NCBI GenBank assembly: GCA_014650475.1
Contig: BMVA01000022.1
Coordinates: forward strand, 1-64,000
DNA length: 64,000 bases
Direction: 5' to 3'
From: Streptomyces albogriseolus
GTDB taxonomy: Bacteria; Actinomycetota; Actinomycetes; Streptomycetales; Streptomycetaceae
The notes beneath the pieces are model-generated. The model did not search any database, had not been told where the DNA came from, and saw nothing but the letters and a program-made list of their open reading frames with translations. Every line of letters starts with the position of its first letter. Within the stretch, counting starts at the first letter, position 1. A program made the position numbers and the translations under genes. Shown piece after piece: positions 1 to 64,000 of this stretch.

Positions 1-190
1 AGGAATAGTCCCGACGTTCACAGCGTCCTCGCTGTGTTTTCTTCAAAGGAACCTCGACCATCCGAGATTGGATGGACGGGGTATCAACATATCTGGCGTT
101 GACTTTTGGCACGCTGTTGAGTTCTCAAGGAACGGACGCTTCCTTTGTACTCACCCTCTCGGGCTTTCCTCCGGGCGCTTCCCTTCGGTC
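1..190 (-). promoter_or_regulatory. rRNA operon leader, upstream of a 16S gene outside the window
   Basis: Read on the minus strand, this is the non-coding leader that precedes 16S rRNA in Streptomyces. It has a boxA-type antitermination segment (TTGAGAACTCAACAGCGTG, complement of 110-128) and two short hairpins that could serve RNA processing: CCATCC/GGATGG at 58-75 and CACAGCG/CGCTGTG at 19-36. The 16S gene would begin to the left of base 1. No open frame here looks coding. The identification rests on recognising the leader sequence, since the rRNA itself is not visible. Confidence 0.72.
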
Positions 191-197
191 TTGCGTT

Positions 198-292
198 TCC
201 GACTCTATCAGATCTTTCCGATCCGATTTCCTCGGTGCTTTCCAGGTCGACGCTTTCGCGCTTTCCTTTCCGGCGGATCCGACTTTATCAGA
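198..292 (-). promoter_or_regulatory. duplicated rrn core promoter elements
   Basis: The 15-base minus-strand element TCTGATAAAGTCGGA (complement of 278-292) recurs with one change as TCTGATAGAGTCGGA (complement of 198-212), exactly 80 bases downstream. Each carries a good -10 (TAAAGT, TAGAGT) without a clear -35, as I recall for downstream rrn promoters in Streptomyces. They would add start points for the same leader. Confidence 0.5.
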
Positions 293-427
293 AGTTTCGA
301 GGCGGATTGACCGGCCTTGATTTCCGATTTATCGGGGGTGCTTCCGCGGGATCTGCGTCCCGGCGGGAAGCCAGTAGATGTTCACCGTCGCCCTCAGGGT
401 CAGACCCCATCTCCAGGCAACTGTTCT

Positions 428-456
428 AATCTACCTCCCCACCGCCACCGCGTCAA
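428..456 (-). promoter_or_regulatory. rRNA operon upstream promoter (-35/-10)
   Basis: On the minus strand TTGACG (451-456) is followed after 17 bases by TAGATT (428-433), a near-consensus housekeeping promoter pointing toward the rRNA leader. A weaker second match, CTGACC (398-403), 17 bases, CATCTA (375-380), lies downstream. Several tandem promoters in front of rrn operons are normal in Streptomyces. Confidence 0.65.
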
Positions 457-509
457 CGGCTCCTGTGGGGCGAAGAGGACACTAGCAGCTCACCGGGGCC
501 GGTCGCACA

Positions 510-1517
510 TCAGGCGGCCGTGGGCACGTCGGCGCTTCGCTCGGACGCCTCCAGATCCCCGGTGGCGCCGGCCCGGGCGGCGCGTCCGCCCAGGACGTAG
601 ACGTACGCCAGGAAGGCCAGCTCCGCGACGACGCCGATGGTGATCCGGGCCCAGGTGGGCAGGCCCGACGGGGTGACGAAGCCTTCGATGGCGCCGGAGA
701 CGAAGAGGACGAGGGCGAGGCCGATCGCCATGGCGAGGGCGGCCCGGCCCTCCTCGGCGAGTGCGGTGCGGCGGGTGCGTGGCCCCGGGTCGATGACGGT
801 CCAGCCGAGTCGCAGTCCCGTGCCGGCGGCGACGAAGACCGCGGTGAGCTCCAGCAGGCCGTGCGGGAGGACCAGCCCGAGGAAGGTGTCCAGGCGTCCG
901 GCGGACGACATCAGACCGAAGCCGACGCCCAGGTTGAGCATGTTCTGGAAGAGGATCCACAGGACCGGCAGGCCGAGGAAGACCCCGAGGATGAGGCACA
1001 GGGCGGCGGCCCACGCGTTGTTCGTCCACACCTGGGCGGCGAACGAGGTCGCCGGGTTGCTCGAGTAGTACGTCTCGTACTGGCCGCCGGGACGGGTCAT
1101 CTCGCGCAGCTCCGCGGGCGCCGCTATGGAGGCCTGGACCTCGGGGTGGGTGCCTATCCACCAGCCGAGCAGCGCGGCCACGGCCGTGGAGATCAGCGCC
1201 GTCGGCACCCACCAGTGACGCGCGCGGTAGACGGCCGCGGGGAAGCCGTGGGCCAGAAACCGCGTGACGTCGCGCCAGGACGCCCGGCGGGTGCCCGTCA
1301 CCGCGCTCCGCGCGCGGGCGACCAGCTGGGTGAGCCGGCCGGTGAGCTGGGGGTCGGGGGCGGCCGACTGGATCAGTGAGAGGTGGGTCGCGGCGCGCTG
1401 GTAGAGGGTGACGAGTTCGTCGGCCTCCGCGCCGGTGAGCCGGCGGCGTCTCCCGAGCAGGGCGTCGAGGCGGTCCCACTCCGCACGATGGGCGGAGACG
1501 AAGACGTCGAGGTCCAT
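510..1517 (-). CDS. SpoIIM-family membrane protein (stage II sporulation protein M-like)
   Basis: 335-residue multi-pass membrane protein. A soluble N-terminal segment begins MDLDVFVSAHRAEWDRLDALL and several hydrophobic helices follow from about residue 95 to the end, in the pattern of the actinobacterial SpoIIM/DUF95 family. The start is the ATG at 1517, where the homologous part begins; the open frame runs further upstream but reads as low-complexity Arg/Pro/Gln. It is divergent from an RDD-domain gene 126 bases away. The same pair occurs in other actinobacteria, including mycobacteria next to moxR/DUF58 genes (from memory). A role in membrane or envelope function is likely, but the molecular activity is unknown. 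Confidence 0.8.
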   Translation of the reverse strand: MDLDVFVSAHRAEWDRLDALLGRRRRLTGAEADELVTLYQRAATHLSLIQSAAPDPQLTGRLTQLVARARSAVTGTRRASWRDVTRFLAHGFPAAVYRARHWWVPTALISTAVAALLGWWIGTHPEVQASIAAPAELREMTRPGGQYETYYSSNPATSFAAQVWTNNAWAAALCLILGVFLGLPVLWILFQNMLNLGVGFGLMSSAGRLDTFLGLVLPHGLLELTAVFVAAGTGLRLGWTVIDPGPRTRRTALAEEGRAALAMAIGLALVLFVSGAIEGFVTPSGLPTWARITIGVVAELAFLAYVYVLGGRAARAGATGDLEASERSADVPTAA

Positions 1518-1643
1518 CGGTGTGCCTGCTCCTCGGCTGTTCGTCGGCGGGTGCGCTGTCCGGCTGCTCGTACTGCGGTGCGATGCGCCCTCAGCTTGGC
1601 AGACTGGCGGTGTTCGGGGCAGACCCAGGGAAGGGCGGCGGGC

Positions 1644-2567
1644 GTGAGTGAGCTGGTGACGGGCGAGGCGGTGGCGTTGGAACTGCGCCCCGCGAAGCTG
1701 CCCAGCAGGGGGCTGGCCGTGCTGCTGGACCTGGCGGCGGCCGTGACCGTCTACATCCTGGTGACCCTCGGTCTGGTGGCGGCGACCGCCTCGCTGGACG
1801 AGGCGGCGCGGACGGCGGTGTCCATCGCGACGTTCGTCCTGGTGCTGGTGGGCGGGCCGATCCTGGTGGAGACGCTGACCCACGGGCGGTCGCTCGGGAA
1901 GCTGGCGTGCGGGCTGCGGGTGGTACGGGACGACGGCGGACCGATCCGGTTCCGGCACGCGCTGGTCCGGGGGCTGCTCGGGGTGATCGAGATCCTGATG
2001 ACGTTCGGCGTCGTGGCCTGCGTCGCCTCCCTTGTGTCGGCGCGCGGCCGGCGGCTGGGGGACGTGTTCGCGGGGACGCTGGTCGTGCGGGAGCGGGTGC
2101 CGGCCGGCGGGCAGGGCGGTTTCGTGCCGCCGCCTCCGCCGTGGCTGGCGGGACGTTTCTCCGGGCTCGATCTGTCGGCGGTGCCCGACGGTCTGTGGCT
2201 CGCCGTCCGTCAGTACCTGACGCGGATGCGGCAGCTCGATCCGCAGGTCGGCTGGTCGATGGCGGAGCGGCTGGCGTCGGACGTGGCCGGGCGCACCGGG
2301 GCGCCGGTGCCTCCAGGGGTGCCGCCCGCGATGTATCTGGCGGCGGTGCTGCAGGAACGGCAGGCGCGGGAGGCGCAGCGGACGTTCGGCGGTGGAGGCG
2401 CCCCGGCTGCTCCCGCTCCCAGCGGTGCGGGTGGTCCGGTGCTTGCGCCGCCCGCCGGTCCCGCCGCCGTGCCTCCGGCGGCACCGCCGGCGGTTCCCCC
2501 GGTCGCGCCGACGAGCGGTGGCGCGTCCGCCGAGCGGCCCGCGACGGGCTTCGTGCCGCCCGCCTGA
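1644..2567 (+). CDS. RDD-family membrane protein
   Basis: 307 residues. The RDD domain covers roughly residues 15-150, with the conserved Arg in the LPSRGLAVLLDL stretch (R22, D29), two to three membrane helices and the typical RSLGKLACGLRVV segment after the second helix. A long Pro/Ala/Gly-rich C-terminal tail (about residues 240-307) is probably disordered. The GTG at 1644 is preceded by a purine-rich AAGGGCGG. RDD proteins are small membrane proteins; some have been linked to ion or osmotic homeostasis, but this member's substrate cannot be read from sequence. It is divergent from the SpoIIM-like gene and convergent with the small unknown protein that follows. Confidence 0.82.
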   Translation: MSELVTGEAVALELRPAKLPSRGLAVLLDLAAAVTVYILVTLGLVAATASLDEAARTAVSIATFVLVLVGGPILVETLTHGRSLGKLACGLRVVRDDGGPIRFRHALVRGLLGVIEILMTFGVVACVASLVSARGRRLGDVFAGTLVVRERVPAGGQGGFVPPPPPWLAGRFSGLDLSAVPDGLWLAVRQYLTRMRQLDPQVGWSMAERLASDVAGRTGAPVPPGVPPAMYLAAVLQERQAREAQRTFGGGGAPAAPAPSGAGGPVLAPPAGPAAVPPAAPPAVPPVAPTSGGASAERPATGFVPPA

Positions 2568-2586
2568 CCGCCGGAGCGGCGCTGCC

Positions 2587-3201
2587 TCAGCCGAGGTCCG
2601 ACGGCGGTGAGTCCAGGTCCTCCAGCTCGACGCCGGGCGCGGAGAGGACGACGTCGCCGGCCAGGTGCACGGTGTGCTGTTCGCCCGTGTCCAGGGCCGT
2701 GACCTGGTACGCGTCCACGATCAGGGGCCCGTTGTCAGTGGGGTGTGTTTCTCTGTCGACCAGCGCCCAGGACTGGTCCACGGTGCGGGGGGCGAGGACC
2801 GGGTCGGTGAAGGCGACGAGGCGTACGCGGGTGGCCGCGGCGGAGGGGGTGAGGCGCAGGAGACGGGCGGTGGCGACGAGGAAGGCCGGGGACGAGCCGG
2901 TGAAGGCCTGGGCGCGCACATTGCCTTCGGTGGCGTGGGTCCCGGTGGGGTCGGTGCGGACCCAGGTGACGCCGTCGAGGGCGGCGCCGCGGACCTGCCA
3001 GCTCCCGGCGTGCAGTTCCAGGCGGAGGGGGCGGCCGAGGGCGTCGAGGGTGAGATCGACCGAGCCCAGGTGATCGCCGTCGGGCGCGGTGAGCTGGGAG
3101 ACGTAGCGCCAGCCGGAGGGGCCTGGGGCGCACTGGAAGTGTTCGTCCGCGAGGGGGGTGTGATCGTGCGGATCGTGGAGCGCATAGCGGCCGCGGGGCA
3201 T
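2587..3201 (-). CDS. conserved hypothetical protein
   Basis: 204 residues from the ATG at 3201 (MPRGRYALHDPHDHTPL). No signal peptide or membrane segment is visible. The composition is that of a soluble beta-rich protein: alternating hydrophobic/polar strands, an internal GSVDLTLDALGRPLRLEL segment and an acidic C-terminus. I do not recognise a family or a catalytic motif. It lies downstream of ahcY on the same strand but behind a strong terminator, so it probably has its own promoter. GTG or ATG codons further upstream could extend it by about 15 residues. Confidence 0.6.
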   Translation of the reverse strand: MPRGRYALHDPHDHTPLADEHFQCAPGPSGWRYVSQLTAPDGDHLGSVDLTLDALGRPLRLELHAGSWQVRGAALDGVTWVRTDPTGTHATEGNVRAQAFTGSSPAFLVATARLLRLTPSAAATRVRLVAFTDPVLAPRTVDQSWALVDRETHPTDNGPLIVDAYQVTALDTGEQHTVHLAGDVVLSAPGVELEDLDSPPSDLG

Positions 3202-3249
3202 GGGGGTCCTGGGTCGTGAGGGCTGGGCCGGTCGCCGGTCCGACAACGG

Positions 3250-3284
3250 GGCAGGCCCCCGGCACGGGGGTGCGGGGGCCTGCC
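3250..3284 (-). terminator. terminator downstream of ahcY
   Basis: Perfect 11-bp stem GGCAGGCCCCC / GGGGGCCTGCC (3250-3260 with 3274-3284) around a 13-base loop, 33 bases after the ahcY stop. There is no U-tract, as is usual in Streptomyces. Confidence 0.65.
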
Positions 3285-3316
3285 TCGGGGCTCGGGCTCG
3301 GTGAGGAGCGGCCGGC

Positions 3317-4774
<1,458 letters not shown>

Positions 4775-5074
4775 TACGGGCTGCTCCTCGGGTTGGGTCG
4801 AGGTGGGTACGGCTGGTCTGCGCGGCGGCGGACACAGGGGTGCCCGAGGAGGACACAGGCATGCCCGCGTACGCGCAGCGCAGTCCGTCGGAGGCCCTCT
4901 CTCCCTCGGCCGGTCCCCGATGGGACCGCCCGACCGCCATCAGCAGCGACGTCTGGCTCCGTCCCAAGCTACACCGACCCGCCCGGCGGTCCCCAGTCCG
5001 GCCGCGAACACATCAGGCCGTTCTGGGGCCGCGGTGCGGTCCCGGAACGGCCTGACGGCGTCGGTCGGGGAGGG
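4775..5074. other. 300-base gap upstream of ahcY
   Basis: Non-coding leader and promoter region of ahcY, between it and the CDF gene. It contains a GGTCCC/GGGACC hairpin (around 4914-4929) and a weak TAGCTT -10-like box, read on the minus strand near 4970. I could not assign a riboswitch or a firm promoter. Confidence 0.4.
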
Positions 5075-6055
5075 TCAGTGCCCTGCGTCCGGCTGGGTGG
5101 GGCCGCCGGGCGCGGCCTCGGGGTCGGGGCCCTTGGCGGCCTCGGCCTCGCTGTAGATGTCGGGCTCGAGGTAGATCACCCGGGCGATCGGCACGGCGTC
5201 GCGGATGCGGGCCTCGGCGGCGTCGATGGCGGCGGCGATCTCCGCGGCGGTCTCGTCGTGCCGGACGGCGATCTTGGCGGCGACCAGCAGCTCCTCCGGG
5301 CCGAGGTGCAGGGTGCGCATGTGGATGATGCGGGTGACGGTGTCGCCGTCGACGACGGCGGCCGCGATCTTGCGGGTCTCCTCGACGCCCGCGGCCTCGC
5401 CCAGCAGCAGCGACTTGGTCTCGGCGGCGAGCACCAGGGCGATCAGGATGAGGAGGATGCCGATGCAGAGGGTGCCGATGCCGTCCCAGACGCTGTCGCC
5501 GGTGGCCAGGGCCATGCCGACACCGCCGAGGGCGAGGATCAGGCCGACGAGCGCGCCGAGGTCCTCCAGGAGGACGACCGGCAGTTCGGGCGCCTTGGCG
5601 TGGCGGACGAACTCCTTCCAGGAGCGGTGCCCGCGCAGGGTGTTGGACTCCTTGATGGCGGTACGGAAGGAGAAGCTCTCGGCGATGATCGCGAAGACCA
5701 GGACGCCGACCGGCCAGTACCAGTGCTCCAGCTCGTGCGGGTGCTTGATCTTCTCGTAGCCCTCGTAGAGGGCGAACATGCCGCCGACCGAGAAGAGCAC
5801 GATGGAGACGAGGAAGGCGTAGATGTAGCGCTCGCGGCCGTAGCCGAAGGGGTGCTCCGGGGTGGCCTTGCGCTGGGCCTTCTTGCCGCCGACGAGCAGC
5901 AGCGCCTGGTTGCCGGAGTCGGCGACCGAGTGCACGGACTCGGCGAGCATCGACGAGGACCCGCTGAAGAGGAACGCCACGAACTTCGCTACCGCGATCG
6001 CGAGGTTGGCGGCGAGTGCCGCCACGATCGCCTTGGTGCCGCCTGACGCGCTCAT
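5075..6055 (-). CDS. cation diffusion facilitator (ZnT9-like CDF transporter)
   Basis: 326 residues with about six membrane helices in the first 220 residues and a cytoplasmic ferredoxin-like domain after that. Helix 2 carries HxxxD (H42, D46 in ESVHSVADSGNQ). The helix-5 site reads LLEDLGALVG instead of HxxxD, which resembles the SLC30A9/ZnT9 branch, so the transported metal and even active transport are uncertain. CDF proteins normally export Zn2+, Fe2+, Co2+ or similar ions in exchange for protons. ATG start with AAAGGA upstream. It sits between manA and ahcY on the same strand; the linkage suggests co-transcription but does not explain the role. Confidence 0.87.
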   Translation of the reverse strand: MSASGGTKAIVAALAANLAIAVAKFVAFLFSGSSSMLAESVHSVADSGNQALLLVGGKKAQRKATPEHPFGYGRERYIYAFLVSIVLFSVGGMFALYEGYEKIKHPHELEHWYWPVGVLVFAIIAESFSFRTAIKESNTLRGHRSWKEFVRHAKAPELPVVLLEDLGALVGLILALGGVGMALATGDSVWDGIGTLCIGILLILIALVLAAETKSLLLGEAAGVEETRKIAAAVVDGDTVTRIIHMRTLHLGPEELLVAAKIAVRHDETAAEIAAAIDAAEARIRDAVPIARVIYLEPDIYSEAEAAKGPDPEAAPGGPTQPDAGH

Positions 6056-6196
6056 GTGTTCGCGTTGTCCTTTCGTACGCCGTGGGGTCCGGGCAGGCGT
6101 GTGCGCCTGCCGCCAGGCCGTTGCCCGTGCTGTGACGGTGGGCCATTGTTGCAGCCCCGCCCGGCGACGGCGCGTCAGGTCCTCGTCATGGCCCGC

Positions 6197-7348
6197 TCAG
6201 AGGACGACGGTGGCCCGGAAGACCGTTCCGGTACCCGAGACCTCGGCCTTCTCACCCGCGGGGACGAACACGGACTGTCCGGGCGTCAGGTCGTGCTCGC
6301 CCGCGCGGACGGCGCCCGCGGTGCACAGCAGGATCTGCGGGGCGTCCAGGGTGAGGTCGTGGGCGGGGGCGCTTTCGGGGAGGACGTAGCGGGAGAGCCG
6401 GAACTCGTCGGTGGGGGTCTCGTAGACCTCCTCGTCGTCCGGGCCGGCCTCCGGGCGGAGCACGCCGGGGTCGGCGGCCTCGAAGCGGACGATGCGCAGC
6501 AGTTCGGGGACGTCGACGTGCTTGGGGGTGAGGCCGCAGCGCAGGACGTTGTCGGAGTTGGCCATGATCTCGACGCCGAGGCCGTCGAGGTAGGCGTGCG
6601 GGACGCCGGCGCCGAGATAGAGGGCCTCGCCGGGCTGAAGCCGGACGTGGTTGAGGAGCATCGCGGCGATGACGCCGGGGTCGCCCGGGTAGTGGTGGGC
6701 GATGCCGGCGTAGGGGGCGTAGTCGCCGCCGAGGCGGTCGCAGGCGGCGGCCGTCTCCGTGACGGTGTGGGCCGTCTCGTCCGGGTCGGCGGTGAGCACG
6801 GCGGTGAGCACCTCGCGCAACGCCGCCTCCTCGGGGTGGGCGTGCAGCAGGTCGACGTACGGCTTGAGGGAGTCCACGCCGAGGCCGTCGAGGAGTTCGG
6901 CGGCGCGCAGCGGGTCGCGGAAGCCGCACAGGCCGTCGAACTCGGTGAGGGCGCAGATCAGTTCGGGCTTGTGGTTGGCGTCCTTGTAGGTGCGGTGCGG
7001 GGCGGTGACGGGGACGCCGCGGCGCTCCTCGTCCTCGTAGCCCGCCTGCGCCTGGGCCCGGTCGGGATGGACCTGGAGGGACAGCGGGGAGCCGGCGGCG
7101 AGAAGCTTGAGCAGGAACGGCAGGCGGGGCCCGAACTTGGCGACCGCGGCGGCGCCGAGTTCGCGCTCCGGGTCGGCGTCGATGACCTCGGCGAGGGTGC
7201 CCCGGCCGGTGCGCGAGGGCGCGCCGGGGTGGGCGCCCATCCACATCTCCGCCTGCGGTTCGCCGGTCGGTTCGGCGCCGAGCAGCCGCGGGATGGCGGT
7301 GGTGGAGCCCCAGGCGTAGGGGCGGACGGTGTTGTCGAGGCGGTCCAT
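6197..7348 (-). CDS. manA: mannose-6-phosphate isomerase, class I
   Basis: 383 residues, type I phosphomannose isomerase with a cupin fold. It interconverts fructose-6-phosphate and mannose-6-phosphate, the entry to mannose-1-phosphate and GDP-mannose. The zinc ligands are recognisable: Q92 and H94 in SLQVHP, E129 in HKPELICAL and H251 in AGVPHAYL. I took the ATG at 7348 (MDRLDNTVRPYAWGS) because the conserved N-terminus begins there; a GTG at 7360 would add four residues. It follows the SIS-domain gene and manB on the same strand, giving a mannose-phosphate operon, with the guanylyltransferase encoded separately at 23.7-24.8 kb. Confidence 0.93.
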   Translation of the reverse strand: MDRLDNTVRPYAWGSTTAIPRLLGAEPTGEPQAEMWMGAHPGAPSRTGRGTLAEVIDADPERELGAAAVAKFGPRLPFLLKLLAAGSPLSLQVHPDRAQAQAGYEDEERRGVPVTAPHRTYKDANHKPELICALTEFDGLCGFRDPLRAAELLDGLGVDSLKPYVDLLHAHPEEAALREVLTAVLTADPDETAHTVTETAAACDRLGGDYAPYAGIAHHYPGDPGVIAAMLLNHVRLQPGEALYLGAGVPHAYLDGLGVEIMANSDNVLRCGLTPKHVDVPELLRIVRFEAADPGVLRPEAGPDDEEVYETPTDEFRLSRYVLPESAPAHDLTLDAPQILLCTAGAVRAGEHDLTPGQSVFVPAGEKAEVSGTGTVFRATVVL

Positions 7349-7427
7349 GGGGCTCTTCACGTTCCTTCTGCCGTTCTCGTGCCTGCGCGCCGGGCCGGGC
7401 CCCGCGCAGGTCAGGGGGGATGGAGCA

Positions 7428-8558
7428 TCATCGGGGTGCCGAGGCGAGCGCCAGGTAAACGGCGGCGAAATCGGTGACGGCGATCAGTTCCGCGAGGGTC
7501 TCCAGTTCGCCGCCCTCCTCGGGTTCCAGCTCGCTGATCGGCGTGTCGTGGGTGAGGGCCAGCTCGCGGGCGGCGGGGGCGGCGGTGAGGCCGCCGAGGG
7601 GCCGGTCACGGAGCAGTACCACGCGCGCGTGCAGGGCGGGCGCCTCCTCCACGCGGTCGCGGAAGAAGTCGTCCGGGTCGGCGCTGGCGGCGAGCGGTCC
7701 CGCGAGCAGGGCGCTGTGCGCGGCGAGGGCCTCGGGCAGTTCGGCGACGACAGCGGGGGTGCCGGACAGTTCGGCGAGCGCGGCGGCGAAGCGCCGGCCC
7801 GCCGGTCCGGCCGAGACGCCCTCCGTCCACACGATGGGCAGCGCGTCGGCGAGTTCGGCGGCGAGGGTCTTGGCCCCGTTGCTGTACGTGGCGACGGCGG
7901 GCCCGCAGCGTTCGGCGACGGCGTCGAGGCGGTCGGCGACCTTCTGCAGGGCGTCCGGCGGGGCGGTGAGCAGGCCGGTGCGGTCCAGCAGGGCGAGGAG
8001 CGGGGTGAGCAGCGCCCACAGCACGCCGGGCGCGGAGGCGGCGAGGGGTTCGTCGTGGTCGTAGGGCGCGGTGGCCACGGGGACGAACAGGCCGCGGCTG
8101 CCGGAGACGGCCTCGGCGAGCGGGGTGCCGGCGGGGGCGACGGCGGCGACGGTGAGGCCGCGGCGGTAGGCCTGCTCGGAGAGCAGGGACAGGCCCGGTT
8201 CGGTGCCGTCCGGGGTGGCGATCAGCAGCAGGTCCACGGACCCGGCCCAGCCCGGCAGTTCCCAGCGCAGGGCGCCCGCGGCGGGCGCGACGCCGGTGGG
8301 GGCGAGGCGGGTGACGGGGCTGCCGGCGCCGGCCAGGGTGCCGAGCAGGTCGGCGGTCTGGGTGGCGGCGGCGCCGGGCCCTGCGATGAGCACGGCGCGG
8401 GGGCGGCCGTCGGGCTTCAGGTCGCCCACCCCCGCCTCGGCGGCGTGCCGTGCCGCGGTGCGGACGCGGGCGCCGGCCTCGGCGGCGCCGCGGAGCAGGG
8501 CGCGGTGGTCGGCCTCGGCGAGGCCCTCCGGTGAGTCGAGCAGCGATTCGTCGAGCAT
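7428..8558 (-). CDS. SIS-domain sugar-phosphate protein
   Basis: 376 residues, soluble. It resembles the SIS (sugar isomerase) proteins found between manA and manB in actinobacteria (the Rv3256c type, from memory). A first SIS lobe, about residues 50-180, contains AVLIAGPGAAATQTADLLG and LLLIATPDGTEPG; the second lobe, 200-370, has YSNGAKTLAAELADALPIVW. Bifunctional phosphoglucose/phosphomannose isomerases are the nearest enzyme relatives. The lobes here are diverged and I cannot point to the catalytic Glu/His pair, so sugar-phosphate binding is safer than isomerase activity. It is tightly packed with the Trm112-like gene upstream (64 bases). Confidence 0.75.
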   Translation of the reverse strand: MLDESLLDSPEGLAEADHRALLRGAAEAGARVRTAARHAAEAGVGDLKPDGRPRAVLIAGPGAAATQTADLLGTLAGAGSPVTRLAPTGVAPAAGALRWELPGWAGSVDLLLIATPDGTEPGLSLLSEQAYRRGLTVAAVAPAGTPLAEAVSGSRGLFVPVATAPYDHDEPLAASAPGVLWALLTPLLALLDRTGLLTAPPDALQKVADRLDAVAERCGPAVATYSNGAKTLAAELADALPIVWTEGVSAGPAGRRFAAALAELSGTPAVVAELPEALAAHSALLAGPLAASADPDDFFRDRVEEAPALHARVVLLRDRPLGGLTAAPAARELALTHDTPISELEPEEGGELETLAELIAVTDFAAVYLALASAPR

Positions 8559-8622
8559 GGGCGACTGGCTCCGATCGGCGGGGCGTCGGCGGTACGCGGG
8601 GGCTCCTGGCGCGCGGCTGCGG

Positions 8623-8793
8623 CTACTCCGGGCGGCGGGCCTCGTCGACGAGGAGGACGGGGATGCCGTCGCGGACCGGGTAGGCGAGTCCGCAGTCCTG
8701 GCCGGTGCAGACCAGCTCCGTGTCCCGCTCCTCGAGGGGGGAGTGGCAGGCCGGGCAGGCCAGGATCTCCAGGAGGCCGGCTTCGAGAGGCAT
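8623..8793 (-). CDS. Trm112-family small zinc-binding protein
   Basis: 56-residue protein ([20 protein letters not shown]... ending DEARRPE) with four cysteines spaced CPAC near residue 13 and two more at about 29 and 34, then the family ending [16 protein letters not shown]. In eukaryotes and archaea Trm112 is a zinc-ribbon partner that activates methyltransferases; bacterial members (the YcaR type) are often small stand-alone proteins next to unrelated genes. The ATG at 8793 and TAG at 8623 define it. It lies between manB and the SIS gene on the same strand. No methyltransferase partner is adjacent. Confidence 0.85.
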
Positions 8794-8908
8794 GAGGGTC
8801 CCTTCGCTGGTGGATGTGCTGGTCAGGGTACCGCCGGTGGGGGCCGTGCGGCGGGTCCGGGGCGGTCCGCGCGGGGGCCCGCCGCCCCGGTCGCCGGGGG
8901 CTCGGCGA

Positions 8909-10273
8909 CTACTGCCTGATCAGGGCGAGGGCCTCGTCGCGGATCCGGATCATGGTGGTCTCGTCCCGGGCCTCGGCGTTCAGCCGCAGCAGCGGTTCGG
9001 TGTTGCTGGGGCGGACGTTGAACCACCAGTCGGCGGCGGAGACGGTGAGGCCGTCGAGGTCGTCGAGGGTGACGCCCTCACGGCCCTCGTAGGCGGCGCG
9101 GATCGCGGCGAGGCGGGCGGCCTGGTCGTCGACGGTGGAGTTGATCTCGCCGGAGCCGGCGTAGCGGTCGTACTGGTCGACGAGCGCGGACAGGGTGCCC
9201 TGCTGCTCGCCGAGCGCGGCGAGGACGTGCAGGGCGGCCAGCATGCCGGTGTCGGCGTTCCAGAAGTCGCGGAAGTAGTAGTGGGCGGAGTGCTCCCCGC
9301 CGAAGATCGCGCCGGTCCTGGCCATCTCCGCCTTGATGAAGGAGTGGCCCACGCGGGTGCGTTCGGGGGTGCCGCCGTTCTCCCGGACGACCTCGGCCAC
9401 GGACCGGGAGGTGATCAGGTTGTGGATGACGGTGCCCTTGCCGCCGTTGCGCGCGAGTTCGCGGGAGGCGACCAGGGCGGTGATGGCGGAGGGGGAGACC
9501 GGTTCGCCGCGCTCGTCGACGACGAAGCAGCGGTCGGCGTCGCCGTCGAAGGCGAGACCGAGGTCGGCGCCCTCCTCGCGGACCCGCTTGCGCAGGTCGA
9601 CGAGGTTGGCCGGGTCGAGCGGGTTGGCCTCGTGGTTGGGGAAGGTGCCGTCGAGTTCGAAGTACATCGGGACGAGCGTGAGCGGCAGTCCGGCGAGGAC
9701 GGTCGGGACGGTGTGGCCGCCCATGCCGTTGCCCGCGTCGACGACGGCCTTCAGCGGGCGGATGCCGGTGAGGTCGACGAGCGAGCGCAGGTGGGCCGCG
9801 TAGTCCTCGAGGGTGTCGCGGCGGGTGACCGTCCCGGTGGCGGCGGCCGGTTCCGGCGCGCCCGTGTCGCTCCACTTCTCGACGAGGGCGCGGATGTCGG
9901 CGAGCCCGGTGTCCTGGCCGACCGGGGCGGCGCCGGCGCGGCACAGCTTGATGCCGTTGTACCGCGCCGGGTTGTGCGAGGCGGTGAACATCGCGCCCGG
10001 CAGGTCCAGCGCGCCCGAGGCGTAGTAGAGCTGGTCGGTGGAGCACAGGCCGATCTCGGTGACGTCGGCACCTTGGCCGGCCGCGCCACGGGCGAAGGCG
10101 GCGGACAGGCCCGGCGACGAGGGGCGCATGTCGTGGCCGGTGACGACGGCGGTCGCGGCGGTCACCCGGACGAAAGCGGCCCCGAAGAGCTCGGCGAGCG
10201 CCTCGTCCCACTGGTCGGGGACGACCCCGCGCACGTCGTACGCCTTCACGATCTGCGAGAGATCAGCAGCCAC
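8909..10273 (-). CDS. manB: phosphomannomutase / phosphoglucomutase
   Basis: 454 residues, alpha-D-phosphohexomutase superfamily with all four domains. It interconverts mannose-6-P and mannose-1-P and probably also the glucose phosphates. The phospho-serine loop is TASHNP (S99), the Mg-binding loop is DGDADR (243-248), and a C-terminal phosphate-binding loop reads [11 protein letters not shown] near residue 425. GTG start at 10273 behind GGAAGG. It heads the leftward group manB - Trm112-like - SIS - manA - CDF - ahcY. Its product feeds the guanylyltransferase at 23.7 kb. Confidence 0.94.
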
Positions 10274-10345
10274 GGCCAGCCCTTCCGGAAGTCCTGTCGG
10301 TCACCACAAACTACCCGTAGCGTCCGGCATGACCGTCGCGGAGGT

Positions 10346-11962
10346 TCACGGCAGCATCCAGCCGAGCACCGCCGTGCTCTGGCCCACCACGATCAGGCAC
10401 ATCACGAGCAGCAGGCCGAGGCTCCAGGGCAGCACCTTGCGCAGCAGGTCGCCCTCGCGGCCGGCGAGTCCTACGGCCGCGCAGGCGATGGTGAGGTTCT
10501 GCGGCGAGATCATCTTGCCGAGGACGCCGCCGGAGCTGTTGGCGGCGGCGAGCAGTTCGGGCGAGAGGCCGGACTGCTGGGCGGCGGTGACCTGGAGCGC
10601 GCCGAAGAGGGCGTTGGCGGAGGTGTCGGAGCCGGACACGGCGACGCCGAACCAGCCGAGCACCGGGGACAGGAAGGCGAGGCCCGCCCCGGCGGCCGCC
10701 ACGAAGTGACCGATGGTGGCGGCCTGTCCGGAGAGGTTCATGACGTAGGCGAGAGCGAGCACGCTGACCACGGTGAGCAGGGCGAACCGCAGTTCGCGCA
10801 CGGTCTCCAGCCACTCCTTGACCGCCACCCGCGCGTGGACGCCGAGGACCGCCGCGGTGGCGATCCCGGCGAACAGCACGAGCGTCCCGCCGGTGGAGAC
10901 GAGCGGCAGGCTGAACATGTTGCCGCCGACGGGCTCCCCGTCGGGGCCCGCGACGTCCAGCAGCGGCCAGTTCCAGGTCTGCGTGGCCCCGGCGAGCCAG
11001 TCCTTGACGGCCGGGATCTGCGCGACGGCGAAGATCGCGACGATCAGCGCGTAGGGGGCGTACGCCCGCACGACCTCGCCGCGCGGGTCCTCGGCGTCCA
11101 GTTCCTCGCTGCGGGTGCCGGTGAGGACGGAGGACCGTACGGACTCGGCGGCGGGCACGCGCGCGTGCGGCACGGCCATCAGGGCGCCCGCTCCGGCGAG
11201 CGCGGCACCGATGTCGGCGAGCTGGGCGGAGACGTAGTTGGAGGCGGCGAACTGCGCCACGGCGAAGGCGACACCGCACACCAGGGCCGGGACCCAGGTC
11301 TCGCGCAGTCCGCGCCGGCCGTCGACCAGCCACACCAGCACGAGCGGCACCACGAGGGCCAGCAGCGGGGTCTGGCGGCCGACGACGGACGCCACGGAGT
11401 CCAGCGGCAGCCCGGTGACCTGGGCGAGCGTGACGACGGGCGTGCCCATCGCGCCGAACGCCACCGGCGCGGTGTTGGCGACCAGCGCGACCACGGCGGC
11501 GCGTACGGGGTCGAAGCCGAGGGCGACCAGCATCACGGCGGAGATCGCGACGGGGGCGCCGAACCCGGCCAGGGCCTCCAGCAGGGCGCCGAAGCAGAAC
11601 GCGACGACGAGCGCCTGGATGCGGGGGTCGTCGGAGAGCCGGCCGAAGGAGCGGCGCAGGATGTCGAAGTGGCGGGTACGGACCGTCATCCGGTAGATCC
11701 ACAGGGCGTTGACGACGATCCACATGATGGGGAAGAGCCCGAAGACGGCGCCCTGGACGCCGCTGGAGAGCGTCTGGTCCAGGGGCATCCCGTACGCCAG
11801 CCAGGCCACCGCGACGGACGCCGCCAGGCCGATCAGGCCCGCGAGGTGCGCCTTCATCCGGACGCCGCCGAGCAGCACCAGCACGATCAGCAGCGGCAGG
11901 GCCGCCACCAGGGCGGAGAGGCCGAGCGATCCGGCGACGGGTTCCAGTTCCTGGATGTACAC
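10346..11962 (-). CDS. L-lactate permease (LctP family)
   Basis: 538 residues with about 12-14 membrane helices throughout. The family signatures are visible: FCFGALLEALAGFGAPVAIS near residue 125, VANTAPVAFGAMGTPV near 165 and the C-terminal ANSSGGVLGKMISPQNLTIA. LctP proteins import L-lactate (also D-lactate or glycolate) with protons. GTG start at 11962 with GGGAGG at good spacing. No lactate dehydrogenase gene is adjacent. It is probably monocistronic, followed by manB after a 72-base gap. Confidence 0.92.
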   Translation of the reverse strand: MYIQELEPVAGSLGLSALVAALPLLIVLVLLGGVRMKAHLAGLIGLAASVAVAWLAYGMPLDQTLSSGVQGAVFGLFPIMWIVVNALWIYRMTVRTRHFDILRRSFGRLSDDPRIQALVVAFCFGALLEALAGFGAPVAISAVMLVALGFDPVRAAVVALVANTAPVAFGAMGTPVVTLAQVTGLPLDSVASVVGRQTPLLALVVPLVLVWLVDGRRGLRETWVPALVCGVAFAVAQFAASNYVSAQLADIGAALAGAGALMAVPHARVPAAESVRSSVLTGTRSEELDAEDPRGEVVRAYAPYALIVAIFAVAQIPAVKDWLAGATQTWNWPLLDVAGPDGEPVGGNMFSLPLVSTGGTLVLFAGIATAAVLGVHARVAVKEWLETVRELRFALLTVVSVLALAYVMNLSGQAATIGHFVAAAGAGLAFLSPVLGWFGVAVSGSDTSANALFGALQVTAAQQSGLSPELLAAANSSGGVLGKMISPQNLTIACAAVGLAGREGDLLRKVLPWSLGLLLVMCLIVVGQSTAVLGWMLP

Positions 11963-12091
11963 GAGCGCCTCCCGGATTCCGCCATGCGAAAGCGATTTCT
12001 CGCTGGGTCACCGGAATGGTCGTGTCCGCGCCAAGCGGGCGTCAATGGAGGTGCGGTGAAGGGATGCGACGGGGTGACCGGGCGCGCGGCC

Positions 12092-12514
12092 TCAGTTGTC
12101 CGGGGAGCGCAGAACCCGCAGGTGGCCGCGACGGGCGACCTCCATCGGGTCGGCGCCGCGCGCCCCGCCGCCGGCTCCGGCCGCCCGCTCCTGGGGGCGG
12201 GCCGCCTCGCGCACGGCATTGGCGAGCGCTTCCAGGTCGTCCCCGCTGGGCTGCGCCGGGGCGGACCCGTCGAGCAGGCGGACGACCTCCCAGCCACGCG
12301 GCGCGGTGAGGCGCTCGGAGTGCTCGGCGCACAGGTCGTAGCAGTGGGGTTCGGCGTAGGTGGCGAGCGGGCCGAGGACCGCGGTCGAGTCGGCGTAGAC
12401 GTACGTCAGCGTCGCGACGGCGGGACGGCCGCAGGCGGTGCGCGAACAGCGACGTACAGGGCTCACGACGTTGGACGGTACCGCACTCTTGAGCGGGCCG
12501 CGACGACTCTCCAC
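12092..12514 (-). CDS. DUF3499 family protein
   Basis: 140 residues. The conserved actinobacterial core starts SPVRRCSRTACGRPAVATL and contains four Cys and one His arranged like a zinc knuckle (RRCSRTAC, then EPHCYDLCAEH), followed by the conserved LTAPRGWEVVRL. I chose the GTG at 12514 because GGGGGAGTGA lies 4 bases upstream; a GTG at 12466 would start exactly at the core but lacks a ribosome site. Function unknown. An orthologue next to manB is part of the mycobacterial block as well (Rv3258c type, from memory). Confidence 0.83.
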   Translation of the reverse strand: MESRRGPLKSAVPSNVVSPVRRCSRTACGRPAVATLTYVYADSTAVLGPLATYAEPHCYDLCAEHSERLTAPRGWEVVRLLDGSAPAQPSGDDLEALANAVREAARPQERAAGAGGGARGADPMEVARRGHLRVLRSPDN

Positions 12515-12797
12515 CAGGTCACTCCCCCGTGTCGAAGTGTGAAACGCCCCACATACCCCAGGAAGCACACCTCTGTGACCAGGCGGTACGCCGGAACGGC
12601 GGCTTTCGGCCGGTTCTGATTTCGGTCACCAGTCGGCATAAACACCGTCAAATGTCTTGAGGCGATCGGTCCAGGAGAGATACGGAATCGAGCCCAAGCT
12701 TGGCTGGAATGGTCAGGTTGTGACATGGCGCGCGGGTCGGCCGGAACGCGCGTGGGCGTGGGGCGGCACGGCGGCACGACGACTACCCTTCGCAGTG

Positions 12798-13247
12798 ATG
12801 GACAGCCCCGTGACTCCTCGCTCCGCAGGCCCCGGGCCCCGACGCCGTGACCGCCACGGCCGGGGCATGCGCGGCCCGATCGCACCACCCCAGGTGCCGC
12901 TGGCCGCCAGCCGTGCGGAGACGTTCGCGGACCTGGTGCAGGACTCGGTGGAGCGGCTGGAGCGGCGCTGGCCGCAGCTCGCCGACATCGATTTCCTGGT
13001 GCTGGACGTCCCCCGGCTGGACGGCGCGGCCGGACCCGGCTGGGACGAGACGGTCCCGCTGGGCGGGACGGTGACGGCGCGCGACGGCCGCCCCGCGCGC
13101 GTGGTGATCTACCGGCGGCCCGTCGAGATCCGCTCCAAGGGGCGCGACGAGCGGGCGGCGCTGGTCCACGAGATCGTGGTCGAACAGGTCGCCGACCTGC
13201 TGGGACTCACCCCCGAGACGGTCGACCCCCGGTACGGGGAGGACTGA
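12798..13247 (+). CDS. metallopeptidase-like protein with incomplete zinc motif
   Basis: 149 residues of the actinobacterial 'metallopeptidase family' next to DUF3499. The N-terminus (1-35) is basic and probably disordered; the folded part begins around ETFADLVQDSVERLERRWPQL. Near the C-terminus the sequence is LVHEIVVEQVADLLGL: the HE pair is kept but the second His of HExxH is Val, so zinc proteolysis is doubtful. A TACCCT box ends 8 bases before the ATG, suggesting a leaderless transcript. It is transcribed alone, between DUF3499 and the DUF5719 gene. Confidence 0.72.
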   Translation: MDSPVTPRSAGPGPRRRDRHGRGMRGPIAPPQVPLAASRAETFADLVQDSVERLERRWPQLADIDFLVLDVPRLDGAAGPGWDETVPLGGTVTARDGRPARVVIYRRPVEIRSKGRDERAALVHEIVVEQVADLLGLTPETVDPRYGED

Positions 13248-13276
13248 GGTACCGGGGGCGCGCTGGGCTTCCGCGA

Positions 13277-14854
13277 CTACCGCTGGAGCACGGACAGGTT
13301 CTCGGACGCGTCCGGCACCGCCACCATGCCCCGGTCGTCCGGGAGGGGCTGCACCGTGAAGAACGGGACGCCGCCCTCCGTCGAGGCCAGGGTGCGCGAG
13401 GCGTAGACGGGGCCGCCGGCCCGCGTCTCCACCGTCAGCGCGTAGCTGCCCTTCAGCCCCGCGGGCACGGGCGCCTCGATGTCCTGCGTCGTGCCGGACT
13501 TGATGCTGTATGTCTTCGTCTGCGGCGTGCCGCCCTTGGTGCCCGCGGAGGCCGTCACCTTGATCTCGGCGTCGCCCTCGGGCGCGGTGACCGAGAGGGT
13601 GGTGCCCTCGGCGGTGTTGTCCAGCGCCGTCGCCCGCGTCTCGACCGGGCGGGCCGCCGGGATGAACGCCGACTCCTGCTTGCCCCCCTCGCCGCGCAGC
13701 ACCCGCACCGCCGCCACCACCGGCACGGAGCCGTCCGGCGCCGTCAGCACCAGGGAGCCCGCCTCGCCGCGGGTGAGGTCGCCCAGGTCGAAGGCCGCGG
13801 TCATACCGCCCTTGACGTGCAGCGTCTCGTTGCCTGCCGGGGTGATCAGGCCGGACGGGGAGGCCAGCCGCACCTTGAGGTCGACGTCGGCGTCCCCGGG
13901 CGTGAACGCGACCAGGCGCACGGCCGTGGCGTCCTTCGGGATGCCGGGCAGGACCAGGCGGCCCGACGGGTCGGCCGACGCGGGCAGCCAGTCGCCGCCC
14001 GTCTCGTCGTCCAGGGCCTGCACGGCGGCGCCGACCCGGCCGCTGCGCACCACCACGTGCACGGTGACGTCGGTCTGCTTCTCGGCGGTGAGCGTGGACA
14101 GCAGCACCGGCTCGGCGGAGCGGGGCTTGACCGTGATGCCCTCACCCACCGTCGTCTCGAGCTCCCCGTCCTTGCCGTAGAGCTCGATGTCGACCACGGC
14201 CGCGGAGTCGTCCGGGTTGGTCAGGTGGATGTAGTCGGTGCGGCTGCCGTCGGTGCTGGCGCCGGGGAACCAGAACTGCGTGTCGGCGGCGGAGCAGGCG
14301 ACGCCCTGGAGCCCGCGGCCGGTGCCCGCGGCGACCTCGGTGGTCTGCTGCGCGGTCCAGCCGGACGCGAAGCGGCCGTCGGCGGTGCCGACGAGGGCCG
14401 GGGCGTCGGCGCCGTCGGCCTCGGCGGTCACCGGCTTGCCGGGCTCCTGGAGCTGGAGGACGGGCTTGCCGGCCGTGTCGTCCTTCGCGGCGTCCTTCTC
14501 GCCCTTCTCGTCCCCCTCGTCCTTCTCGTCGGCGGCGCCGTTCTCGCCGTCCTTCCCGTCCTCGCTCGTGCCGTCGTCGTCCGGGGCCGACTGCTGCGCG
14601 GCCGCCCGGAGCACGGCCGTGCCCTTGCCGTCCGCGCCCTCCGTGACCGGGGCGAACGAGGTGTACGTCGTCTCGGCCAGGTCGGAGGTGCTGGGCCGAG
14701 GGCACAGCAGGCCGGTGCGCTCCACGGGCAGGGTGGCCGCCGCTCCGGTCCGCTGCTCGGCGGACCCGGGGTCCGGGGCCGAGACCGCGGCGAAACCGGT
14801 GACGGCGGCGAGCGCGGTGGCGCCCGCGATCAGGGACAGGGTGGTGCGGTTCAC
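13277..14854 (-). CDS. DUF5719 secreted/membrane-anchored protein
   Basis: 525 residues starting MNRTTLSLIAGATALAAVTGF, an N-terminal signal or anchor helix. A charged Asp/Glu/Lys-rich linker (about residues 92-130) is followed by repeated beta-sandwich-like segments with few cysteines, as expected outside the membrane. Its GTG start overlaps the stop of the upstream giant glycosyltransferase gene by four bases (GTGA), indicating translational coupling and probably a shared pathway. The same pair (glycosyltransferase plus DUF5719) is conserved next to whiB in Streptomyces (from memory). Biochemical role unknown; a glycan-binding or assembly factor for the coupled enzyme is my inference. Confidence 0.78.
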   Translation of the reverse strand: MNRTTLSLIAGATALAAVTGFAAVSAPDPGSAEQRTGAAATLPVERTGLLCPRPSTSDLAETTYTSFAPVTEGADGKGTAVLRAAAQQSAPDDDGTSEDGKDGENGAADEKDEGDEKGEKDAAKDDTAGKPVLQLQEPGKPVTAEADGADAPALVGTADGRFASGWTAQQTTEVAAGTGRGLQGVACSAADTQFWFPGASTDGSRTDYIHLTNPDDSAAVVDIELYGKDGELETTVGEGITVKPRSAEPVLLSTLTAEKQTDVTVHVVVRSGRVGAAVQALDDETGGDWLPASADPSGRLVLPGIPKDATAVRLVAFTPGDADVDLKVRLASPSGLITPAGNETLHVKGGMTAAFDLGDLTRGEAGSLVLTAPDGSVPVVAAVRVLRGEGGKQESAFIPAARPVETRATALDNTAEGTTLSVTAPEGDAEIKVTASAGTKGGTPQTKTYSIKSGTTQDIEAPVPAGLKGSYALTVETRAGGPVYASRTLASTEGGVPFFTVQPLPDDRGMVAVPDASENLSVLQR

Positions 14855-17800
14855 TGCTGGCTCCCGTCAGGACGCTCGTTGCCCGTGCCGTGGGGGTCGT
14901 ACGGGGTGTCGTAGCCCGGCGGGTACGTCGTCCCGTCGTATCCCTGCGGGTACGTCTGGTCGTAGCCCTGCTGCGGGGTGCCGTAGCCGTACGGGTCGTA
15001 CGCGCCGTCCTGCTGCGGGTAGCCCTCCGCCGGGTACTGCTGTCCGCCGTAGGCGCCGTCCGGGTACTGCTGGTACGGGGCGGCCGCGTAGGCGTTCTCG
15101 TCGTAGCCCGCGTTCTGGTACTGGCCCTGGTCCCAGTCGCCGTAGCCGGCCTGGTGCGGGACCGGTGCCGGGGGGTGCTCCGGCGGGGCGGGCGTGCCGG
15201 CTTCGGCGTCCGTGCCGTACGGGTCCGGGCCGCCCGCGTCCGTGTCGTCCGCGTCGCCGTCCGCTCCGTCGGCCGGGGCCGCTGCGGCGGCCTCCGCCTC
15301 GGCCTGGGCGCGCAGCCGGCGGGCGCGGCGGCCCTCACCGGCGATGGCCTCGGCCGGGACGGGCTCCTCCTCGGGCAGGTCGTCGTCGACGTCACGGCGG
15401 CGGCCGGGCAGCGCCATGACGAGGAGGACGACGGCGAGCAGGCCCTGCGCCCACATCCACAGGGTGTGGGTGAGCGGCTCGTCGTAGGTGACGTCCAGGG
15501 CGCCGCCGGAGGCGGGCAGTTCGAAGCCCTGGGCCCAGCCGTCGACCGTGGTGGGGGTGAGCGGCTTGCCGTCGAGGGTGGCGGTCCAGCCCTCCGCGGC
15601 GGAGTCGGCCAGGCGCAGGACGCGGCCCTCCGCGCCGTCCTCGATCTCGGTGTGGATCTCGACCGGTCCCGCGGCCACGGGCTCCGGGTCGCCCCCGCCC
15701 TCGGCGGGCACGACGGCCGCGCGGGCGACCTGCCGGTCCACCCGCCACAGCGCTCCGCCCGCCTGCTGGCTGAGCCGGCTCAGGCCGGGCGTGGCGTCCA
15801 GCACCCGGGTGACCTCGCGGGGGGCGCCCTGGTGCACCAGGACGTAGCGGACGGCGAAGCCGCCGAGCTGGTCGGCCTGGTCGGCGCCGGAGCCGGCGAC
15901 GAGGTTGGCGACGACCTTGTCGAGCAGTTCGTTCTCGCCGTCCTGGGCGGCGATCTCCGCGTCGCCCATGCGGGCTCCGGAGCCGCGTACCAGGACGTAG
16001 TCGACGCGGTCGGCGGAGTCGGTGTCGAGGACCAGGGTGCGGGCCTGGTCGCGGGTGGCGCTCTCCTCGGCGACGAACGCCGGCACCTGCACCGGGTCGC
16101 GCCGCTCGACAGGTCCGTCGGCGCCTCGGACCATCCAGCCGACGGCGAGGACCAGCGGGCCGACGGCGCAGGCCAGGGCGATCAGCGCGGCGACCGGCTG
16201 GCGCCAGCCGAAGCTCTGCTCGGCGACGCGCGCGCGGGCGCCGTCGGCGCCGAGCGTGCCGGCGGCCAGCAGGGCGATGCCGTAGACGAGGGTGGCGGGG
16301 CCCGCCCAGGCGGAGCCGTTGGACAGGGCCGCGAAGACGAGGCCCACCAGGGCGGCCGTCCACGCCGTGAGGATCGCCGTGCGGCGCTCGGCGCGCAGCA
16401 GGGCGGCCAGCGCGGCGAGGACCAGGCCGATCAGCAGCAGCCCGCCGCTCGTGCCGGGCCCGCCGGGGCTCGCGCCGAGCAGGTCGAGCGCGGACGCGGC
16501 CGACGGCCCGTACGGCAGTCCGGCCTCCTGGAAGAAGCCGAACGGCAGCAGGGACAGCGACCACGGGGCGAGCACCAGCAGGGGGCTGCCGAGCTGGGCC
16601 AGGAAGCGCGGGCCGTAGGTCTTCAGGTCGGCCCTGCGCACGGCCAGCACGCCGAGGCCGAGGACCAGCGCCATCGGCCACACGATCGGGGTGAAGGCCG
16701 TGGTGAGGGTGAGCAGCAGCGCGTACGCCCAGGTGGCGCGCCAGCTGCCGCGGCCGTCCGGTGCGGTGAGGCCGCTCGCGGCGATGCCGGCGCGGGCGAG
16801 GAGGGGCAGCAGCACGGCGAGCACCGCCGTGCCGATGTGTCCCGAGGCCAGGGCGCCGGTCGCGGCGGGCAGGAAGGCGTAGGCGACGGCCGACCACGCG
16901 CGCAGCAGGCGGGACTCGACCAGCGGGCGGGACGCGAAGTACGCGGTGACGCCGGCCAGCGGCACCGAGCAGACCAGCATCACGGTGACGGCGAGGCCGG
17001 TGGAGCCGAGCAGCAGGGTCGCCAGCGCCGCGACGACCGCCAGGTAGGGCGGTGCGGTGCCGGTGCCGCCCGCGCCGACCGCGTGCCAGGCGTCGGTGTA
17101 ACGGGCCCACAGGTCGCCCGCGGCGGCGGGCGCGGGCAGCAGGGCGCCGCCGGCCAGCGCGCCGCCGCCGAGGAGCTGACGGCACGCCACCAGCGAGACC
17201 AGCAGCAGCGTCAGGAAGAGGACCGGTCCCGGGCGGCGGGCGATGCGCTTGAGCCGGGCGAACTGCTCGATCTCGAGGAAGTCGGCGTCGTCGCCGCCGG
17301 GTCCGGACTCGATCGCGCTGCCGTGCCGTCCGGCGCCGGAGACGGCCTCGGGGTCGGAGCGGCCGACGAGGTTGCCCGCGACCTGCTCCACGGTGACGCG
17401 GACGGTCGCGCCGGGCGGCGGGAACAGCGGGCGCAGCTCGCCCTTGTCGACCTGGGGGCTGCCGCGGTCGCGGCGTCCGGCGAGGATGCGCTCGGGACGC
17501 AGCAGAACGCCCATGAGGCCGCGGATCTCGTCGACGGCCTGGCCGGGGACCTTGCCGACCAGGTAGGCGAGGGTGCGCAGCAGCGTGCCCAGGACGACCC
17601 GGAGCAGCACCCAGGGCAGGGCGGCGGTGCGGGTGTTGACGAGGAGGGTGTGGACGGCGCCGGCCTTGTCCACCTTGTGCGGGGATGCGGCGGTGCGGCC
17701 CACGCAGTCGACGGTGCGGCGCTCGCGGGAGGCCGCCTCGGCGTGCCGGACGACCGCCTCGGGCGCGACGAGGACCCGGTACCCGGCGGCGTTGAACCGC

Positions 17801-18573
17801 CAGCACAGGTCGACGTCGTCGCGCATCAGGGGCAAGTGCCGGTCGAACCCGCCGAGCTGCTCGAAGAGGTCGCGGCGGACGAGCATGCCCGCGGTGGACA
17901 CGCTCAGCACCGGCCGCACGTGGTCGTGCTGGCCCTGGTCCTGCTCGCGGCGGTCCAGGCCGGTCCAGCGGCGGCCGGAGTTGGCGATGGAGACGCCGAC
18001 CTCGAGGAGCTGTCTGCGGTCGTACCAGCCGCGGAGCTTGGGGCCGACGACGGCGACGTCCTCGCGGCCGAGCTCGTACTCGTTCTCCACGACGCGCAGC
18101 AGCTCGGCCAGCGCGTCGGGCTCGGGCGCGCAGTCGTCGTGCAGCAGCCACAGCCACTCGACCGGTTCGCCGTAGGGCAGTTCGGGCAGGTCGTAGGCGT
18201 CGTCGCGCCAGCTGCGGGTGACCGGGTCCCAGCCGCTCGGCCGCTTCAGGTACGGCAGGTCGTCGGGGGTGAGGCGCGGGGCGCCGCGGTGGCACTCCTC
18301 GACGGCCTGGCCGAAGCCGGTGCGCCGGGCGAGGTGCAGGACGCGGTCGTCGCCGAGGGCCTCGGTGACCAGCCGGGCGGAGTCGTCGCCGCTGCCGGTG
18401 TCGGCGGCCATCGCGAACTGGACGGGACGCTCCTGGCCGAGCAGGCCGGCCAGCGCGTCCGGCAGCCAGCGGGCGCCGTCGTGGGAGACGAGGACCGCGG
18501 TCACCACGTGACGCGGGAACTCAGGTGCGGCAGCGGAATCCTGACGGGCTGCCGTGTGGCTGTGCACGGACAT
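14851..18573 (-). CDS. large GT2 glycosyltransferase fused to a polytopic membrane domain
   Basis: 1240 residues. The N-terminal GT2 (GT-A) domain, about 25-320, shows the nucleotide-sugar DxD region (WLWLLHDDCAPEPDAL) and the acceptor-side motif RDDVDLCWRFNAAGYRVL seen in rhamnosyl/galactofuranosyl-type transferases. About 450-1000 is a multi-helix membrane region with alternating extracytoplasmic loops, and 1000-1110 looks soluble with one more helix near 1105. The tail (about 1140-1240) is a low-complexity repeat of Tyr, Gln, Gly and Pro. I start at the ATG at 18573 (MSVHSHTAARQD). Likely role: transfer of a sugar to a lipid-linked envelope polymer. The acceptor is unknown. Confidence 0.85.
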   Translation of the reverse strand: MSVHSHTAARQDSAAAPEFPRHVVTAVLVSHDGARWLPDALAGLLGQERPVQFAMAADTGSGDDSARLVTEALGDDRVLHLARRTGFGQAVEECHRGAPRLTPDDLPYLKRPSGWDPVTRSWRDDAYDLPELPYGEPVEWLWLLHDDCAPEPDALAELLRVVENEYELGREDVAVVGPKLRGWYDRRQLLEVGVSIANSGRRWTGLDRREQDQGQHDHVRPVLSVSTAGMLVRRDLFEQLGGFDRHLPLMRDDVDLCWRFNAAGYRVLVAPEAVVRHAEAASRERRTVDCVGRTAASPHKVDKAGAVHTLLVNTRTAALPWVLLRVVLGTLLRTLAYLVGKVPGQAVDEIRGLMGVLLRPERILAGRRDRGSPQVDKGELRPLFPPPGATVRVTVEQVAGNLVGRSDPEAVSGAGRHGSAIESGPGGDDADFLEIEQFARLKRIARRPGPVLFLTLLLVSLVACRQLLGGGALAGGALLPAPAAAGDLWARYTDAWHAVGAGGTGTAPPYLAVVAALATLLLGSTGLAVTVMLVCSVPLAGVTAYFASRPLVESRLLRAWSAVAYAFLPAATGALASGHIGTAVLAVLLPLLARAGIAASGLTAPDGRGSWRATWAYALLLTLTTAFTPIVWPMALVLGLGVLAVRRADLKTYGPRFLAQLGSPLLVLAPWSLSLLPFGFFQEAGLPYGPSAASALDLLGASPGGPGTSGGLLLIGLVLAALAALLRAERRTAILTAWTAALVGLVFAALSNGSAWAGPATLVYGIALLAAGTLGADGARARVAEQSFGWRQPVAALIALACAVGPLVLAVGWMVRGADGPVERRDPVQVPAFVAEESATRDQARTLVLDTDSADRVDYVLVRGSGARMGDAEIAAQDGENELLDKVVANLVAGSGADQADQLGGFAVRYVLVHQGAPREVTRVLDATPGLSRLSQQAGGALWRVDRQVARAAVVPAEGGGDPEPVAAGPVEIHTEIEDGAEGRVLRLADSAAEGWTATLDGKPLTPTTVDGWAQGFELPASGGALDVTYDEPLTHTLWMWAQGLLAVVLLVMALPGRRRDVDDDLPEEEPVPAEAIAGEGRRARRLRAQAEAEAAAAAPADGADGDADDTDAGGPDPYGTDAEAGTPAPPEHPPAPVPHQAGYGDWDQGQYQNAGYDENAYAAAPYQQYPDGAYGGQQYPAEGYPQQDGAYDPYGYGTPQQGYDQTYPQGYDGTTYPPGYDTPYDPHGTGNERPDGSQQ

Positions 18574-18786
18574 CGAGGTACGGGCCCCGGTTCGGTGGAC
18601 TGTGGGGACGCCCGTGCCCGATGGGGGCGGCGAGGCGTCTCGGACGAGCGACCACACTATCGGCTGCACAACAAGGGGGCCCGCCGCCTGTGGAGCAACC
18701 CACCGGCGACGGGCCTTAAGTGACGTTTGTACGAAGAAGCATGTGTAGATCGGGAGTGCGCCGGGCGGCGCCCGGGGCGGTGCGCG

Positions 18787-19050
18787 TCAGACGGCGGCCT
18801 TCTTGAGGCGGCGGCGCTCCCGCTCGGACAGACCGCCCCAGATGCCGAAGCGTTCGTCGTGGGCGAGGGCGTACTCGAGGCACTCGGAGCGGACCTCGCA
18901 GGCGAGGCAGACCTTCTTGGCCTCCCGGGTGGAGCCGCCCTTCTCGGGGAAGAAGGACTCGGGGTCGGTCTGGGCGCACAGCGCGCGCTCCTGCCAGCCG
19001 AGTTCCTCGTCCGCGTCGTCGACCAGCAGTTGCTGCACCAGCTCGGTCAT
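18787..19050 (-). CDS. whiB: WhiB developmental Fe-S regulator
   Basis: 87-residue Wbl protein. It has four cysteines that would hold a [4Fe-4S] cluster (C25, C48, C51, C57), the GIWGG turn after the cluster and a basic C-terminal helix (SERERRRLKKAAV) for DNA contact. WhiB of Streptomyces acts with WhiA to stop aerial growth and start sporulation septation. The position next to fbiA and the DUF5719/glycosyltransferase pair matches whiB (whiB2 in mycobacteria) rather than another Wbl paralogue; this is synteny from memory. The ATG at 19050 is preceded by a promoter-like pair at 19124-19153. Confidence 0.93.
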   Translation of the reverse strand: MTELVQQLLVDDADEELGWQERALCAQTDPESFFPEKGGSTREAKKVCLACEVRSECLEYALAHDERFGIWGGLSERERRRLKKAAV

Positions 19051-19770
19051 GTGCGCCCCTCGTCCGTCCTTCGCGTCCCCGTGATGTAGCCGTTACCGAT
19101 TCCGGCTGAACGACACGAGTGAAATTACAAGTGTGCTGCTCCGGGCGAGTCAAGCCGAGATCTGCTATTGGGCCCCTTATTCACTCTGCGGAACCAAGGC
19201 CGAGCGGAAAGTGTTCAAATCACCCTAAACCTTGACACACGTACGGGACCCGCGAGGGCGTCCGGCCCCCACAGAGCCTCACAAGGGAGGACGCCCAGAG
19301 GATCGATCTCGTTCCGACACCCCTTGCCGCGGCGATCCGGATCACAGTCGGATCACGGGATCGCAACGGCGCGCGGGGCGCCCGGCCGTGCGCACCTTGT
19401 GTCCCGGCAACCGGCTGAGCAAACCTTTCATCTGTCAGATGAACCGGATGAGGTGAACCGGGTCCCACATACCGGGCGTCGAGTTGACTTCGGGGGTGTG
19501 AACCGCTCTCCTTGTGGGCATGCTCGCGAATCCGGCACTCACCTCGACCCGCTCCGCCGGGTTCCTCGGTGCTGCCCGCGCTCGCTGTAGCTGTCGCTGT
19601 ACCGGCTGTTGAGCCACCGCGCTCCCGCCGCCGCGTCCCTGCCGGACCCGGCCTCCGCCTGCTGAATCCGCTCCCACCGGGGCGCCCACTGCCGCCCGCC
19701 CGCGACCCGGGCCATCGCGCGGCGACACCCCCACCGCCCCGCCTCATCGCGCCGAGGACCTCCGTACCCC
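19051..19770. other. 720-base divergent intergenic region whiB / cysteine dioxygenase-like
   Basis: Unusually long and relatively A/T-rich gap for this window (about 19080-19240 and 19420-19510). It holds the whiB promoter candidate. Two forward TTGAC(A/T) boxes (19232-19237 and 19484-19489) lack a convincing -10. The open frames across it have no ribosome sites or domain character. A long upstream regulatory region suits a developmental gene such as whiB. Confidence 0.45.
19124..19153 (-). promoter_or_regulatory. candidate whiB promoter
   Basis: Minus strand TTGACT (19148-19153), 18-base spacer, TGTAAT (19124-19129). Transcription would start around 19117, giving a leader of roughly 65 bases before the whiB ATG. 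Confidence 0.5.
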
Positions 19771-20304
19771 ATGAACAGCGACAGCGACCTCCAGATCGCC
19801 GGCGACATCCTCGAAGTCCCGCACCTGCTCCAGCCCGAGCGTGAACACCCGTCCACCGTGGCCGAGTTCGCCGGCCTGGCCCGCGCCATCGCCGCCGACC
19901 GCGCCCAGTGGGAACCTCTCGTGCGCTACGACGCCACGACCCGCTGGTACCACCGGCTGCGCACCGGACCCGGCTACGAGGTGTGGCTGCTCTCCTGGGT
20001 GCCCGGCCAGGGCAGCGGACCGCACGACCACGGCCGCTCCTCCGGCGTGCTCACCGTCCTGGACGGCGCGCTGACCGAGCGCACGGACCGCGGCACGCGC
20101 GTGCTGAGCGCGGGGGACCAGAGGGTCTTCGCGCCCGGCTACGCGCACGACGTCGTCAACGACACCCTGGAACCCGCGGTCAGCCTGCACGTCTACCACC
20201 CGGGCCTGACCGAGATGCCGATGCGTCCCGCGTCCCGGCTCCGCCCGGCCGCCGCCTCCCCCGCCGCCCCGCACTGCGAGGCACGACCGGCAACGGTCCG
20301 GTGA
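19771..20304 (+). CDS. cysteine dioxygenase-family cupin
   Basis: 177 residues. The cupin barrel spans about residues 50-150, with the iron-binding motif [11 protein letters not shown] (two His) and the third His in GYAHDVVND, as in type I cysteine dioxygenases, which oxidise cysteine to cysteine sulfinate. The Cys-Tyr crosslink of the animal enzyme is not expected in bacterial members. The C-terminal 20 residues are Pro/Ala/Arg-rich and probably disordered. Related 3-mercaptopropionate or other thiol dioxygenases share these motifs, so the substrate is uncertain. It is upstream of fbiA by 41 bases on the same strand. Confidence 0.82.
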
Positions 20305-20345
20305 CTGGCTGACGCGATGTCGTAGCGGCCTGCGAGGATGGCCCC

Positions 20346-21305
20346 ATGCGCATTGTGGTTCTGGCAGGCGGCATCGGCGGTGCCCGTTTCCTGCGCGGTC
20401 TGAAGCGGGCCGTGCCGGACGCGGACATCACGGTCATCGGCAACACCGGGGACGACATCCACCTCTTCGGGCTGAAGGTCTGCCCGGACCTCGACACGGT
20501 GATGTACACGCTCGGCGGCGGTATCGACGAGGAGCAGGGCTGGGGGCGGAGCGACGAGACCTTCCACCTCAAGGAGGAGCTCGCGGCCTACGGCGTCGGC
20601 CCGGACTGGTTCGGACTCGGCGACCGCGACTTCGCCACGCACATCGTGCGCACCCAGATGCTCGGCGCGGGCTTCCCGCTGAGCGCGGTCACCGAGGCGC
20701 TGTGCGACCGCTGGCAGCCCGGTGTGCGCCTGATCCCCATGACCGACGACCGCGTGGAGACGCACGTGGCGGTCGAGCTGGACGGCGAGCGCAAGGCGAT
20801 CCACTTCCAGGAGTACTGGGTGCGGCTGCGGGCCTCGGTGCCCGCCCAGGCGGTCGTGCCGGTCGGCGCGGAGCAGGCCAAGCCCGCCCCGGGCGTCCTG
20901 GAGGCGATCGGCGAGGCCGACGTGATCCTCTTCCCGCCGTCCAACCCGGTGGTGTCCGTCGGCACCATCCTCGCGGTCCCCGGCGTCCGCGAGGCCATCG
21001 CCGACGCGGGCGTGCCGGTGGTCGGCCTGTCGCCGATCGTGGGGGACGCGCCGGTGCGGGGCATGGCCGACAAGGTGCTCGCCGCCGTCGGCGTGGAGTC
21101 CACGGCGGCCGCGGTCGCCGAGCACTACGGCTCCGGGCTGCTGGACGGCTGGCTGGTGGACACCGTGGACGCGGCGAGCGTGGAGCGGGTCGAGGCGGCG
21201 GGCATCCGCTGCCGGGCCGTGCCGCTGATGATGACCGACGTGGACGCGGCCGCCGGGATGGCCCGCGAGGCGCTGGCCCTGGCCGAGGAGGTCCGTACGG
21301 CATGA
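20346..21305 (+). CDS. fbiA: 2-phospho-L-lactate transferase (F420 biosynthesis)
   Basis: 319 residues, CofD/FbiA family. It joins the phospho-lactyl or phosphoenolpyruvyl guanosine donor to Fo, giving (dehydro)F420-0. The N-terminus [19 protein letters not shown] is the nucleotide-binding loop. The Fo/metal region [19 protein letters not shown] and the C-terminal [16 protein letters not shown] loop are all present. It overlaps fbiB by four bases (ATGA). F420 is a deazaflavin hydride carrier used by many Streptomyces reductases; fbiC and fbiD are not in the window. Confidence 0.96.
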
Positions 21306-22609
21306 GCGAGGCTCACCCCGCCTTCCGGGTCTGGGCCCTCCCCGGCCTGCCCGAGGTCCGCCCCGGCGACGACCTGGCCAAGCTGATCGCGGCCGCCGCA
21401 CCCGACCTCGCCGACGGCGACGTCCTCCTGGTCACCTCGAAGATCGTCTCCAAGGCGGAGGGCCGGATCGTCGAGGCCGCCGACCGGGAGGCCGCGATCG
21501 ACGCCGAGACCGTGCGGGTGGTGGCCCGGCGCGGCCCCCTGCGCATCGTCGAGAACCGGCAGGGCCTGGTCATGGCCGCCGCCGGCGTCGACGCCTCCAA
21601 CACGGCCCCGGGCACGGTCCTGCTGCTCCCCGAGGACCCGGACGCCTCCGCGCGCACCATCCGCGAGGGCCTGCGCGACACGCTCGGCGTCGAGGTCGGC
21701 GTCATCGTCACCGACACCTTCGGCCGCCCCTGGCGGGCGGGTCTGACCGATGTGGCGATCGGCGCGGCGGGCGTCCGTGTGCTGGACGACCTGCGCGGCG
21801 GCACCGACGCGCACGGCAACCCGCTCGCCGCCACGGTCGTCGCCACGGCCGACGAGCTGGCCGCCGCCGGCGACCTGGTCAAGGGCAAGGCCGCGGGGCT
21901 CCCCGTGGCGGTGGTCCGCGGCCTGCCGCACACGACGGCCCCCGACGACACCGAGGGCGCCCGCCCGCTGGTCCGCGACGCGCGCGACGACATGTTCCGC
22001 CTGGGCACGTCCGAGGCGGTGCGCCAGGCGGTGACCCAGCGCCGTACGGTGCGGTCCTTCACGGACGAGCCGGTGGACCCCGGGGCGGTACGTCGCGCGG
22101 TGGCCGCCGCGGTGACGGCGCCCGCCCCCCACCACACGACACCCTGGCGCTTCGTCCTCCTGGAATCCCCCGAGACCCGCACCCGTCTGCTCGACGCCAT
22201 GCGCGACGCCTGGATCGCGGATCTGCGCCGGGACGGCAAGTCCGAGGAGTCCATCGCCCGGCGGATCCGCCGCGGCGACGTCCTGCGCAACGCCCCGTAC
22301 CTGGTCGTGCCCTGTCTGGTCATGGACGGCTCGCACCACTACGGCGACGCCCGCCGGGACGGCGCGGAGCGGGAGATGTTCGTCGTCGCCACGGGCGCGG
22401 GGGTGCAGAACTTCCTGGTGGCCCTCGCGGGCGAGCGGCTCGGCTCGGCGTGGGTGTCGTCGACGATGTTCTGCCGTGACGTGGTCCGTGAGGTGCTGGA
22501 CCTGCCCGCCGACTGGGACCCGATGGGCGCGGTCGCGGTGGGCCACCCGGCCGAGGACCCGCGCCCCCGCCCCGAGCGCGACGCCGCCGGTTTCATCGAG
22601 GTGCGGTGA
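21302..22609 (+). CDS. fbiB: F420:gamma-glutamyl ligase / nitroreductase-fold reductase
   Basis: 435 residues, the two-domain FbiB of actinobacteria. Residues 1-240 are the CofE-type ligase, which adds the poly-gamma-glutamate tail ([16 protein letters not shown], then [21 protein letters not shown]). Residues about 245-435 are an FMN-binding nitroreductase domain starting [14 protein letters not shown], which reduces dehydro-F420-0 in the revised pathway and stimulates glutamylation. The ATG overlaps the fbiA stop, so the two proteins are made together. Confidence 0.96.
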
Positions 22610-22659
22610 GCGAGGCCCTACCCTCGTAGGAGCTCTTCACTCTCACCCCAGGGACTCTC

Positions 22660-23664
22660 GTGGCCGGACGCTTCGCTCCCCGCCCGACGCGGACCACCGT
22701 GCGCGGCGGCCATGTCGCGATGCCGGCGCCACGGGACCCGCGCAGCGCGCCGGCCTCACCCCGGACCCGGACCTGGGTACCGGACGGCCCCCTGGACCTC
22801 GGCCTCGTCCTCGGCCCGCTGCGCCGCGGCACCGGCGACCCCACGTTCCGCACGACCCCGGACGGCGCCGCGTGGCGCACCAGCCTGACACCCGTGGGCC
22901 CCGGCACCCTCCGGGTGAGCCGGCACGACGACACGATCCGCGGCCAGGCGTGGGGTCCCGGCGCCGACTGGCTGCTGGACCGCCTCCCCGAACTGCTCGG
23001 CGCCGCCGACGACCCGTCCGCGTTCGTGCCCCGGCACCGGCTGCTGGCGTTCACCCATCACCGCCTCCCGGGGCTCCGGCTGCTGCGCACCGGTCTGGTG
23101 CTGGAGTCGCTGATCCCGTCGATCCTGGAGCAGAAGGTCACGACCGGGGAGGCGTACCGGGCGTGGCGGCTGCTGGTCCGCAGGTTCGGCGAACCCGCGC
23201 CCGGGCCCGCGCCCGAGCGGATGGCGGTGATGCCGGCGCCGCGCGCCTGGGCGCTGATCCCGTCCTGGGAGTGGCACCGCGCCGGCGTCGACGACAAGCG
23301 CGCCTCGACCGTGCTGCGCGCGGTGCGGGTCGCCGCGCGGCTGGAGGAGGCGGCCCGTATGCCGCCCGAGGAGGCGCGGGCGCGGCTGGAGCTGGTGCCG
23401 GGGATCGGGCCGTGGACGTCGGCGGAGACGGTGCAGCGGAGTCATGGGGCGGTGGACTCGGTGACCGTCGGGGATCTGCATCTGCCGGGGATCGTGGGGT
23501 GGGCGTTGGCGGGGGACCGCGATGCGGATGACTCCGTCATGTTGTCGCTGCTGGAGCCCTACGCGGGGCAGCGGCACCGTGCGGTGCGGTTGATCCTGTT
23601 GAGCGGGAGGACGCCTGCGCGGCGGGCGCCCCGTATGCCGCACGGGGACATCGCGAGCCTTTAG
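22660..23664 (+). CDS. DNA-3-methyladenine glycosylase 2-family protein (HhH-GPD)
   Basis: 334 residues. The helix-hairpin-helix-GPD signature is clear: ELVPGIGPWTSAETV, then the catalytic Asp in DSVTVGDLHLPG (about residues 248-285). The family flips out and excises alkylated purines; AlkA is the reference. An N-terminal part (about 40-130) takes the place of the AlkA N-domain. The GTG at 22660 is the usual start, though an internal ATG (MPAPRDPRSAP) would give a shorter protein. It lies 50 bases after fbiB on the same strand. Confidence 0.86.
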   Translation: MAGRFAPRPTRTTVRGGHVAMPAPRDPRSAPASPRTRTWVPDGPLDLGLVLGPLRRGTGDPTFRTTPDGAAWRTSLTPVGPGTLRVSRHDDTIRGQAWGPGADWLLDRLPELLGAADDPSAFVPRHRLLAFTHHRLPGLRLLRTGLVLESLIPSILEQKVTTGEAYRAWRLLVRRFGEPAPGPAPERMAVMPAPRAWALIPSWEWHRAGVDDKRASTVLRAVRVAARLEEAARMPPEEARARLELVPGIGPWTSAETVQRSHGAVDSVTVGDLHLPGIVGWALAGDRDADDSVMLSLLEPYAGQRHRAVRLILLSGRTPARRAPRMPHGDIASL

Positions 23665-23749
23665 CACTCCGTGCGGTGCGGTACGTGTGCGGCACGGCAC
23701 GTGTGCTGCACGGGTACGTGTACTGCGCGCGGTCCGGGCCTCGGTCCCG

Positions 23750-24832
23750 CTACCGGTCCGACGAGAACCGCACCGCCCCGGCGGGGATTCTCGCGTCGCA
23801 CCACACCCGCACGCCCTCCCGCAGCTCGTTGTGGGCGCCGACCACCGCCCCGTCCCCTATGACCGTCCCGGTCAGGACGGCCCGCTCCCCCACCCGCGCC
23901 CGCGTCCCGATCAGGGAGTCCGTGACGACCGCCCCCGGCTCGATCACCGCGCCCGGAAGGATCGTGGAGCCGAACACCCGGGCGCCCTCCGCGACGAACG
24001 CCCCCTCGCCCACCACCGTCCCGCCCGCCAGCTTCGCGTCCGGCGCGACTCTCGCCGTGGGCAGCACCAGCCGGTCCCCGCACCGCCCCGGCACGGCCGG
24101 CGACGGCGCCTTCCCCAGCACCAGGTCCGCCGATCCCCGTACGAACGCCGCCGGCGTGCCGAGGTCCAGCCAGTACGTCGAGTCGACCATCCCCTGAAGG
24201 TGCGCCCCCGCCGCCAGCAGCCCCGGGAACGTCTCCCGCTCGACCGACACCACCCGCCCCGCGGGAATCGTGTCGATGACCGACCGCCGGAAGACGTACG
24301 CCCCCGCGTTGATCTGATCGGTGACGATCTCCTCAGGCGTCTGCGGCTTCTCCAGGAAGGCCAGCACCCGCCCGGTCCCGTCCGTCGGCACGAGCCCGTA
24401 CGCCCGCGGATCGGTCACCTGCGTCAAATGCAGCGAGACGTCGGCCCCCGACGTCTCGTGCGTCCGCACCAGCGCCCTGATGTCCAGCCCCGTCAGGATG
24501 TCCCCGTTGAACACCAGCACCGGCTCGTCCGGCCCGGAGTGCAGCCGCGAGGCGGCGTTGCGGATGGCGCCGCCCGTGCCGAGCGGCTCCTCCTCCGTGA
24601 CGTACTCGATGCGCAGCCCCAGCGCCGACCCGTCACCGAAGTGCGGTTCGAACACCTCGGCGAGGTACGACGTGGCGAGGACGATGTGCTCCACGCCCGC
24701 CGCGCGCGCCCGCGCGAGCTGGTGCGTGAGGAACGGCACCCCGGCCGCCGGGACCATGGGCTTGGGCGTGTGCACCGTGAGCGGGCGCAGTCGCGTGCCC
24801 TTGCCGCCGACCAGGAGGATCGCTTCTGTCAC
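23750..24832 (-). CDS. mannose-1-phosphate guanylyltransferase (nucleotidyltransferase + left-handed beta-helix)
   Basis: 360 residues. The nucleotidyltransferase domain (1-235) begins EAILLVGGKGTRLRPLT, has the PKPM lysine, the metal Asp in VFNGDILTGLD and FLEKPQTPEE. The C-terminal hexapeptide repeats (about 250-345, with units like VIEPGAVVTDSLIGTRARVG) form a left-handed beta-helix. The likely reaction is GTP + mannose-1-P to GDP-mannose, matching manA/manB in the window and the manB-named Rv3264c in mycobacteria (from memory). Glucose-1-phosphate uridylyl- or thymidylyltransferase cannot be fully excluded. GTG start at 24832. Confidence 0.86.
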   Translation of the reverse strand: MTEAILLVGGKGTRLRPLTVHTPKPMVPAAGVPFLTHQLARARAAGVEHIVLATSYLAEVFEPHFGDGSALGLRIEYVTEEEPLGTGGAIRNAASRLHSGPDEPVLVFNGDILTGLDIRALVRTHETSGADVSLHLTQVTDPRAYGLVPTDGTGRVLAFLEKPQTPEEIVTDQINAGAYVFRRSVIDTIPAGRVVSVERETFPGLLAAGAHLQGMVDSTYWLDLGTPAAFVRGSADLVLGKAPSPAVPGRCGDRLVLPTARVAPDAKLAGGTVVGEGAFVAEGARVFGSTILPGAVIEPGAVVTDSLIGTRARVGERAVLTGTVIGDGAVVGAHNELREGVRVWCDARIPAGAVRFSSDR

Positions 24833-24857
24833 CTGTCGTCTCTGCTTCCTGCCGGGA

Positions 24858-24881
24858 CCGGCCGAACCGTCTTTCGGCCGG
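24858..24881 (-). other. hairpin in leader between amidase and guanylyltransferase genes
   Basis: CCGGCCGAA / TTCGGCCGG, a 9-bp perfect stem with a six-base loop, 26-49 bases upstream of the guanylyltransferase GTG. It could be a weak terminator for the upstream amidase gene or a leader structure; position and lack of a U-tract do not decide. Confidence 0.35.
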
Positions 24882-24950
24882 CCAGTGTATGCAGACGGTC
24901 CCCGGCAGAAACGGAGCGGCCGGCCCCGGCCCCCGTGGTGGGCGGCCCCC

Positions 24951-26489
24951 TCAGCGGCCCTGGTACGTGGCCGCCTTGGACCGCACGCTGCTCAGCTTCT
25001 TGTACAGCTTCCCCCCGGGGCAGGAGGTGTTGAACCCGTCCCGGTGACCGGAGATCACCTTCATCTTCACCTTCGTGCCTTTCGCGTACAGGTTGCCCCC
25101 GCCGGACGTCAGGGATGTCTTCTTCTTCGGGTTCCTGCCGTGCAGCCCGAGCTTCCAGGCGGTGAGCCGGGCGACGGCCTTCACCGCCTTGGACGAGGGC
25201 TTCTTGGCGCCGTAGGAGCCGATGACGGCGATGCCGGTGGTCTTGGAGTTGAACCCCATGGTGTGCGCGCCCTTCACCGGCTTGGCCACGCCGCCGGCCC
25301 GGCCCTCGTAGATGCGGCCGCACTTGTCGATGAGGAAGTTGTAGCCGATGTCCCGCCAGCCCAGGCTCCTGGTGTGGTAGCGGTAGAAGCCGCGGATCAG
25401 GGAAGGCGCCTGCGAGCAGGAGTAGTTGTTGCCGGAGGCGGTGTGGTGCACGAAGGCCGCCTTGACCGTGCTCGTGTACACGAAGCTCCCCTCGCGCAGG
25501 CTCTCGTCCGCGCCCCAGCCGCGCCGGGTGACGATCGCGGGGCGCGGCCCGATGTACGGCTTGGCCTGCTGCTGCTCGGTCAGTTCGGGGCCGCGCAGGG
25601 AGACGAGCTCCTCCCGGGTCTCCTCGGCGGTGAGCGAGGGGATCTCGGTGGCGCCGAGCGGCACGAGGGCGGAGTTGGCGGCGGAGGCGGCCTTCGCCGC
25701 GGCGGTCATGACGCCCGTACGGGGGATCTCGGCGGGCTCGGCCGGTTCGGCGCCCTCAGCGGGTTCGGCGCCCTCCGCCGGCTCCGCGGACTCCTCGGGC
25801 CCGGCCTCCCCCGGATCGACCAGATCGAGGCGCATCCCGGCCGGCAGGGCGGACACCTCGTCCGCGTCACCCGCGCCCTCCCCGCCTGACGGCCCCTCAC
25901 CTGACCCCGTGTCGGCGGGACCGGCGTCCTCCGGCTCACCGCGCTCACCGGGTTGTTCACTGTGCTCGCCGTGCCCACCGGGATCCGGCTCCGGCAGCAC
26001 CCGCACCTCGACCCCGTCCGACTCCCCCACCCACAGCGGCGCGGTGGCGCCCCGCACCGTCCCGGAGGCGGCCTCCGGAGAGTCCGGGTCGGCCCCGTGC
26101 TGGGTGGAGTGGGTCTCGACGTCCTGCCAGTCGGTCCACTCCCCCGTGCCGGCCGCACGGGTGCGGACCTGCACGCGGCCGTGCAGGTCGGCGGAGGGGT
26201 CGTCCCAGACGACGCCGAGGAGGGAGAAGGTCCGTACCGTCCGGGGCGTCAGGCCGAGGACGGCGCCGGAGGCACGGTCGTGGGTGAGGGGCCGTAGGGG
26301 CAGCGACTGGGTGCTGCCGGGGACATCGGCTCGGGCGTCGGCTCGGGCGTCGGCCGTCTCCGCGGTTCGCGTGGCCACGTCCGCCGCCGGCGCCGGCGTC
26401 CTGGCGGACGCGGCTGCGGGCGGGGCGAGGGGAAGGGCGAGGGCCGCGGCGCAGGTGACGCCGATTGAGGAAGCAAGAATTCCACGCAT
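24951..26489 (-). CDS. secreted peptidoglycan recognition / N-acetylmuramoyl-L-alanine amidase
   Basis: 512 residues from the ATG at 26489 (MRGILASSIGVTCAAALALPL), a clear signal peptide. About 60-300 is a beta-rich region followed by an acidic Pro/Glu/Gly linker with AEPAEG repeats. The Amidase_2/PGRP domain (about 330-500) shows the zinc ligands in VHHTASGN, GAHTMGFN and SGHRDGFNTSCPG, so it should cut the lactyl-amide bond between MurNAc and the stem peptide. An in-frame ATG at 26534 would add 15 residues before the signal sequence. The role is probably in wall turnover. Confidence 0.88.
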   Translation of the reverse strand: MRGILASSIGVTCAAALALPLAPPAAASARTPAPAADVATRTAETADARADARADVPGSTQSLPLRPLTHDRASGAVLGLTPRTVRTFSLLGVVWDDPSADLHGRVQVRTRAAGTGEWTDWQDVETHSTQHGADPDSPEAASGTVRGATAPLWVGESDGVEVRVLPEPDPGGHGEHSEQPGERGEPEDAGPADTGSGEGPSGGEGAGDADEVSALPAGMRLDLVDPGEAGPEESAEPAEGAEPAEGAEPAEPAEIPRTGVMTAAAKAASAANSALVPLGATEIPSLTAEETREELVSLRGPELTEQQQAKPYIGPRPAIVTRRGWGADESLREGSFVYTSTVKAAFVHHTASGNNYSCSQAPSLIRGFYRYHTRSLGWRDIGYNFLIDKCGRIYEGRAGGVAKPVKGAHTMGFNSKTTGIAVIGSYGAKKPSSKAVKAVARLTAWKLGLHGRNPKKKTSLTSGGGNLYAKGTKVKMKVISGHRDGFNTSCPGGKLYKKLSSVRSKAATYQGR

Positions 26490-26616
26490 GCCCCTGAGCT
26501 TGGACAGAAGCAGACAAATCTGTCCATCGCTCATATGACGGTCCGTCGACCGCCGTTCCCCCGAACCGGTGGCCCGCGCAGCGCCCGCACGGAGGGTGCG
26601 CCCGGCGGGGGCCGCG

Positions 26617-26622
26617 TACGCT
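26617..26622 (+). promoter_or_regulatory. -10 box of a probable leaderless transcript
   Basis: TACGCT (TAnnnT) lies exactly 7 bases before the GTG of the TIGR03089 gene, the spacing at which transcription would begin at the start codon. No ribosome site precedes the GTG, which agrees with a leaderless mRNA. Confidence 0.42.
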
Positions 26623-26629
26623 TGCGCGG

Positions 26630-27391
26630 GTGAACGCCACCGACCGCACCCCTGCCGACCTGCTGAGTTCCGCGCTCGCCGCGGACCCGGGACGCCCCCT
26701 GGTGACCTTCTACGACGACGCCACGGGCGAGCGGGTCGAATTGTCCGTGGCCACCTTCGCCAATTGGGTGGCCAAGACCGCCAACCTGCTCCAGGACGAG
26801 CTGTCCGTCGAACCGGGCGACCGGGTGACCCTGCTGCTGCCCGCGCACTGGCAGACCGCGGTGTGGCTGCTGGCCTGCGCGTCGGTCGGCGTGATCGCGG
26901 ACGTCGGCGGCGACCCGTCCGCGGCGGACGTGGTGGTGAGCGGCCCGGAGCCGGAGTCGCTGGAGGCCGCCCGCGCCTGCTCGGGCCCGCGGGTCGCGCT
27001 GGCGCTGCGGCCGCTCGGCGGGCGCTTCCCGCAGCCGCCGGAGGGTTTCGCCGACTATGCCGTGGAGGTGCCCGGGCAGGGCGACCGGTTCGTGCCGTAC
27101 GCGCCCGTCGACCCGGAGGAGCCGGCGCTGATCGTGGCGGGCAGGGAGTTCTCGGGCGCGGAGGTCGTCGAGCGGGCCCGCGCGGAGGCGCCGGACCTCG
27201 GACTGACCGGCCCGGGCTCGCGCATCCTCTCCGGGCTGCCGTACGACACCTGGGAGGGACTGAACGCGGGGCTGTACGCGCCGCTGGCGACCGGCGGATC
27301 GGTGGTGCTGTGCCGCCACCTCGACCGGCTGGGCGCCGACGCCCTGGACAAGCGGGTGGAGAGCGAACGGGTCACGGTCATCTCCCGCTGA
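26630..27391 (+). CDS. TIGR03089 family protein (truncated AMP-ligase-like)
   Basis: 253 residues. It resembles the N-terminal part of acyl-/amino-acid adenylating enzymes (FYDDATGERVELSVATFANWVAKTANLLQD, then GDRVTLLLPAHWQTAVWLLA, and LPYDTWEGLNAGLYAPLATGGSVVLCRHLD). It is half the length of a true ligase and lacks the AMP-binding P-loop (SSGTTGxPK) and the C-terminal catalytic lysine domain. Activity is therefore unlikely and the function unknown. An orthologue sits beside LCP genes in mycobacteria (Rv3268 type, from memory). It is divergent from the amidase gene. Confidence 0.78.
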   Translation: MNATDRTPADLLSSALAADPGRPLVTFYDDATGERVELSVATFANWVAKTANLLQDELSVEPGDRVTLLLPAHWQTAVWLLACASVGVIADVGGDPSAADVVVSGPEPESLEAARACSGPRVALALRPLGGRFPQPPEGFADYAVEVPGQGDRFVPYAPVDPEEPALIVAGREFSGAEVVERARAEAPDLGLTGPGSRILSGLPYDTWEGLNAGLYAPLATGGSVVLCRHLDRLGADALDKRVESERVTVISR

Positions 27392-27571
27392 CCCGCGGGT
27401 CACCACCCCGGCCGCCACGGACCGCCTCACCCGTTCGGCGCAGCAGCACCCCCCACCCCTCCCCGGCGCGGGCCACAGTCGTAGGAAGCGGCACGCACCC
27501 GAGCGGCACGCACCGAGCAGCCCGCACCCGTACGCGTCCCGGCCCGTACGCAGTGAGGGGGTGGACCCGGC

Positions 27572-28780
27572 ATGAGCGACACCGCAGGCATACCCCCCGA
27601 GGGACAAGGGGCGACGGGGCGTCCCGTCGGCCCGGGCGCCGGTTCCTCGCCCAGCGGTCGCGGCACGGTCCGCCGTCGCCGCAGGCGGTGGGTGTGGGGC
27701 GTCGGTCTCGGGGTGTCGCTCGCGCTGGTGGGCGCCGCGGCCGCCGGGTGGGCGGTGTACATGAAGCTGGAGGGGAACATCACCCCGGACGAGGCGGCGG
27801 CGGCCGAGCTCGCCCGGTTCGAGAAGGACCGGCCCACCGCGCTGGTGAAGGACGCCCTCAACATCCTGCTGATCGGGTCGGACTCGCGCGCGGGCGCGGA
27901 GAACGGCCGCTACGGGCGCGACCCGGGCACCGAGCGCTCGGACACGGTGATCCTGCTGCATCTGTCGGCGGGCCGGCGCAGCGCGACCGCGGTGTCGGTA
28001 CCGCGCGACCTGATGGTGGACGTGCCCGACTGCCGCCGCCCCGACGGATCGCGTTCCGCGCCGATGTTCGCGCAGTTCAACGCGGCCTTCGAGGTGGGCG
28101 GCTCGGCCTGCACCGTCCGCACCGTCGAGAAGCTGACCGACATCCGCGTGGACCATCACGTCGTCGTCGACTTCAAGGGGTTCAAGGACATGGTCGACGC
28201 GGTGGACGGCGTCGAGGTGTGCCTGAGCGAGCCGATCGACGACGAGGACGCCCACCTGCACCTGCCGGCGGGGCGGGTGACCCTCGACGGGGAACAGGCC
28301 CTCGGTTACGTCCGCGCCCGCAAGACCCTCGGGGACGGCAGCGACACCGGCCGCATCGAGCGCCAGCAGCGGTTTCTCGGCGCGCTGGTCAACAAGGTCC
28401 GCAGCAACGGGATCCTGCTGAATCCGGTGAAGCTCTATCCCGTTCTGGACGCGGCCACCTCGTCCCTCACCACCGACCCCGAACTCGCCAGCTTGCGTGG
28501 TTTGTACGAACTCGTACGCGGGCTTCGCGACATCCCCGCGGAAGGGGTGCAATTCCTCACCGTGCCCAGGGAGTCCTACGCCGGGGACGTGAATCGGGAT
28601 CAACTCGCCCAGCCCGCCGCCGGGAAACTGTTCGAGCGGCTGCGCAAGGACGAACCCGTACGCGTGGATACTGACAGTGAGCGAAAGGCCACGGAAAAGG
28701 AAACGACGGCCCCGGCGGACAGCGCGTCCCCGGCGCCCGCGTTCTCCGGGAACACCGCCGCCGAGGACACCTGCGCGTAA
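27572..28780 (+). CDS. LytR-CpsA-Psr (LCP) protein 1
   Basis: 402 residues. Basic N-terminus, one membrane helix at about 41-63, then an extracytoplasmic LCP domain (about 85-330) with LLIGSDSRAG, SVPRDLMVDVP and the late arginine motif YVRARKTLGDGSDTGRIERQQ. LCP enzymes transfer lipid-linked glycopolymers (teichoic acid, capsule or arabinogalactan types) onto peptidoglycan. It has no LytR_C domain after the LCP core; the tail is Ser/Glu/Ala-rich and ends near a single Cys. First of six LCP genes within 11.4 kb. Confidence 0.92.
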   Translation: MSDTAGIPPEGQGATGRPVGPGAGSSPSGRGTVRRRRRRWVWGVGLGVSLALVGAAAAGWAVYMKLEGNITPDEAAAAELARFEKDRPTALVKDALNILLIGSDSRAGAENGRYGRDPGTERSDTVILLHLSAGRRSATAVSVPRDLMVDVPDCRRPDGSRSAPMFAQFNAAFEVGGSACTVRTVEKLTDIRVDHHVVVDFKGFKDMVDAVDGVEVCLSEPIDDEDAHLHLPAGRVTLDGEQALGYVRARKTLGDGSDTGRIERQQRFLGALVNKVRSNGILLNPVKLYPVLDAATSSLTTDPELASLRGLYELVRGLRDIPAEGVQFLTVPRESYAGDVNRDQLAQPAAGKLFERLRKDEPVRVDTDSERKATEKETTAPADSASPAPAFSGNTAAEDTCA

Positions 28781-29022
28781 AGGAAACTCAAAGGCAACTC
28801 CCAGACTCCGAACTCCTGTCCACGGAAATGGGCGGATTGCCCCTTGTGAGGGCGTGGAATTCGTCACCGGCGTCGCCGGAGGCCGATCCGGCCCGTTAGT
28901 GTGAGCCCTCCGGTGCGTCCGTTCCTTCAGGTCCGTCCTGAGTTCCCGCACTGTGTGACCGAGACCCGAGCGCCTGGGAGGGGAAAGGCGCCGCGTGGCC
29001 CCGACGGAGGATTCGAGCGACC

Positions 29023-30792
29023 GTGGACGCGCAAGGCCGTGGGCGGGGAGAGAACATCGATCCCGCAGACCAGTGGGTACTCAATCCGACCACCGGCGAA
29101 TACGAACTGCGACTGAGCCCTTCCGCACCGCAGTCACCCATTCCGGCCCCGCGCGGGCCGCGGAACCCGGGTGCGGGAAATACGCGCGGCCGGTCGGCGT
29201 CGCCCGACCAGGCGCCCGAGCGCCCCGGCCGCGCCTCCCCCGGGCGTGAGACGCCCGGGCGGGACGTGCCGCCGCAGCGCCGGCGCCGGGGTGCGCAGGA
29301 GGAGGAGTCTCCGGCGGGCCGCCGCGGGCGCCGGCCGGCGAAGAAGAACCAGAAGGCCAGGAAGGTGCTGCTGTGGGGCAGCGGCACCGTGGCCTTCCTG
29401 GTGCTCGCCGCGGGTGTCGGCGGCTATCTGTACCTGGAGCACCTGAACGACAACATCACGTCCGTGTCGGACGACGGCGCGAGCACCGGTGGCTTCAAGA
29501 AGGACCAGGCCATCAACATCCTGCTGATCGGCACCGACAAGCGCACCGGCGCGGGCAACGAGGGCTACGGCGACAAGGGCAGCGCGGGTCACGCCGACAC
29601 CACGATCCTGCTGCACGTGTCGAAGGACCGCTCCAACGCGACCGCGCTGAGCATCCCGCGCGACCTCATAGTCGACATCCCGGACTGCCCGACCCAGCAG
29701 GAGGACGGCAGCGAGAAGGTCATCCCCGGCTCCGTCGGCGCCCGCTTCAACACCAGCCTCGGGCAGGGCGGCCGTACGCCCAGCTGCACCATGCGGACCG
29801 TGACCGAGCTGACCGGCATCAAGCCGGACAACTTCATGGTGGCGGACTTCAACGCGGTGAAGACGCTGACCACGGCGGTCGGCGGCGTCGAGGTGTGCCT
29901 GGGCAAGGACATCAACGACCCGGACTCGCACCTGAACCTGCCCAAGGGCACGCACAGGATCGAGGGCGAGGAGGCGCTGGCGTTCGTGCGCACCCGTCAC
30001 TCGGTGGGCCTGGGCGGCGACCTGAGCCGGATCGAGCTGCAGCAGCAGTTCCTCAGCTCGCTGATGCGTGAGCTGAAGTCGAACGACACGCTCACCAGCC
30101 CGTCCAAGATGATCAAGCTCGCCGAGGCGGGCACCAAGGCGCTCACCGTCGACTCCCAGCTCAACAGCATCAACAAGCTCAAGGACCTCGGTCTGGAGCT
30201 GGGCAAACTGAACGTCAAGAACCTGACGTTCACGACGATCCCGGTGATCGACAACCCCGCGGAGAAGGTCAAGGCGACCGTCGTGCTCGACGAGTCCAAG
30301 GCGCCGCAGGTCTTCGACCTCATCCGGAACGACGTGTCGTTCACCGAGGTCAAGCAGAAGCAGAAGAAGGAGAAGGCCGCCGTCGCCGCCCGTCTGAAGG
30401 GCGAGAAGGCCCCGGCGTCCGAGGTGCGGGTGCGCATCCTCAACGGCGGCGCGCCCCCCGGAAGCGCCCAGTCGACCCTGAGCTGGCTCCAGGTCGACGA
30501 GGGCGTCAGCAAGTCGGAGAACGCGGGCAACGCGCCCGCGGAGCTGGCGAAGACCACCCTCGAGTACGCCCCCGACCAGGCGGACCAGGCGCGCCGGCTG
30601 GCCGACATCATGGGCCTGTCCGCGTCGGCGCTGAAGCCGGGCGAGAGTGTCACCAACTCACAGGGTGTGCCCGCGATGACGCTGACCCTCGGCAAGGACT
30701 TCAAGGGCGCGGGCGTCTCGCTCACGCCTCCGGACAAGGCGCCGGACGACATCAAGAAGTCCACGGCGGACAAGGTCGTGTGCGCCGAATAG
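29023..30792 (+). CDS. LCP protein 2 (with LytR_C domain)
   Basis: 589 residues, the longest LCP here. A 110-residue Arg/Pro/Gly-rich cytoplasmic tail precedes the membrane helix (about 117-136). The LCP core (about 160-420) has NILLIGTDKRTG, SIPRDLIVDIPDC and FVRTRHSVGLGGDLSRIELQQ. Residues 465-545 form a LytR_C domain (EVRVRILNGG...). The GTG at 29023 follows GGAGG at long spacing. Probable role: attachment of a glycopolymer to peptidoglycan. A strong hairpin follows the stop. Confidence 0.92.
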   Translation: MDAQGRGRGENIDPADQWVLNPTTGEYELRLSPSAPQSPIPAPRGPRNPGAGNTRGRSASPDQAPERPGRASPGRETPGRDVPPQRRRRGAQEEESPAGRRGRRPAKKNQKARKVLLWGSGTVAFLVLAAGVGGYLYLEHLNDNITSVSDDGASTGGFKKDQAINILLIGTDKRTGAGNEGYGDKGSAGHADTTILLHVSKDRSNATALSIPRDLIVDIPDCPTQQEDGSEKVIPGSVGARFNTSLGQGGRTPSCTMRTVTELTGIKPDNFMVADFNAVKTLTTAVGGVEVCLGKDINDPDSHLNLPKGTHRIEGEEALAFVRTRHSVGLGGDLSRIELQQQFLSSLMRELKSNDTLTSPSKMIKLAEAGTKALTVDSQLNSINKLKDLGLELGKLNVKNLTFTTIPVIDNPAEKVKATVVLDESKAPQVFDLIRNDVSFTEVKQKQKKEKAAVAARLKGEKAPASEVRVRILNGGAPPGSAQSTLSWLQVDEGVSKSENAGNAPAELAKTTLEYAPDQADQARRLADIMGLSASALKPGESVTNSQGVPAMTLTLGKDFKGAGVSLTPPDKAPDDIKKSTADKVVCAE

Positions 30793-30798
30793 GCACCT

Positions 30799-30841
30799 GA
30801 CGGGCCCGTCTCGCGTCCTACGGGGCGCAGACGGGCCCGTC
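30799..30841 (+). terminator. hairpin terminator after LCP 2
   Basis: GACGGGCCCGTCT and AGACGGGCCCGTC form a perfect 13-bp stem (30799-30811 with 30829-30841) just after the LCP 2 stop. A degenerate copy of the same sequence follows the next LCP gene. Confidence 0.62.
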
Positions 30842-30871
30842 CATGTCCAGGGGTGGGAGAGACACCGCACG

Positions 30872-32530
30872 ATGACGCGAAGTGACGTGTACGAGGAGGG
30901 GGCGGCGCAGGACAGCGCCCCGCGCCGGTCCGGCCCGTCCGACGAGGGCCGTCCCGAGGGACCGCCCGCCCCCGAGGGCGACGGCGGCGGAAGACCGCGC
31001 GGCGGACGGACGCGGCGCGCCCTGCGCTGGTCGGCGACGACCCTGGCCGTGCTGATACTCGGCACGGCGGGCGCCGGTTACCTGTACTACGACCACCTCA
31101 ACGACAACCTGGTGAAGGGCGAGCGCAGCAGCGGCGACTCCAAGGCGGAGCGGTCCACGCCGAACGCGGCCGGGCAGACGCCCCTCAACATCCTGCTGAT
31201 CGGCTCCGACAGCCGCGCCTCCGACGCCAACGTCGCCCTCGGCGGCGGCAAGGCCAACCGCGGCAACCCGCCGCTGGGCGACGTGCAGATGCTGATCCAC
31301 CTGGCCGCCGACCGGAAGAGCGCGGCCGTGGTGAGCATCCCGCGCGACACCCGCGTGGACATCCCCCGGTGCACCGACCCGGAGACCGGGACGACGTACC
31401 CGGCGACCAACGACATCATCAACACCTCGCTGGGGCGCGGCGGTCCGGGCTGCACGCTCGCCACCTGGGAGAACCTCACCGGTGTCTACGTCGACCACTG
31501 GATGACCATCGACTTCGCGGGCGTGGTGCGGATGGCCGACGCGGTCGGCGGCGTCGAGGTCTGCGTCCGGCAGAACGTGTGGGACCGGCCGCTGCCCGGC
31601 GTGCCCGGCGGCTCGGGCCTGAAGCTGCGGGCGGGGAAGACCAAGGTGCAGGGCGTGCAGGCCCTGCAGTGGCTGCGCACCCGGCACGCGTGGGGCAGTG
31701 ACGTCCTGCGCACCCGGGCGCAGCGGATGTACATGAACTCGATGATCCGCACCCTGCGCGGGCAGAACGTCTTCACCGACACCGGCCGGCTCACCGATCT
31801 CGCGGAGGCGGCCACCAAGTCGCTCCAGGTCTCCGAGGAGATCGGGTCGGTGAAGAAGCTGTACGACCTGGCGATGCAGTTGAGGACGGTGCCGCCGGAC
31901 CGGATCACCATGACGACCCTGCCGACCGTCCCGGACCCGCAGAACGCCAACCACCTGCTGCCCGCCGGGAACGACGCGGAGCAGGTCTGGGCGCTGCTCC
32001 GCGACGACGTGCCGTTCGACGACAAGGGCGGCAAGGGCGGCAAGGGCGCGAAGAGCGGTGCGGGCGGGAGCGGGAAGGCGTCCCGCGAGGAGCGCACCGC
32101 GGACCCGTCCGCCCCCGACGACGAGATCGGCGTGCTGGTGCGGAACGCCACCCGGTCCGCGACCGAGGGCCCGGTCTCCGGCCGGGCGAGCGCGATCGCC
32201 GGGGAGCTGGCCGCGCAGGGCTTCACCCGCGCCGCACCGGACACCTCCGCCGCCGGCGCCGAGGAGCGCACCGTGGTGCGCTACCCGGCCGACGACCTCA
32301 AGGGGGACGCCCAGCGGGTCGCCAAGTCCCTTGGCATCCCCGTGAGTTCGGTCCGCCGGTCGGCCGACGTCTCCGGCGTCACCGTGGTGGTCGGCGCGGA
32401 CTGGCGGGAGGGCGGGACGTACCCGGAGCCGGAGCCGCCCAAGGCGGGCGACCTGCCGGACGACGCCGACGCCCTCAGCGCGGCGGAGAAGGGCGCCTGC
32501 ATGGACGTGTACGCGCCGTACCGCTGGTAG
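30872..32530 (+). CDS. LCP protein 3 (with LytR_C domain)
   Basis: 552 residues. Membrane helix at about 48-68 (SATTLAVLILGTAGAGYLYY). The LCP core has LLIGSDSRASDANVALGG, SIPRDTRVDIPRC and WLRTRHAWGSDVLRTRAQRMY. A Lys/Gly-rich linker (about 390-410) precedes a LytR_C domain (IGVLVRNATRS... VVVGADWREGG). It is closely similar along its whole length to LCP 4, including the short sequences before its start codon, so the two genes look like a tandem duplication. Confidence 0.92.
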   Translation: MTRSDVYEEGAAQDSAPRRSGPSDEGRPEGPPAPEGDGGGRPRGGRTRRALRWSATTLAVLILGTAGAGYLYYDHLNDNLVKGERSSGDSKAERSTPNAAGQTPLNILLIGSDSRASDANVALGGGKANRGNPPLGDVQMLIHLAADRKSAAVVSIPRDTRVDIPRCTDPETGTTYPATNDIINTSLGRGGPGCTLATWENLTGVYVDHWMTIDFAGVVRMADAVGGVEVCVRQNVWDRPLPGVPGGSGLKLRAGKTKVQGVQALQWLRTRHAWGSDVLRTRAQRMYMNSMIRTLRGQNVFTDTGRLTDLAEAATKSLQVSEEIGSVKKLYDLAMQLRTVPPDRITMTTLPTVPDPQNANHLLPAGNDAEQVWALLRDDVPFDDKGGKGGKGAKSGAGGSGKASREERTADPSAPDDEIGVLVRNATRSATEGPVSGRASAIAGELAAQGFTRAAPDTSAAGAEERTVVRYPADDLKGDAQRVAKSLGIPVSSVRRSADVSGVTVVVGADWREGGTYPEPEPPKAGDLPDDADALSAAEKGACMDVYAPYRW

Positions 32531-32672
32531 CGCCCGCGGGGCCGCCGCCACCCCTTGGGGAAATCGAGGGAAAACCCGGGGCAACTGACGGGCCCGTCGT
32601 GCGTCTAACAGGACGCAGGGCGGGGCCTGCGAGCCGGAGCGAGGTGTTTCCAGGGGTGGGAAGGACGGGGCA

Positions 32673-34247
32673 GTGACACAGAACGCCACGCGGGAGACGG
32701 CCCGCGACGAGGAGCTCGCGCCGGCTCCCGACGACGCCCCGCCCGCCGACGGCGCGGTCCCGCGTCCGCGGCGCTTCCGCCGGATCCTCACCTGGTCGGC
32801 CGCGGTGCTCGCGCTGCTCGTCCTCGCGGCCGGCGGCGCGGGGTTCCTGTACTACCGGCAGCTCAACGACAACATCAAGAAGGACCCGCTGAACCTCGGC
32901 GACAGCAAGGTCGCCGAGCCGACGCCCAACGCGGCGGGCCAGACCCCGCTGAACATCCTGCTGATCGGCAGCGACGCGCGGGACAGCGAGGAGAACCAGA
33001 AACTCGGCGGCGCCCGCGAGACGTTCGGCTCGACGCCGCTGGCGGACGTGCAGATGCTGGTGCACCTGTCCGCGGACCGCAGCAACATGTCGGTGATCAG
33101 CATGCCGCGCGACACCCTGCTGCACATCCCCAAGTGCACCGACCCGGACGACGGCACGGTGTACCCGGCGAGCGAGGGCCGGGTGATGGCCAACCAGAGC
33201 CTCGGGCACGGCGGTCCGGGCTGCACGGTGGCCACCTGGCAGGAGCTGACCGGCATCCACATCGACCACTTCGTCATGGTGGACTTCGCGGGCGTGGTGG
33301 CCATGGCGGACGCGGTCGGCGGCGTCCCCGTCTGCGTCGACGCCAACATCCACTCGCGCGACGGCCAGGGGCACGGCTCCGGGCTGAAGCTGCCGAAGGG
33401 CACCCACCCGGTCAAGGGCGAGCAGGCCCTGCAGTGGCTGCGCACCCGGTACGGCTTCGAGGACGGCAGCGACCTCGCGCGGGCCAAGGCGCAGCACATG
33501 TACATGAACTCGCTGGCCCGGCAGTTGCGGGAGAACGCCACGCTGAGCAGCCCCAACAACCTGCGCCGGCTGGCCGAGGAGGCCACCCGGGCGCTCACCG
33601 TCGACCCCGGCCTCGACACGGTGAAGAAGCTGTACGACCTGAGCACCGAGCTGCGGAAGGTGAAGCCGGAGCGCATCACCATGACCACGATGCCCAACCG
33701 GTACGTGGGCGCCCGCGTGGAGCCCACCGAGGACGCCGAGAAGCTGTTCCGGCTGGTGCGCGAGGACATCGCCCTGGACGGCAAGGACGCCAAGCCGAAG
33801 CCTGCCGTGGAGAGGCCGCCCGCCGACCCGGCCGCGGACGACGCCGCCATCGCCGTGCAGGTCCGCAACGGCACCCGCACCGACACCCTCGCGCCCGCCC
33901 AGGGCCGGGCCTCCGCGATCACCGGGGAACTGCGGGAGAAGGGCTTCACCAGCGCCACCGCCGACACCGACGGCGCGTACACCGAGGAGCGGACCGTGGT
34001 GCGCTACCCGAGCGCCGACCTGGAGGGCGACGCCCGCCGTGTCGCCGCGGTCCTCGGCATCCCGGCGGACGCGGTGAAGCGCTCCACGGACGTGTCCGGC
34101 GTGACGCTCGTCGTGGGCGCGGACTGGCGCGAGGGCACGCGGTACGAGGCGCCCGAGGAGGACGACACCACGCCCGAGTCGGCGCAGGCCCTCAACGGCG
34201 CGGACGACAAGGCCTGCATGCATGTGAGCCCCGCCTTCACCTGGTGA
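32673..34247 (+). CDS. LCP protein 4 (with LytR_C domain)
   Basis: 524 residues and the nearest paralogue of LCP 3. One membrane helix near 42-62, LCP core with LLIGSDARDSEENQKLGG, SMPRDTLLHIPKC and WLRTRYGFEDGSDLARAKAQ, and a C-terminal LytR_C domain (IAVQVRNGTRTDTL... LVVGADWREGT). GTG start at 32673. The catalytic arginines of the family are retained, so it should be active. A bidirectional terminator separates it from the convergent glycosyltransferase. Confidence 0.92.
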   Translation: MTQNATRETARDEELAPAPDDAPPADGAVPRPRRFRRILTWSAAVLALLVLAAGGAGFLYYRQLNDNIKKDPLNLGDSKVAEPTPNAAGQTPLNILLIGSDARDSEENQKLGGARETFGSTPLADVQMLVHLSADRSNMSVISMPRDTLLHIPKCTDPDDGTVYPASEGRVMANQSLGHGGPGCTVATWQELTGIHIDHFVMVDFAGVVAMADAVGGVPVCVDANIHSRDGQGHGSGLKLPKGTHPVKGEQALQWLRTRYGFEDGSDLARAKAQHMYMNSLARQLRENATLSSPNNLRRLAEEATRALTVDPGLDTVKKLYDLSTELRKVKPERITMTTMPNRYVGARVEPTEDAEKLFRLVREDIALDGKDAKPKPAVERPPADPAADDAAIAVQVRNGTRTDTLAPAQGRASAITGELREKGFTSATADTDGAYTEERTVVRYPSADLEGDARRVAAVLGIPADAVKRSTDVSGVTLVVGADWREGTRYEAPEEDDTTPESAQALNGADDKACMHVSPAFTW

Positions 34248-34252
34248 GGCGC

Positions 34253-34285
34253 GAAGGCCCCTGCCCGGTGCGGGAAGGGGCCTTC
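34253..34285. terminator. bidirectional terminator between LCP 4 and GT2
   Basis: GAAGGCCCCT / AGGGGCCTTC, 10-bp stem (34253-34262 with 34276-34285) with a GC-rich 13-base loop, between two convergent genes. Confidence 0.65.
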
Positions 34286-34314
34286 GGACGTCGGGGTGAC
34301 GGGCGGACGGGGCG

Positions 34315-35355
34315 TCAGGCCGCCTTGGCGTCCTCCGCCTGGACGGCGGGCCGCCGGGAGGCGATGACCTTCTTCGCCAGGGAGCGCGGGCTGGTCAGGA
34401 AGCCCCAGCCCCACGACATGTGCATGGTGGCGAGGGCCACCGGGATCTGCAGCCGCGCCTTCAGCGGGAGGCCCTTGCCGGCGGGTATCGAGCCCGCGAC
34501 GATCGCCGCGAGATAGCCGCCGGGGATCACGAATCCCCACGGCGTGAGCGCCGCGCCCGCCACGAGGCCGGCCGCGATCGCGCACACCGCGGTCGGCGGC
34601 GCGAGGTAGCGCAGGTTGATGGAGCCGGAGTGGTAGCGGGCCACCACGTGGCGCCAGCGGCCGTAGTCCTTGTACTGCTTGGCGAGCGCCCGTACGGACG
34701 GGCGGGGCCGGTACGACACCCGCAGCTCGGGCGAGAACCAGATCAGCCCGCCCGCTTCACGGATACGGAAGTTCAGCTCCCAGTCCTGGGCGCGGATGAA
34801 CTCCACGTTGTAGCCGCCCTGCCGCTCCAGCGCCTCACGCCGGAACACGCCCAGGTACACGGTCTCGGCGGGGCCCGCCTCGCCGCCGGTGTGGAAGGCG
34901 GCGTTGCCCACGCCGATCTTCGAGGTCATCGCGGCGGCGACGGCGCGCTCCCAGTCGTTCTCGCCCTCGGCGTGCATGATGCCGCCGACGTTCTGCGCGC
35001 CGGTCTCCTCCAGGAGGCGTACGGCGGTGGCGATGTAGTTCGGGGAGAGCATCCCGTGGCCGTCGACGCGGACCACGATCGGATGGCGCGAGGCCTTGAT
35101 CGCCGCGTTGAGGGCGGCCGGGGTGCGGCCCGTCGGGTTGGGCACGGTGTGCACCCGCGGGTCCTCGGCGACGAGTTCGGCGGCGATCTCGTCCGTGCGG
35201 TCCGTGGACGGACCGAGGGCGATCACGACCTCCATCTCGCCGGCGTACTCCTGGGCGAGGATCGCGCGGACCGCGCCGCGCAGATGCCGCTCCTCGTTGA
35301 GGACGGGCATGATCACGGAAACGGCCGGGGGCCGCACGTCGGGATTGGCGTTCAT
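34315..35355 (-). CDS. GT2 family glycosyltransferase
   Basis: 346 residues. GT-A fold: N-terminal VSVIMPVLNEERHLRGAV, the nucleotide-sugar Asp in VVRVDGHGMLSPNYI, and the RAQDWELNFRIREAGG motif in place of the usual ED. Two C-terminal helices (about 265-310) probably tie it to the membrane. It resembles succinoglycan-type (ExoA-like) transferases and sits among LCP genes, so a sugar-transfer step to a lipid-linked wall glycopolymer is likely. Donor and acceptor cannot be read from the sequence. ATG at 35355 behind GAGG, with a TAACGT box 9 bases upstream of the start. Confidence 0.88.
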   Translation of the reverse strand: MNANPDVRPPAVSVIMPVLNEERHLRGAVRAILAQEYAGEMEVVIALGPSTDRTDEIAAELVAEDPRVHTVPNPTGRTPAALNAAIKASRHPIVVRVDGHGMLSPNYIATAVRLLEETGAQNVGGIMHAEGENDWERAVAAAMTSKIGVGNAAFHTGGEAGPAETVYLGVFRREALERQGGYNVEFIRAQDWELNFRIREAGGLIWFSPELRVSYRPRPSVRALAKQYKDYGRWRHVVARYHSGSINLRYLAPPTAVCAIAAGLVAGAALTPWGFVIPGGYLAAIVAGSIPAGKGLPLKARLQIPVALATMHMSWGWGFLTSPRSLAKKVIASRRPAVQAEDAKAA

Positions 35356-35484
35356 AGGGGCCTCACGTTACCGCGAACGGGGGACACGGTTGCGCGTGCC
35401 GGGGTGCTGTGCGGAGGGCCGCAGATCGTATCGGCCTACGGTGCTCACGATTCCACGCTCGGCCGTCGTCCGGAGGTGCCCCCC

Positions 35485-36960
35485 TTGCCCACGCCGCCGC
35501 GCTCCCCCCGGCCCCGAAACCCCGACCGGCGCCCGGCGCGGCCGCCACGGCCGGCCCCGCGCCCGCCGGCGCCCCCGCGCCGCCGGCCGCGGTGGGTCAT
35601 GCGCACGGTCACCGCGCTGTCGGTCGTGGTGCTCGCCTCCGCCGGGATCGGGCACGCGGTGCTCAGCGGGCTCGACGACGACATCGCACGGGTCGACCCG
35701 TTCCGCGACATGAAGAACCGGCCCAGGGCCGGGCACGGCATGAACATCCTGCTGGTCGGCACGGACGGGCGGGACAGCATCGGCAGGGCGGAGCGGGAGC
35801 GGTACCGGCTCGGCGGGGCGCCCTGCCACTGCACCGACACGATCATGATCGTGCACATCTCGGAGGACCGGGACCGCGCCAGCGTCGTCAGCCTGCCCCG
35901 CGACTCCTACGCCGAGACGCCCCCGCACACCGACCGGGTCAGCGGGCAGCGGCACAAGAGACACCCGCTGAAGCTGAACGCGGCGTACGCGGAGGGCGGG
36001 CCGCAGCTCACCGTCCGGACGGTGGAGAAGATGACCCGGGTGAAGATCGACCACTACCTGGAGGTCGACTTCGCCAGCTTCATGAAGACGGTCGACGTGG
36101 TCGGGGGCGTGGAGATCTGCACCGACCAGCGGCTGAAGGACAGCCACAGCGGGCTCGACCTGCCCCCGGGCCGGCACACCCTGAAGGGCGGCGAGGCCCT
36201 CCAGTACGTCCGTGCCCGGTACGTCGACGCGGGGTCCGACCTCAGCCGGATGCGACGGCAGCAGCACTTCCTGGCGGCGCTGGTGGAGCGGGCCACCTCG
36301 TCCGGGATCCTGTGGAACCCGATGCGGTTCCGGGACGTCACCCGCGCGGTGCTCGGCTCGGTCCGCGCGGACGAGGGGTTCGGCACGGGCGAGTTGCTCG
36401 ACCTGGGCCGGGCGATGCGGAACTTCTCGCCGTCGTCGTCGGAGTTCACCACCGTGCCCGTGGTGACGCCGGGGCACGTGGTGAAGGGCATCGGCTCCAC
36501 GCTGAAGTGGCACCCGGAGAAGTCCGAGCACATCTTCGACGCGCTGCGCCGCGACGAGCCGCTGTCCACGCGGCCCTCGGCAGGCGCGGCGCTGCGGGTG
36601 CCGGTCGATCCGAAGCAGATCCGGGTGCAGGTCGAGAACGGCACCCGCACGCCCGGTCTCGGCCGGCGCGTGGACGCGGCGCTGGCGGCGACCGGCTTCG
36701 CCACCACCAAGGCGCCCGTCAACGCCGGCCGCCAGGACCACCGGCGCACGGTCGTCGCCTACGACCCCCGCTGGGACCGCTCCGCGAAGTCCCTCGCGGC
36801 GGCCCTCCCCGGCAGCGAACTCCGCCCGGTGAAGGGGCAGGGCCCGACGCTGAAGGTCATCGCGGGCGCCGACTTCGAGAAGGTCCGCAAGGTCCGCCCG
36901 AAGGACCCGGGCCAGGGAGAGTTCGGGATCGTCCGCGGCGACGAGGTCACCTGCACCTGA
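35485..36960 (+). CDS. LCP protein 5 (with LytR_C domain), TTG start
   Basis: 491 residues. I place the start at the TTG at 35485, since GGAGG lies 8 bases upstream and no better ATG/GTG exists before the proline/arginine-rich N-terminus. Membrane helix about 38-58. The LCP core has MNILLVGTDGRDS, SLPRDSYAETPPH and YVRARYVDAGSDLSRMRRQQ. LytR_C domain at about 370-460 (IRVQVENGTRTPG). A short Cys pair (PCHC) lies in the core's second loop, absent from the other five. Divergent from the GT2 gene, whose product may make the polymer it transfers. Confidence 0.88.
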   Translation: MPTPPRSPRPRNPDRRPARPPRPAPRPPAPPRRRPRWVMRTVTALSVVVLASAGIGHAVLSGLDDDIARVDPFRDMKNRPRAGHGMNILLVGTDGRDSIGRAERERYRLGGAPCHCTDTIMIVHISEDRDRASVVSLPRDSYAETPPHTDRVSGQRHKRHPLKLNAAYAEGGPQLTVRTVEKMTRVKIDHYLEVDFASFMKTVDVVGGVEICTDQRLKDSHSGLDLPPGRHTLKGGEALQYVRARYVDAGSDLSRMRRQQHFLAALVERATSSGILWNPMRFRDVTRAVLGSVRADEGFGTGELLDLGRAMRNFSPSSSEFTTVPVVTPGHVVKGIGSTLKWHPEKSEHIFDALRRDEPLSTRPSAGAALRVPVDPKQIRVQVENGTRTPGLGRRVDAALAATGFATTKAPVNAGRQDHRRTVVAYDPRWDRSAKSLAAALPGSELRPVKGQGPTLKVIAGADFEKVRKVRPKDPGQGEFGIVRGDEVTCT

Positions 36961-36988
36961 CCTCCCGCCCGGCGGTCGGCCGGCGGCG

Positions 36989-37546
36989 TCAGTCGTCGAA
37001 GCCTTCTGCCGCGCGCTTCTCGCGGAGTTCCAGGATCGCGCGGCGGCGGGCCAGCCGGTGGGTGCGGCGGATCTGCGCCTCCTGGTAGCGGCGGCGGTCG
37101 CGGTCCGTCTCGGGGAGTACCTGCGGCACCCGCCGCGGCTTGCCGTCGGCGTCGACCGCGGCGAAGACGAGGTACGCGGAGCCGACGTGCGTCGCCGGCG
37201 TGGACTCGTTCCAGCGCTCGGCCAGCACCCGCACCCCGACCTCCATCGAGGTCCGGCCGGTCCAGTTGACCTGGGCCTTGACGTGAACAAGGTCACCCAC
37301 GCGGACCGGCTCGAAGAACGCCATCTCGTCCATGGAGGCCGTCACGGCCGGCCCTCCGGAGTGCCGGCCGGCGACGGCGCCCGCCGCGTCGTCGACCAGT
37401 TTCATGATCACCCCGCCGTGCACGGTGCCCAGAAGATTGGTGTCGTTGTGGGTCATGATGTGGCTGAGGGTGGTGCGGGACGCCGAGACGGGCTTGCCCG
37501 GGATCTCCGGACTGTCCGTCTGCGCGGCAGGGGCCTGGTCTGTCAT
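36989..37546 (-). CDS. acyl-CoA thioesterase (hotdog fold)
   Basis: 185 residues from the ATG at 37546. A single hotdog domain, about 30-150, carries the signature MTHNDTNLLGTVHGGVIMKLVDDAAG, as in YciA/BACH-type acyl-CoA hydrolases, which release CoA from medium- to long-chain acyl-CoAs. The Arg-rich C-terminus (about 155-180) is a helix of unknown use. It is convergent with LCP 5 and divergent from LCP 6, so its presence in the LCP array may be incidental. Confidence 0.88.
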   Translation of the reverse strand: MTDQAPAAQTDSPEIPGKPVSASRTTLSHIMTHNDTNLLGTVHGGVIMKLVDDAAGAVAGRHSGGPAVTASMDEMAFFEPVRVGDLVHVKAQVNWTGRTSMEVGVRVLAERWNESTPATHVGSAYLVFAAVDADGKPRRVPQVLPETDRDRRRYQEAQIRRTHRLARRRAILELREKRAAEGFDD

Positions 37547-37665
37547 GGCCTCCACCTTATGCCGAGGTGAGAAGCGGTTGTTTTGTGTCAGCTTCGCAAC
37601 AGCGCCGCCCTGATTTTCCGACGACCCTTGTACCGCCGGCCCTGCGGACCTGCACACTGTCTGCC

Positions 37666-38913
37666 ATGAATGATTGGCCCGAGGCATGGTCCGACGACAA
37701 CCGCGGCGGCCGCTACGGACGCGGGAGCGCGAGCGCACAGCCCGAGAGCGCCCGCGTCATGCGGCAGGTGCGGCGGGGTCGGCCGGCCCCTCCCGGGCAG
37801 GACGCCTACGGCGGGGTGCCGCAGCAGCCCCACTACGTCGACGGCGGCTACGACAGCGGCTACAACACCGGCCAGGTGTACGGCGGCGGTGGCGGACGCG
37901 GCGGCGGTGACGGCTACGGCCCGCAGCGCCCCGCGCCGGACTGGCGGCGCCGTGTCAAGTGGACAGCGATCACCCTGGTGACCGTGCTGCTGGTCACCAC
38001 CGTCGCCACGTACTTCTGGGCCGACTCCAAGCTCAACCGCGAGGTCGACCTGTCGAAGGTGATCGAGCGCCCCGAGAAGGGCGAGGGCACCAACTACCTC
38101 ATCGTCGGCTCCGACAGCCGCGCGGGCCTGTCCGACGAGGACAAGAAGCGGCTGCGCACCGGCTCCTCCGAGGGCAAGCGCACCGACTCGATGATGATCC
38201 TGCACACCGGGAGCAACGGCCCGACCCTGATATCGCTGCCCCGGGACTCGAACGTGGAGATCCCCACCTTCAAGGGCTCCGAGTCCGGGAAGACCTACCA
38301 GGGCACCGGCCGCCAGGTGAAGCTGAACGCCGCGTACGCCGAGGACGGCCCCGAACTGCTGGTGCGCACGGTGGAGTTCAACACCGGCCTGCACATCGAC
38401 CACTATGTGGAGATCGGCTTCGCCGGCTTCGCGAACATCGTGGACGCGGCCGGCGGCGTGGAGATCGACATCCCGCAGGACATCAAGGACACCAAGTCCG
38501 GCGCCGACTTCAGGAAGGGCAAGCAGACCCTCAACGGCGAGGAGGCGCTCGCCTTCGTCCGCACCCGTTACGCGCTGGCCGGCTCCGACCTGGACCGCAC
38601 GAAGAACCAGCAGAAGTTCCTGTCCGCCCTGGCCAACCAGGTGGCCACCCCGGGCACGGTGCTCAACCCGTTCCGCCTCTACCCGACCATGGGCGCGGGC
38701 CTGGACTCCCTGATCGTCGACAAGGACATGGGGCTGTTCGACCTGGCCGACATGTTCTGGTCGATGAAGGGCGTCAGCGGCGGCGAGGGCACGTCGATGA
38801 ACATGCCGCTGGCCGGCTCCAGCGGCGGCAACCTGCTGTGGGACAAGGACAAGGTGAAGCAGCTGGTCAACCAGCTGAACAACGACGAGAAGGTGACCGT
38901 CACCGGCGACTGA
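37666..38913 (+). CDS. LCP protein 6
   Basis: 415 residues. The N-terminal 95 residues are Gly/Tyr/Asp-rich and cytoplasmic, followed by a membrane helix near 104-122. The LCP domain shows NYLIVGSDSRAGLSDED, SLPRDSNVEIP and FVRTRYALAGSDLDRTKNQQKFL. No LytR_C domain follows. Start at the ATG at 37666 (MNDWPEAWSDDN). Within this group it is the most different in its N-terminus, and it may be the housekeeping member, but sequence alone does not tell which polymer it handles. Confidence 0.92.
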   Translation: MNDWPEAWSDDNRGGRYGRGSASAQPESARVMRQVRRGRPAPPGQDAYGGVPQQPHYVDGGYDSGYNTGQVYGGGGGRGGGDGYGPQRPAPDWRRRVKWTAITLVTVLLVTTVATYFWADSKLNREVDLSKVIERPEKGEGTNYLIVGSDSRAGLSDEDKKRLRTGSSEGKRTDSMMILHTGSNGPTLISLPRDSNVEIPTFKGSESGKTYQGTGRQVKLNAAYAEDGPELLVRTVEFNTGLHIDHYVEIGFAGFANIVDAAGGVEIDIPQDIKDTKSGADFRKGKQTLNGEEALAFVRTRYALAGSDLDRTKNQQKFLSALANQVATPGTVLNPFRLYPTMGAGLDSLIVDKDMGLFDLADMFWSMKGVSGGEGTSMNMPLAGSSGGNLLWDKDKVKQLVNQLNNDEKVTVTGD

Positions 38914-38932
38914 CGCCGCTGCCGGTCACCGC

Positions 38933-38964
38933 GACGAGGGCGCCCCGCCGGGGGCGCCCTCGTC
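38933..38964. terminator. bidirectional terminator between LCP 6 and copper-storage-like gene
   Basis: GACGAGGGCGCCCC / GGGGCGCCCTCGTC, a perfect 14-bp stem with a 4-base loop (38933-38946 with 38951-38964) between convergent genes. Confidence 0.75.
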
Positions 38965-38979
38965 TGTGTCCGGCGTCCG

Positions 38980-39345
38980 TCACATCGGGGCACCCGCCAT
39001 CGCGCGGCACATCTCGGAGCAGCGGCGGCACGACTCGGCACACCGCGTCATCAGCTCGTCCTCCGGCATCGACATGCACGCCTCCGCGCACAGGTCGCAG
39101 GCCTGCGCGCACATCATGCACATCTCGTTGTGCAGCGGCGAGCGCCGCATCATCATGTCCGCGCACACGCGGGTCATCTCCGAACAGTCCAGGAGCGCCC
39201 GCATGATCCGCGTCTGGGCCTCGCCGCCCGTCCGCAGACACGCGCTCATGGTCTCCTCGCACACACCGTGGCAGGCCATGCACGCCTGGATGCAGTCCTG
39301 CATCTCCTTGCTCAGCGGTTCCGTGGCCGGCTGCTGCTGGGTCAT
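38980..39345 (-). CDS. four-helix-bundle copper-binding protein (Csp3/DUF326-like)
   Basis: 121 residues with 16 cysteines, mostly spaced CxxC or CxxxC along helices (C18, C22, C25, C29, C36; C54, C61; C76, C79, C83, C86, C90; C102, C106, C109, C113), plus many methionines. This is the pattern of Csp copper-storage proteins, which bind many Cu(I) ions inside a four-helix bundle. No signal peptide is present, so it should be cytosolic (Csp3 type). ATG behind GGGAGG. No copper sensor or exporter gene is adjacent and I found no CsoR-like operator upstream. Confidence 0.88.
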   Translation of the reverse strand: MTQQQPATEPLSKEMQDCIQACMACHGVCEETMSACLRTGGEAQTRIMRALLDCSEMTRVCADMMMRRSPLHNEMCMMCAQACDLCAEACMSMPEDELMTRCAESCRRCSEMCRAMAGAPM

Positions 39346-39525
39346 GGTTCCTCCCAGGGGACGGCGAGGGCCGGCGTTCGGTCCTTCGCACCTCCCGTCC
39401 TACGCCCCTGTGTCCATGACCACCACAGGACGTTGCTTGGCCGGGCCGGGAGCGGCAATCCGAAGGGTGGTGCCCGTGACCGCGGCGCCGAGGGGGCGAT
39501 CGGCGGGACGGACAGGGAGAGGACC

Positions 39526-40689
39526 ATGACGACACAGACGGAGCGGAAGCGGCTGCGCAGACGGCTGGAACGGCTCATCGGCATCGCGGCGACCGAGGGC
39601 AACGAACTGGTGCCGCTGCGCAACGGCGACGAGATCTTCCCGGCGATGCTGGAGGCGGTCCGCGCCGCGGAGCACACGGTCGACATGATGACGTTCGTCT
39701 ACTGGCGGGGCGACATCGCGCGGGAGTTCGCCGAGGCGCTGGCCGAACGGGCCCGTGCCGGCGTCCGGGTGCGCCTGCTGCTGGACGGCTTCGGCGCCAA
39801 GGAGATAGAGCCGGGGCTGTTGAGGGCGATGGACGACGCCGGCGTCCACGTGGCGTGGTTCCGCAAGCCCACCCGGCTGTCGCCGATGCGGCAGAACCAC
39901 CGCTGCCACCGCAAGGTGCTGGTCACCGACGAGCACACCGCCTTCACCGGCGGGGTGGGCATCGCGCAGGAGTGGTGCGGCGACGCCCGCAACCCCGACG
40001 AGTGGCGCGACACCCATGTGCGGGTCCGGGGCCCGGCGGTGGACGGCATCGCGGCGGCCTTCGCCCAGAACTGGGCCGAGTGCCACGACGAGCTGTACGA
40101 CGAGTACGACCGCTTCACCGACCAGGACCAGCCGGGCAACGCCACGGTCCAGGTCGTCCGCGGCTCGGCCAGCTTCGGCTGGCAGGACATGCAGACCCTG
40201 CTGCGGGTGATGATCACCTCGGCGCGGGAGCGGTTCCGGCTGTCCACGGCGTACTTCGCGCCCGACGTGTACTTCATCGACCTGCTGGCGGCCGCCGCCC
40301 GCCGGGGCGTCGAGGTGCAGATCCTGCTGCCCGGCCCGCACACCGACCAGCGCGCCTGTCTGCTGGCCGGACGGCAGCACTACCAGACGCTGGTGGACGC
40401 GGGCGTGGAGGTGCGGGAGTACCAGCCGACCATGCTCCACACGAAGATCATCACGGTGGACGGCGTCTGCTCCCTGATCGGCTCCACCAACTTCAACCGC
40501 CGCTCGCTGGAACACGACGAGGAGGTCATGCTGGCCGTCCTCGACGAGGACTTCACCGCGCAGCTCGACGCCGACTTCGACGCCGACCGCAAGCAGAGCG
40601 AGGCGGTCGACCCGGTCCGCTGGCGGCGCCGCCCCCTGCGCGCCCGTCTGGCGGAGGCGGCGGTCACCCCGATCCGGCGTTTCCTGTGA
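39526..40689 (+). CDS. phospholipase D-family protein, cardiolipin-synthase-like
   Basis: 387 residues with two HKD motifs: HRKVLVTD at about 127 and HTKIITVD near 305, each followed by the conserved Gly-Gly or Gly-Ser/Asn residues (FTGGVGIAQEW, LIGSTNFNRRS). It has no clear N-terminal membrane helices, which true ClsA enzymes have, so it fits the ClsB-like or generic PLD branch. The likely reaction is phosphatidyl transfer on membrane lipids. ATG at 39526 with AGGGAGAGG upstream. Not visibly in an operon; the reductase gene starts 65 bases downstream. Confidence 0.88.
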   Translation: MTTQTERKRLRRRLERLIGIAATEGNELVPLRNGDEIFPAMLEAVRAAEHTVDMMTFVYWRGDIAREFAEALAERARAGVRVRLLLDGFGAKEIEPGLLRAMDDAGVHVAWFRKPTRLSPMRQNHRCHRKVLVTDEHTAFTGGVGIAQEWCGDARNPDEWRDTHVRVRGPAVDGIAAAFAQNWAECHDELYDEYDRFTDQDQPGNATVQVVRGSASFGWQDMQTLLRVMITSARERFRLSTAYFAPDVYFIDLLAAAARRGVEVQILLPGPHTDQRACLLAGRQHYQTLVDAGVEVREYQPTMLHTKIITVDGVCSLIGSTNFNRRSLEHDEEVMLAVLDEDFTAQLDADFDADRKQSEAVDPVRWRRRPLRARLAEAAVTPIRRFL

Positions 40690-40754
40690 GCCGGCGGCGA
40701 TGAGTTCCCCCTGTCCGGGAAGTCCACCCACTGTCACCGATGTCAGGAGAGACA

Positions 40755-41399
40755 GTGCCTCAGCTGCTGCGCGTGCAGAACTTCAACGTCTCGGCCGACG
40801 GGATCGGCGCGGGCGAGGACCAGACCCTCGAGCGCCCCTTCGGCCATGTGGACCCCGGCAGGATGTTCGCCTGGGCGGGGGCGACCGCGAGCTGGCCCAA
40901 CCGCACCGACCCCGGCGGGACCCGGGGCCTCGACGACTACTTCACCCGTGATTTCAGGAACAACATCGGCGCCGAGATCATGGGGCGCAACAAGTTCGGG
41001 CCTCAGCGCGGGCCCTGGCAGGACCACGAGTGGCGGGGCTGGTGGGGGGACGAGCCGCCGTTCCGCACGCCGGTGTTCGTGATGACCCACCACCCGCGTC
41101 CGTCGTTCACGCTGTCCGACACCACGTTCCACTTCGTGGACGGCGACCCGGAGCGGGTGCTGGAGCTGGCGCGGGAGGCGGCGGACGGCAAGGACGTCCG
41201 GCTCGGCGGCGGGGTCACCACCGTGCGGCAGTTCCTCGACGCCGGTCTGGTGGACACCCTGCACGTGGCGGTGTCGCCGGTGAAGCTGGGCTCCGGGCTG
41301 CGCCTGTGGGACTCCCCGGAGGACCTGCTCGACCGGTACCACCTGGAGGTCGTGCCCAGCCCGAGCGGGGTGGCGCACCATCTGTTCTGGCGCAGGTGA
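40755..41399 (+). CDS. dihydrofolate reductase-family protein (RibD C-terminal type)
   Basis: 214 residues from the GTG at 40755, which has GGAG five bases upstream; the ATG at 40740 has no ribosome site. The RibD_C/DHFR fold is indicated by SADGIGAGEDQTLERPF, the central IMGRNKFGPQRGPW and the NADPH loop DVRLGGGVTTVRQFLDAGLVD, then LHVAVSPVKLGSG. Such proteins are NADPH-dependent reductases of uncertain substrate; the gene is not in a riboflavin or folate operon. A hairpin follows its stop. Confidence 0.85.
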   Translation: MPQLLRVQNFNVSADGIGAGEDQTLERPFGHVDPGRMFAWAGATASWPNRTDPGGTRGLDDYFTRDFRNNIGAEIMGRNKFGPQRGPWQDHEWRGWWGDEPPFRTPVFVMTHHPRPSFTLSDTTFHFVDGDPERVLELAREAADGKDVRLGGGVTTVRQFLDAGLVDTLHVAVSPVKLGSGLRLWDSPEDLLDRYHLEVVPSPSGVAHHLFWRR

Positions 41400-41421
41400 C
41401 CCCGGCGGGCCGGACGACGCG

Positions 41422-41452
41422 GGAGGGCGCCCGGGAGCCCCGGACGCCCTCC
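41422..41452. terminator. terminator between reductase and acyl-CoA dehydrogenase
   Basis: GGAGGGCG / CGCCCTCC (41422-41429 with 41445-41452) with a further CCGGG/CCCGG pairing in the loop, between convergent genes. Confidence 0.52.
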
Positions 41453-41467
41453 TCCGCCTGACCGCGG

Positions 41468-42625
41468 TTACGGCAGGTTGCGCGCCATCACGATGCGCTG
41501 GACCTGATTCGTGCCTTCGTAGATCTGCGTGATCTTGGCGTCGCGCATCATGCGCTCGACCGGGTAGTCGCGGGTGTAGCCGTAGCCGCCGAGGAGCTGG
41601 ACGGCGTCCGTGGTGACCTCCATGGCCACGTCGGAGGCGAAGCACTTGGCGGCGGCGCCCTGGAAGGTCAGGTCGCTGTCGCCCCGCTCGGACTTCGCCG
41701 CCGCGGCGTACGTGAGCTGGCGGGCGGCCTCGATCTTCATGGCCATGTCGGCGAGCATGAACTGCACGCCCTGGAAGTCGGCGATCGGCTTGCCGAACTG
41801 CTTGCGCTCCTTGACGTAGCCCTTGGCGTAGTCGAGGGCGCCCTGGGCGATGCCGAGGGCCTGGGCGGCGATGGTGATGCGGGTGTGGTCCAGGGTCTTC
41901 ATCGCCGTGGCGAAGCCGGTGCCCTCCTCGCCGATCATGCGGTCGGCGGGGATGCGGACGTTGTCCAGGTAGACCTCGCGAGTCGGCGAGCCCTTGATGC
42001 CGAGCTTCTTCTCCGGCGCGCCGAAGGAGACGCCCGGGTCGGACTTCTCGACGACGAAGGCGGAGATGCCCTTGGAGCGCTTCTCCGGGTCGGTGACGGC
42101 CATCACCGTGTAGAACTCGGACTCGCCGGCGTTGGTGATCCAGCGCTTCACGCCGTTCAGCACCCAGAAGTCGCCGTCGCGGACGGCGCGGGTCTTCATG
42201 CCGGCGGCGTCGGAACCGGCGTCCGGCTCGGACAGGCAGTACGAGAACATCGCCTCGCCCTTGGCGAGCGGGGCCATGTACCTCTTCTTCAGCGCCTCGG
42301 AGCCGGAGAGGATGACCGGCAGCGAGCCCAGCTTGTTCACGGCGGGGATGAGGGAGGAGGACGCGCAGACGCGGGCCACCTCCTCGATCACGATGACGGT
42401 GGCGAGGGCGTCGGCGCCGGCGCCGCCGTACTCCTCGGGGACGTGGACGGCGTGCAGGTCGTTCGCGACGAGCGCGTCGAGGGCCTCGCGGGGGAAGCGG
42501 GCCTCCTCGTCCACCGCGGCGGCGTGCGGCGCGATCTTCGCCTCGGCCAGCGAGCGGACGGCGTCCCGGAGCATGTCGTGCTCCTCGGACGGGCGGTACA
42601 GGTCGAAGTCAGCCGATCCGGCCAA
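41468..42625 (-). CDS. acyl-CoA dehydrogenase, TTG start
   Basis: 385 residues, full length for the family. It shows N-terminal helices, the FAD/acyl motif YCLSEPDAGSDAAGMKT, WITNAGESEFYTV, the middle beta-domain, and C-terminal RKQFGKPIADFQ and IYEGTNQVQRIVMARNL, in which the Glu of YEGT is the catalytic base. It oxidises acyl-CoA to enoyl-CoA with electrons passing to ETF. The best start is the TTG at 42625. Closest in character to the actinobacterial FadE25/short-branched-chain type (inference). Divergent from UDP-glucose dehydrogenase, with an operator-like repeat in between. Confidence 0.94.
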   Translation of the reverse strand: MAGSADFDLYRPSEEHDMLRDAVRSLAEAKIAPHAAAVDEEARFPREALDALVANDLHAVHVPEEYGGAGADALATVIVIEEVARVCASSSLIPAVNKLGSLPVILSGSEALKKRYMAPLAKGEAMFSYCLSEPDAGSDAAGMKTRAVRDGDFWVLNGVKRWITNAGESEFYTVMAVTDPEKRSKGISAFVVEKSDPGVSFGAPEKKLGIKGSPTREVYLDNVRIPADRMIGEEGTGFATAMKTLDHTRITIAAQALGIAQGALDYAKGYVKERKQFGKPIADFQGVQFMLADMAMKIEAARQLTYAAAAKSERGDSDLTFQGAAAKCFASDVAMEVTTDAVQLLGGYGYTRDYPVERMMRDAKITQIYEGTNQVQRIVMARNLP

Positions 42626-42664
42626 GGTCTCTCACGCTCCAAAACGCTGCGATGCTGGTCACGC

Positions 42665-42682
42665 TAACTACCGTTAAGTAAC
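42665..42682. promoter_or_regulatory. candidate operator upstream of acyl-CoA dehydrogenase
   Basis: TAAC-TACC-GTTA-AG-TAAC: three alternating TAAC/GTTA arms giving two overlapping short palindromes, in an A/T-rich patch about 40 bases upstream of the TTG start. The layout fits a TetR-family site, but no regulator gene is adjacent. Confidence 0.35.
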
Positions 42683-42820
42683 TCAAATGTTAGGCCTTTC
42701 CCCATGGTCGTGGATAGGTGAGCTGGGCGACAGCGGGGGAACAACCGGACGAGGCGCGTGCGGGCGCCCCGGATATGCTCGGGCGCGCACGTGCCTGCCG
42801 CAGACCTCTGGAGCACCCCC

Positions 42821-44164
42821 ATGGCCCTCAAGATCACCGTGATCGGCACCGGTTATCTCGGCGCGACCCACGCCGCGGCCATGGCCGAGCTGGGCTTCGA
42901 GGTGATGGGCCTCGACGTGGTGCCCGAGAAGATCGACAAGCTGCGCCGCGGCGAGGTCCCGATGTACGAGCCGGGGCTCGAGGAGCTGCTGCGCCGGCAT
43001 GTGGCCGGGATCGAGGGCTCGACCGGCCGGCTGCGGTTCACCATGGACTGGGCCGAGCTGGGCGAGTTCGGCGACGTCCACTTCGTCTGCGTGAACACCC
43101 CGCAGCGGCACGGCGAGTACGCCTGCGACATGTCGTACGTCGACTCGGCGATCGCCTCCCTCGCCCCGCATCTGAAGGGCCCCGCGCTGGTCGTGGGCAA
43201 GTCGACGGTGCCCGTCGGGTCGGCCGACCGGCTGGCCGCCTACCTCGCCGAGCACGCGCCGGCCGGGGCGGACGCGGAGCTGGCCTGGAACCCGGAGTTC
43301 CTGCGCGAGGGCTTCGCGGTGCAGGACACCCTGCACCCGGACCGGATCGTGGTGGGCGTGCGCAGCGAGCGGTCGGAGAAGCTGCTGCGCGAGGTGTACG
43401 CCACGCCGGTCGAGGAGGGTTCGCCGTTCGTGGTGACGGACTTCCCGACGGCGGAGCTGGTGAAGACGTCCGCGAACTCCTTCCTCGCCACCAAGATCTC
43501 CTTCATCAACGCGATGGCGGAGCTGTGCGAGGCCACCGGCGGCGACGTCGCCAAGCTGGCCGAGGCGATCGGCTACGACGACCGGATCGGCCGGAAGTTC
43601 CTGCGCGCCGGGATCGGCTTCGGCGGCGGGTGTCTGCCGAAGGACATCCGGGCGTTCATGGCGCGCGCCGGTGAGCTGGGCGCGGACCAGGCGCTGACGT
43701 TCCTGCGCGAGATCGACTCGATCAACATGCGCCAGCGCGGGCGGATGGTGGAGCTGACCCGGCAGGAGCTGGGCGGCGGGCCGTTCCTCGGCAAGCGGGT
43801 GGCGGTGCTGGGCGCGACGTTCAAGCCGGACTCGGACGACGTCCGCGACTCGCCCGCGCTGAACGTGGCCGGGCAGATCCACCTCCAGGGCGGCCAGGTC
43901 ACGGTCTACGACCCGAAGGGCATGGACAACGCCCGCAGCATCTTCCCCACGCTCGGGTACGCCGACTCGGCGCTGGAGGCGGTGCGCGGCGCCCATGTCG
44001 TGCTGCACCTGACGGAGTGGCAGGAGTTCCGCGAGCTGGACCCGGCGGAGCTGGGCGAGGTGACGGCCGAGCGGGTCGTGCTGGACGGGCGCAACGCGCT
44101 CGACGCGGAGGCGTGGCGGCGGGCCGGCTGGCGCTTCCGGGCGATGGGACGCCCCGGGGCCTGA
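42821..44164 (+). CDS. UDP-glucose 6-dehydrogenase
   Basis: 447 residues. Rossmann start ALKITVIGTGYLGATHAAAMAELG. The conserved VCVNTP and KSTVPVGSADRL segments and the central ELVKTSANSFLATKISFIN follow, then the catalytic Cys in GFGGGCLPKD (C271) and the C-terminal UDP-binding domain GATFKPDSDDVRDSP. It oxidises UDP-glucose twice to UDP-glucuronate using NAD+. GDP-mannose dehydrogenase is a related possibility, but the motifs favour UDP-glucose. It would supply uronic acid for an envelope polysaccharide, in line with the LCP and glycosyltransferase genes. Confidence 0.92.
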   Translation: MALKITVIGTGYLGATHAAAMAELGFEVMGLDVVPEKIDKLRRGEVPMYEPGLEELLRRHVAGIEGSTGRLRFTMDWAELGEFGDVHFVCVNTPQRHGEYACDMSYVDSAIASLAPHLKGPALVVGKSTVPVGSADRLAAYLAEHAPAGADAELAWNPEFLREGFAVQDTLHPDRIVVGVRSERSEKLLREVYATPVEEGSPFVVTDFPTAELVKTSANSFLATKISFINAMAELCEATGGDVAKLAEAIGYDDRIGRKFLRAGIGFGGGCLPKDIRAFMARAGELGADQALTFLREIDSINMRQRGRMVELTRQELGGGPFLGKRVAVLGATFKPDSDDVRDSPALNVAGQIHLQGGQVTVYDPKGMDNARSIFPTLGYADSALEAVRGAHVVLHLTEWQEFRELDPAELGEVTAERVVLDGRNALDAEAWRRAGWRFRAMGRPGA

Positions 44165-44188
44165 GGATCCGCTTCCCGCGGGAAGGGT

Positions 44189-44229
44189 GACGCCGGTTCG
44201 GCCGAGGCTCAGTCGGCCGAACCGGCGTC
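44189..44229. terminator. bidirectional terminator after UDP-glucose dehydrogenase
   Basis: A perfect 17-bp stem: GACGCCGGTTCGGCCGA with TCGGCCGAACCGGCGTC (44189-44205 with 44213-44229), loop of 7. The strongest hairpin in the window, between convergent genes. Confidence 0.8.
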
Positions 44230-44268
44230 GTCCTGCATTCTGCCCCACCGCGCGCCGGCGTGCCGGGT

Positions 44269-44775
44269 CTACCCCTGCTTCGCCCGGTAGCGGCGCATCT
44301 TCTCGCGGGCCCCGCACACCTGCATCGAGCACCAGCGGCCGCGTCCGCCGGGGCTGCGGTCGTAGTAGGCCCAGTGGCAGGCCGGGGACTCGCACGCCTT
44401 GAGGCGCTGCCAGGTGCCGGCCGTGACCGCCTCGGCGACGGCGGCGGCGACCCGGGAGAGCAGCGGCCCCTCGTCGACCGGCGCGAGGGCGGCGGAGCCG
44501 TCGGCGGGGTCGACCGTGACCACCAGGGGCGCGCGGGCGAGCAGCTCGCCGAGCGGGACGACCGGGCGGTGGGCGGGGTGTCCGGCGTGCGCGAGCAGGG
44601 TGGCCCGCAGCGACTCGCGCAGCGCGCGGGCGTCCTCGACGGCGTCCTCGGTGAGCCCGAAGGGCGCGCGGCCCTCGGGGGTGTCCAGCGCGTCGGCGCC
44701 GGTGGCGAGGTCCACCGTGTTGACGAGGTCGTGGACCAGGGTCAGCCGCCCGGGCGGGGCCGCTCTCTCGCTCAT
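44269..44775 (-). CDS. CGNR zinc-finger / ABATE-domain regulator
   Basis: 168 residues. The N-terminal ABATE-type helical domain (about 12-115, DLVNTVDLATG... DARALRESLRATLLAH) probably senses a ligand. The C-terminal CGNR zinc finger is CESPACHWAYYDRSPGGRGRW followed by CGARxKMRRYR, with four Cys and a basic helix. Such proteins are predicted transcription factors. Its gene is divergent from two VOC genes, and the 109-base gap carries four GGTAAC/GTTACC half-sites, so autoregulation plus control of the VOC genes is likely (inference). Confidence 0.84.
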   Translation of the reverse strand: MSERAAPPGRLTLVHDLVNTVDLATGADALDTPEGRAPFGLTEDAVEDARALRESLRATLLAHAGHPAHRPVVPLGELLARAPLVVTVDPADGSAALAPVDEGPLLSRVAAAVAEAVTAGTWQRLKACESPACHWAYYDRSPGGRGRWCSMQVCGAREKMRRYRAKQG

Positions 44776-44809
44776 GACGCGACGGTACCTTCCCGAAATC
44801 TCCTTGCGA

Positions 44810-44870
44810 GGTTACCGGTTCTGCGGCAGCATGCGGTAACGGTTACCTGTAGGCCGCTTCAAGCGGTAAC
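44810..44870. promoter_or_regulatory. operator array between CGNR regulator and VOC genes
   Basis: GGTTACCG (44810-44817), a perfect palindrome GGTAAC-G-GTTACC (44835-44847) and CGGTAAC (44864-44870), the last two bases upstream of the VOC gene's AGGAGG ribosome site. The half-site is the same in each; only orientation changes. It most likely binds the divergently encoded CGNR protein. Confidence 0.5.
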
Positions 44871-44884
44871 ACGAGGAGGCAGTC

Positions 44885-45244
44885 ATGTCCGTAGCGAAGG
44901 TGGGCTCCGTCGTCCTGGACTGTCCGGACCCGCACGCGCTGGCCGGTTTCTACGCCGGCGTCGTGGGCGGCACGCCGGAGGGCGAGGGCGACTGGGTGGA
45001 CCTCGCGGTGCCCGGCGGTCCGACGCTGGCCTTCCAGCGGGCCGAGGGCCACGTCCCGCCGCGGTGGCCCGCGGCCGACCGCTCCCAGCAGTTCCACCTC
45101 GACCTGACCGTCGAGGACCTGGACGCGGCCGAGAAGGAGGTCCTGGCGCTGGGCGGGGAGCCGCTGGACACGGAGGACCGCTCGCGCGGCTTCCGGGTTT
45201 ACGCGGATCCGGCCGGGCACCCGTTCTGCCTGTGCGCCTGCTGA
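44885..45244 (+). CDS. VOC-family protein 1 (glyoxalase/bleomycin-resistance fold)
   Basis: 119 residues, one VOC module pair (SVVLDCPDPHALAGFYAGVVGG, then FHLDLTVEDLDAAEKEVLALGG, ending VYADPAGHPFCLC). The fold usually binds a divalent metal with His/Glu residues; here FQRAEGH, FHLDL and the His before PFCLC are candidates. The family includes glyoxalase-I-like lyases, dioxygenases and antibiotic-binding proteins; the substrate here is unknown. ATG behind a strong AGGAGG, next to the last operator half-site. Confidence 0.82.
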   Translation: MSVAKVGSVVLDCPDPHALAGFYAGVVGGTPEGEGDWVDLAVPGGPTLAFQRAEGHVPPRWPAADRSQQFHLDLTVEDLDAAEKEVLALGGEPLDTEDRSRGFRVYADPAGHPFCLCAC

Positions 45245-45280
45245 GATCCCCCGAGAGCCCGCTGAGACATGGAGGAACCG

Positions 45281-45673
45281 ATGGCCCCCGTGGCACGACT
45301 GCGCAGTGTCGTCCTGGACTGCCCCGACCCGAGTGAGCTGGCGGTCTTCTACGCGGCCGTCGCCGGCGGCACGCCCGTGGCGGAGGACGACGACTGGGTG
45401 GTCCTCCAGGTCCCCTCGGGCCCCCGCCTGGCCTTCCAGCGGGCCCCCGGCCTCACCCCGCCGGCCTGGCCGAGCGCCGACCACGACTCCCAGCAGTTCC
45501 ATCTCGACTTCGACGCGGGCGGCACATGGGAGGAGGTCGACGCGGCGGAGGCGAAGGTCCTGGCGCTTGGGGCGCGCGTCCTGGACCGCGAGGACTACGA
45601 GAAGAAGGACTTCCGCGTCTACGCCGATCCGGCGGGGCATCCCTTCTGCCTGTGCCGCATCGAGCAGCCCTAG
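45281..45673 (+). CDS. VOC-family protein 2
   Basis: 130 residues from the ATG at 45281, because GGAGGAACCG precedes it; the ATG at 45269 is within this ribosome site. It is a paralogue of VOC 1 (same SVVLDCPDPSELAVFYAAVAGG and YADPAGHPFCLC blocks), 36 bases downstream in the same transcript. It probably arose by tandem duplication and may act on a related compound or form a heteromer. Confidence 0.8.
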   Translation: MAPVARLRSVVLDCPDPSELAVFYAAVAGGTPVAEDDDWVVLQVPSGPRLAFQRAPGLTPPAWPSADHDSQQFHLDFDAGGTWEEVDAAEAKVLALGARVLDREDYEKKDFRVYADPAGHPFCLCRIEQP

Positions 45674-45694
45674 GCGACGCGCGTGCGGACAGCC

Positions 45695-45729
45695 CGTGGC
45701 TGGTCGCGCAGTTCCCCGCGCCCCTGAGG
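45695..45729 (+). repeat. dispersed Streptomyces intergenic repeat, copy 1
   Basis: Begins CGTGGCTGGTCGCGCAGTTC and runs on through CCCGCGCCCCTGAGG. I recognise this stem-loop-like element as very common between genes in Streptomyces. It is followed at 45757-45782 by a second hairpin (CCCCCAG / CTGGGGG with CCTTAAGG in its loop). Confidence 0.7.
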
Positions 45730-45843
45730 ACGCCGCCGCTGCGGGCAATCGGGCCTCCCCCAGTGCCTTAAGGGCCTGGGGGGACCCCCAGGGCGGCACG
45801 GGTGGGCGCAGCGGCACCCCGCCGACGCCGGGTGCGGGACCTC

Positions 45844-45879
45844 CGTGGCTGAGCGCGCAGTTCCCCGCGCCCCCGAGGG
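45844..45879 (+). repeat. dispersed Streptomyces intergenic repeat, copy 2
   Basis: Same element with GAGCGCGCAG in place of GGTCGCGCAG and CCCCCGAGGG at the end; it stops four bases before the dipeptidase-like gene's stop codon. Confidence 0.7.
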
Positions 45880-45883
45880 GGCC

Positions 45884-47011
45884 TTAGCCGTCGAGGGCGC
45901 CGATCGTCGCCGTCGACGGCTTGCGGCGTTGTCGGGCCGTGTGGGCCGTGAAGGCGGTGGCGCGCAGGACGCGTTGGACGTTGCCCCAGGTCAGAAGGGC
46001 TACGTCGGACTCGTCCCAGCCGCGGCGGAGGAGCTCCGCGATCAGGAGGGGGTAGCAGGACGGGTCGCTCAGTTCCTGCGGGTGCGCGCCGCCCGTGTCG
46101 TACGTGCCGGACAGGCCCACGGACTCGGGGCCGGCGACGGTGCGGACGTGGTCGAGGTGGTCGGCGACGTCGCGGACGGTCGGTCCGGCCTGTTCGGCGG
46201 TGAGCGGCACCAGGCACAGCCCCTTCGCCTCGCCCACCGCGGCGAGCAGGTCGTCGGGCAGGTTGGCCGGGTGCGGGCGCAGATCGCGTGCGCCGGACCG
46301 GGTGAACAGCACCGGCGCCTTGGAGACCACGAGCGCCCTGCGGATCGTGGGGGCGGAGGCGTAGGAGAGGTCGGCGACCATGCCGAGCCGGTTCATCTCG
46401 CGGACGACCTCCTCGCCGAACCGGGTGAGCCCGGCCGGGCCCGCCCAGGAGGTGCCGGTGAGGGTGAGCACCCGGACGCCGAGGGCGTGCAGGGACCGCA
46501 GGACGCTCAGGGAGTCGCCGAGGGCGGGCGCGCCGGCGGGACCGAAGAGCACGGCGACCCGGCCGCAGTTGCGGGCGTCGACGACCTCTCCCGCGGTGCG
46601 GGCGGGCCGCAGCCCCGCGTCGTGGGCGGCGACGACCCCCTGCGCCAGGTCCAGCTGCTCCAGGGTCGTGGCGAGCGCCCGGTCGCCGTCGTAGCCGTCC
46701 GGCAGGTGCAGCGACCAGAACACGGCGCCGACCTGCCCCTTGCGCAGCCGCGGCAGGTCCGCGTCGACGGCGCTCTCCCCCAGGTCGAGGTCGTACCAGG
46801 GCAGTCCGCGCAGCGTCCACGGCAGACCGCTGTAGCCGTCGCAGACGGGGTGGGCGGCGAGGACGGCCCGCGCGCGGTCGAGGGGGGCGTCGTCCGGGTC
46901 GGAGACGGGCCGGTACTCCTCCGGTCCGACGACCACCGCCTCCTGCGGGTACGGCTCGTCGGCACGGCCCACCTCGGCGGCGGTATGCAGATCGTCCTGG
47001 AGATCGGCCAT
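45884..47011 (-). CDS. M19 dipeptidase-like pseudoenzyme
   Basis: 375 residues, clearly homologous to the adjacent M19 dipeptidase over its TIM-barrel, but all six metal-centre residues are changed: HxD to Y60/G62 (CDGYSGLPW), Glu to A159, the two later His to Y217 and R238, Asp to T303. A 30-residue N-terminal extension precedes the domain and a segment of roughly 45 residues around the intact enzyme's MVTFVPKF region is shortened. It cannot hydrolyse peptides by the family mechanism. The frame is intact and coding-like, so it is a protein with a new role (binding, regulation or partner of the active enzyme), not a decayed gene. Confidence 0.85.
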   Translation of the reverse strand: MADLQDDLHTAAEVGRADEPYPQEAVVVGPEEYRPVSDPDDAPLDRARAVLAAHPVCDGYSGLPWTLRGLPWYDLDLGESAVDADLPRLRKGQVGAVFWSLHLPDGYDGDRALATTLEQLDLAQGVVAAHDAGLRPARTAGEVVDARNCGRVAVLFGPAGAPALGDSLSVLRSLHALGVRVLTLTGTSWAGPAGLTRFGEEVVREMNRLGMVADLSYASAPTIRRALVVSKAPVLFTRSGARDLRPHPANLPDDLLAAVGEAKGLCLVPLTAEQAGPTVRDVADHLDHVRTVAGPESVGLSGTYDTGGAHPQELSDPSCYPLLIAELLRRGWDESDVALLTWGNVQRVLRATAFTAHTARQRRKPSTATIGALDG

Positions 47012-47133
47012 AACGGGGCTCCGTACGTCGTGACCTCGGGCGGTACGGCCACGGTCGCACGGAGCACCCGCGGACTTCCTGGTGAACGCGGCGTTCGGGG
47101 TAAGGACGGGCCGCCCCGCGCCGCGTCCGCCGG

Positions 47134-48330
47134 TCAGCCGTCCAGCGCCTCGACGGTGGCGTGGGACGGCGCGCGCGTGGCCCGCAGGTCACGGGCCACG
47201 TCCTCGGCGTCGCCCAGCACCCGCACCGCGTTCTGCCAGGTCAGCTTGGCCAGGTCGGCGCGGGACCAGCCGCGGTCCAGCAGCTCGGCGATCAGCCGGG
47301 GGTAGCCGGAGACGTCGTCCAGGCCGTCGGGGGTGAAGGCCGTGCCGTCGTAGTCGCCGCCGATACCGAGGTGGTCGATCCCGGCGACCTCGCGCATGTG
47401 GTCGAGGTGGTCGGCGACCGTGGCCACCGTGGCGACGGGCCGCGGGTGGGTCTCCTCGAAGGCGCGGTGCAGCGTCATCGCCTCGGGGCTGGTGTCGAGG
47501 TGGTGGAAGCCGTGCGCGCGCAGGTTCTCGTCGGCGGCCGCCGTCCAGTCGACGGCGGCCTGGAGCACGAACTTCGGCACGAACGTCACCATCGCGACGC
47601 CGCCGTTGGCGGGCAGCCGCTCCAGCACGTCGTCGGGGATGTTGCGCGGGTGGTCGCAGACCGCGCGGGCCGAGGAGTGGGAGAAGATCACCGGCGCCGT
47701 GCTGGTGTCCAGCGCGTCCCGCATGGTCGTGGCGGCGACGTGGGAGAGGTCGACCAGCATGCCGAGCCGGTTCATCTCCCGCACCACCTCGCGGCCGAAC
47801 GCCGACAGTCCCCCCACGCCGGGCTCGTCGGTCGCCGAATCGGCCCACGCCACGTTGAAGTTGTGGGTGAGGGTCAGATAGCGCACCCCGAGGTCGTACA
47901 ACCCCCGCAGCGTGCCGAGGGAGTTGGCGATGGAGTGGCCGCCCTCCGCCCCCATGAGGGAAGCGATACGGCCCTCGCGGCGCGCGGCCTCCATGTCGGC
48001 GGCGGTCAGCGCGGGCGCCAGGTCCCGCGGGTGCCGGTCCAGCAACCGCCGTACGCAGTCGATCTGTTCCAGCGTGGCCGGCACCGGGTCGGGGGCGTCG
48101 GCGCGGACGTACACCGACCAGAACTGCGCGCCCACGCCGCCGGCGCGCAGCCGGGGGATGTCGGTGTGCAGATGGGCGGACTGGTCGGCGGCGATGTCGC
48201 GGGCGTCGAGGTCGTAGGAGACCTGTTCGCGCAGTGCCCACGGCAGGTCGTTGTGCCCGTCGACGACGGGGAACTCGGCGAGCAGCGCGCGGGCGTCGTC
48301 CAGGGTGCTCATGCCGGCCGCCCCGCTCAC
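47134..48330 (-). CDS. membrane dipeptidase-family enzyme (M19), intact metal site
   Basis: 398 residues from the GTG at 48330, which overlaps the purE stop by four bases; an ATG at 48312 would drop six residues. The binuclear zinc ligands are present: H26 and D28 (VDGHNDLPW), E129 (MGAEGGHS), H197 (VDLSH), H218 (FSHSSAR) and D326 (GGDYDG). M19 enzymes cleave dipeptides, often with a D-residue at the C-terminal side. No signal peptide, so it is cytosolic. Co-translated with purE; the functional link to purine synthesis is unclear. Followed 122 bases downstream by its pseudoenzyme paralogue. Confidence 0.92.
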
Positions 48331-48851
48331 TTGCCGAAGCCGAAACCGGCGCCGGCGCCCTCGGCCTTGGCCCGCAGCCGCTTGCCCTTCTCGGCCGCCT
48401 GGTCGTTCAGCTCCTGCTGGAACTCCCGCATGCGGGTCAGCAGTTCCTCGTCGTGGGCGGCGAGGATCCGGGCCGCGAGCAGGCCCGCGTTGCGCGCGCC
48501 GGCGACGGAGACGGTGGCGACGGGCACGCCGGCCGGCATCTGCACGATGGACAGCAGCGAGTCCATGCCGTCGAGGTACTTCAGCGGCACGGGCACGCCG
48601 ATGACGGGCAGCGGGGTCACCGAGGCGAGCATGCCGGGCAGATGGGCGGCGCCGCCCGCGCCCGCGATGATCACCTTGAGCCCGCGGTCCGCGGCCTGCT
48701 CGCCGTACGTGATCATCTCGCGGGGCATGCGGTGCGCGGAGACGACGTCGACCTCGTAGGCGATCTCGAACTCGTCGAGGGCCTTGGCCGCCGCCTCCAT
48801 GACGGGCCAGTCGGAGTCGGACCCCATGACGATGCCAACGACGGGACTCAT
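48327..48851 (-). CDS. purE: N5-carboxyaminoimidazole ribonucleotide mutase
   Basis: 174 residues, class I PurE. It converts N5-CAIR to CAIR in purine synthesis. Motifs: [14 protein letters not shown] at the N-terminus, SAHRMP with the catalytic His, and [14 protein letters not shown] Lys/Ala-rich tail (about 150-174) is extra. The ATG overlaps the purK stop by four bases (ATGA), and its own stop overlaps the dipeptidase GTG. Confidence 0.96.
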
Positions 48852-49987
48852 TCGGTGATCGTGCCTCTCAGGTAGCCGGCTGCGTGACGGGCGCGCTCCA
48901 GCACGTCGTCCAGGTCGTCGCCGTAGGTGTTCACGTGGCCGACCTTGCGGCCGGGCTTCACGTCCTTGCCGTACATGTGGATCTTCAGCTGGGGGTCGCG
49001 CGCCATGCAGTGCAGATACGCCGAGTACATGTCCGGGTAGTCGCCGCCCAGCACGTTGACCATGACCGTCCACGTCGCGCGCGGGCGGGGGTCGCCGAGC
49101 GGGAGGTCGAGGACGGCGCGGACGTGGTTGGCGAACTGCGAGGTGATCGCGCCGTCCATGGACCAGTGGCCGGAGTTGTGCGGGCGCATCGCGAGCTCGT
49201 TGACGAGGATGCGGCCGTCGCGGGTCTGGAACAGCTCCACCGCGAGGTGGCCGACCACGCCGAGCTCCTTGGCGATGGTCAGCGCCATCTCCTCGGCCTT
49301 CAGCGCGAGCTCCTCGTCGAGGTCGGGCGCGGGCGCGATCACGGTGTCGCAGACGCCGTTGACCTGCCGCGACTCCACGACCGGGTAGGCGACGGCCTGG
49401 CCGTGCGGGGAGCGGACCACGTTGGCGGCCAGCTCGCGCACGAAGTCGACCTTCTCCTCGGCGAGGACGGGCACCCCGGCCTTGAACGGCTCGGCGGCCT
49501 CCTCGGCGGAGTCCACGACCCACACGCCCTTGCCGTCGTAACCGCCGCGCACGGTCTTGAGGACGACGGGGAAGCCCTCGCCCTCCGCCGCGAACGCGGC
49601 CACGTCGGCCGGATCGGACACGATGCGGTGGCGCGGGCACGGGATGCCGATCGCGTCGAGCTTCGCGCGCATCACGCCCTTGTCCTGGGCGTGCACCAGC
49701 GCGTCGGGGCCGGGGCGGACGGGGACGCCGTCCGCCTCCAGGGCCCGCAGGTGCTCGGTGGGCACGTGCTCGTGGTCGAAGGTGATCACGTCGCAGCCGC
49801 GCGCGAAGTCGCGCAAGGTGTCCAGGTCGCGGTAGTCGCCGACGACGACATCGCTCACGACCTGGGCCGCGGAATCCTGCGGAGTGTCACTGAGAAGCTT
49901 GAACCTGATGCCGAACGGGATGCCCGCCTCGTGTGTCATACGAGCGAGCTGACCGCCGCCGACCATGCCGACTACCGGGAACGTCAC
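48848..49987 (-). CDS. purK: N5-carboxyaminoimidazole ribonucleotide synthase
   Basis: 379 residues, ATP-grasp enzyme making N5-CAIR from AIR, bicarbonate and ATP. N-terminal [15 protein letters not shown], central ATP loop [17 protein letters not shown], and metal/ATP residues in [15 protein letters not shown] start at 49987. A TACCCT box lies only 6 bases upstream with no ribosome site, pointing to a leaderless transcript. First gene of purK-purE-dipeptidase, divergent from the GtrA gene, an order also seen in mycobacteria (from memory). Confidence 0.95.
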
Positions 49988-50109
49988 GACCCCAGGGTAT
50001 CCGCCCACGCCAGGGTGGCCGATTCCCGCCCGTCCCGCGGGACGGAAGGGACACACGGTGCCCGTGTGACACGGCGTCCGCAGGAAGATCGCGCGTCCGG
50101 GTGGTTAGC

Positions 50110-50646
50110 ATGGCGGAGTTGACGCACTCGACCGACGGGAGCCTGTGGGCGATGGGACAAGGTTCCTCGGGGCTTCGACGGCTCTTCCGCGAAGTGGCCA
50201 AGTTCGGCGCGGTGGGGGGAGCCGGGGTTCTGGTCAACCTCGGTGTGTTCAACCTGGTCCGCCAGGCGACCGACCTCCAGGTGGTGCGCGCGAGCGTCAT
50301 CGCCACCGTGGTCGCGATCGTCTTCAACTACGTCGGCTTCCGGTACTTCACCTACCGGGACCGCGACAAGTCCCGGCGCACCCGCGAGATGTCGCTGTTC
50401 CTGCTGTTCAGCGTCATCGGCCTGGTGATCGAGAACGGCCTGCTCTACACGGCGACGTACGGCTTCGGCTGGGACAGCTCGCTCCAGAGCAACATCTTCA
50501 AGTTCCTCGGCATCGGCATCGCGACGCTGTTCCGCTTCTGGTCCTACCGCACATGGGTGTTCCGCGCCCTGCCGGTGCGCGAGGAGCCCATGGCGGGCGG
50601 CGGCGCCACGGCTGCCGGGGAGCGGCTCCGGCAGCGCGTGCCGTAG
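50110..50646 (+). CDS. GtrA-family membrane protein
   Basis: 178 residues from the ATG at 50110. Four membrane helices with the family pattern: FGAVGGAGVLVNLGVFNLV, then VFNYVGFRYFTYRDR (the FNF/Y motif), two helices around 90-145, and FRFWSYRTWVF near the end. GtrA proteins are thought to move or bind polyprenyl-phosphate-linked sugars, which suits the envelope theme here. The ATG at 50152 (MGQGSSGLRRLF) is an equally possible start, since a TAGCAT box at 50106-50111 would place transcription after the first ATG. Confidence 0.83.
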   Translation: MAELTHSTDGSLWAMGQGSSGLRRLFREVAKFGAVGGAGVLVNLGVFNLVRQATDLQVVRASVIATVVAIVFNYVGFRYFTYRDRDKSRRTREMSLFLLFSVIGLVIENGLLYTATYGFGWDSSLQSNIFKFLGIGIATLFRFWSYRTWVFRALPVREEPMAGGGATAAGERLRQRVP

Positions 50647-50673
50647 CCCCCTCCTTGCCGCGGCGCGTCCCGC

Positions 50674-51948
50674 TCAGCGCACCGTCCTGCGGGTCTCCTC
50701 TTCCGGGTCCTTCTGCGGGGGCGTGCGGGACAGGAACAGGCCGAACACGGGCGGCTTGGCCTGAAGCATCTCCAGACGGCCGCCGTCCGCCTCCGCCAGG
50801 TCCCGGGCGACCGCCAGGCCGATCCCGGTGGAGTTGCGCCCGCTGATCGCCCGCTCGAAGATCCGCGACCCCAGCTCGGCGGGCACGCCCGGACCCTCGT
50901 CGGTGACCTCCACGACGACCTGGTTGCCGGTGACCCGGGTACGCAGGGCGACCGTGCCGCCGCCGTGCATCAGCGAGTTCTCGATCAGCGCGGCCAGCAC
51001 CTGGGCGACCGCGCCCGGGGTGCCCACGGCCCGCAGGCTCCGCTTGCCGGACGTCACGATGGCCCGGCCGGCGCTGCGGTAGGCGGGGCGCCACTCGGCG
51101 AGCTGCTGCTTGATCACCTCGTCGAGGTCGAAGGTGACGGCGGAGCCGGTGCGCGGGTCCCGGGAGTTGGTCAGCAGCCGCTCCACCACGTCCGTCAGCC
51201 GCTCCACCTGCGCGAGCGCGATCGTCGCCTCCTCCTTCACCGTGTCCGGGTCGTCGGTGACGGTGATCTCCTCCAGCCGCATCGACAGCGCGGTGAGCGG
51301 GGTGCGCAGCTGGTGGGAGGCGTCGGCGGCGAGCCGCCGCTCGGCGGTCAGCATGCGGGCGATGCGCTCGGCGGAGGCGTCCAGCACGTCGGCGACCCGG
51401 TCCAGCTCGGGGACACCGTAGCGGCGGTGGCGGGGGCGCGGGTCGCCGGAGCCGAGGCGCTCGGCGGTCTCGGCGAGGTCGGTCAGCGGCGAGGCGAGCC
51501 GGTTGGCCTGCCGGATCGCCAGCAGCACCGCCGCGATCACCGCGAGCAGCGCCACGAAACCGATGATCAGCAGGGTGCGGGCGACTTCCCTGGTCACCGA
51601 GGAGCGCGGCTCCTGGACGGTGACCGTCTCGCCTTCCTCGCCGGGCGCCGTGGCGCTGATGACGTCGCCGTCCGGCTTGGATCCGACCTCGATGGGCGGC
51701 TTGCCGGGGATCCGGACGACGGCGTACCGGTCCTCGGGCATCTGGTCGCCGATGATCTCGGCGGTGACCTTGTCCTCGACGAGCAGGCGGCTGTCGACGA
51801 TGCTGGCCAGCCGCACCGCCTCGGACTCCACGCGCTCCTTGGCGGTCTCGGTGATGGTGCGGGTCTCGACGATCACCAGGGAGACCCCGAAGACGGCGAT
51901 CACGACGAGGACCACGGCGAGCGTGGACTGGATCAGACGGCGGCGCAT
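50674..51948 (-). CDS. sensor histidine kinase
   Basis: 424 residues. Transmembrane helices at about 8-28 and 122-145 bound an extracytoplasmic sensor loop of about 95 residues rich in Glu/Val, a HAMP domain at about 148-200, the H-box ADASHQLRTPL with phospho-accepting H212, and the HATPase region (AALIENSLMHGGG, DEGPGVPAELGSRIFE, GIGLAVARDLAEADGG). It pairs with the response regulator 35 bases upstream on the same strand. The signal is unknown. Confidence 0.93.
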   Translation of the reverse strand: MRRRLIQSTLAVVLVVIAVFGVSLVIVETRTITETAKERVESEAVRLASIVDSRLLVEDKVTAEIIGDQMPEDRYAVVRIPGKPPIEVGSKPDGDVISATAPGEEGETVTVQEPRSSVTREVARTLLIIGFVALLAVIAAVLLAIRQANRLASPLTDLAETAERLGSGDPRPRHRRYGVPELDRVADVLDASAERIARMLTAERRLAADASHQLRTPLTALSMRLEEITVTDDPDTVKEEATIALAQVERLTDVVERLLTNSRDPRTGSAVTFDLDEVIKQQLAEWRPAYRSAGRAIVTSGKRSLRAVGTPGAVAQVLAALIENSLMHGGGTVALRTRVTGNQVVVEVTDEGPGVPAELGSRIFERAISGRNSTGIGLAVARDLAEADGGRLEMLQAKPPVFGLFLSRTPPQKDPEEETRRTVR

Positions 51949-51983
51949 GTTCTCTTACCCAGCGGCGGAACCCCGGCGGGGGT

Positions 51984-52661
51984 TCAGCTCTTCTCGAAAC
52001 GGAAGCCCACGCCGCGCACCGTGGCGATGTAACGGGGGTTGGCCGCGTCGTCGCCGAGCTTCTTGCGCAGCCAGGAGATGTGCATGTCGAGGGTCTTGGT
52101 GGAGGACCACCAGGTGGTGTCCCAGACCTCGCGCATCAGCTGGTCGCGGGTGACCACCCGGCCCGCGTCCCGCACCAGCACTCGCAGCAGGTCGAACTCC
52201 TTGGCGGTGAGCTGGAGCTCCTCGTCGCCCATCCACGCGCGGTGCGACTCGACGTCGATGCGGACACCGTGGGTGGCGGGCGCCTGCTGCGGCTCGGCGG
52301 CGCCGCGGCGGAGCAGGGCCCGGACCCTGGCCAGCAGTTCGGCGAGGCGGAACGGCTTGGTGACGTAGTCGTCGGCGCCCGCGTCCAGGCCGACGACCGT
52401 GTCCACCTCGTCGGCGCGCGCGGTGAGGATCAGCAGAGGGACCGTGTGCCCCTCGGCGCGGAGCCGGCGGGCGACCTCCAGGCCGTCCATCCCCGGCAGC
52501 CCGAGGTCCAGCACGACCAGGTCGACGCCGCCCTGCATTCCGGCGTCCAGGGCGCCGGGTCCGTCCTCACGCACCTCGACTTCGTAGCCCTCCCGGCGCA
52601 GGGCGCGGGCCAGCGGCTCCGAGATGGACGCGTCGTCCTCGGCGAGCAGTACACGGGTCAT
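51984..52661 (-). CDS. OmpR/PhoB-family response regulator
   Basis: 225 residues. Receiver domain with acidic pair D9/D10, phospho-acceptor D52 (VVLDLGLPGMDG) and the switch Lys in YVTKPF. The winged-helix DNA-binding domain begins around 130 and contains ELQLTAKEFDLLRVLVRDAGRVVTRDQL and the WLRKKLGDD recognition helix. It is the first gene of the two-component operon, and its upstream region has 11-bp-phased repeats suited to binding by a tandem OmpR-type dimer. Confidence 0.94.
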   Translation of the reverse strand: MTRVLLAEDDASISEPLARALRREGYEVEVREDGPGALDAGMQGGVDLVVLDLGLPGMDGLEVARRLRAEGHTVPLLILTARADEVDTVVGLDAGADDYVTKPFRLAELLARVRALLRRGAAEPQQAPATHGVRIDVESHRAWMGDEELQLTAKEFDLLRVLVRDAGRVVTRDQLMREVWDTTWWSSTKTLDMHISWLRKKLGDDAANPRYIATVRGVGFRFEKS

Positions 52662-52717
52662 GCGGATGATGGTAGACCCGTGGCCCGAGCCGCAGGGGTG
52701 TGATCGGCGGGCCCGCT

Positions 52718-52746
52718 TCTTACCGGTGTCTCACCCTGTTCTCACC
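52718..52746. promoter_or_regulatory. three 11-bp direct repeats upstream of response regulator
   Basis: TCTTACC (52718), TCTCACC (52729) and TCTCACC (52740), each start 11 bases from the next, 57-85 bases upstream of the regulator's start. OmpR-type regulators bind such one-turn-spaced repeats; the Streptomyces PHO box (GTTCACC-like, 11-bp units) is the closest known style. Confidence 0.5.
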
Positions 52747-52854
52747 TCCCCGCCCCCTGAGACGGACCTGCGGGTGCGAGGTGCGATGCTGGGCGGACCT
52801 TCGAATGGGAGATCGCGGTTCCATCAAAACCTGTGATTCGCGTCTCAAGTCCTT

Positions 52855-52882
52855 CCATATCCGGCAGTGTCCTGCCGTATGG
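52855..52882. promoter_or_regulatory. inverted repeat upstream of POT transporter
   Basis: CCATA-TC-CGGCAG-TGTC-CTGCCG-TATGG: 11 paired bases with a two-base bulge and four-base loop. It could be an operator or an RNA hairpin in the transporter's long leader. Confidence 0.38.
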
Positions 52883-53178
52883 TGAACCAACGCCTGTTGC
52901 ACCGCGGGGACCTTTGGCGGCAGTTGACGCCGAGGGTCTCTTTTGTGTGCGGGCCGGCACACCCTGCCGGTCCCTGAAGGAATGACCTGTGGCCGGGCCT
53001 TCGCCGCGCGTCGACGCACGGCGGGGGCGTGGATCCCGGTGGTCGCCGTCCGTCGCTCCGTGATCCGGGGCGGCACCCCCCAGGCGTGGGGCGGACGGGA
53101 CGACCCGCCGGTGCCGGCCAGCCCCCCACCGGGCGCGTACCCGTCTCGCGCGACGCGTCCCGACAGCAAGGAACGACC

Positions 53179-54675
53179 ATGGCGTCCAGCCTGACGAAGG
53201 ACTCGGTCACCCCGGGCACCCCCGGGTCCGAGAAGACCTTCTTCGGCCACCCCCGCGGACTGGCCACACTCTTCATGACCGAGATGTGGGAGCGTTTCTC
53301 CTACTACGGCATGAGGGCTCTGCTCCCGCTGTACCTCGTCGCGCCGGGCGGTCTCGGTCTGAGCGCGGGCACCGCCACCGCCATCTACTCGGTGTACCTC
53401 TCGCTGGTGTACCTGCTCGCCATGCCCGGCGGCTGGTTCGGCGACCGGGTCTGGGGCCCCCGCAAGACCGTCGCCGTCGCCGGCGGCATCATCATGCTGG
53501 GCCACCTGACGCTGGCCCTGCCCTACTCGGGCACGTTCTACGGCGGCCTCGGCCTCGTCGCGATCGGCTCCGGTCTGCTGAAGGCCAACATCTCCACGAT
53601 GGTCGGCCAGCTCTACAAGGGCCCGGACGACCCGCGCCGGGACGGCGGCTTCACCGTCTTCTACATGGGCATCAACCTCGGCGCCTTCGCCGCGCCGCTG
53701 ATCATCGGCACCGTCGGCGAGAGCGTCAACTGGCACCTGGGCTTCGCCCTCGCCGCGCTCGGCATGGGGCTGGGCGTCACGCAGTTCCTGCTGGGCAGCC
53801 GCCACCTGGACGCGCAGTCCAGCGTCGTCCCGAAGCCGCTGTCGGCCGAGGAGAAGGTCTCCACGCTGCGCAAGGCCGCGCTGTGGGCGGGCATCGCCGT
53901 CGTGGCGTACGCGATCGTCGGCTTCTCCGGCCACTACACCCTGAACTGGATCCTGGTCCCGCTGACCCTGCTCGGCGTGATCATCCCGGTGATGGTGCTG
54001 GCGCGCATCAAGCGCGACAAGGACCTCGACCGCGCCGAGCAGTCGAAGATGTCCGCGTACATCTGGTTCTTCGTCGCCGCGGCGATCTTCTGGATGATCT
54101 ACGACCAGGGCGGCTCGACCCTGTCGATCTTCGCCGACTCGTCGGCCGAGAACAGCGTGCTCGGCTGGGACTTCCCGGTCTCCTGGTACCAGTCGGTCAA
54201 CCCGGTGCTGATCATGGCGCTGGCCCCGGTCTTCGCCTGGATCTGGCTCGCGCTGAACCGGCGCGGCAAGGAGCCGAGCACGATCGTGAAGTTCGCGTCC
54301 GGTCTGATGCTGGTCGGCGTCTCGTTCTTCCTGTTCCTCGCCCCGCTGTCGATCGCCGAGGGCGGTCACAAGGCGGCCGCGCTGTGGCTGGTGGCGATCT
54401 ACTTCACGCAGACCGTCGGCGAGCTGCTGCTCTCCCCGGTCGGCCTGTCGGTCACCACGAAGATGGCGCCCGCGAAGTACGCCTCGCAGATGATGGGCGT
54501 CTGGTTCCTCGCCGTCACCGCCGGCGACGCCACGACCGGCCTGCTGTCCATCGCCGGTGTCGACCTCAACAAGACGGGCATCGTCGCCCTGGAGGCGACC
54601 CTCGCGGTCCTGGCGGGCATCGCGATCTGGATGTACCGCAGCAAGGTGAAGTCGCTGATGGGGGATGTCCGCTGA
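53179..54675 (+). CDS. POT/PTR2-family proton-dependent oligopeptide transporter
   Basis: 498 residues, 12-14 membrane helices. Family motifs: FMTEMWERFSYYGMRALLPLYL (ExxER-like proton coupling), GGWFGDRVWGPRKTV (motif A) and FTVFYMGINLGAFAAPLI (PTR2 signature), then LSPVGLSVTTKMAP. It imports di- and tripeptides with protons. ATG at 53179 with AAGGAA at good spacing. The adjacent two-component system may control it, judging by the shared upstream region. Confidence 0.95.
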   Translation: MASSLTKDSVTPGTPGSEKTFFGHPRGLATLFMTEMWERFSYYGMRALLPLYLVAPGGLGLSAGTATAIYSVYLSLVYLLAMPGGWFGDRVWGPRKTVAVAGGIIMLGHLTLALPYSGTFYGGLGLVAIGSGLLKANISTMVGQLYKGPDDPRRDGGFTVFYMGINLGAFAAPLIIGTVGESVNWHLGFALAALGMGLGVTQFLLGSRHLDAQSSVVPKPLSAEEKVSTLRKAALWAGIAVVAYAIVGFSGHYTLNWILVPLTLLGVIIPVMVLARIKRDKDLDRAEQSKMSAYIWFFVAAAIFWMIYDQGGSTLSIFADSSAENSVLGWDFPVSWYQSVNPVLIMALAPVFAWIWLALNRRGKEPSTIVKFASGLMLVGVSFFLFLAPLSIAEGGHKAAALWLVAIYFTQTVGELLLSPVGLSVTTKMAPAKYASQMMGVWFLAVTAGDATTGLLSIAGVDLNKTGIVALEATLAVLAGIAIWMYRSKVKSLMGDVR

Positions 54676-54704
54676 GGCGGGTGTTGCGCGCGGCGCACTG
54701 AAAC

Positions 54705-54739
54705 GAAGGGCTCCCAGCCGGTGCGGCTGGGAGCCCTTC
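54705..54739 (+). terminator. terminator after POT transporter
   Basis: A perfect 15-bp stem GAAGGGCTCCCAGCC / GGCTGGGAGCCCTTC with a 5-base loop (54705-54719 with 54725-54739), 30 bases after the stop. Confidence 0.8.
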
Positions 54740-54812
54740 GGGGTCGGGGGTGCGGGGGTGTGCGCTGTTCGGCGCCGTTGGACTGGGGGCTCTTGCCGGG
54801 TGCCGGCCCGTT

Positions 54813-54843
54813 GTGGCTGGTCGCGCGGTTCCCCGCGCCCCTG
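54813..54843 (+). repeat. dispersed Streptomyces intergenic repeat, copy 3
   Basis: GTGGCTGGTCGCGCGGTTCC and onward to CGCGCCCCTG. Here the core is a perfect hairpin, GCGCGG-TTCC-CCGCGC, whereas copies 1 and 2 have one A-C mismatch in the stem. Confidence 0.68.
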
Positions 54844-54997
54844 TCGGGGCGCTGCCCGGGAGGCGTCTGGGGGCGCCTCAGCGGGCTGGGGGGTCCTGGG
54901 CGGGTGTTTGTCCGCCGGAAAGCGGAGCGGCCTCCGAGGGGTCCTCTGTGGGTCCTGGAGGCCGGTGCGTGGCGGGTGTCGGGGGGCGGCCCGACGA

Positions 54998-55564
54998 CTA
55001 CGACGGCGTGCCGAGTTCCGCCCAGACCGTCTTGCCCGCCACGTCGGGCGTGCGCTGCACGCCCCAGTCCAGGCACAGGCGCTGGACGATGAACATGCCG
55101 TGGCCCCCCGGGCGGCCCGCGCGGTGGGGTGTGCGCGGCGACGGCTGGCCGGTGCCCCGGTCGGTGACCTCGAGGCGGATCACCTTGCGGTCGCAGGTGA
55201 TGGTCAGCAGATCCGGCCCTTCGGCGTGCAGGCACGCGTTGGTGACCAGCTCGGACACGACGAGCAGGACGTCCTCGGCGGCGGCCCGCCGGTCCGCGGT
55301 GGCGGCCGGCAGCCAGCCCCAGTCGTACAGCGCCTGCCGTGTGAAGTCCCGTGCGAGCGGCACGACCCCGCTCTGGTCCTCGAAGCTCAGCCGGCGCGCC
55401 TGCGCCTCGCCGGACGGCCCCGGCGGGGACGCCGGGTCGGCGATCGGCGTGGCCACGCCGCTGTCCGGGGCGTCCGCGGCCGGTGCAGCGCCCCCGGACG
55501 TCCCGGAAGCGCCGCTGGGCTCCGGACCGCGGTCGCCCGGCGAGTAGGGCCGGGTGGTGCTCAT
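54998..55564 (-). CDS. anti-sigma factor kinase (RsbW-like ATP-binding protein)
   Basis: 188 residues. The first 60 are Pro/Gly/Ser-rich and disordered; the HATPase_c_2 domain follows with the N-box LLVVSELVTNACLHA and the G-box PGGHGMFIVQRL. Proteins of this type bind a SigB-type sigma factor and phosphorylate a STAS antagonist. The gene lies 242 bases downstream of the STAS gene on the same strand and next to the divergent sigma gene, so it is the obvious anti-sigma candidate. It corresponds by position to the PrsI/ArsI region of the S. coelicolor SigI system (from memory; names not assigned). Confidence 0.85.
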   Translation of the reverse strand: MSTTRPYSPGDRGPEPSGASGTSGGAAPAADAPDSGVATPIADPASPPGPSGEAQARRLSFEDQSGVVPLARDFTRQALYDWGWLPAATADRRAAAEDVLLVVSELVTNACLHAEGPDLLTITCDRKVIRLEVTDRGTGQPSPRTPHRAGRPGGHGMFIVQRLCLDWGVQRTPDVAGKTVWAELGTPS

Positions 55565-55806
55565 CAGCGCTTCACCTCACCGTGTCACCAGTTCACCATG
55601 CGACATTGCCCGCACTCGGTCGGTCACGCGCGGACGGCCCGAATGGTTCTCGGCACCCTCCCGACCACCGCGTCCGGGACGTGCTGGATGTCTCCTGCCC
55701 GAGCCGCCGGACGGAACACCCCCGTATTCGCACGAAAAAACGCGCCGAGGATCCCCCGCCGCCGGCGGGTGCGGCACGAGCACCCCGCCGGGCCTGCCCG
55801 CCCGCG

Positions 55807-56184
55807 TCACGCGGAATCGTCGGCCAGGGCCGCCTCGAGCGTGTCGTGAACGGCGAACACCGCGTCCGCCCCCGTGATCTCGAACACCCGGGCGACGACG
55901 GGCTGCATGCCCACGAGGGCCACCCCGCCTCCGTCCGCCTCGGCCTTCAGCCGGGCGCCGAGCAGCACATTCAGCCCCGTGGAGTCACAGAACTCCAGCC
56001 GGGAGCAGTCGATGACAAGCCGCTTGAAACCCTTGGCGAGGCAGTCCTCCAGTGGCTCCCGCAACAGATCGGCGGTGTGGTGGTCCAACTCACCCGCCGG
56101 GGTCACGACGGCACTGGGGCCCTCTTCTCGCACCTCGACCAGAAGCCGGCCCGACTGTGCGCTGCCGACCGTCCCGCGGTCCAT
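55807..56184 (-). CDS. STAS anti-sigma factor antagonist
   Basis: 125 residues, one STAS domain with the phospho-serine site EFCDSTGLNVLLG (S68). When unphosphorylated it would bind the anti-sigma kinase and free the sigma factor. Not BldG, whose sequence around this site and N-terminus differs. ATG at 56184, divergent from the sigma gene 250 bases away. A cysteine just before the serine motif (C66) is noticeable and could be redox-sensitive, but this is only a guess. Confidence 0.88.
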   Translation of the reverse strand: MDRGTVGSAQSGRLLVEVREEGPSAVVTPAGELDHHTADLLREPLEDCLAKGFKRLVIDCSRLEFCDSTGLNVLLGARLKAEADGGGVALVGMQPVVARVFEITGADAVFAVHDTLEAALADDSA

Positions 56185-56434
56185 GCCGTCTCTCTCTCCC
56201 GAGGTCGTGGCTGTTCCTGACGCTCTCGAACATTACGCCTTCCGGCCACGCAACGACACTCTAACAATCACGCACAAACAGACATAAGCGAACAGAACGC
56301 ACTTGCGGCGGGCTCCGAGCAGCCGGTAGGGCTAGTAAAGACACGTACCCGACACGGCCGGCTTTGGAGGCGCCGCACACCGCAGTGCACGTATCGGCTT
56401 CGGCAGCCATATGCCGAGAACGATGGAGGACATC

Positions 56435-57349
56435 ATGTCACCCCGGCTCGACGCATCGCCTACCCGTGAAGCGACGTCGACACCCCTTCCGGAACATCTG
56501 GATCCCATCGAGCAGGACGACCTGGGAGTCGTCCAGGACGGTCTCCTCGCCGGACTCCCGGAGATCCCCCCGTACGACGAGGTGGGCCCGGTCGACGCAC
56601 GGGCCCTGTCCAAGACCCTGTTCGAGCGCCTGGAATCGCTCGACGAAGGCAGTCACGAGTACTCGTACGTACGCACCACGCTCGTCGAACTGAACCTCGC
56701 CCTGGTCAAGTTCGCCGCCTCCCGGTTCCGCTCCCGCAGCGAGCCCATGGAGGACATCATCCAGGTCGGCACCATCGGCCTGATCAAGGCGATCGACCGC
56801 TTCGAGCACACGCGGGGTGTGGAGTTCCCCACCTTCGCGATGCCGACCATCATCGGCGAGATCAAGCGCTTCTTCCGCGACACCTCATGGTCCGTGCGCG
56901 TACCGCGCCGCCTGCAGGAGCTGCGGCTGGACCTGGCCAAGGCCGGTGACGAACTGGCCCAGCAGCTCGACCGCGCGCCGACGGTGGCCGAGCTGGCGGA
57001 CCGGCTGGGCATCACCACCGACGAGGTCGTCGAGGGCATGGCCGCGTCGAACGCGTACACCGCCTCCTCGCTGGACGCCCAGCCCGAGGAGGACGACGCC
57101 GAGGGCGCCCTGGCCGACCGGATCGGTTACGAGGACCACGGACTCGAAGGCATCGAGTACATCGAGTCGTTGAAGCCGCTGATCGCCGAACTGCCGTCGC
57201 GGGACCGGAAGATCCTGTCGCTGCGGTTCGTCGCCGGCATGACCCAGTCGGAGATCGGCGAGGAGCTCGGCATCTCCCAGATGCACGTCTCCCGTCTGCT
57301 GTCCCGGACGCTGGTGAAGCTGCGCAAGGGCCTCACGGTCGAGGAGTGA
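56435..57349 (+). CDS. sigI: SigB/SigF/SigG-type sigma factor (SigI-like)
   Basis: 304 residues. Region 2 has SEPMEDIIQVGTIGLIKAIDRFE and RGVEFPTFAMPTIIGEIKRFFRD (2.2-2.4). Region 3 is at about 155-215, and region 4 ends with AGMTQSEIGEELGISQMHVSRLLSRTL. I start at the ATG at 56435 because GGAGG is 5 bases upstream; in-frame ATGs at 56411 and 56423 overlap that site. These factors drive stress and developmental genes in Streptomyces and are held by RsbW-like kinases. The name rests on neighbours (hut genes on one side) matching SCO3068. Confidence 0.88.
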   Translation: MSPRLDASPTREATSTPLPEHLDPIEQDDLGVVQDGLLAGLPEIPPYDEVGPVDARALSKTLFERLESLDEGSHEYSYVRTTLVELNLALVKFAASRFRSRSEPMEDIIQVGTIGLIKAIDRFEHTRGVEFPTFAMPTIIGEIKRFFRDTSWSVRVPRRLQELRLDLAKAGDELAQQLDRAPTVAELADRLGITTDEVVEGMAASNAYTASSLDAQPEEDDAEGALADRIGYEDHGLEGIEYIESLKPLIAELPSRDRKILSLRFVAGMTQSEIGEELGISQMHVSRLLSRTLVKLRKGLTVEE

Positions 57350-57379
57350 TCCCGGCCGCGTGACGTCCGTCCTCCAGAG

Positions 57380-57404
57380 GGCGGCCCGGAGGATCCGGGC
57401 CGCC
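57380..57404. terminator. terminator between sigma factor and hutI
   Basis: GGCGGCCCGGA / TCCGGGCCGCC, an 11-bp stem with a 3-base loop followed by TTT, between convergent genes. Confidence 0.75.
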
Positions 57405-57435
57405 TTTCAGAGGTTCCGGGCCTTGCGGCGCCCCC

Positions 57436-58608
57436 TCAGACCTCCCGTACGCCCCTGCGCCACACGCCCGTGACCAGCGGGACGCCCGGCCGGTAGGCCA
57501 GGTGGACATGGCTGGGGGCGTCGAGCAGCACCAGGTCCGCGTACGCGCCCGGGACGAGCCGGCCGACGTCGGTGCGCCGCAGCGCCGCAGCGCCGCCCGC
57601 GGTGGCCGCCCGCACGGCCTCGTCGGGCGTCATCCCCATGTCCCGCACGGCGAGCGCGATGCAGAACGGCATCGACGAGGTGAAGGACGACCCGGGGTTG
57701 CAGTCGGTGGACAGCGCCACGGTCGCCCCCGCGTCCAGCAGCCGCCGGGCGTCCGGCCAGACGGCGCGGGTGGAGAACTCCGCGCCGGGCAGCAGCGTCG
57801 CGACGGTCGCGCTGTTCGCCAGCGCGTCCACGTCGGCGTCGGTGAGGTGGGTGCAGTGGTCGGCGCTGGCCGCGTCCAGCTCGACGGCCAGCTGCACACC
57901 GGGGCCGTACGAGAGCTGGTTGGCGTGGATCCGCGGGTGCAGCCCCTTCGCCTTGCCCGCGGTGAGGACCGCGCGGGCCTGGTCGCCGTCGAAGGCGCCC
58001 TGCTCGCAGAACACGTCGATCCAACGGGCGTGCGGCGCGCAGGCGTTCAGCATCTCGCCGGTGACCAGGGCGACGTAGCCGGCCGGGTCGTCCGCGTACT
58101 CGGGGGCGACGACGTGCGCGCCGAGGTAGGTGACCTCGTCGGTGTGGCGGGCGGCCAGCCGCAGGGCGCGGGCCTCGTCCTCGACGGTCAGCCCGTAGCC
58201 GGACTTGGTCTCGAAGGTCGTGGTGCCCTGGCGCAGCGCCTCCGCGAGATAGCGGGTGAGGGTGGCCTCCAGCTCCGCGTCGCTCGCGGCGCGGGTGGCG
58301 GCGACGGTGGTGCGGATGCCGCCCGCGCTGTACGGGCGGCCCGACATGCGGGCGTTGAACTCCTCGGTGCGGTCGCCGGCGAACACCAGGTGGGAGTGGG
58401 AGTCGACGAAGCCCGGCAGGACCGCGCGGCCGCCGGCGTCGACCCGGTTGTCAGTGGCGGGTGCTTTGCTTGACTCACCGGTCCACACGACGCGGTCGCC
58501 CTCGATGACGACGGCCGCGTCCCGGACCAGGCCGAGGGGGTCGGGATCGCGGAGGGAGGGGTCGTTGGTGACCAGCGTGGCGATGTTCGTGATGACGGTG
58601 GCGCTCAT
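57436..58608 (-). CDS. hutI: imidazolonepropionase
   Basis: 390 residues, amidohydrolase superfamily. It opens 4-imidazolone-5-propionate to N-formimino-L-glutamate, third step of histidine degradation. Metal HxH in [11 protein letters not shown] (H71, H73), substrate region [19 protein letters not shown] and the metal Asp in [14 protein letters not shown] at 58608 with GAGGACACC upstream. Last gene of the leftward hut operon, 32 bases after hutF. Confidence 0.95.
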
Positions 58609-58640
58609 GGTGTCCTCATGGGTCGCGTCCTCATGGGTCG

Positions 58641-59984
58641 TCAGGCGCGCAGGTACTGGATCGCCTGCGCGAGGGCTCCGGGCACGTCGGGGACCAGCGT
58701 GTGCGCCCCGTCGCGCACCACGTGCCGGCCTGCCACGACCGTGTGCCGCACATCGGCGGCCGTCGCGGCGAATACGGCCGTCTCGGCGCCCAGCCGGGGC
58801 GGTGGCCCCGCTGTCCTGACCGAGTCCAGCGCGACGGTGGTGAGGTCGGCGCGCGCCCCCGCCTCGATGACGCCGGTGTCGTCCCAGCCGAGCGCCGCGT
58901 GCCCGTCGACGGTGGCCGCGCGCAGCAGGGCCGCGGCCGTCCAGTGACCGCGGGTGCGGGTGCGCAGCCGCTCGTTCAGCTCCATCGCGCGCGCCTCCTC
59001 GAACAGGTCGACGACGGCGTGGCTGTCGGAGCCGAGGCTGAGCGGGGAGCCCTCGTTCTGCAGGGCCGCGGCGGGTCCGATGCCGTCCGCGAGGTCGCGT
59101 TCGGTGGTGGGGCACATGCAGGTGCCGGTGCCGCTGCCGCCGATCAGGGAGACGTCCTCGGCGGTGAGGTGGGTGTTGTGCACACCGGTGGTGCGCGGCC
59201 CCAGCACGCCGTGCAGGGCCAGCAGTTGGGCCGGCGTGCAGCCGTGCGCCTCCCGGCAGGCGTCGTTCTCGGCGGTCTGCTCGGACAGGTGCACGTGCAG
59301 GGGGGCCCGCCGCTCCCCGGCCCAGCGCGCCACCGTCGACAGCTGCTCCGCGGGCACGGCCCGTACGGAGTGCACGGCCGCGCCGATCCGCGCGTGGTCC
59401 TGGTCCTTGAGAAGTGAAGAGCGTGCGGCCCAGGCGTCCGCGTCGCCGTCGGAGAAGCGCAGCTGGTGGGCGGTGGGGGGCCGGCCGAAGCCGGAGGAGA
59501 GGTAGGCGGCGTCGAGGAGGGTGATCCGGATGCCGGCCTCGGCGGCGGCCGCGAGCAGCGCCTCCCCCATGGCGTTGGGGTCGGCGTAGGGCGTGCCGCC
59601 GGGCGCGTGGTGCACGTAGTGGAACTCGCCGACGGTGGTGATCCCGGCCAGCGCCATCTCGGCGTACACGGCGCGGGCGAGCGCGTGGTAGCTGTCCGGG
59701 GTGAGCCGCTCGGCGGTGGCGTACATGACCTCGCGCCAGGTCCAGAAGGTGCCGGAGCCGACCTGGACGGTGGAGCGCAGGGCGCGGTGGAAGGCGTGGC
59801 TGTGGGCGTTCGCCAGTCCGGGGAGGGTCAGTCCGCGCAGGATCTCGGCGCCGGGCGGGGGCGCGGGGGTGCCGGTGCGGACGCCGGCGATGCGCCCGTC
59901 CGCCACGTCGAGGGCGACGCCCGGCTCGACGTGGGCGCCGAGCCAGGCGTGCTCCAGCCAGTACGTCCGCGGGGTGGCGGTCAC
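58641..59984 (-). CDS. hutF: formimidoylglutamate deiminase
   Basis: 447 residues, amidohydrolase superfamily. It hydrolyses N-formimino-L-glutamate to N-formyl-L-glutamate and ammonia. Metal HxH in [10 protein letters not shown] (H61, H63), then VHLSEQ, GVHNTHL and [18 protein letters not shown] start overlapping the stop of the upstream M20 gene (GTGA). Its presence means this organism degrades histidine by the two-step formylglutamate branch instead of HutG-type formiminoglutamase. Confidence 0.92.
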
Positions 59985-61255
59985 GGGGCGGCCAGTCCTT
60001 CCAGTACGTCGGCGAGGGCGAGGACCCCGGCCACGCAGTCGTCCTCGGCGGCGAACTCGGCCGGGGAGTGCGAGACGCCAGTGGGGTTCCGTACGAACAG
60101 CATGGCGGTCGGGACGCGTCCGGCGAGGATCCCCGCGTCGTGTCCGGCGCCGGTGCCGAGGACGGGCGCCTTCAGGCCGGCGTCCTTGCCCAGGATGCGG
60201 GCGAGCCGGTCGCGCAGGGCGTGGTCGAACTCGACGACGGGGGTGAAGGACTCGCGTTCCACGTCCAGCTGGACGCCGTGGGCGGCGGCGTACGCGCGGG
60301 CGGCCCGCTCCACCCCGCCGACCACGGTGTCCAGGCGCTCCTGGTCGGCGGCGCGGGAGTCGAGCCAGCCGCGCACCAGGGACGGCACGGCGTTGACGCC
60401 GTTCGGCTCGACGACCAGCTTGCCGAACGTGGCGACCCCGCCCGCCTGTTCGGCCTCCCGGCGGGCGGCGAGGACGGTCTCGGCGTACGGCAGCATCGGG
60501 TCGTGCCGGTCGGCGAGCCGGGTGGTGCCGGCGTGGTTGGCCTCGCCCCGGAAGTCGAACCGCCAGCGGCCGTGCGGCCAGATCGCGGACGCGACGCCGA
60601 CCCGGTCGCCGGTGAGGTCCAGCGCCCGTCCCTGCTCGACGTGCAGCTCGACGAAGGCGCCGATGCGGCCGAGGCGTACGGGGTCGGGGCCGATGGCGTC
60701 CGGGTCGTAGCCGGCGGTCTCCATGGCCTGCGGGAGGGTGATGCCGTCGGCGTCGGTGAGCCGGTGGGCCTGGTCGACGGTGAGCGCGCCCGCGGTGAGC
60801 CGGGAGCCGACGCAGGCGAGCCCGAAGCGGGCGCCCTCCTCGTCGCCGAAGTTGACGATGCCGAGCGGCTTCGCCGGACGGACGCCCCGGCGGCGCAGTT
60901 CGTCGAGGGCGGCGAAGGCGGAGACGACGCCGAGGGGGCCGTCGAAGGCGCCGCCGTCGGGCACGGAGTCCAGGTGCGACCCGGTGACCACGGCGTCCCC
61001 CTCGGCGGGGTCGCCGAGCCAGGCCCACTGGTTGCCGTTGCGGTCCACCTCGTAGGCCAGACCGCGGCGGCGGGCCTGCTCGCGGAACCAGTCCCGGCAG
61101 TCGGCGTCGGCGCCGGTCCAGGCGAACCGGCGGTAGCCGCCGGTCGCGGAGTTCCGTCCTACGGGCAGCAGGTGCCGCCACATCTCGTGGAAGGAGTCCG
61201 GTGCGGCCGCGGGCCGGACGGGTGGCTCCGGGGCGGCGGGGGTCGGGTGGGTCAT
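59981..61255 (-). CDS. M20-family amidohydrolase (annotated type: allantoate / N-carbamoyl-amino-acid hydrolase)
   Basis: 424 residues, binuclear-zinc M20 enzyme. Metal ligands are H94 (TGSHLDSVP), D105 (GAFDGPLG), E139/E140 (GDEEGARF), H205 (VELHVEQG) and H396 (GVSHSPAEF), with a dimerisation lid between them. Sequence class alone suggests an N-carbamoyl-L-amino-acid or allantoate hydrolase. Its start overlaps hutU (ATGA) and its stop overlaps hutF (GTGA), so it is made with the histidine enzymes; the missing last step, N-formylglutamate to glutamate plus formate, is a natural role (inference). Confidence 0.85.
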
Positions 61256-62916
61256 GCCTGCTCGCCCTCACGCATGGGGATGCGCACACCGCGCTCCTCC
61301 GCCACCGACTCGGCGATGTCGTACCCGGCGTCGACGTGCCGGACGACGCCCATGCCGGGGTCGTTGGTGAGCACGCGGCGGATCTTCTCGCCGGCCAGGG
61401 CGGTGCCGTCGGCCACGGTGACCTGCCCCGCGTGGAGGGAGCGGCCCATGCCGACGCCGCCGCCGTGGTGGATCGACACCCAGGAAGCGCCGGAGGCCAC
61501 GTTGACCATGGCGTTGAGCAGCGGCCAGTCGGCGATGGCGTCGGACCCGTCGCGCATCGCCTCGGTCTCCCGGTAGGGGGAGGCCACGGAGCCGCAGTCG
61601 AGGTGGTCGCGTCCGATGACGACCGGCGCGGACAGCTCGCCGCTCGCGACCATGTCGTTGAAGCGCTCGCCGGCCTTGTCGCGCTCGCCGTAGCCGAGCC
61701 AGCAGATGCGGGCGGGCAGGCCCTGGAAGTGGACCCGCTCACCGGCCAGCGTGATCCAGCGGGCCAGGGACTCGTTCTCCGGGAAGAGGTCGAGGATCGC
61801 GCGGTCGGTCTTCGCGATGTCGGCGGGGTCGCCGGAGAGGGCGGCCCAGCGGAAGGGGCCCTTGCCCTCGCAGAACAGCGGGCGGATGTAGGCGGGGACG
61901 AAGCCGGGGAAGGCGAACGCCCGCTCGTACCCGGCGAGCTGGGCCTCTCCGCGGATGGAGTTGCCGTAGTCGAACACCTCGGCGCCGGCGTCCTGGAAGC
62001 CGACCATCGCCTCGACGTGCCGGGCCATGGACTCGCGGGCGCGCGTGGTGAAGCCGGCCGGGTCCTTGGCGGCCGCGTCGGCCATGTCCTCGAAGGCCGT
62101 GCCGAGGGGGAGGTAGGCCAGGGGGTCGTGGGCGGAGGTCTGGTCGGTGACGATGTCGATGGGCGCACCCATGGCGAGGAGCCGCGGGACGGTCTCGGCC
62201 GCGTTGCCGAGGACGCCGATGGACAGCGGCCTGCGCCGGTCGCGTGCCTCGACGGCGAGCCGCAGCGCGTGGTCGAGGGAGTCGGCCCTCACGTCGAGGT
62301 ACCGGTGCTCGATGCGGCGGTCGATGGCGCGCGGGTCGCAGTCGACGCAGATCGCCACGCCGTCGTTCATGGTCACGGCGAGCGGCTGGGCGCCGCCCAT
62401 GCCGCCGAGTCCGGCGGTGAGGGTGATGGTGCCGGCGAGGGAGCCGCCGAAGCGCTTGGCGGCGACGGCGGCGAAGGTCTCGTAGGTGCCCTGGAGGATG
62501 CCCTGGGTGCCGATGTAGATCCAGGAGCCGGCGGTCATCTGCCCGTACATGGTCAGGCCGAGCTGCTCCAGGCGCCGGAACTCCTCCCAGTTCGCCCAGT
62601 CGCCGACCAGGTTGGAGTTGGCGATGAGGACGCGCGGCGCCCACTCGTGGGTCTGCATCACGCCGACAGGGCGGCCGGACTGGACGAGCATCGTCTCGTC
62701 CTGCTTGAGCCCCTTCAGGGTGCGGACCATGGCGTCGAAGGAGCGCCAGTCGCGGGCCGCCTTGCCGGTGCCGCCGTAGACGACGAGCTTGTCGGGGTGC
62801 TCGGCGACCTCCGGGTCGAGGTTGTTCTGCAGCATGCGCAGGGCGGCCTCCTGCTGCCACCCCAGGGCGTTCAGCTCGCTGCCGCGCGGTGCTCGAACGG
62901 GACGAGGTCCTGACAT
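61252..62916 (-). CDS. hutU: urocanate hydratase
   Basis: 554 residues, full length. It adds water to urocanate to give imidazolonepropionate, using tightly bound NAD+. The NAD region reads [13 protein letters not shown] and the active-site segments are [32 protein letters not shown] and [18 protein letters not shown] at 62916 behind GGAGG. First gene of hutU - M20 - hutF - hutI; hutH is not in the window. Confidence 0.97.
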
Positions 62917-62951
62917 GGGGCGCCTCCAGGTGGCCACACGACGTCTGCAGA

Positions 62952-62987
62952 TATTCACATCCTGGCTATCTGAATAGACCTAGTCAA
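62952..62987 (-). promoter_or_regulatory. hut operon promoter with overlapping operator palindrome
   Basis: Minus strand TTGACT (62982-62987), 17 bases, CAGGAT (62959-62964). A 25-base inverted repeat TATTCA-N13-TGAATA (62952-62976) covers the -10 and part of the spacer, an arrangement expected of a repressor site. The region is also upstream of the divergent PLP-enzyme gene. Confidence 0.62.
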
Positions 62988-63036
62988 TACAGGGGGTGCG
63001 TCGGTGCCGCCGTCCGGGGGATGTTTGGCTGGATGC

Positions 63037-64000
63037 ATGCGCGCGAACGAGCAGACCAGTGACAGGACGGGCGACGTGACGGCCGGGACCGACCCGCGGG
63101 CCGCCGGGCGGGCGGCCCGCCGGGACGCCGCGGTGCGGGCGGCCGTGGAGCAGGGGCTTCTCGACACCGACGCGCCCCTCGTGGCGCTGCTGGACGCCAC
63201 CGGCATCCGCGAGTCGGCGGCGGACCTGCGGGCCGCCTTCGAGGCCGTGACCGCGCCCGGCACGCCGGTGCTGCACGCCTTCGCGGTGAAGGCGAGCCCG
63301 CTGGTGCCGGTGCTGCGGCTGCTGCGCGAGGAGGGCATCGGCGCGGAGGTGGCCAGCCCGGGCGAGCTGGCGCTGGCGCGCGCCGCGGGCGTGGAGCCGG
63401 GGCGCACGGTGCTGGACTCCCCCGCCAAGACGCTCGCCGAGCTGCGGGAGGCGCTGGAGCTGGGCATCGCCGTCAACGCGGACAACCCGCAGGAGCTGGA
63501 GCGGATCGACGCGCTGGTGGCCGGCACGGACGTCCGCTCACCGCTCGGTATCCGGGTGAACCCGCAGGTCGGGGGCGGTTCCATCGAGGCGCTGTCGACC
63601 GCCACGGCCACCTCGAAGTTCGGTGTGGCGCTGCGGGACGAGGGCGCGCGGGAGTGGGTGATCCAGGCGTACCTGGACCGGCCGTGGCTGACCCGGCTGC
63701 ACGCCCACACCGGCTCCCAGGGCATCGCCCTGACGATGATGGCGCGCGGGGTCGCGGAGACGTACGAGCTGGCGGAGGAGATCAACCGGCGGGCCGGACG
63801 GCGCCAGGTCGACACCCTCGACATCGGCGGCGGACTGCCGGTGAACTTCGCCTCCGAGGAGAGCCGCCCCACCTACGCGGAGTACGCGCGGCTGCTGAAG
63901 GAGACGGTGCCGGGGCTGTTCGACGGGCGGTACGGGCTGGTCACCGAGTTCGGCCGGTCCCTGCTGGCCAAGCACGGCACGGTGATCACACGCGTGGAGT
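63037..64000 (+). CDS. fold-type III PLP-dependent enzyme (decarboxylase/racemase-like), partial
   Basis: The first 321 residues are visible and the gene continues past the window. After a 30-residue Ala/Arg-rich start, the alanine-racemase-type barrel begins: PLP Lys in LHAFAVKASPLVPVL (about K84), EVASPGELALARAAG, ALSTATATSKFGV, LHAHTGSQG and TLDIGGGLPVNF. These match the diaminopimelate/ornithine decarboxylase-like group, including the Y4yA-type alanine-racemase-like proteins; the reaction is not certain. The ATG at 63037 has only a weak ribosome site. It is divergent from hutU and may share its regulator. Confidence 0.82.
   Translation, partial: MRANEQTSDRTGDVTAGTDPRAAGRAARRDAAVRAAVEQGLLDTDAPLVALLDATGIRESAADLRAAFEAVTAPGTPVLHAFAVKASPLVPVLRLLREEGIGAEVASPGELALARAAGVEPGRTVLDSPAKTLAELREALELGIAVNADNPQELERIDALVAGTDVRSPLGIRVNPQVGGGSIEALSTATATSKFGVALRDEGAREWVIQAYLDRPWLTRLHAHTGSQGIALTMMARGVAETYELAEEINRRAGRRQVDTLDIGGGLPVNFASEESRPTYAEYARLLKETVPGLFDGRYGLVTEFGRSLLAKHGTVITRVE

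Follow-up and report, generated by a model that had tools for sequence, protein, structure and literature searches.

We consider it likely that gene A of the analysed window, a 64,000-nucleotide stretch of Streptomyces albogriseolus DNA (contig BMVA01000022.1), encodes a metal-free pseudo-dipeptidase of stable fold, which descends from the duplication of a Sco3058-type enzyme and has been kept for a non-catalytic job, presumably one of binding. The reading frame and its translation run on the minus strand from an ATG at 47011 to a stop at 45884, and the product matches the Pfam profile Peptidase_M19 with 281 bits (cut-off 26). The profile was matched by all 42 rows of a 42-sequence alignment, among them the product of the neighboring gene B, which scores 391 bits against the same cut-off. 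In a Pfam domain search, no DNA-binding or signalling domain was found in A. Gene B aligns over its full length with Sco3058 (3id7; E 3.4e-222) and carries all six M19 metal ligands (His, Asp, Glu, His, His, Asp); among 77 aligned B proteins, one truncated row is gapped at three of them. The start of B coincides with the end of a reading frame containing purE, and gene A begins 122 nt beyond gene B on the same (minus) strand. The parts of both genes and the sites discussed below are collected in Table 1.

Table 1. Coordinates in the window of genes A and B, of the parts and former metal-site residues of A, and of the promoter-like blocks
Feature	Position	Strand	Basis
Gene A, metal-free M19 paralogue, 375 aa	45884..47011	-	profile match, alignment, structure model
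Conserved N-terminal tail of A, residues 1-18 (MADLQDDLH...EVG), predicted disordered	46958..47011	-	
Variable linker of A, residues 19-44	46880..46957	-	
M19 barrel of A, residues 45-375	45887..46879	-	profile and predicted model
Y60 of A, replacing ligand H26 of B	46832..46834	-	alignment
G62 of A, replacing ligand D28 of B	46826..46828	-	alignment
A159 of A, replacing bridging ligand E129 of B	46535..46537	-	alignment
Y217 of A, replacing ligand H197 of B	46361..46363	-	alignment
R238 of A, replacing ligand H218 of B	46298..46300	-	alignment
T303 of A, replacing ligand D326 of B	46103..46105	-	alignment
Promoter-like block 2 (CCGTGCGACCGTGG) upstream of A	47049..47062	-	
Promoter-like block 1 (CCCGAACG) upstream of A	47092..47099	-	
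Gene B, intact M19 dipeptidase, Sco3058 orthologue	47134..48330	-	alignment, profile

The host genome measures 8.07 Mb and contains a third, weak M19 match elsewhere. Among the best 80 of 512 confirmed relatives, the nearest named A orthologues are those of S. althioticus and S. griseoincarnatus, at 97%. The S. coelicolor orthologue is presumably the gene named SCO3057, and a search of the open-access literature for that name returned no match. In addition, two tandem proteins with a Glyoxalase_6 domain (window 44885-45244 and 45269-45673, plus strand) face gene A, and a CGNR zinc-finger/ABATE protein (window 44269-44775, minus strand) recurs with a cover of at least 90% in 70 of the loci of the 80 best relatives.

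The six ligand replacements in A had been listed in an earlier note on this DNA, and aligning 81 A proteins with 77 B proteins showed both the residues and their numbering to be exact, with none of the six ligands present in the window's A. The structure model of A, based on 42 aligned sequences, has a mean pLDDT of 90.3 and exceeds 90 for 301 of the 375 residues; its best structural match is Sco3058 (TM 0.85, 40% identity). The N-terminal extension, which had been put at 30 residues, amounts to about 40 relative to Sco3058, given that A44 aligns with Sco3058 residue 4. Furthermore, the loop that carries H156 in B is shortened in A, every one of the 81 aligned A proteins having a gap there, and a long stretch of Sco3058 at about residues 245-294 is shorter in A in the pairwise alignment.

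The family-wide counts refer to 140 distinct intact A proteins, namely that of the window, those of 80 loci and those of 59 loci from genome searches. The 80-locus set leans to close relatives because the best 80 of 512 confirmed relatives were kept, and the further loci were picked to add distant ones; many more A matches from the genome searches lie outside the 140. Loci were removed as duplicates (L092-L095, with the same genes as L067, L079, L082 and L073, and L084, which equals the window), as other M19 proteins (L120, L096, L099), as broken (L121) or because only B was seen (L125).

Among these 140 proteins, none of the six ligands is retained in 105, one in 24 and two in 11, and hence the ligand-intact orthologue that the earlier note would have taken as contrary evidence does not occur in the compared set. 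D28, E129 and D326 (numbering of B) are lost in every protein, and the residues that took their places differ across A subclades: Gly, Thr and others at the position of D28, Ala or Val at that of E129, and Thr, Gly, Met, Ala or Ser, with others rare, at that of D326. The histidines are retained here and there (H26 in 21 proteins, H197 in 6 and H218 in 19). As judged from these alignments, no member of the family among the 140 would be able to hold the binuclear metal site of M19 enzymes. The only candidate for an intact A from outside Streptomyces (G153, locus L120) was rejected: it has the complete set of ligands, obtains its higher score with B and is not part of the A clade on the tree. As for Y217, the corresponding position is Gly in 121 of the 140 proteins, His in six relatives of 83-89% identity to the window's A and Cys in one, so that Tyr appears to be a local state reached by later drift and not a family-wide one. 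A separate deep A subclade (L136, L138, L119, L124, L112 and L134), at 46-53% to the window's A and to B alike, was seen to carry Trp, Arg, Gly or Tyr at this position.

In a tree of 88 rows, comprising 49 A proteins and 39 other M19 rows, the A proteins make up one side of a branch with an SH-aLRT support of 100. This clade groups with Streptomycetaceae enzymes (support 93), the branching order there being open. Every non-A row that has a residue at a ligand position retains the ligand in question. It appears that A arose by duplication of a Sco3058-type enzyme. D28, E129 and D326 are lost in all 49 A rows and changed only once each on this tree, which indicates that the three carboxylates were lost together on the stem. 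H26 changed 8 times, H197 3 times and H218 7 times, and the histidine ligands seem to have been lost, and now and then regained, after the loss on the stem. The idea of the earlier note that the six replacements form one selected set is therefore not borne out in this form: the carboxylates went once and the histidines repeatedly. Among the 81 closer A proteins, however, G62, A159 and R238 are invariant.

In this closer set T303 is present in 79 proteins, and 110 of the 375 positions are invariant overall. Across the 140 rows, however, the six former ligand positions lie between the 39th and 83rd percentile of barrel variability; they are as variable as the ordinary barrel, which counts against family-wide selection for a new pocket chemistry. 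The same observation weighs on the reading of A as a sensor or buffer whose former active site holds a dipeptide or some other small carboxylate ligand. The residues fixed among the closer 81 would suit such a role, and so would R242 of A, the counterpart of the B residue R222, which we take to be substrate-binding in the dipeptidase; this position is Arg in 96 of the 140 members. On the other hand, it is Ala in 30 of them, the catalytic loop bearing H156 has been deleted and a DNA-binding or signalling domain is absent, and we thus regard a small-ligand sensor as unlikely. A different kind of catalysis, metal-independent or with other residues, would find candidates in the new invariant charged residues of the closer set, e.g., R238, R245 and H310. 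These residues differ by subclade, though, with His, Asn, Gln, Ser, Cys or Gly replacing R238 in 34 of the 140 proteins, and this reading is very improbable.

The rates of substitution were also compared. Median dN/dS values (2850 pairs, 76 genomes) were 0.361 and 0.211 for A and B, respectively, and under neutrality about 9 stops would be expected in A by 0.4 changes per site (P ~1e-4). Among the A loci that were fetched, L121 (G290) is the single broken one and contains stops. Internal stops that had been flagged in some divergent fetched copies were found to be the genes' own ends, with the exception of L121. In the lineage of L121, A is being lost. The earlier note had proposed that A is non-catalytic and maintained by selection, and had named relaxed rates and frameshifts as signs of the opposite; an intact and conserved gene with a dN/dS well under 1, a vanished metal site and a single broken copy agree with its proposal. 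It could be argued that A is merely decaying after loss of function, given that it evolves faster than B, is patchily present and has one broken copy among the fetched loci. We consider this extremely improbable and reject it because of the open frames of 140 intact members, the dN/dS values and the deep ligand loss shared on the stem.

Regarding distribution, A was matched in 56 of 121 sampled Streptomyces genomes (E <= 1e-64) and had no match in the other 65, while B was matched in 120 of the 121 (E <= 1e-150); the genome without B is also without A, and all 56 carriers of A have B as well. Since about half of the sampled Streptomyces retain A, the protein has probably taken on a new, non-enzymatic role. 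At the same time, its faster evolution relative to B and its absence from 65 of the 121 genomes indicate that it is dispensable at the genus level. A family-level sample (150 genomes, 17 genera) yielded 22 genomes that match A at E <= 1e-59, namely 21 Streptomyces and G153, whose match is an active-type enzyme and not A. An order-level sample (293 genomes, 9 genera) yielded 152 genomes that match the A query, all of them Streptomyces, although at least one of these matches (G443) is B alone. Outside Streptomyces, 20 genomes from the family's other genera were searched; an M19 match to B was present in 18, and none of the 20 had a second close M19 match. An A protein labelled Kitasatospora aureofaciens (L049) sits among the Streptomyces A proteins on the tree, and the label may be old.

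The N-terminal tail is another feature in which A differs from Sco3058. Residues 1-29 of the model have a pLDDT below 50 and are predicted to be disordered. Residues 1-4 nevertheless rank between the 15th and 24th percentile of variability over all positions of the 140 rows, while the linker that follows the tail is hypervariable, mostly above the 90th percentile in the same rows. A start of the type MA[DE]L was found in 79 of the 80 loci drawn as the best 80 of 512 confirmed relatives and in all 24 other loci, 20 of which read MADLQ; the tail starts were picked by a script as the start codon nearest the expected place. In 10 of the 140 trimmed frames MA[DE]L is not shown, in some of them owing to the trimming. 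The synonymous third bases of the tail codons vary, and thus the constraint acts on the protein. In the host genome, the coding pattern for MADLQ(D/E) has a single occurrence, at A.

In 122 of 136 loci the two genes share a strand and A follows B; B is missing from the fetched stretch in 12 and is on the opposite strand in 2. The gap between the two genes ranges from 113 to 3125 nt and exceeds 1 kb in 25 of 76 loci, and in the genomes of L067, L073, L079 and L082 B is located on a different contig from A. This range of gaps and the lost linkage argue against a common operon for the two genes. Opposite-strand genes, differing per lineage, are found between B and A in L027, L045 and L083, and by eye they are lipoprotein-like, response-regulator-like and oxidoreductase-like.

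Upstream of A, the sequence CCGTG(C/T)(G/C)ACGGTG is usually found 42-69 nt before the start, and block 1 precedes it. At least 11 of 14 consensus matches were reached in 90 of 93 upstream regions vs. 4.4% of shuffles, with a consensus fitted to the same sequences, and in 10 of 12 divergent loci, the exceptions being L116 and L118. Blocks 1 and 2 together occur in the genome only before A. A shared regulon via block 2 was also considered and set aside, as the three other matches to block 2 in the genome look chance-like by eye. The conserved upstream element, combined with a changing distance between B and A, suggests that A has its own promoter and that it is transcribed apart from B from this putative promoter. 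PMC4125116 gives TGnnCCGnnCGGGTGA as the target site of BldM-WhiI at Group II promoters. At A promoters this motif reached a mean best score of 9.03 of 12 vs. 8.42 in shuffled sequences, the best match in the window does not fall on block 1, and block 1 resembles the site reported in PMC4125116 only weakly. Taken across the A family, the predicted fold, a MADL-type, presumably disordered tail on a variable linker and the putative upstream element appear to be fixed.

We infer from these features that A would work as a binding protein and not as an enzyme. The disordered MADLQ(D/E) tail could serve as a short docking peptide and the M19 barrel as a platform, and a mixed A-B oligomer is our leading guess for the partner. 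In that case A would be a subunit or regulator of B, with the mixed oligomer tuning how stable the active dipeptidase is, which substrates it accepts or where it is placed. A and B are paralogues with the same fold, in most loci A comes directly after B in the same orientation, every A carrier in the sample of 121 genomes has B, and the A and B distances correlate at 0.60-0.61. However, B is near-universal and its co-presence with A thus tells us little, more than half of the sampled Streptomyces genomes have no A match and linkage has been lost in some lineages. Moreover, the partial correlation between A and B is 0.36, whereas B and the unrelated UDP-glucose dehydrogenase give 0.43. The first partial correlations (0.51 and 0.56, vs. 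purK and purE) had pointed to co-evolution of A and B, which was no longer distinctive with more control genes. B as the partner is therefore a possible but tentative assignment. A more elaborate version, according to which the family docks via its tail, has its own, possibly developmental promoter and tunes the Sco3058-type dipeptidase or the turnover of cell-wall dipeptides in the course of the life cycle, appears doubtful to us.

The A clade is deep, intact and bacterial, all its carboxylate ligands are gone, and it has a fixed N-terminal peptide and upstream element; it may thus offer a clean test case. It belongs to a genetically tractable genus, in which active and inactive sisters are found in one genome and many natural genomes have B without A. 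Our findings also carry a warning for annotation, as A-type proteins match the Pfam 'Membrane dipeptidase' well above the cut-off despite their lost metal site.

Like pseudoenzymes in general, or non-peptidase homologues in MEROPS usage, A has lost its ligands while its fold is conserved and under purifying selection, and it has an active paralogue alongside. A pseudoenzyme next to its active paralogue is a known theme; we found no description of a bacterial M19 pseudoenzyme clade of the A type in the open-access literature, and as far as our searches show the A clade is new within M19. The fold of A is shared with Sco3058, the renal-type dipeptidase of Streptomyces coelicolor (PDB 3id7, 3itc and 3s2j), which possesses the ligands missing in A, whereas A has the tail of about 40 residues and the two shorter loops. 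Human DPEP3 is not known to have dipeptidase activity. It is likewise an M19 paralogue with altered ligands (PDB 6vgo; structural match TM 0.81, 38% identity). In the alignment DPEP3 has a Tyr (DLSYAS) at the same His position as Y217 of A and an Asn in place of the last Asp. Because most of the A family has Gly at the former position, the shared Tyr is parallel and not inherited. DPEP3 retains the remaining ligand motifs in the alignment, whereas the A protein of the window has lost all six.
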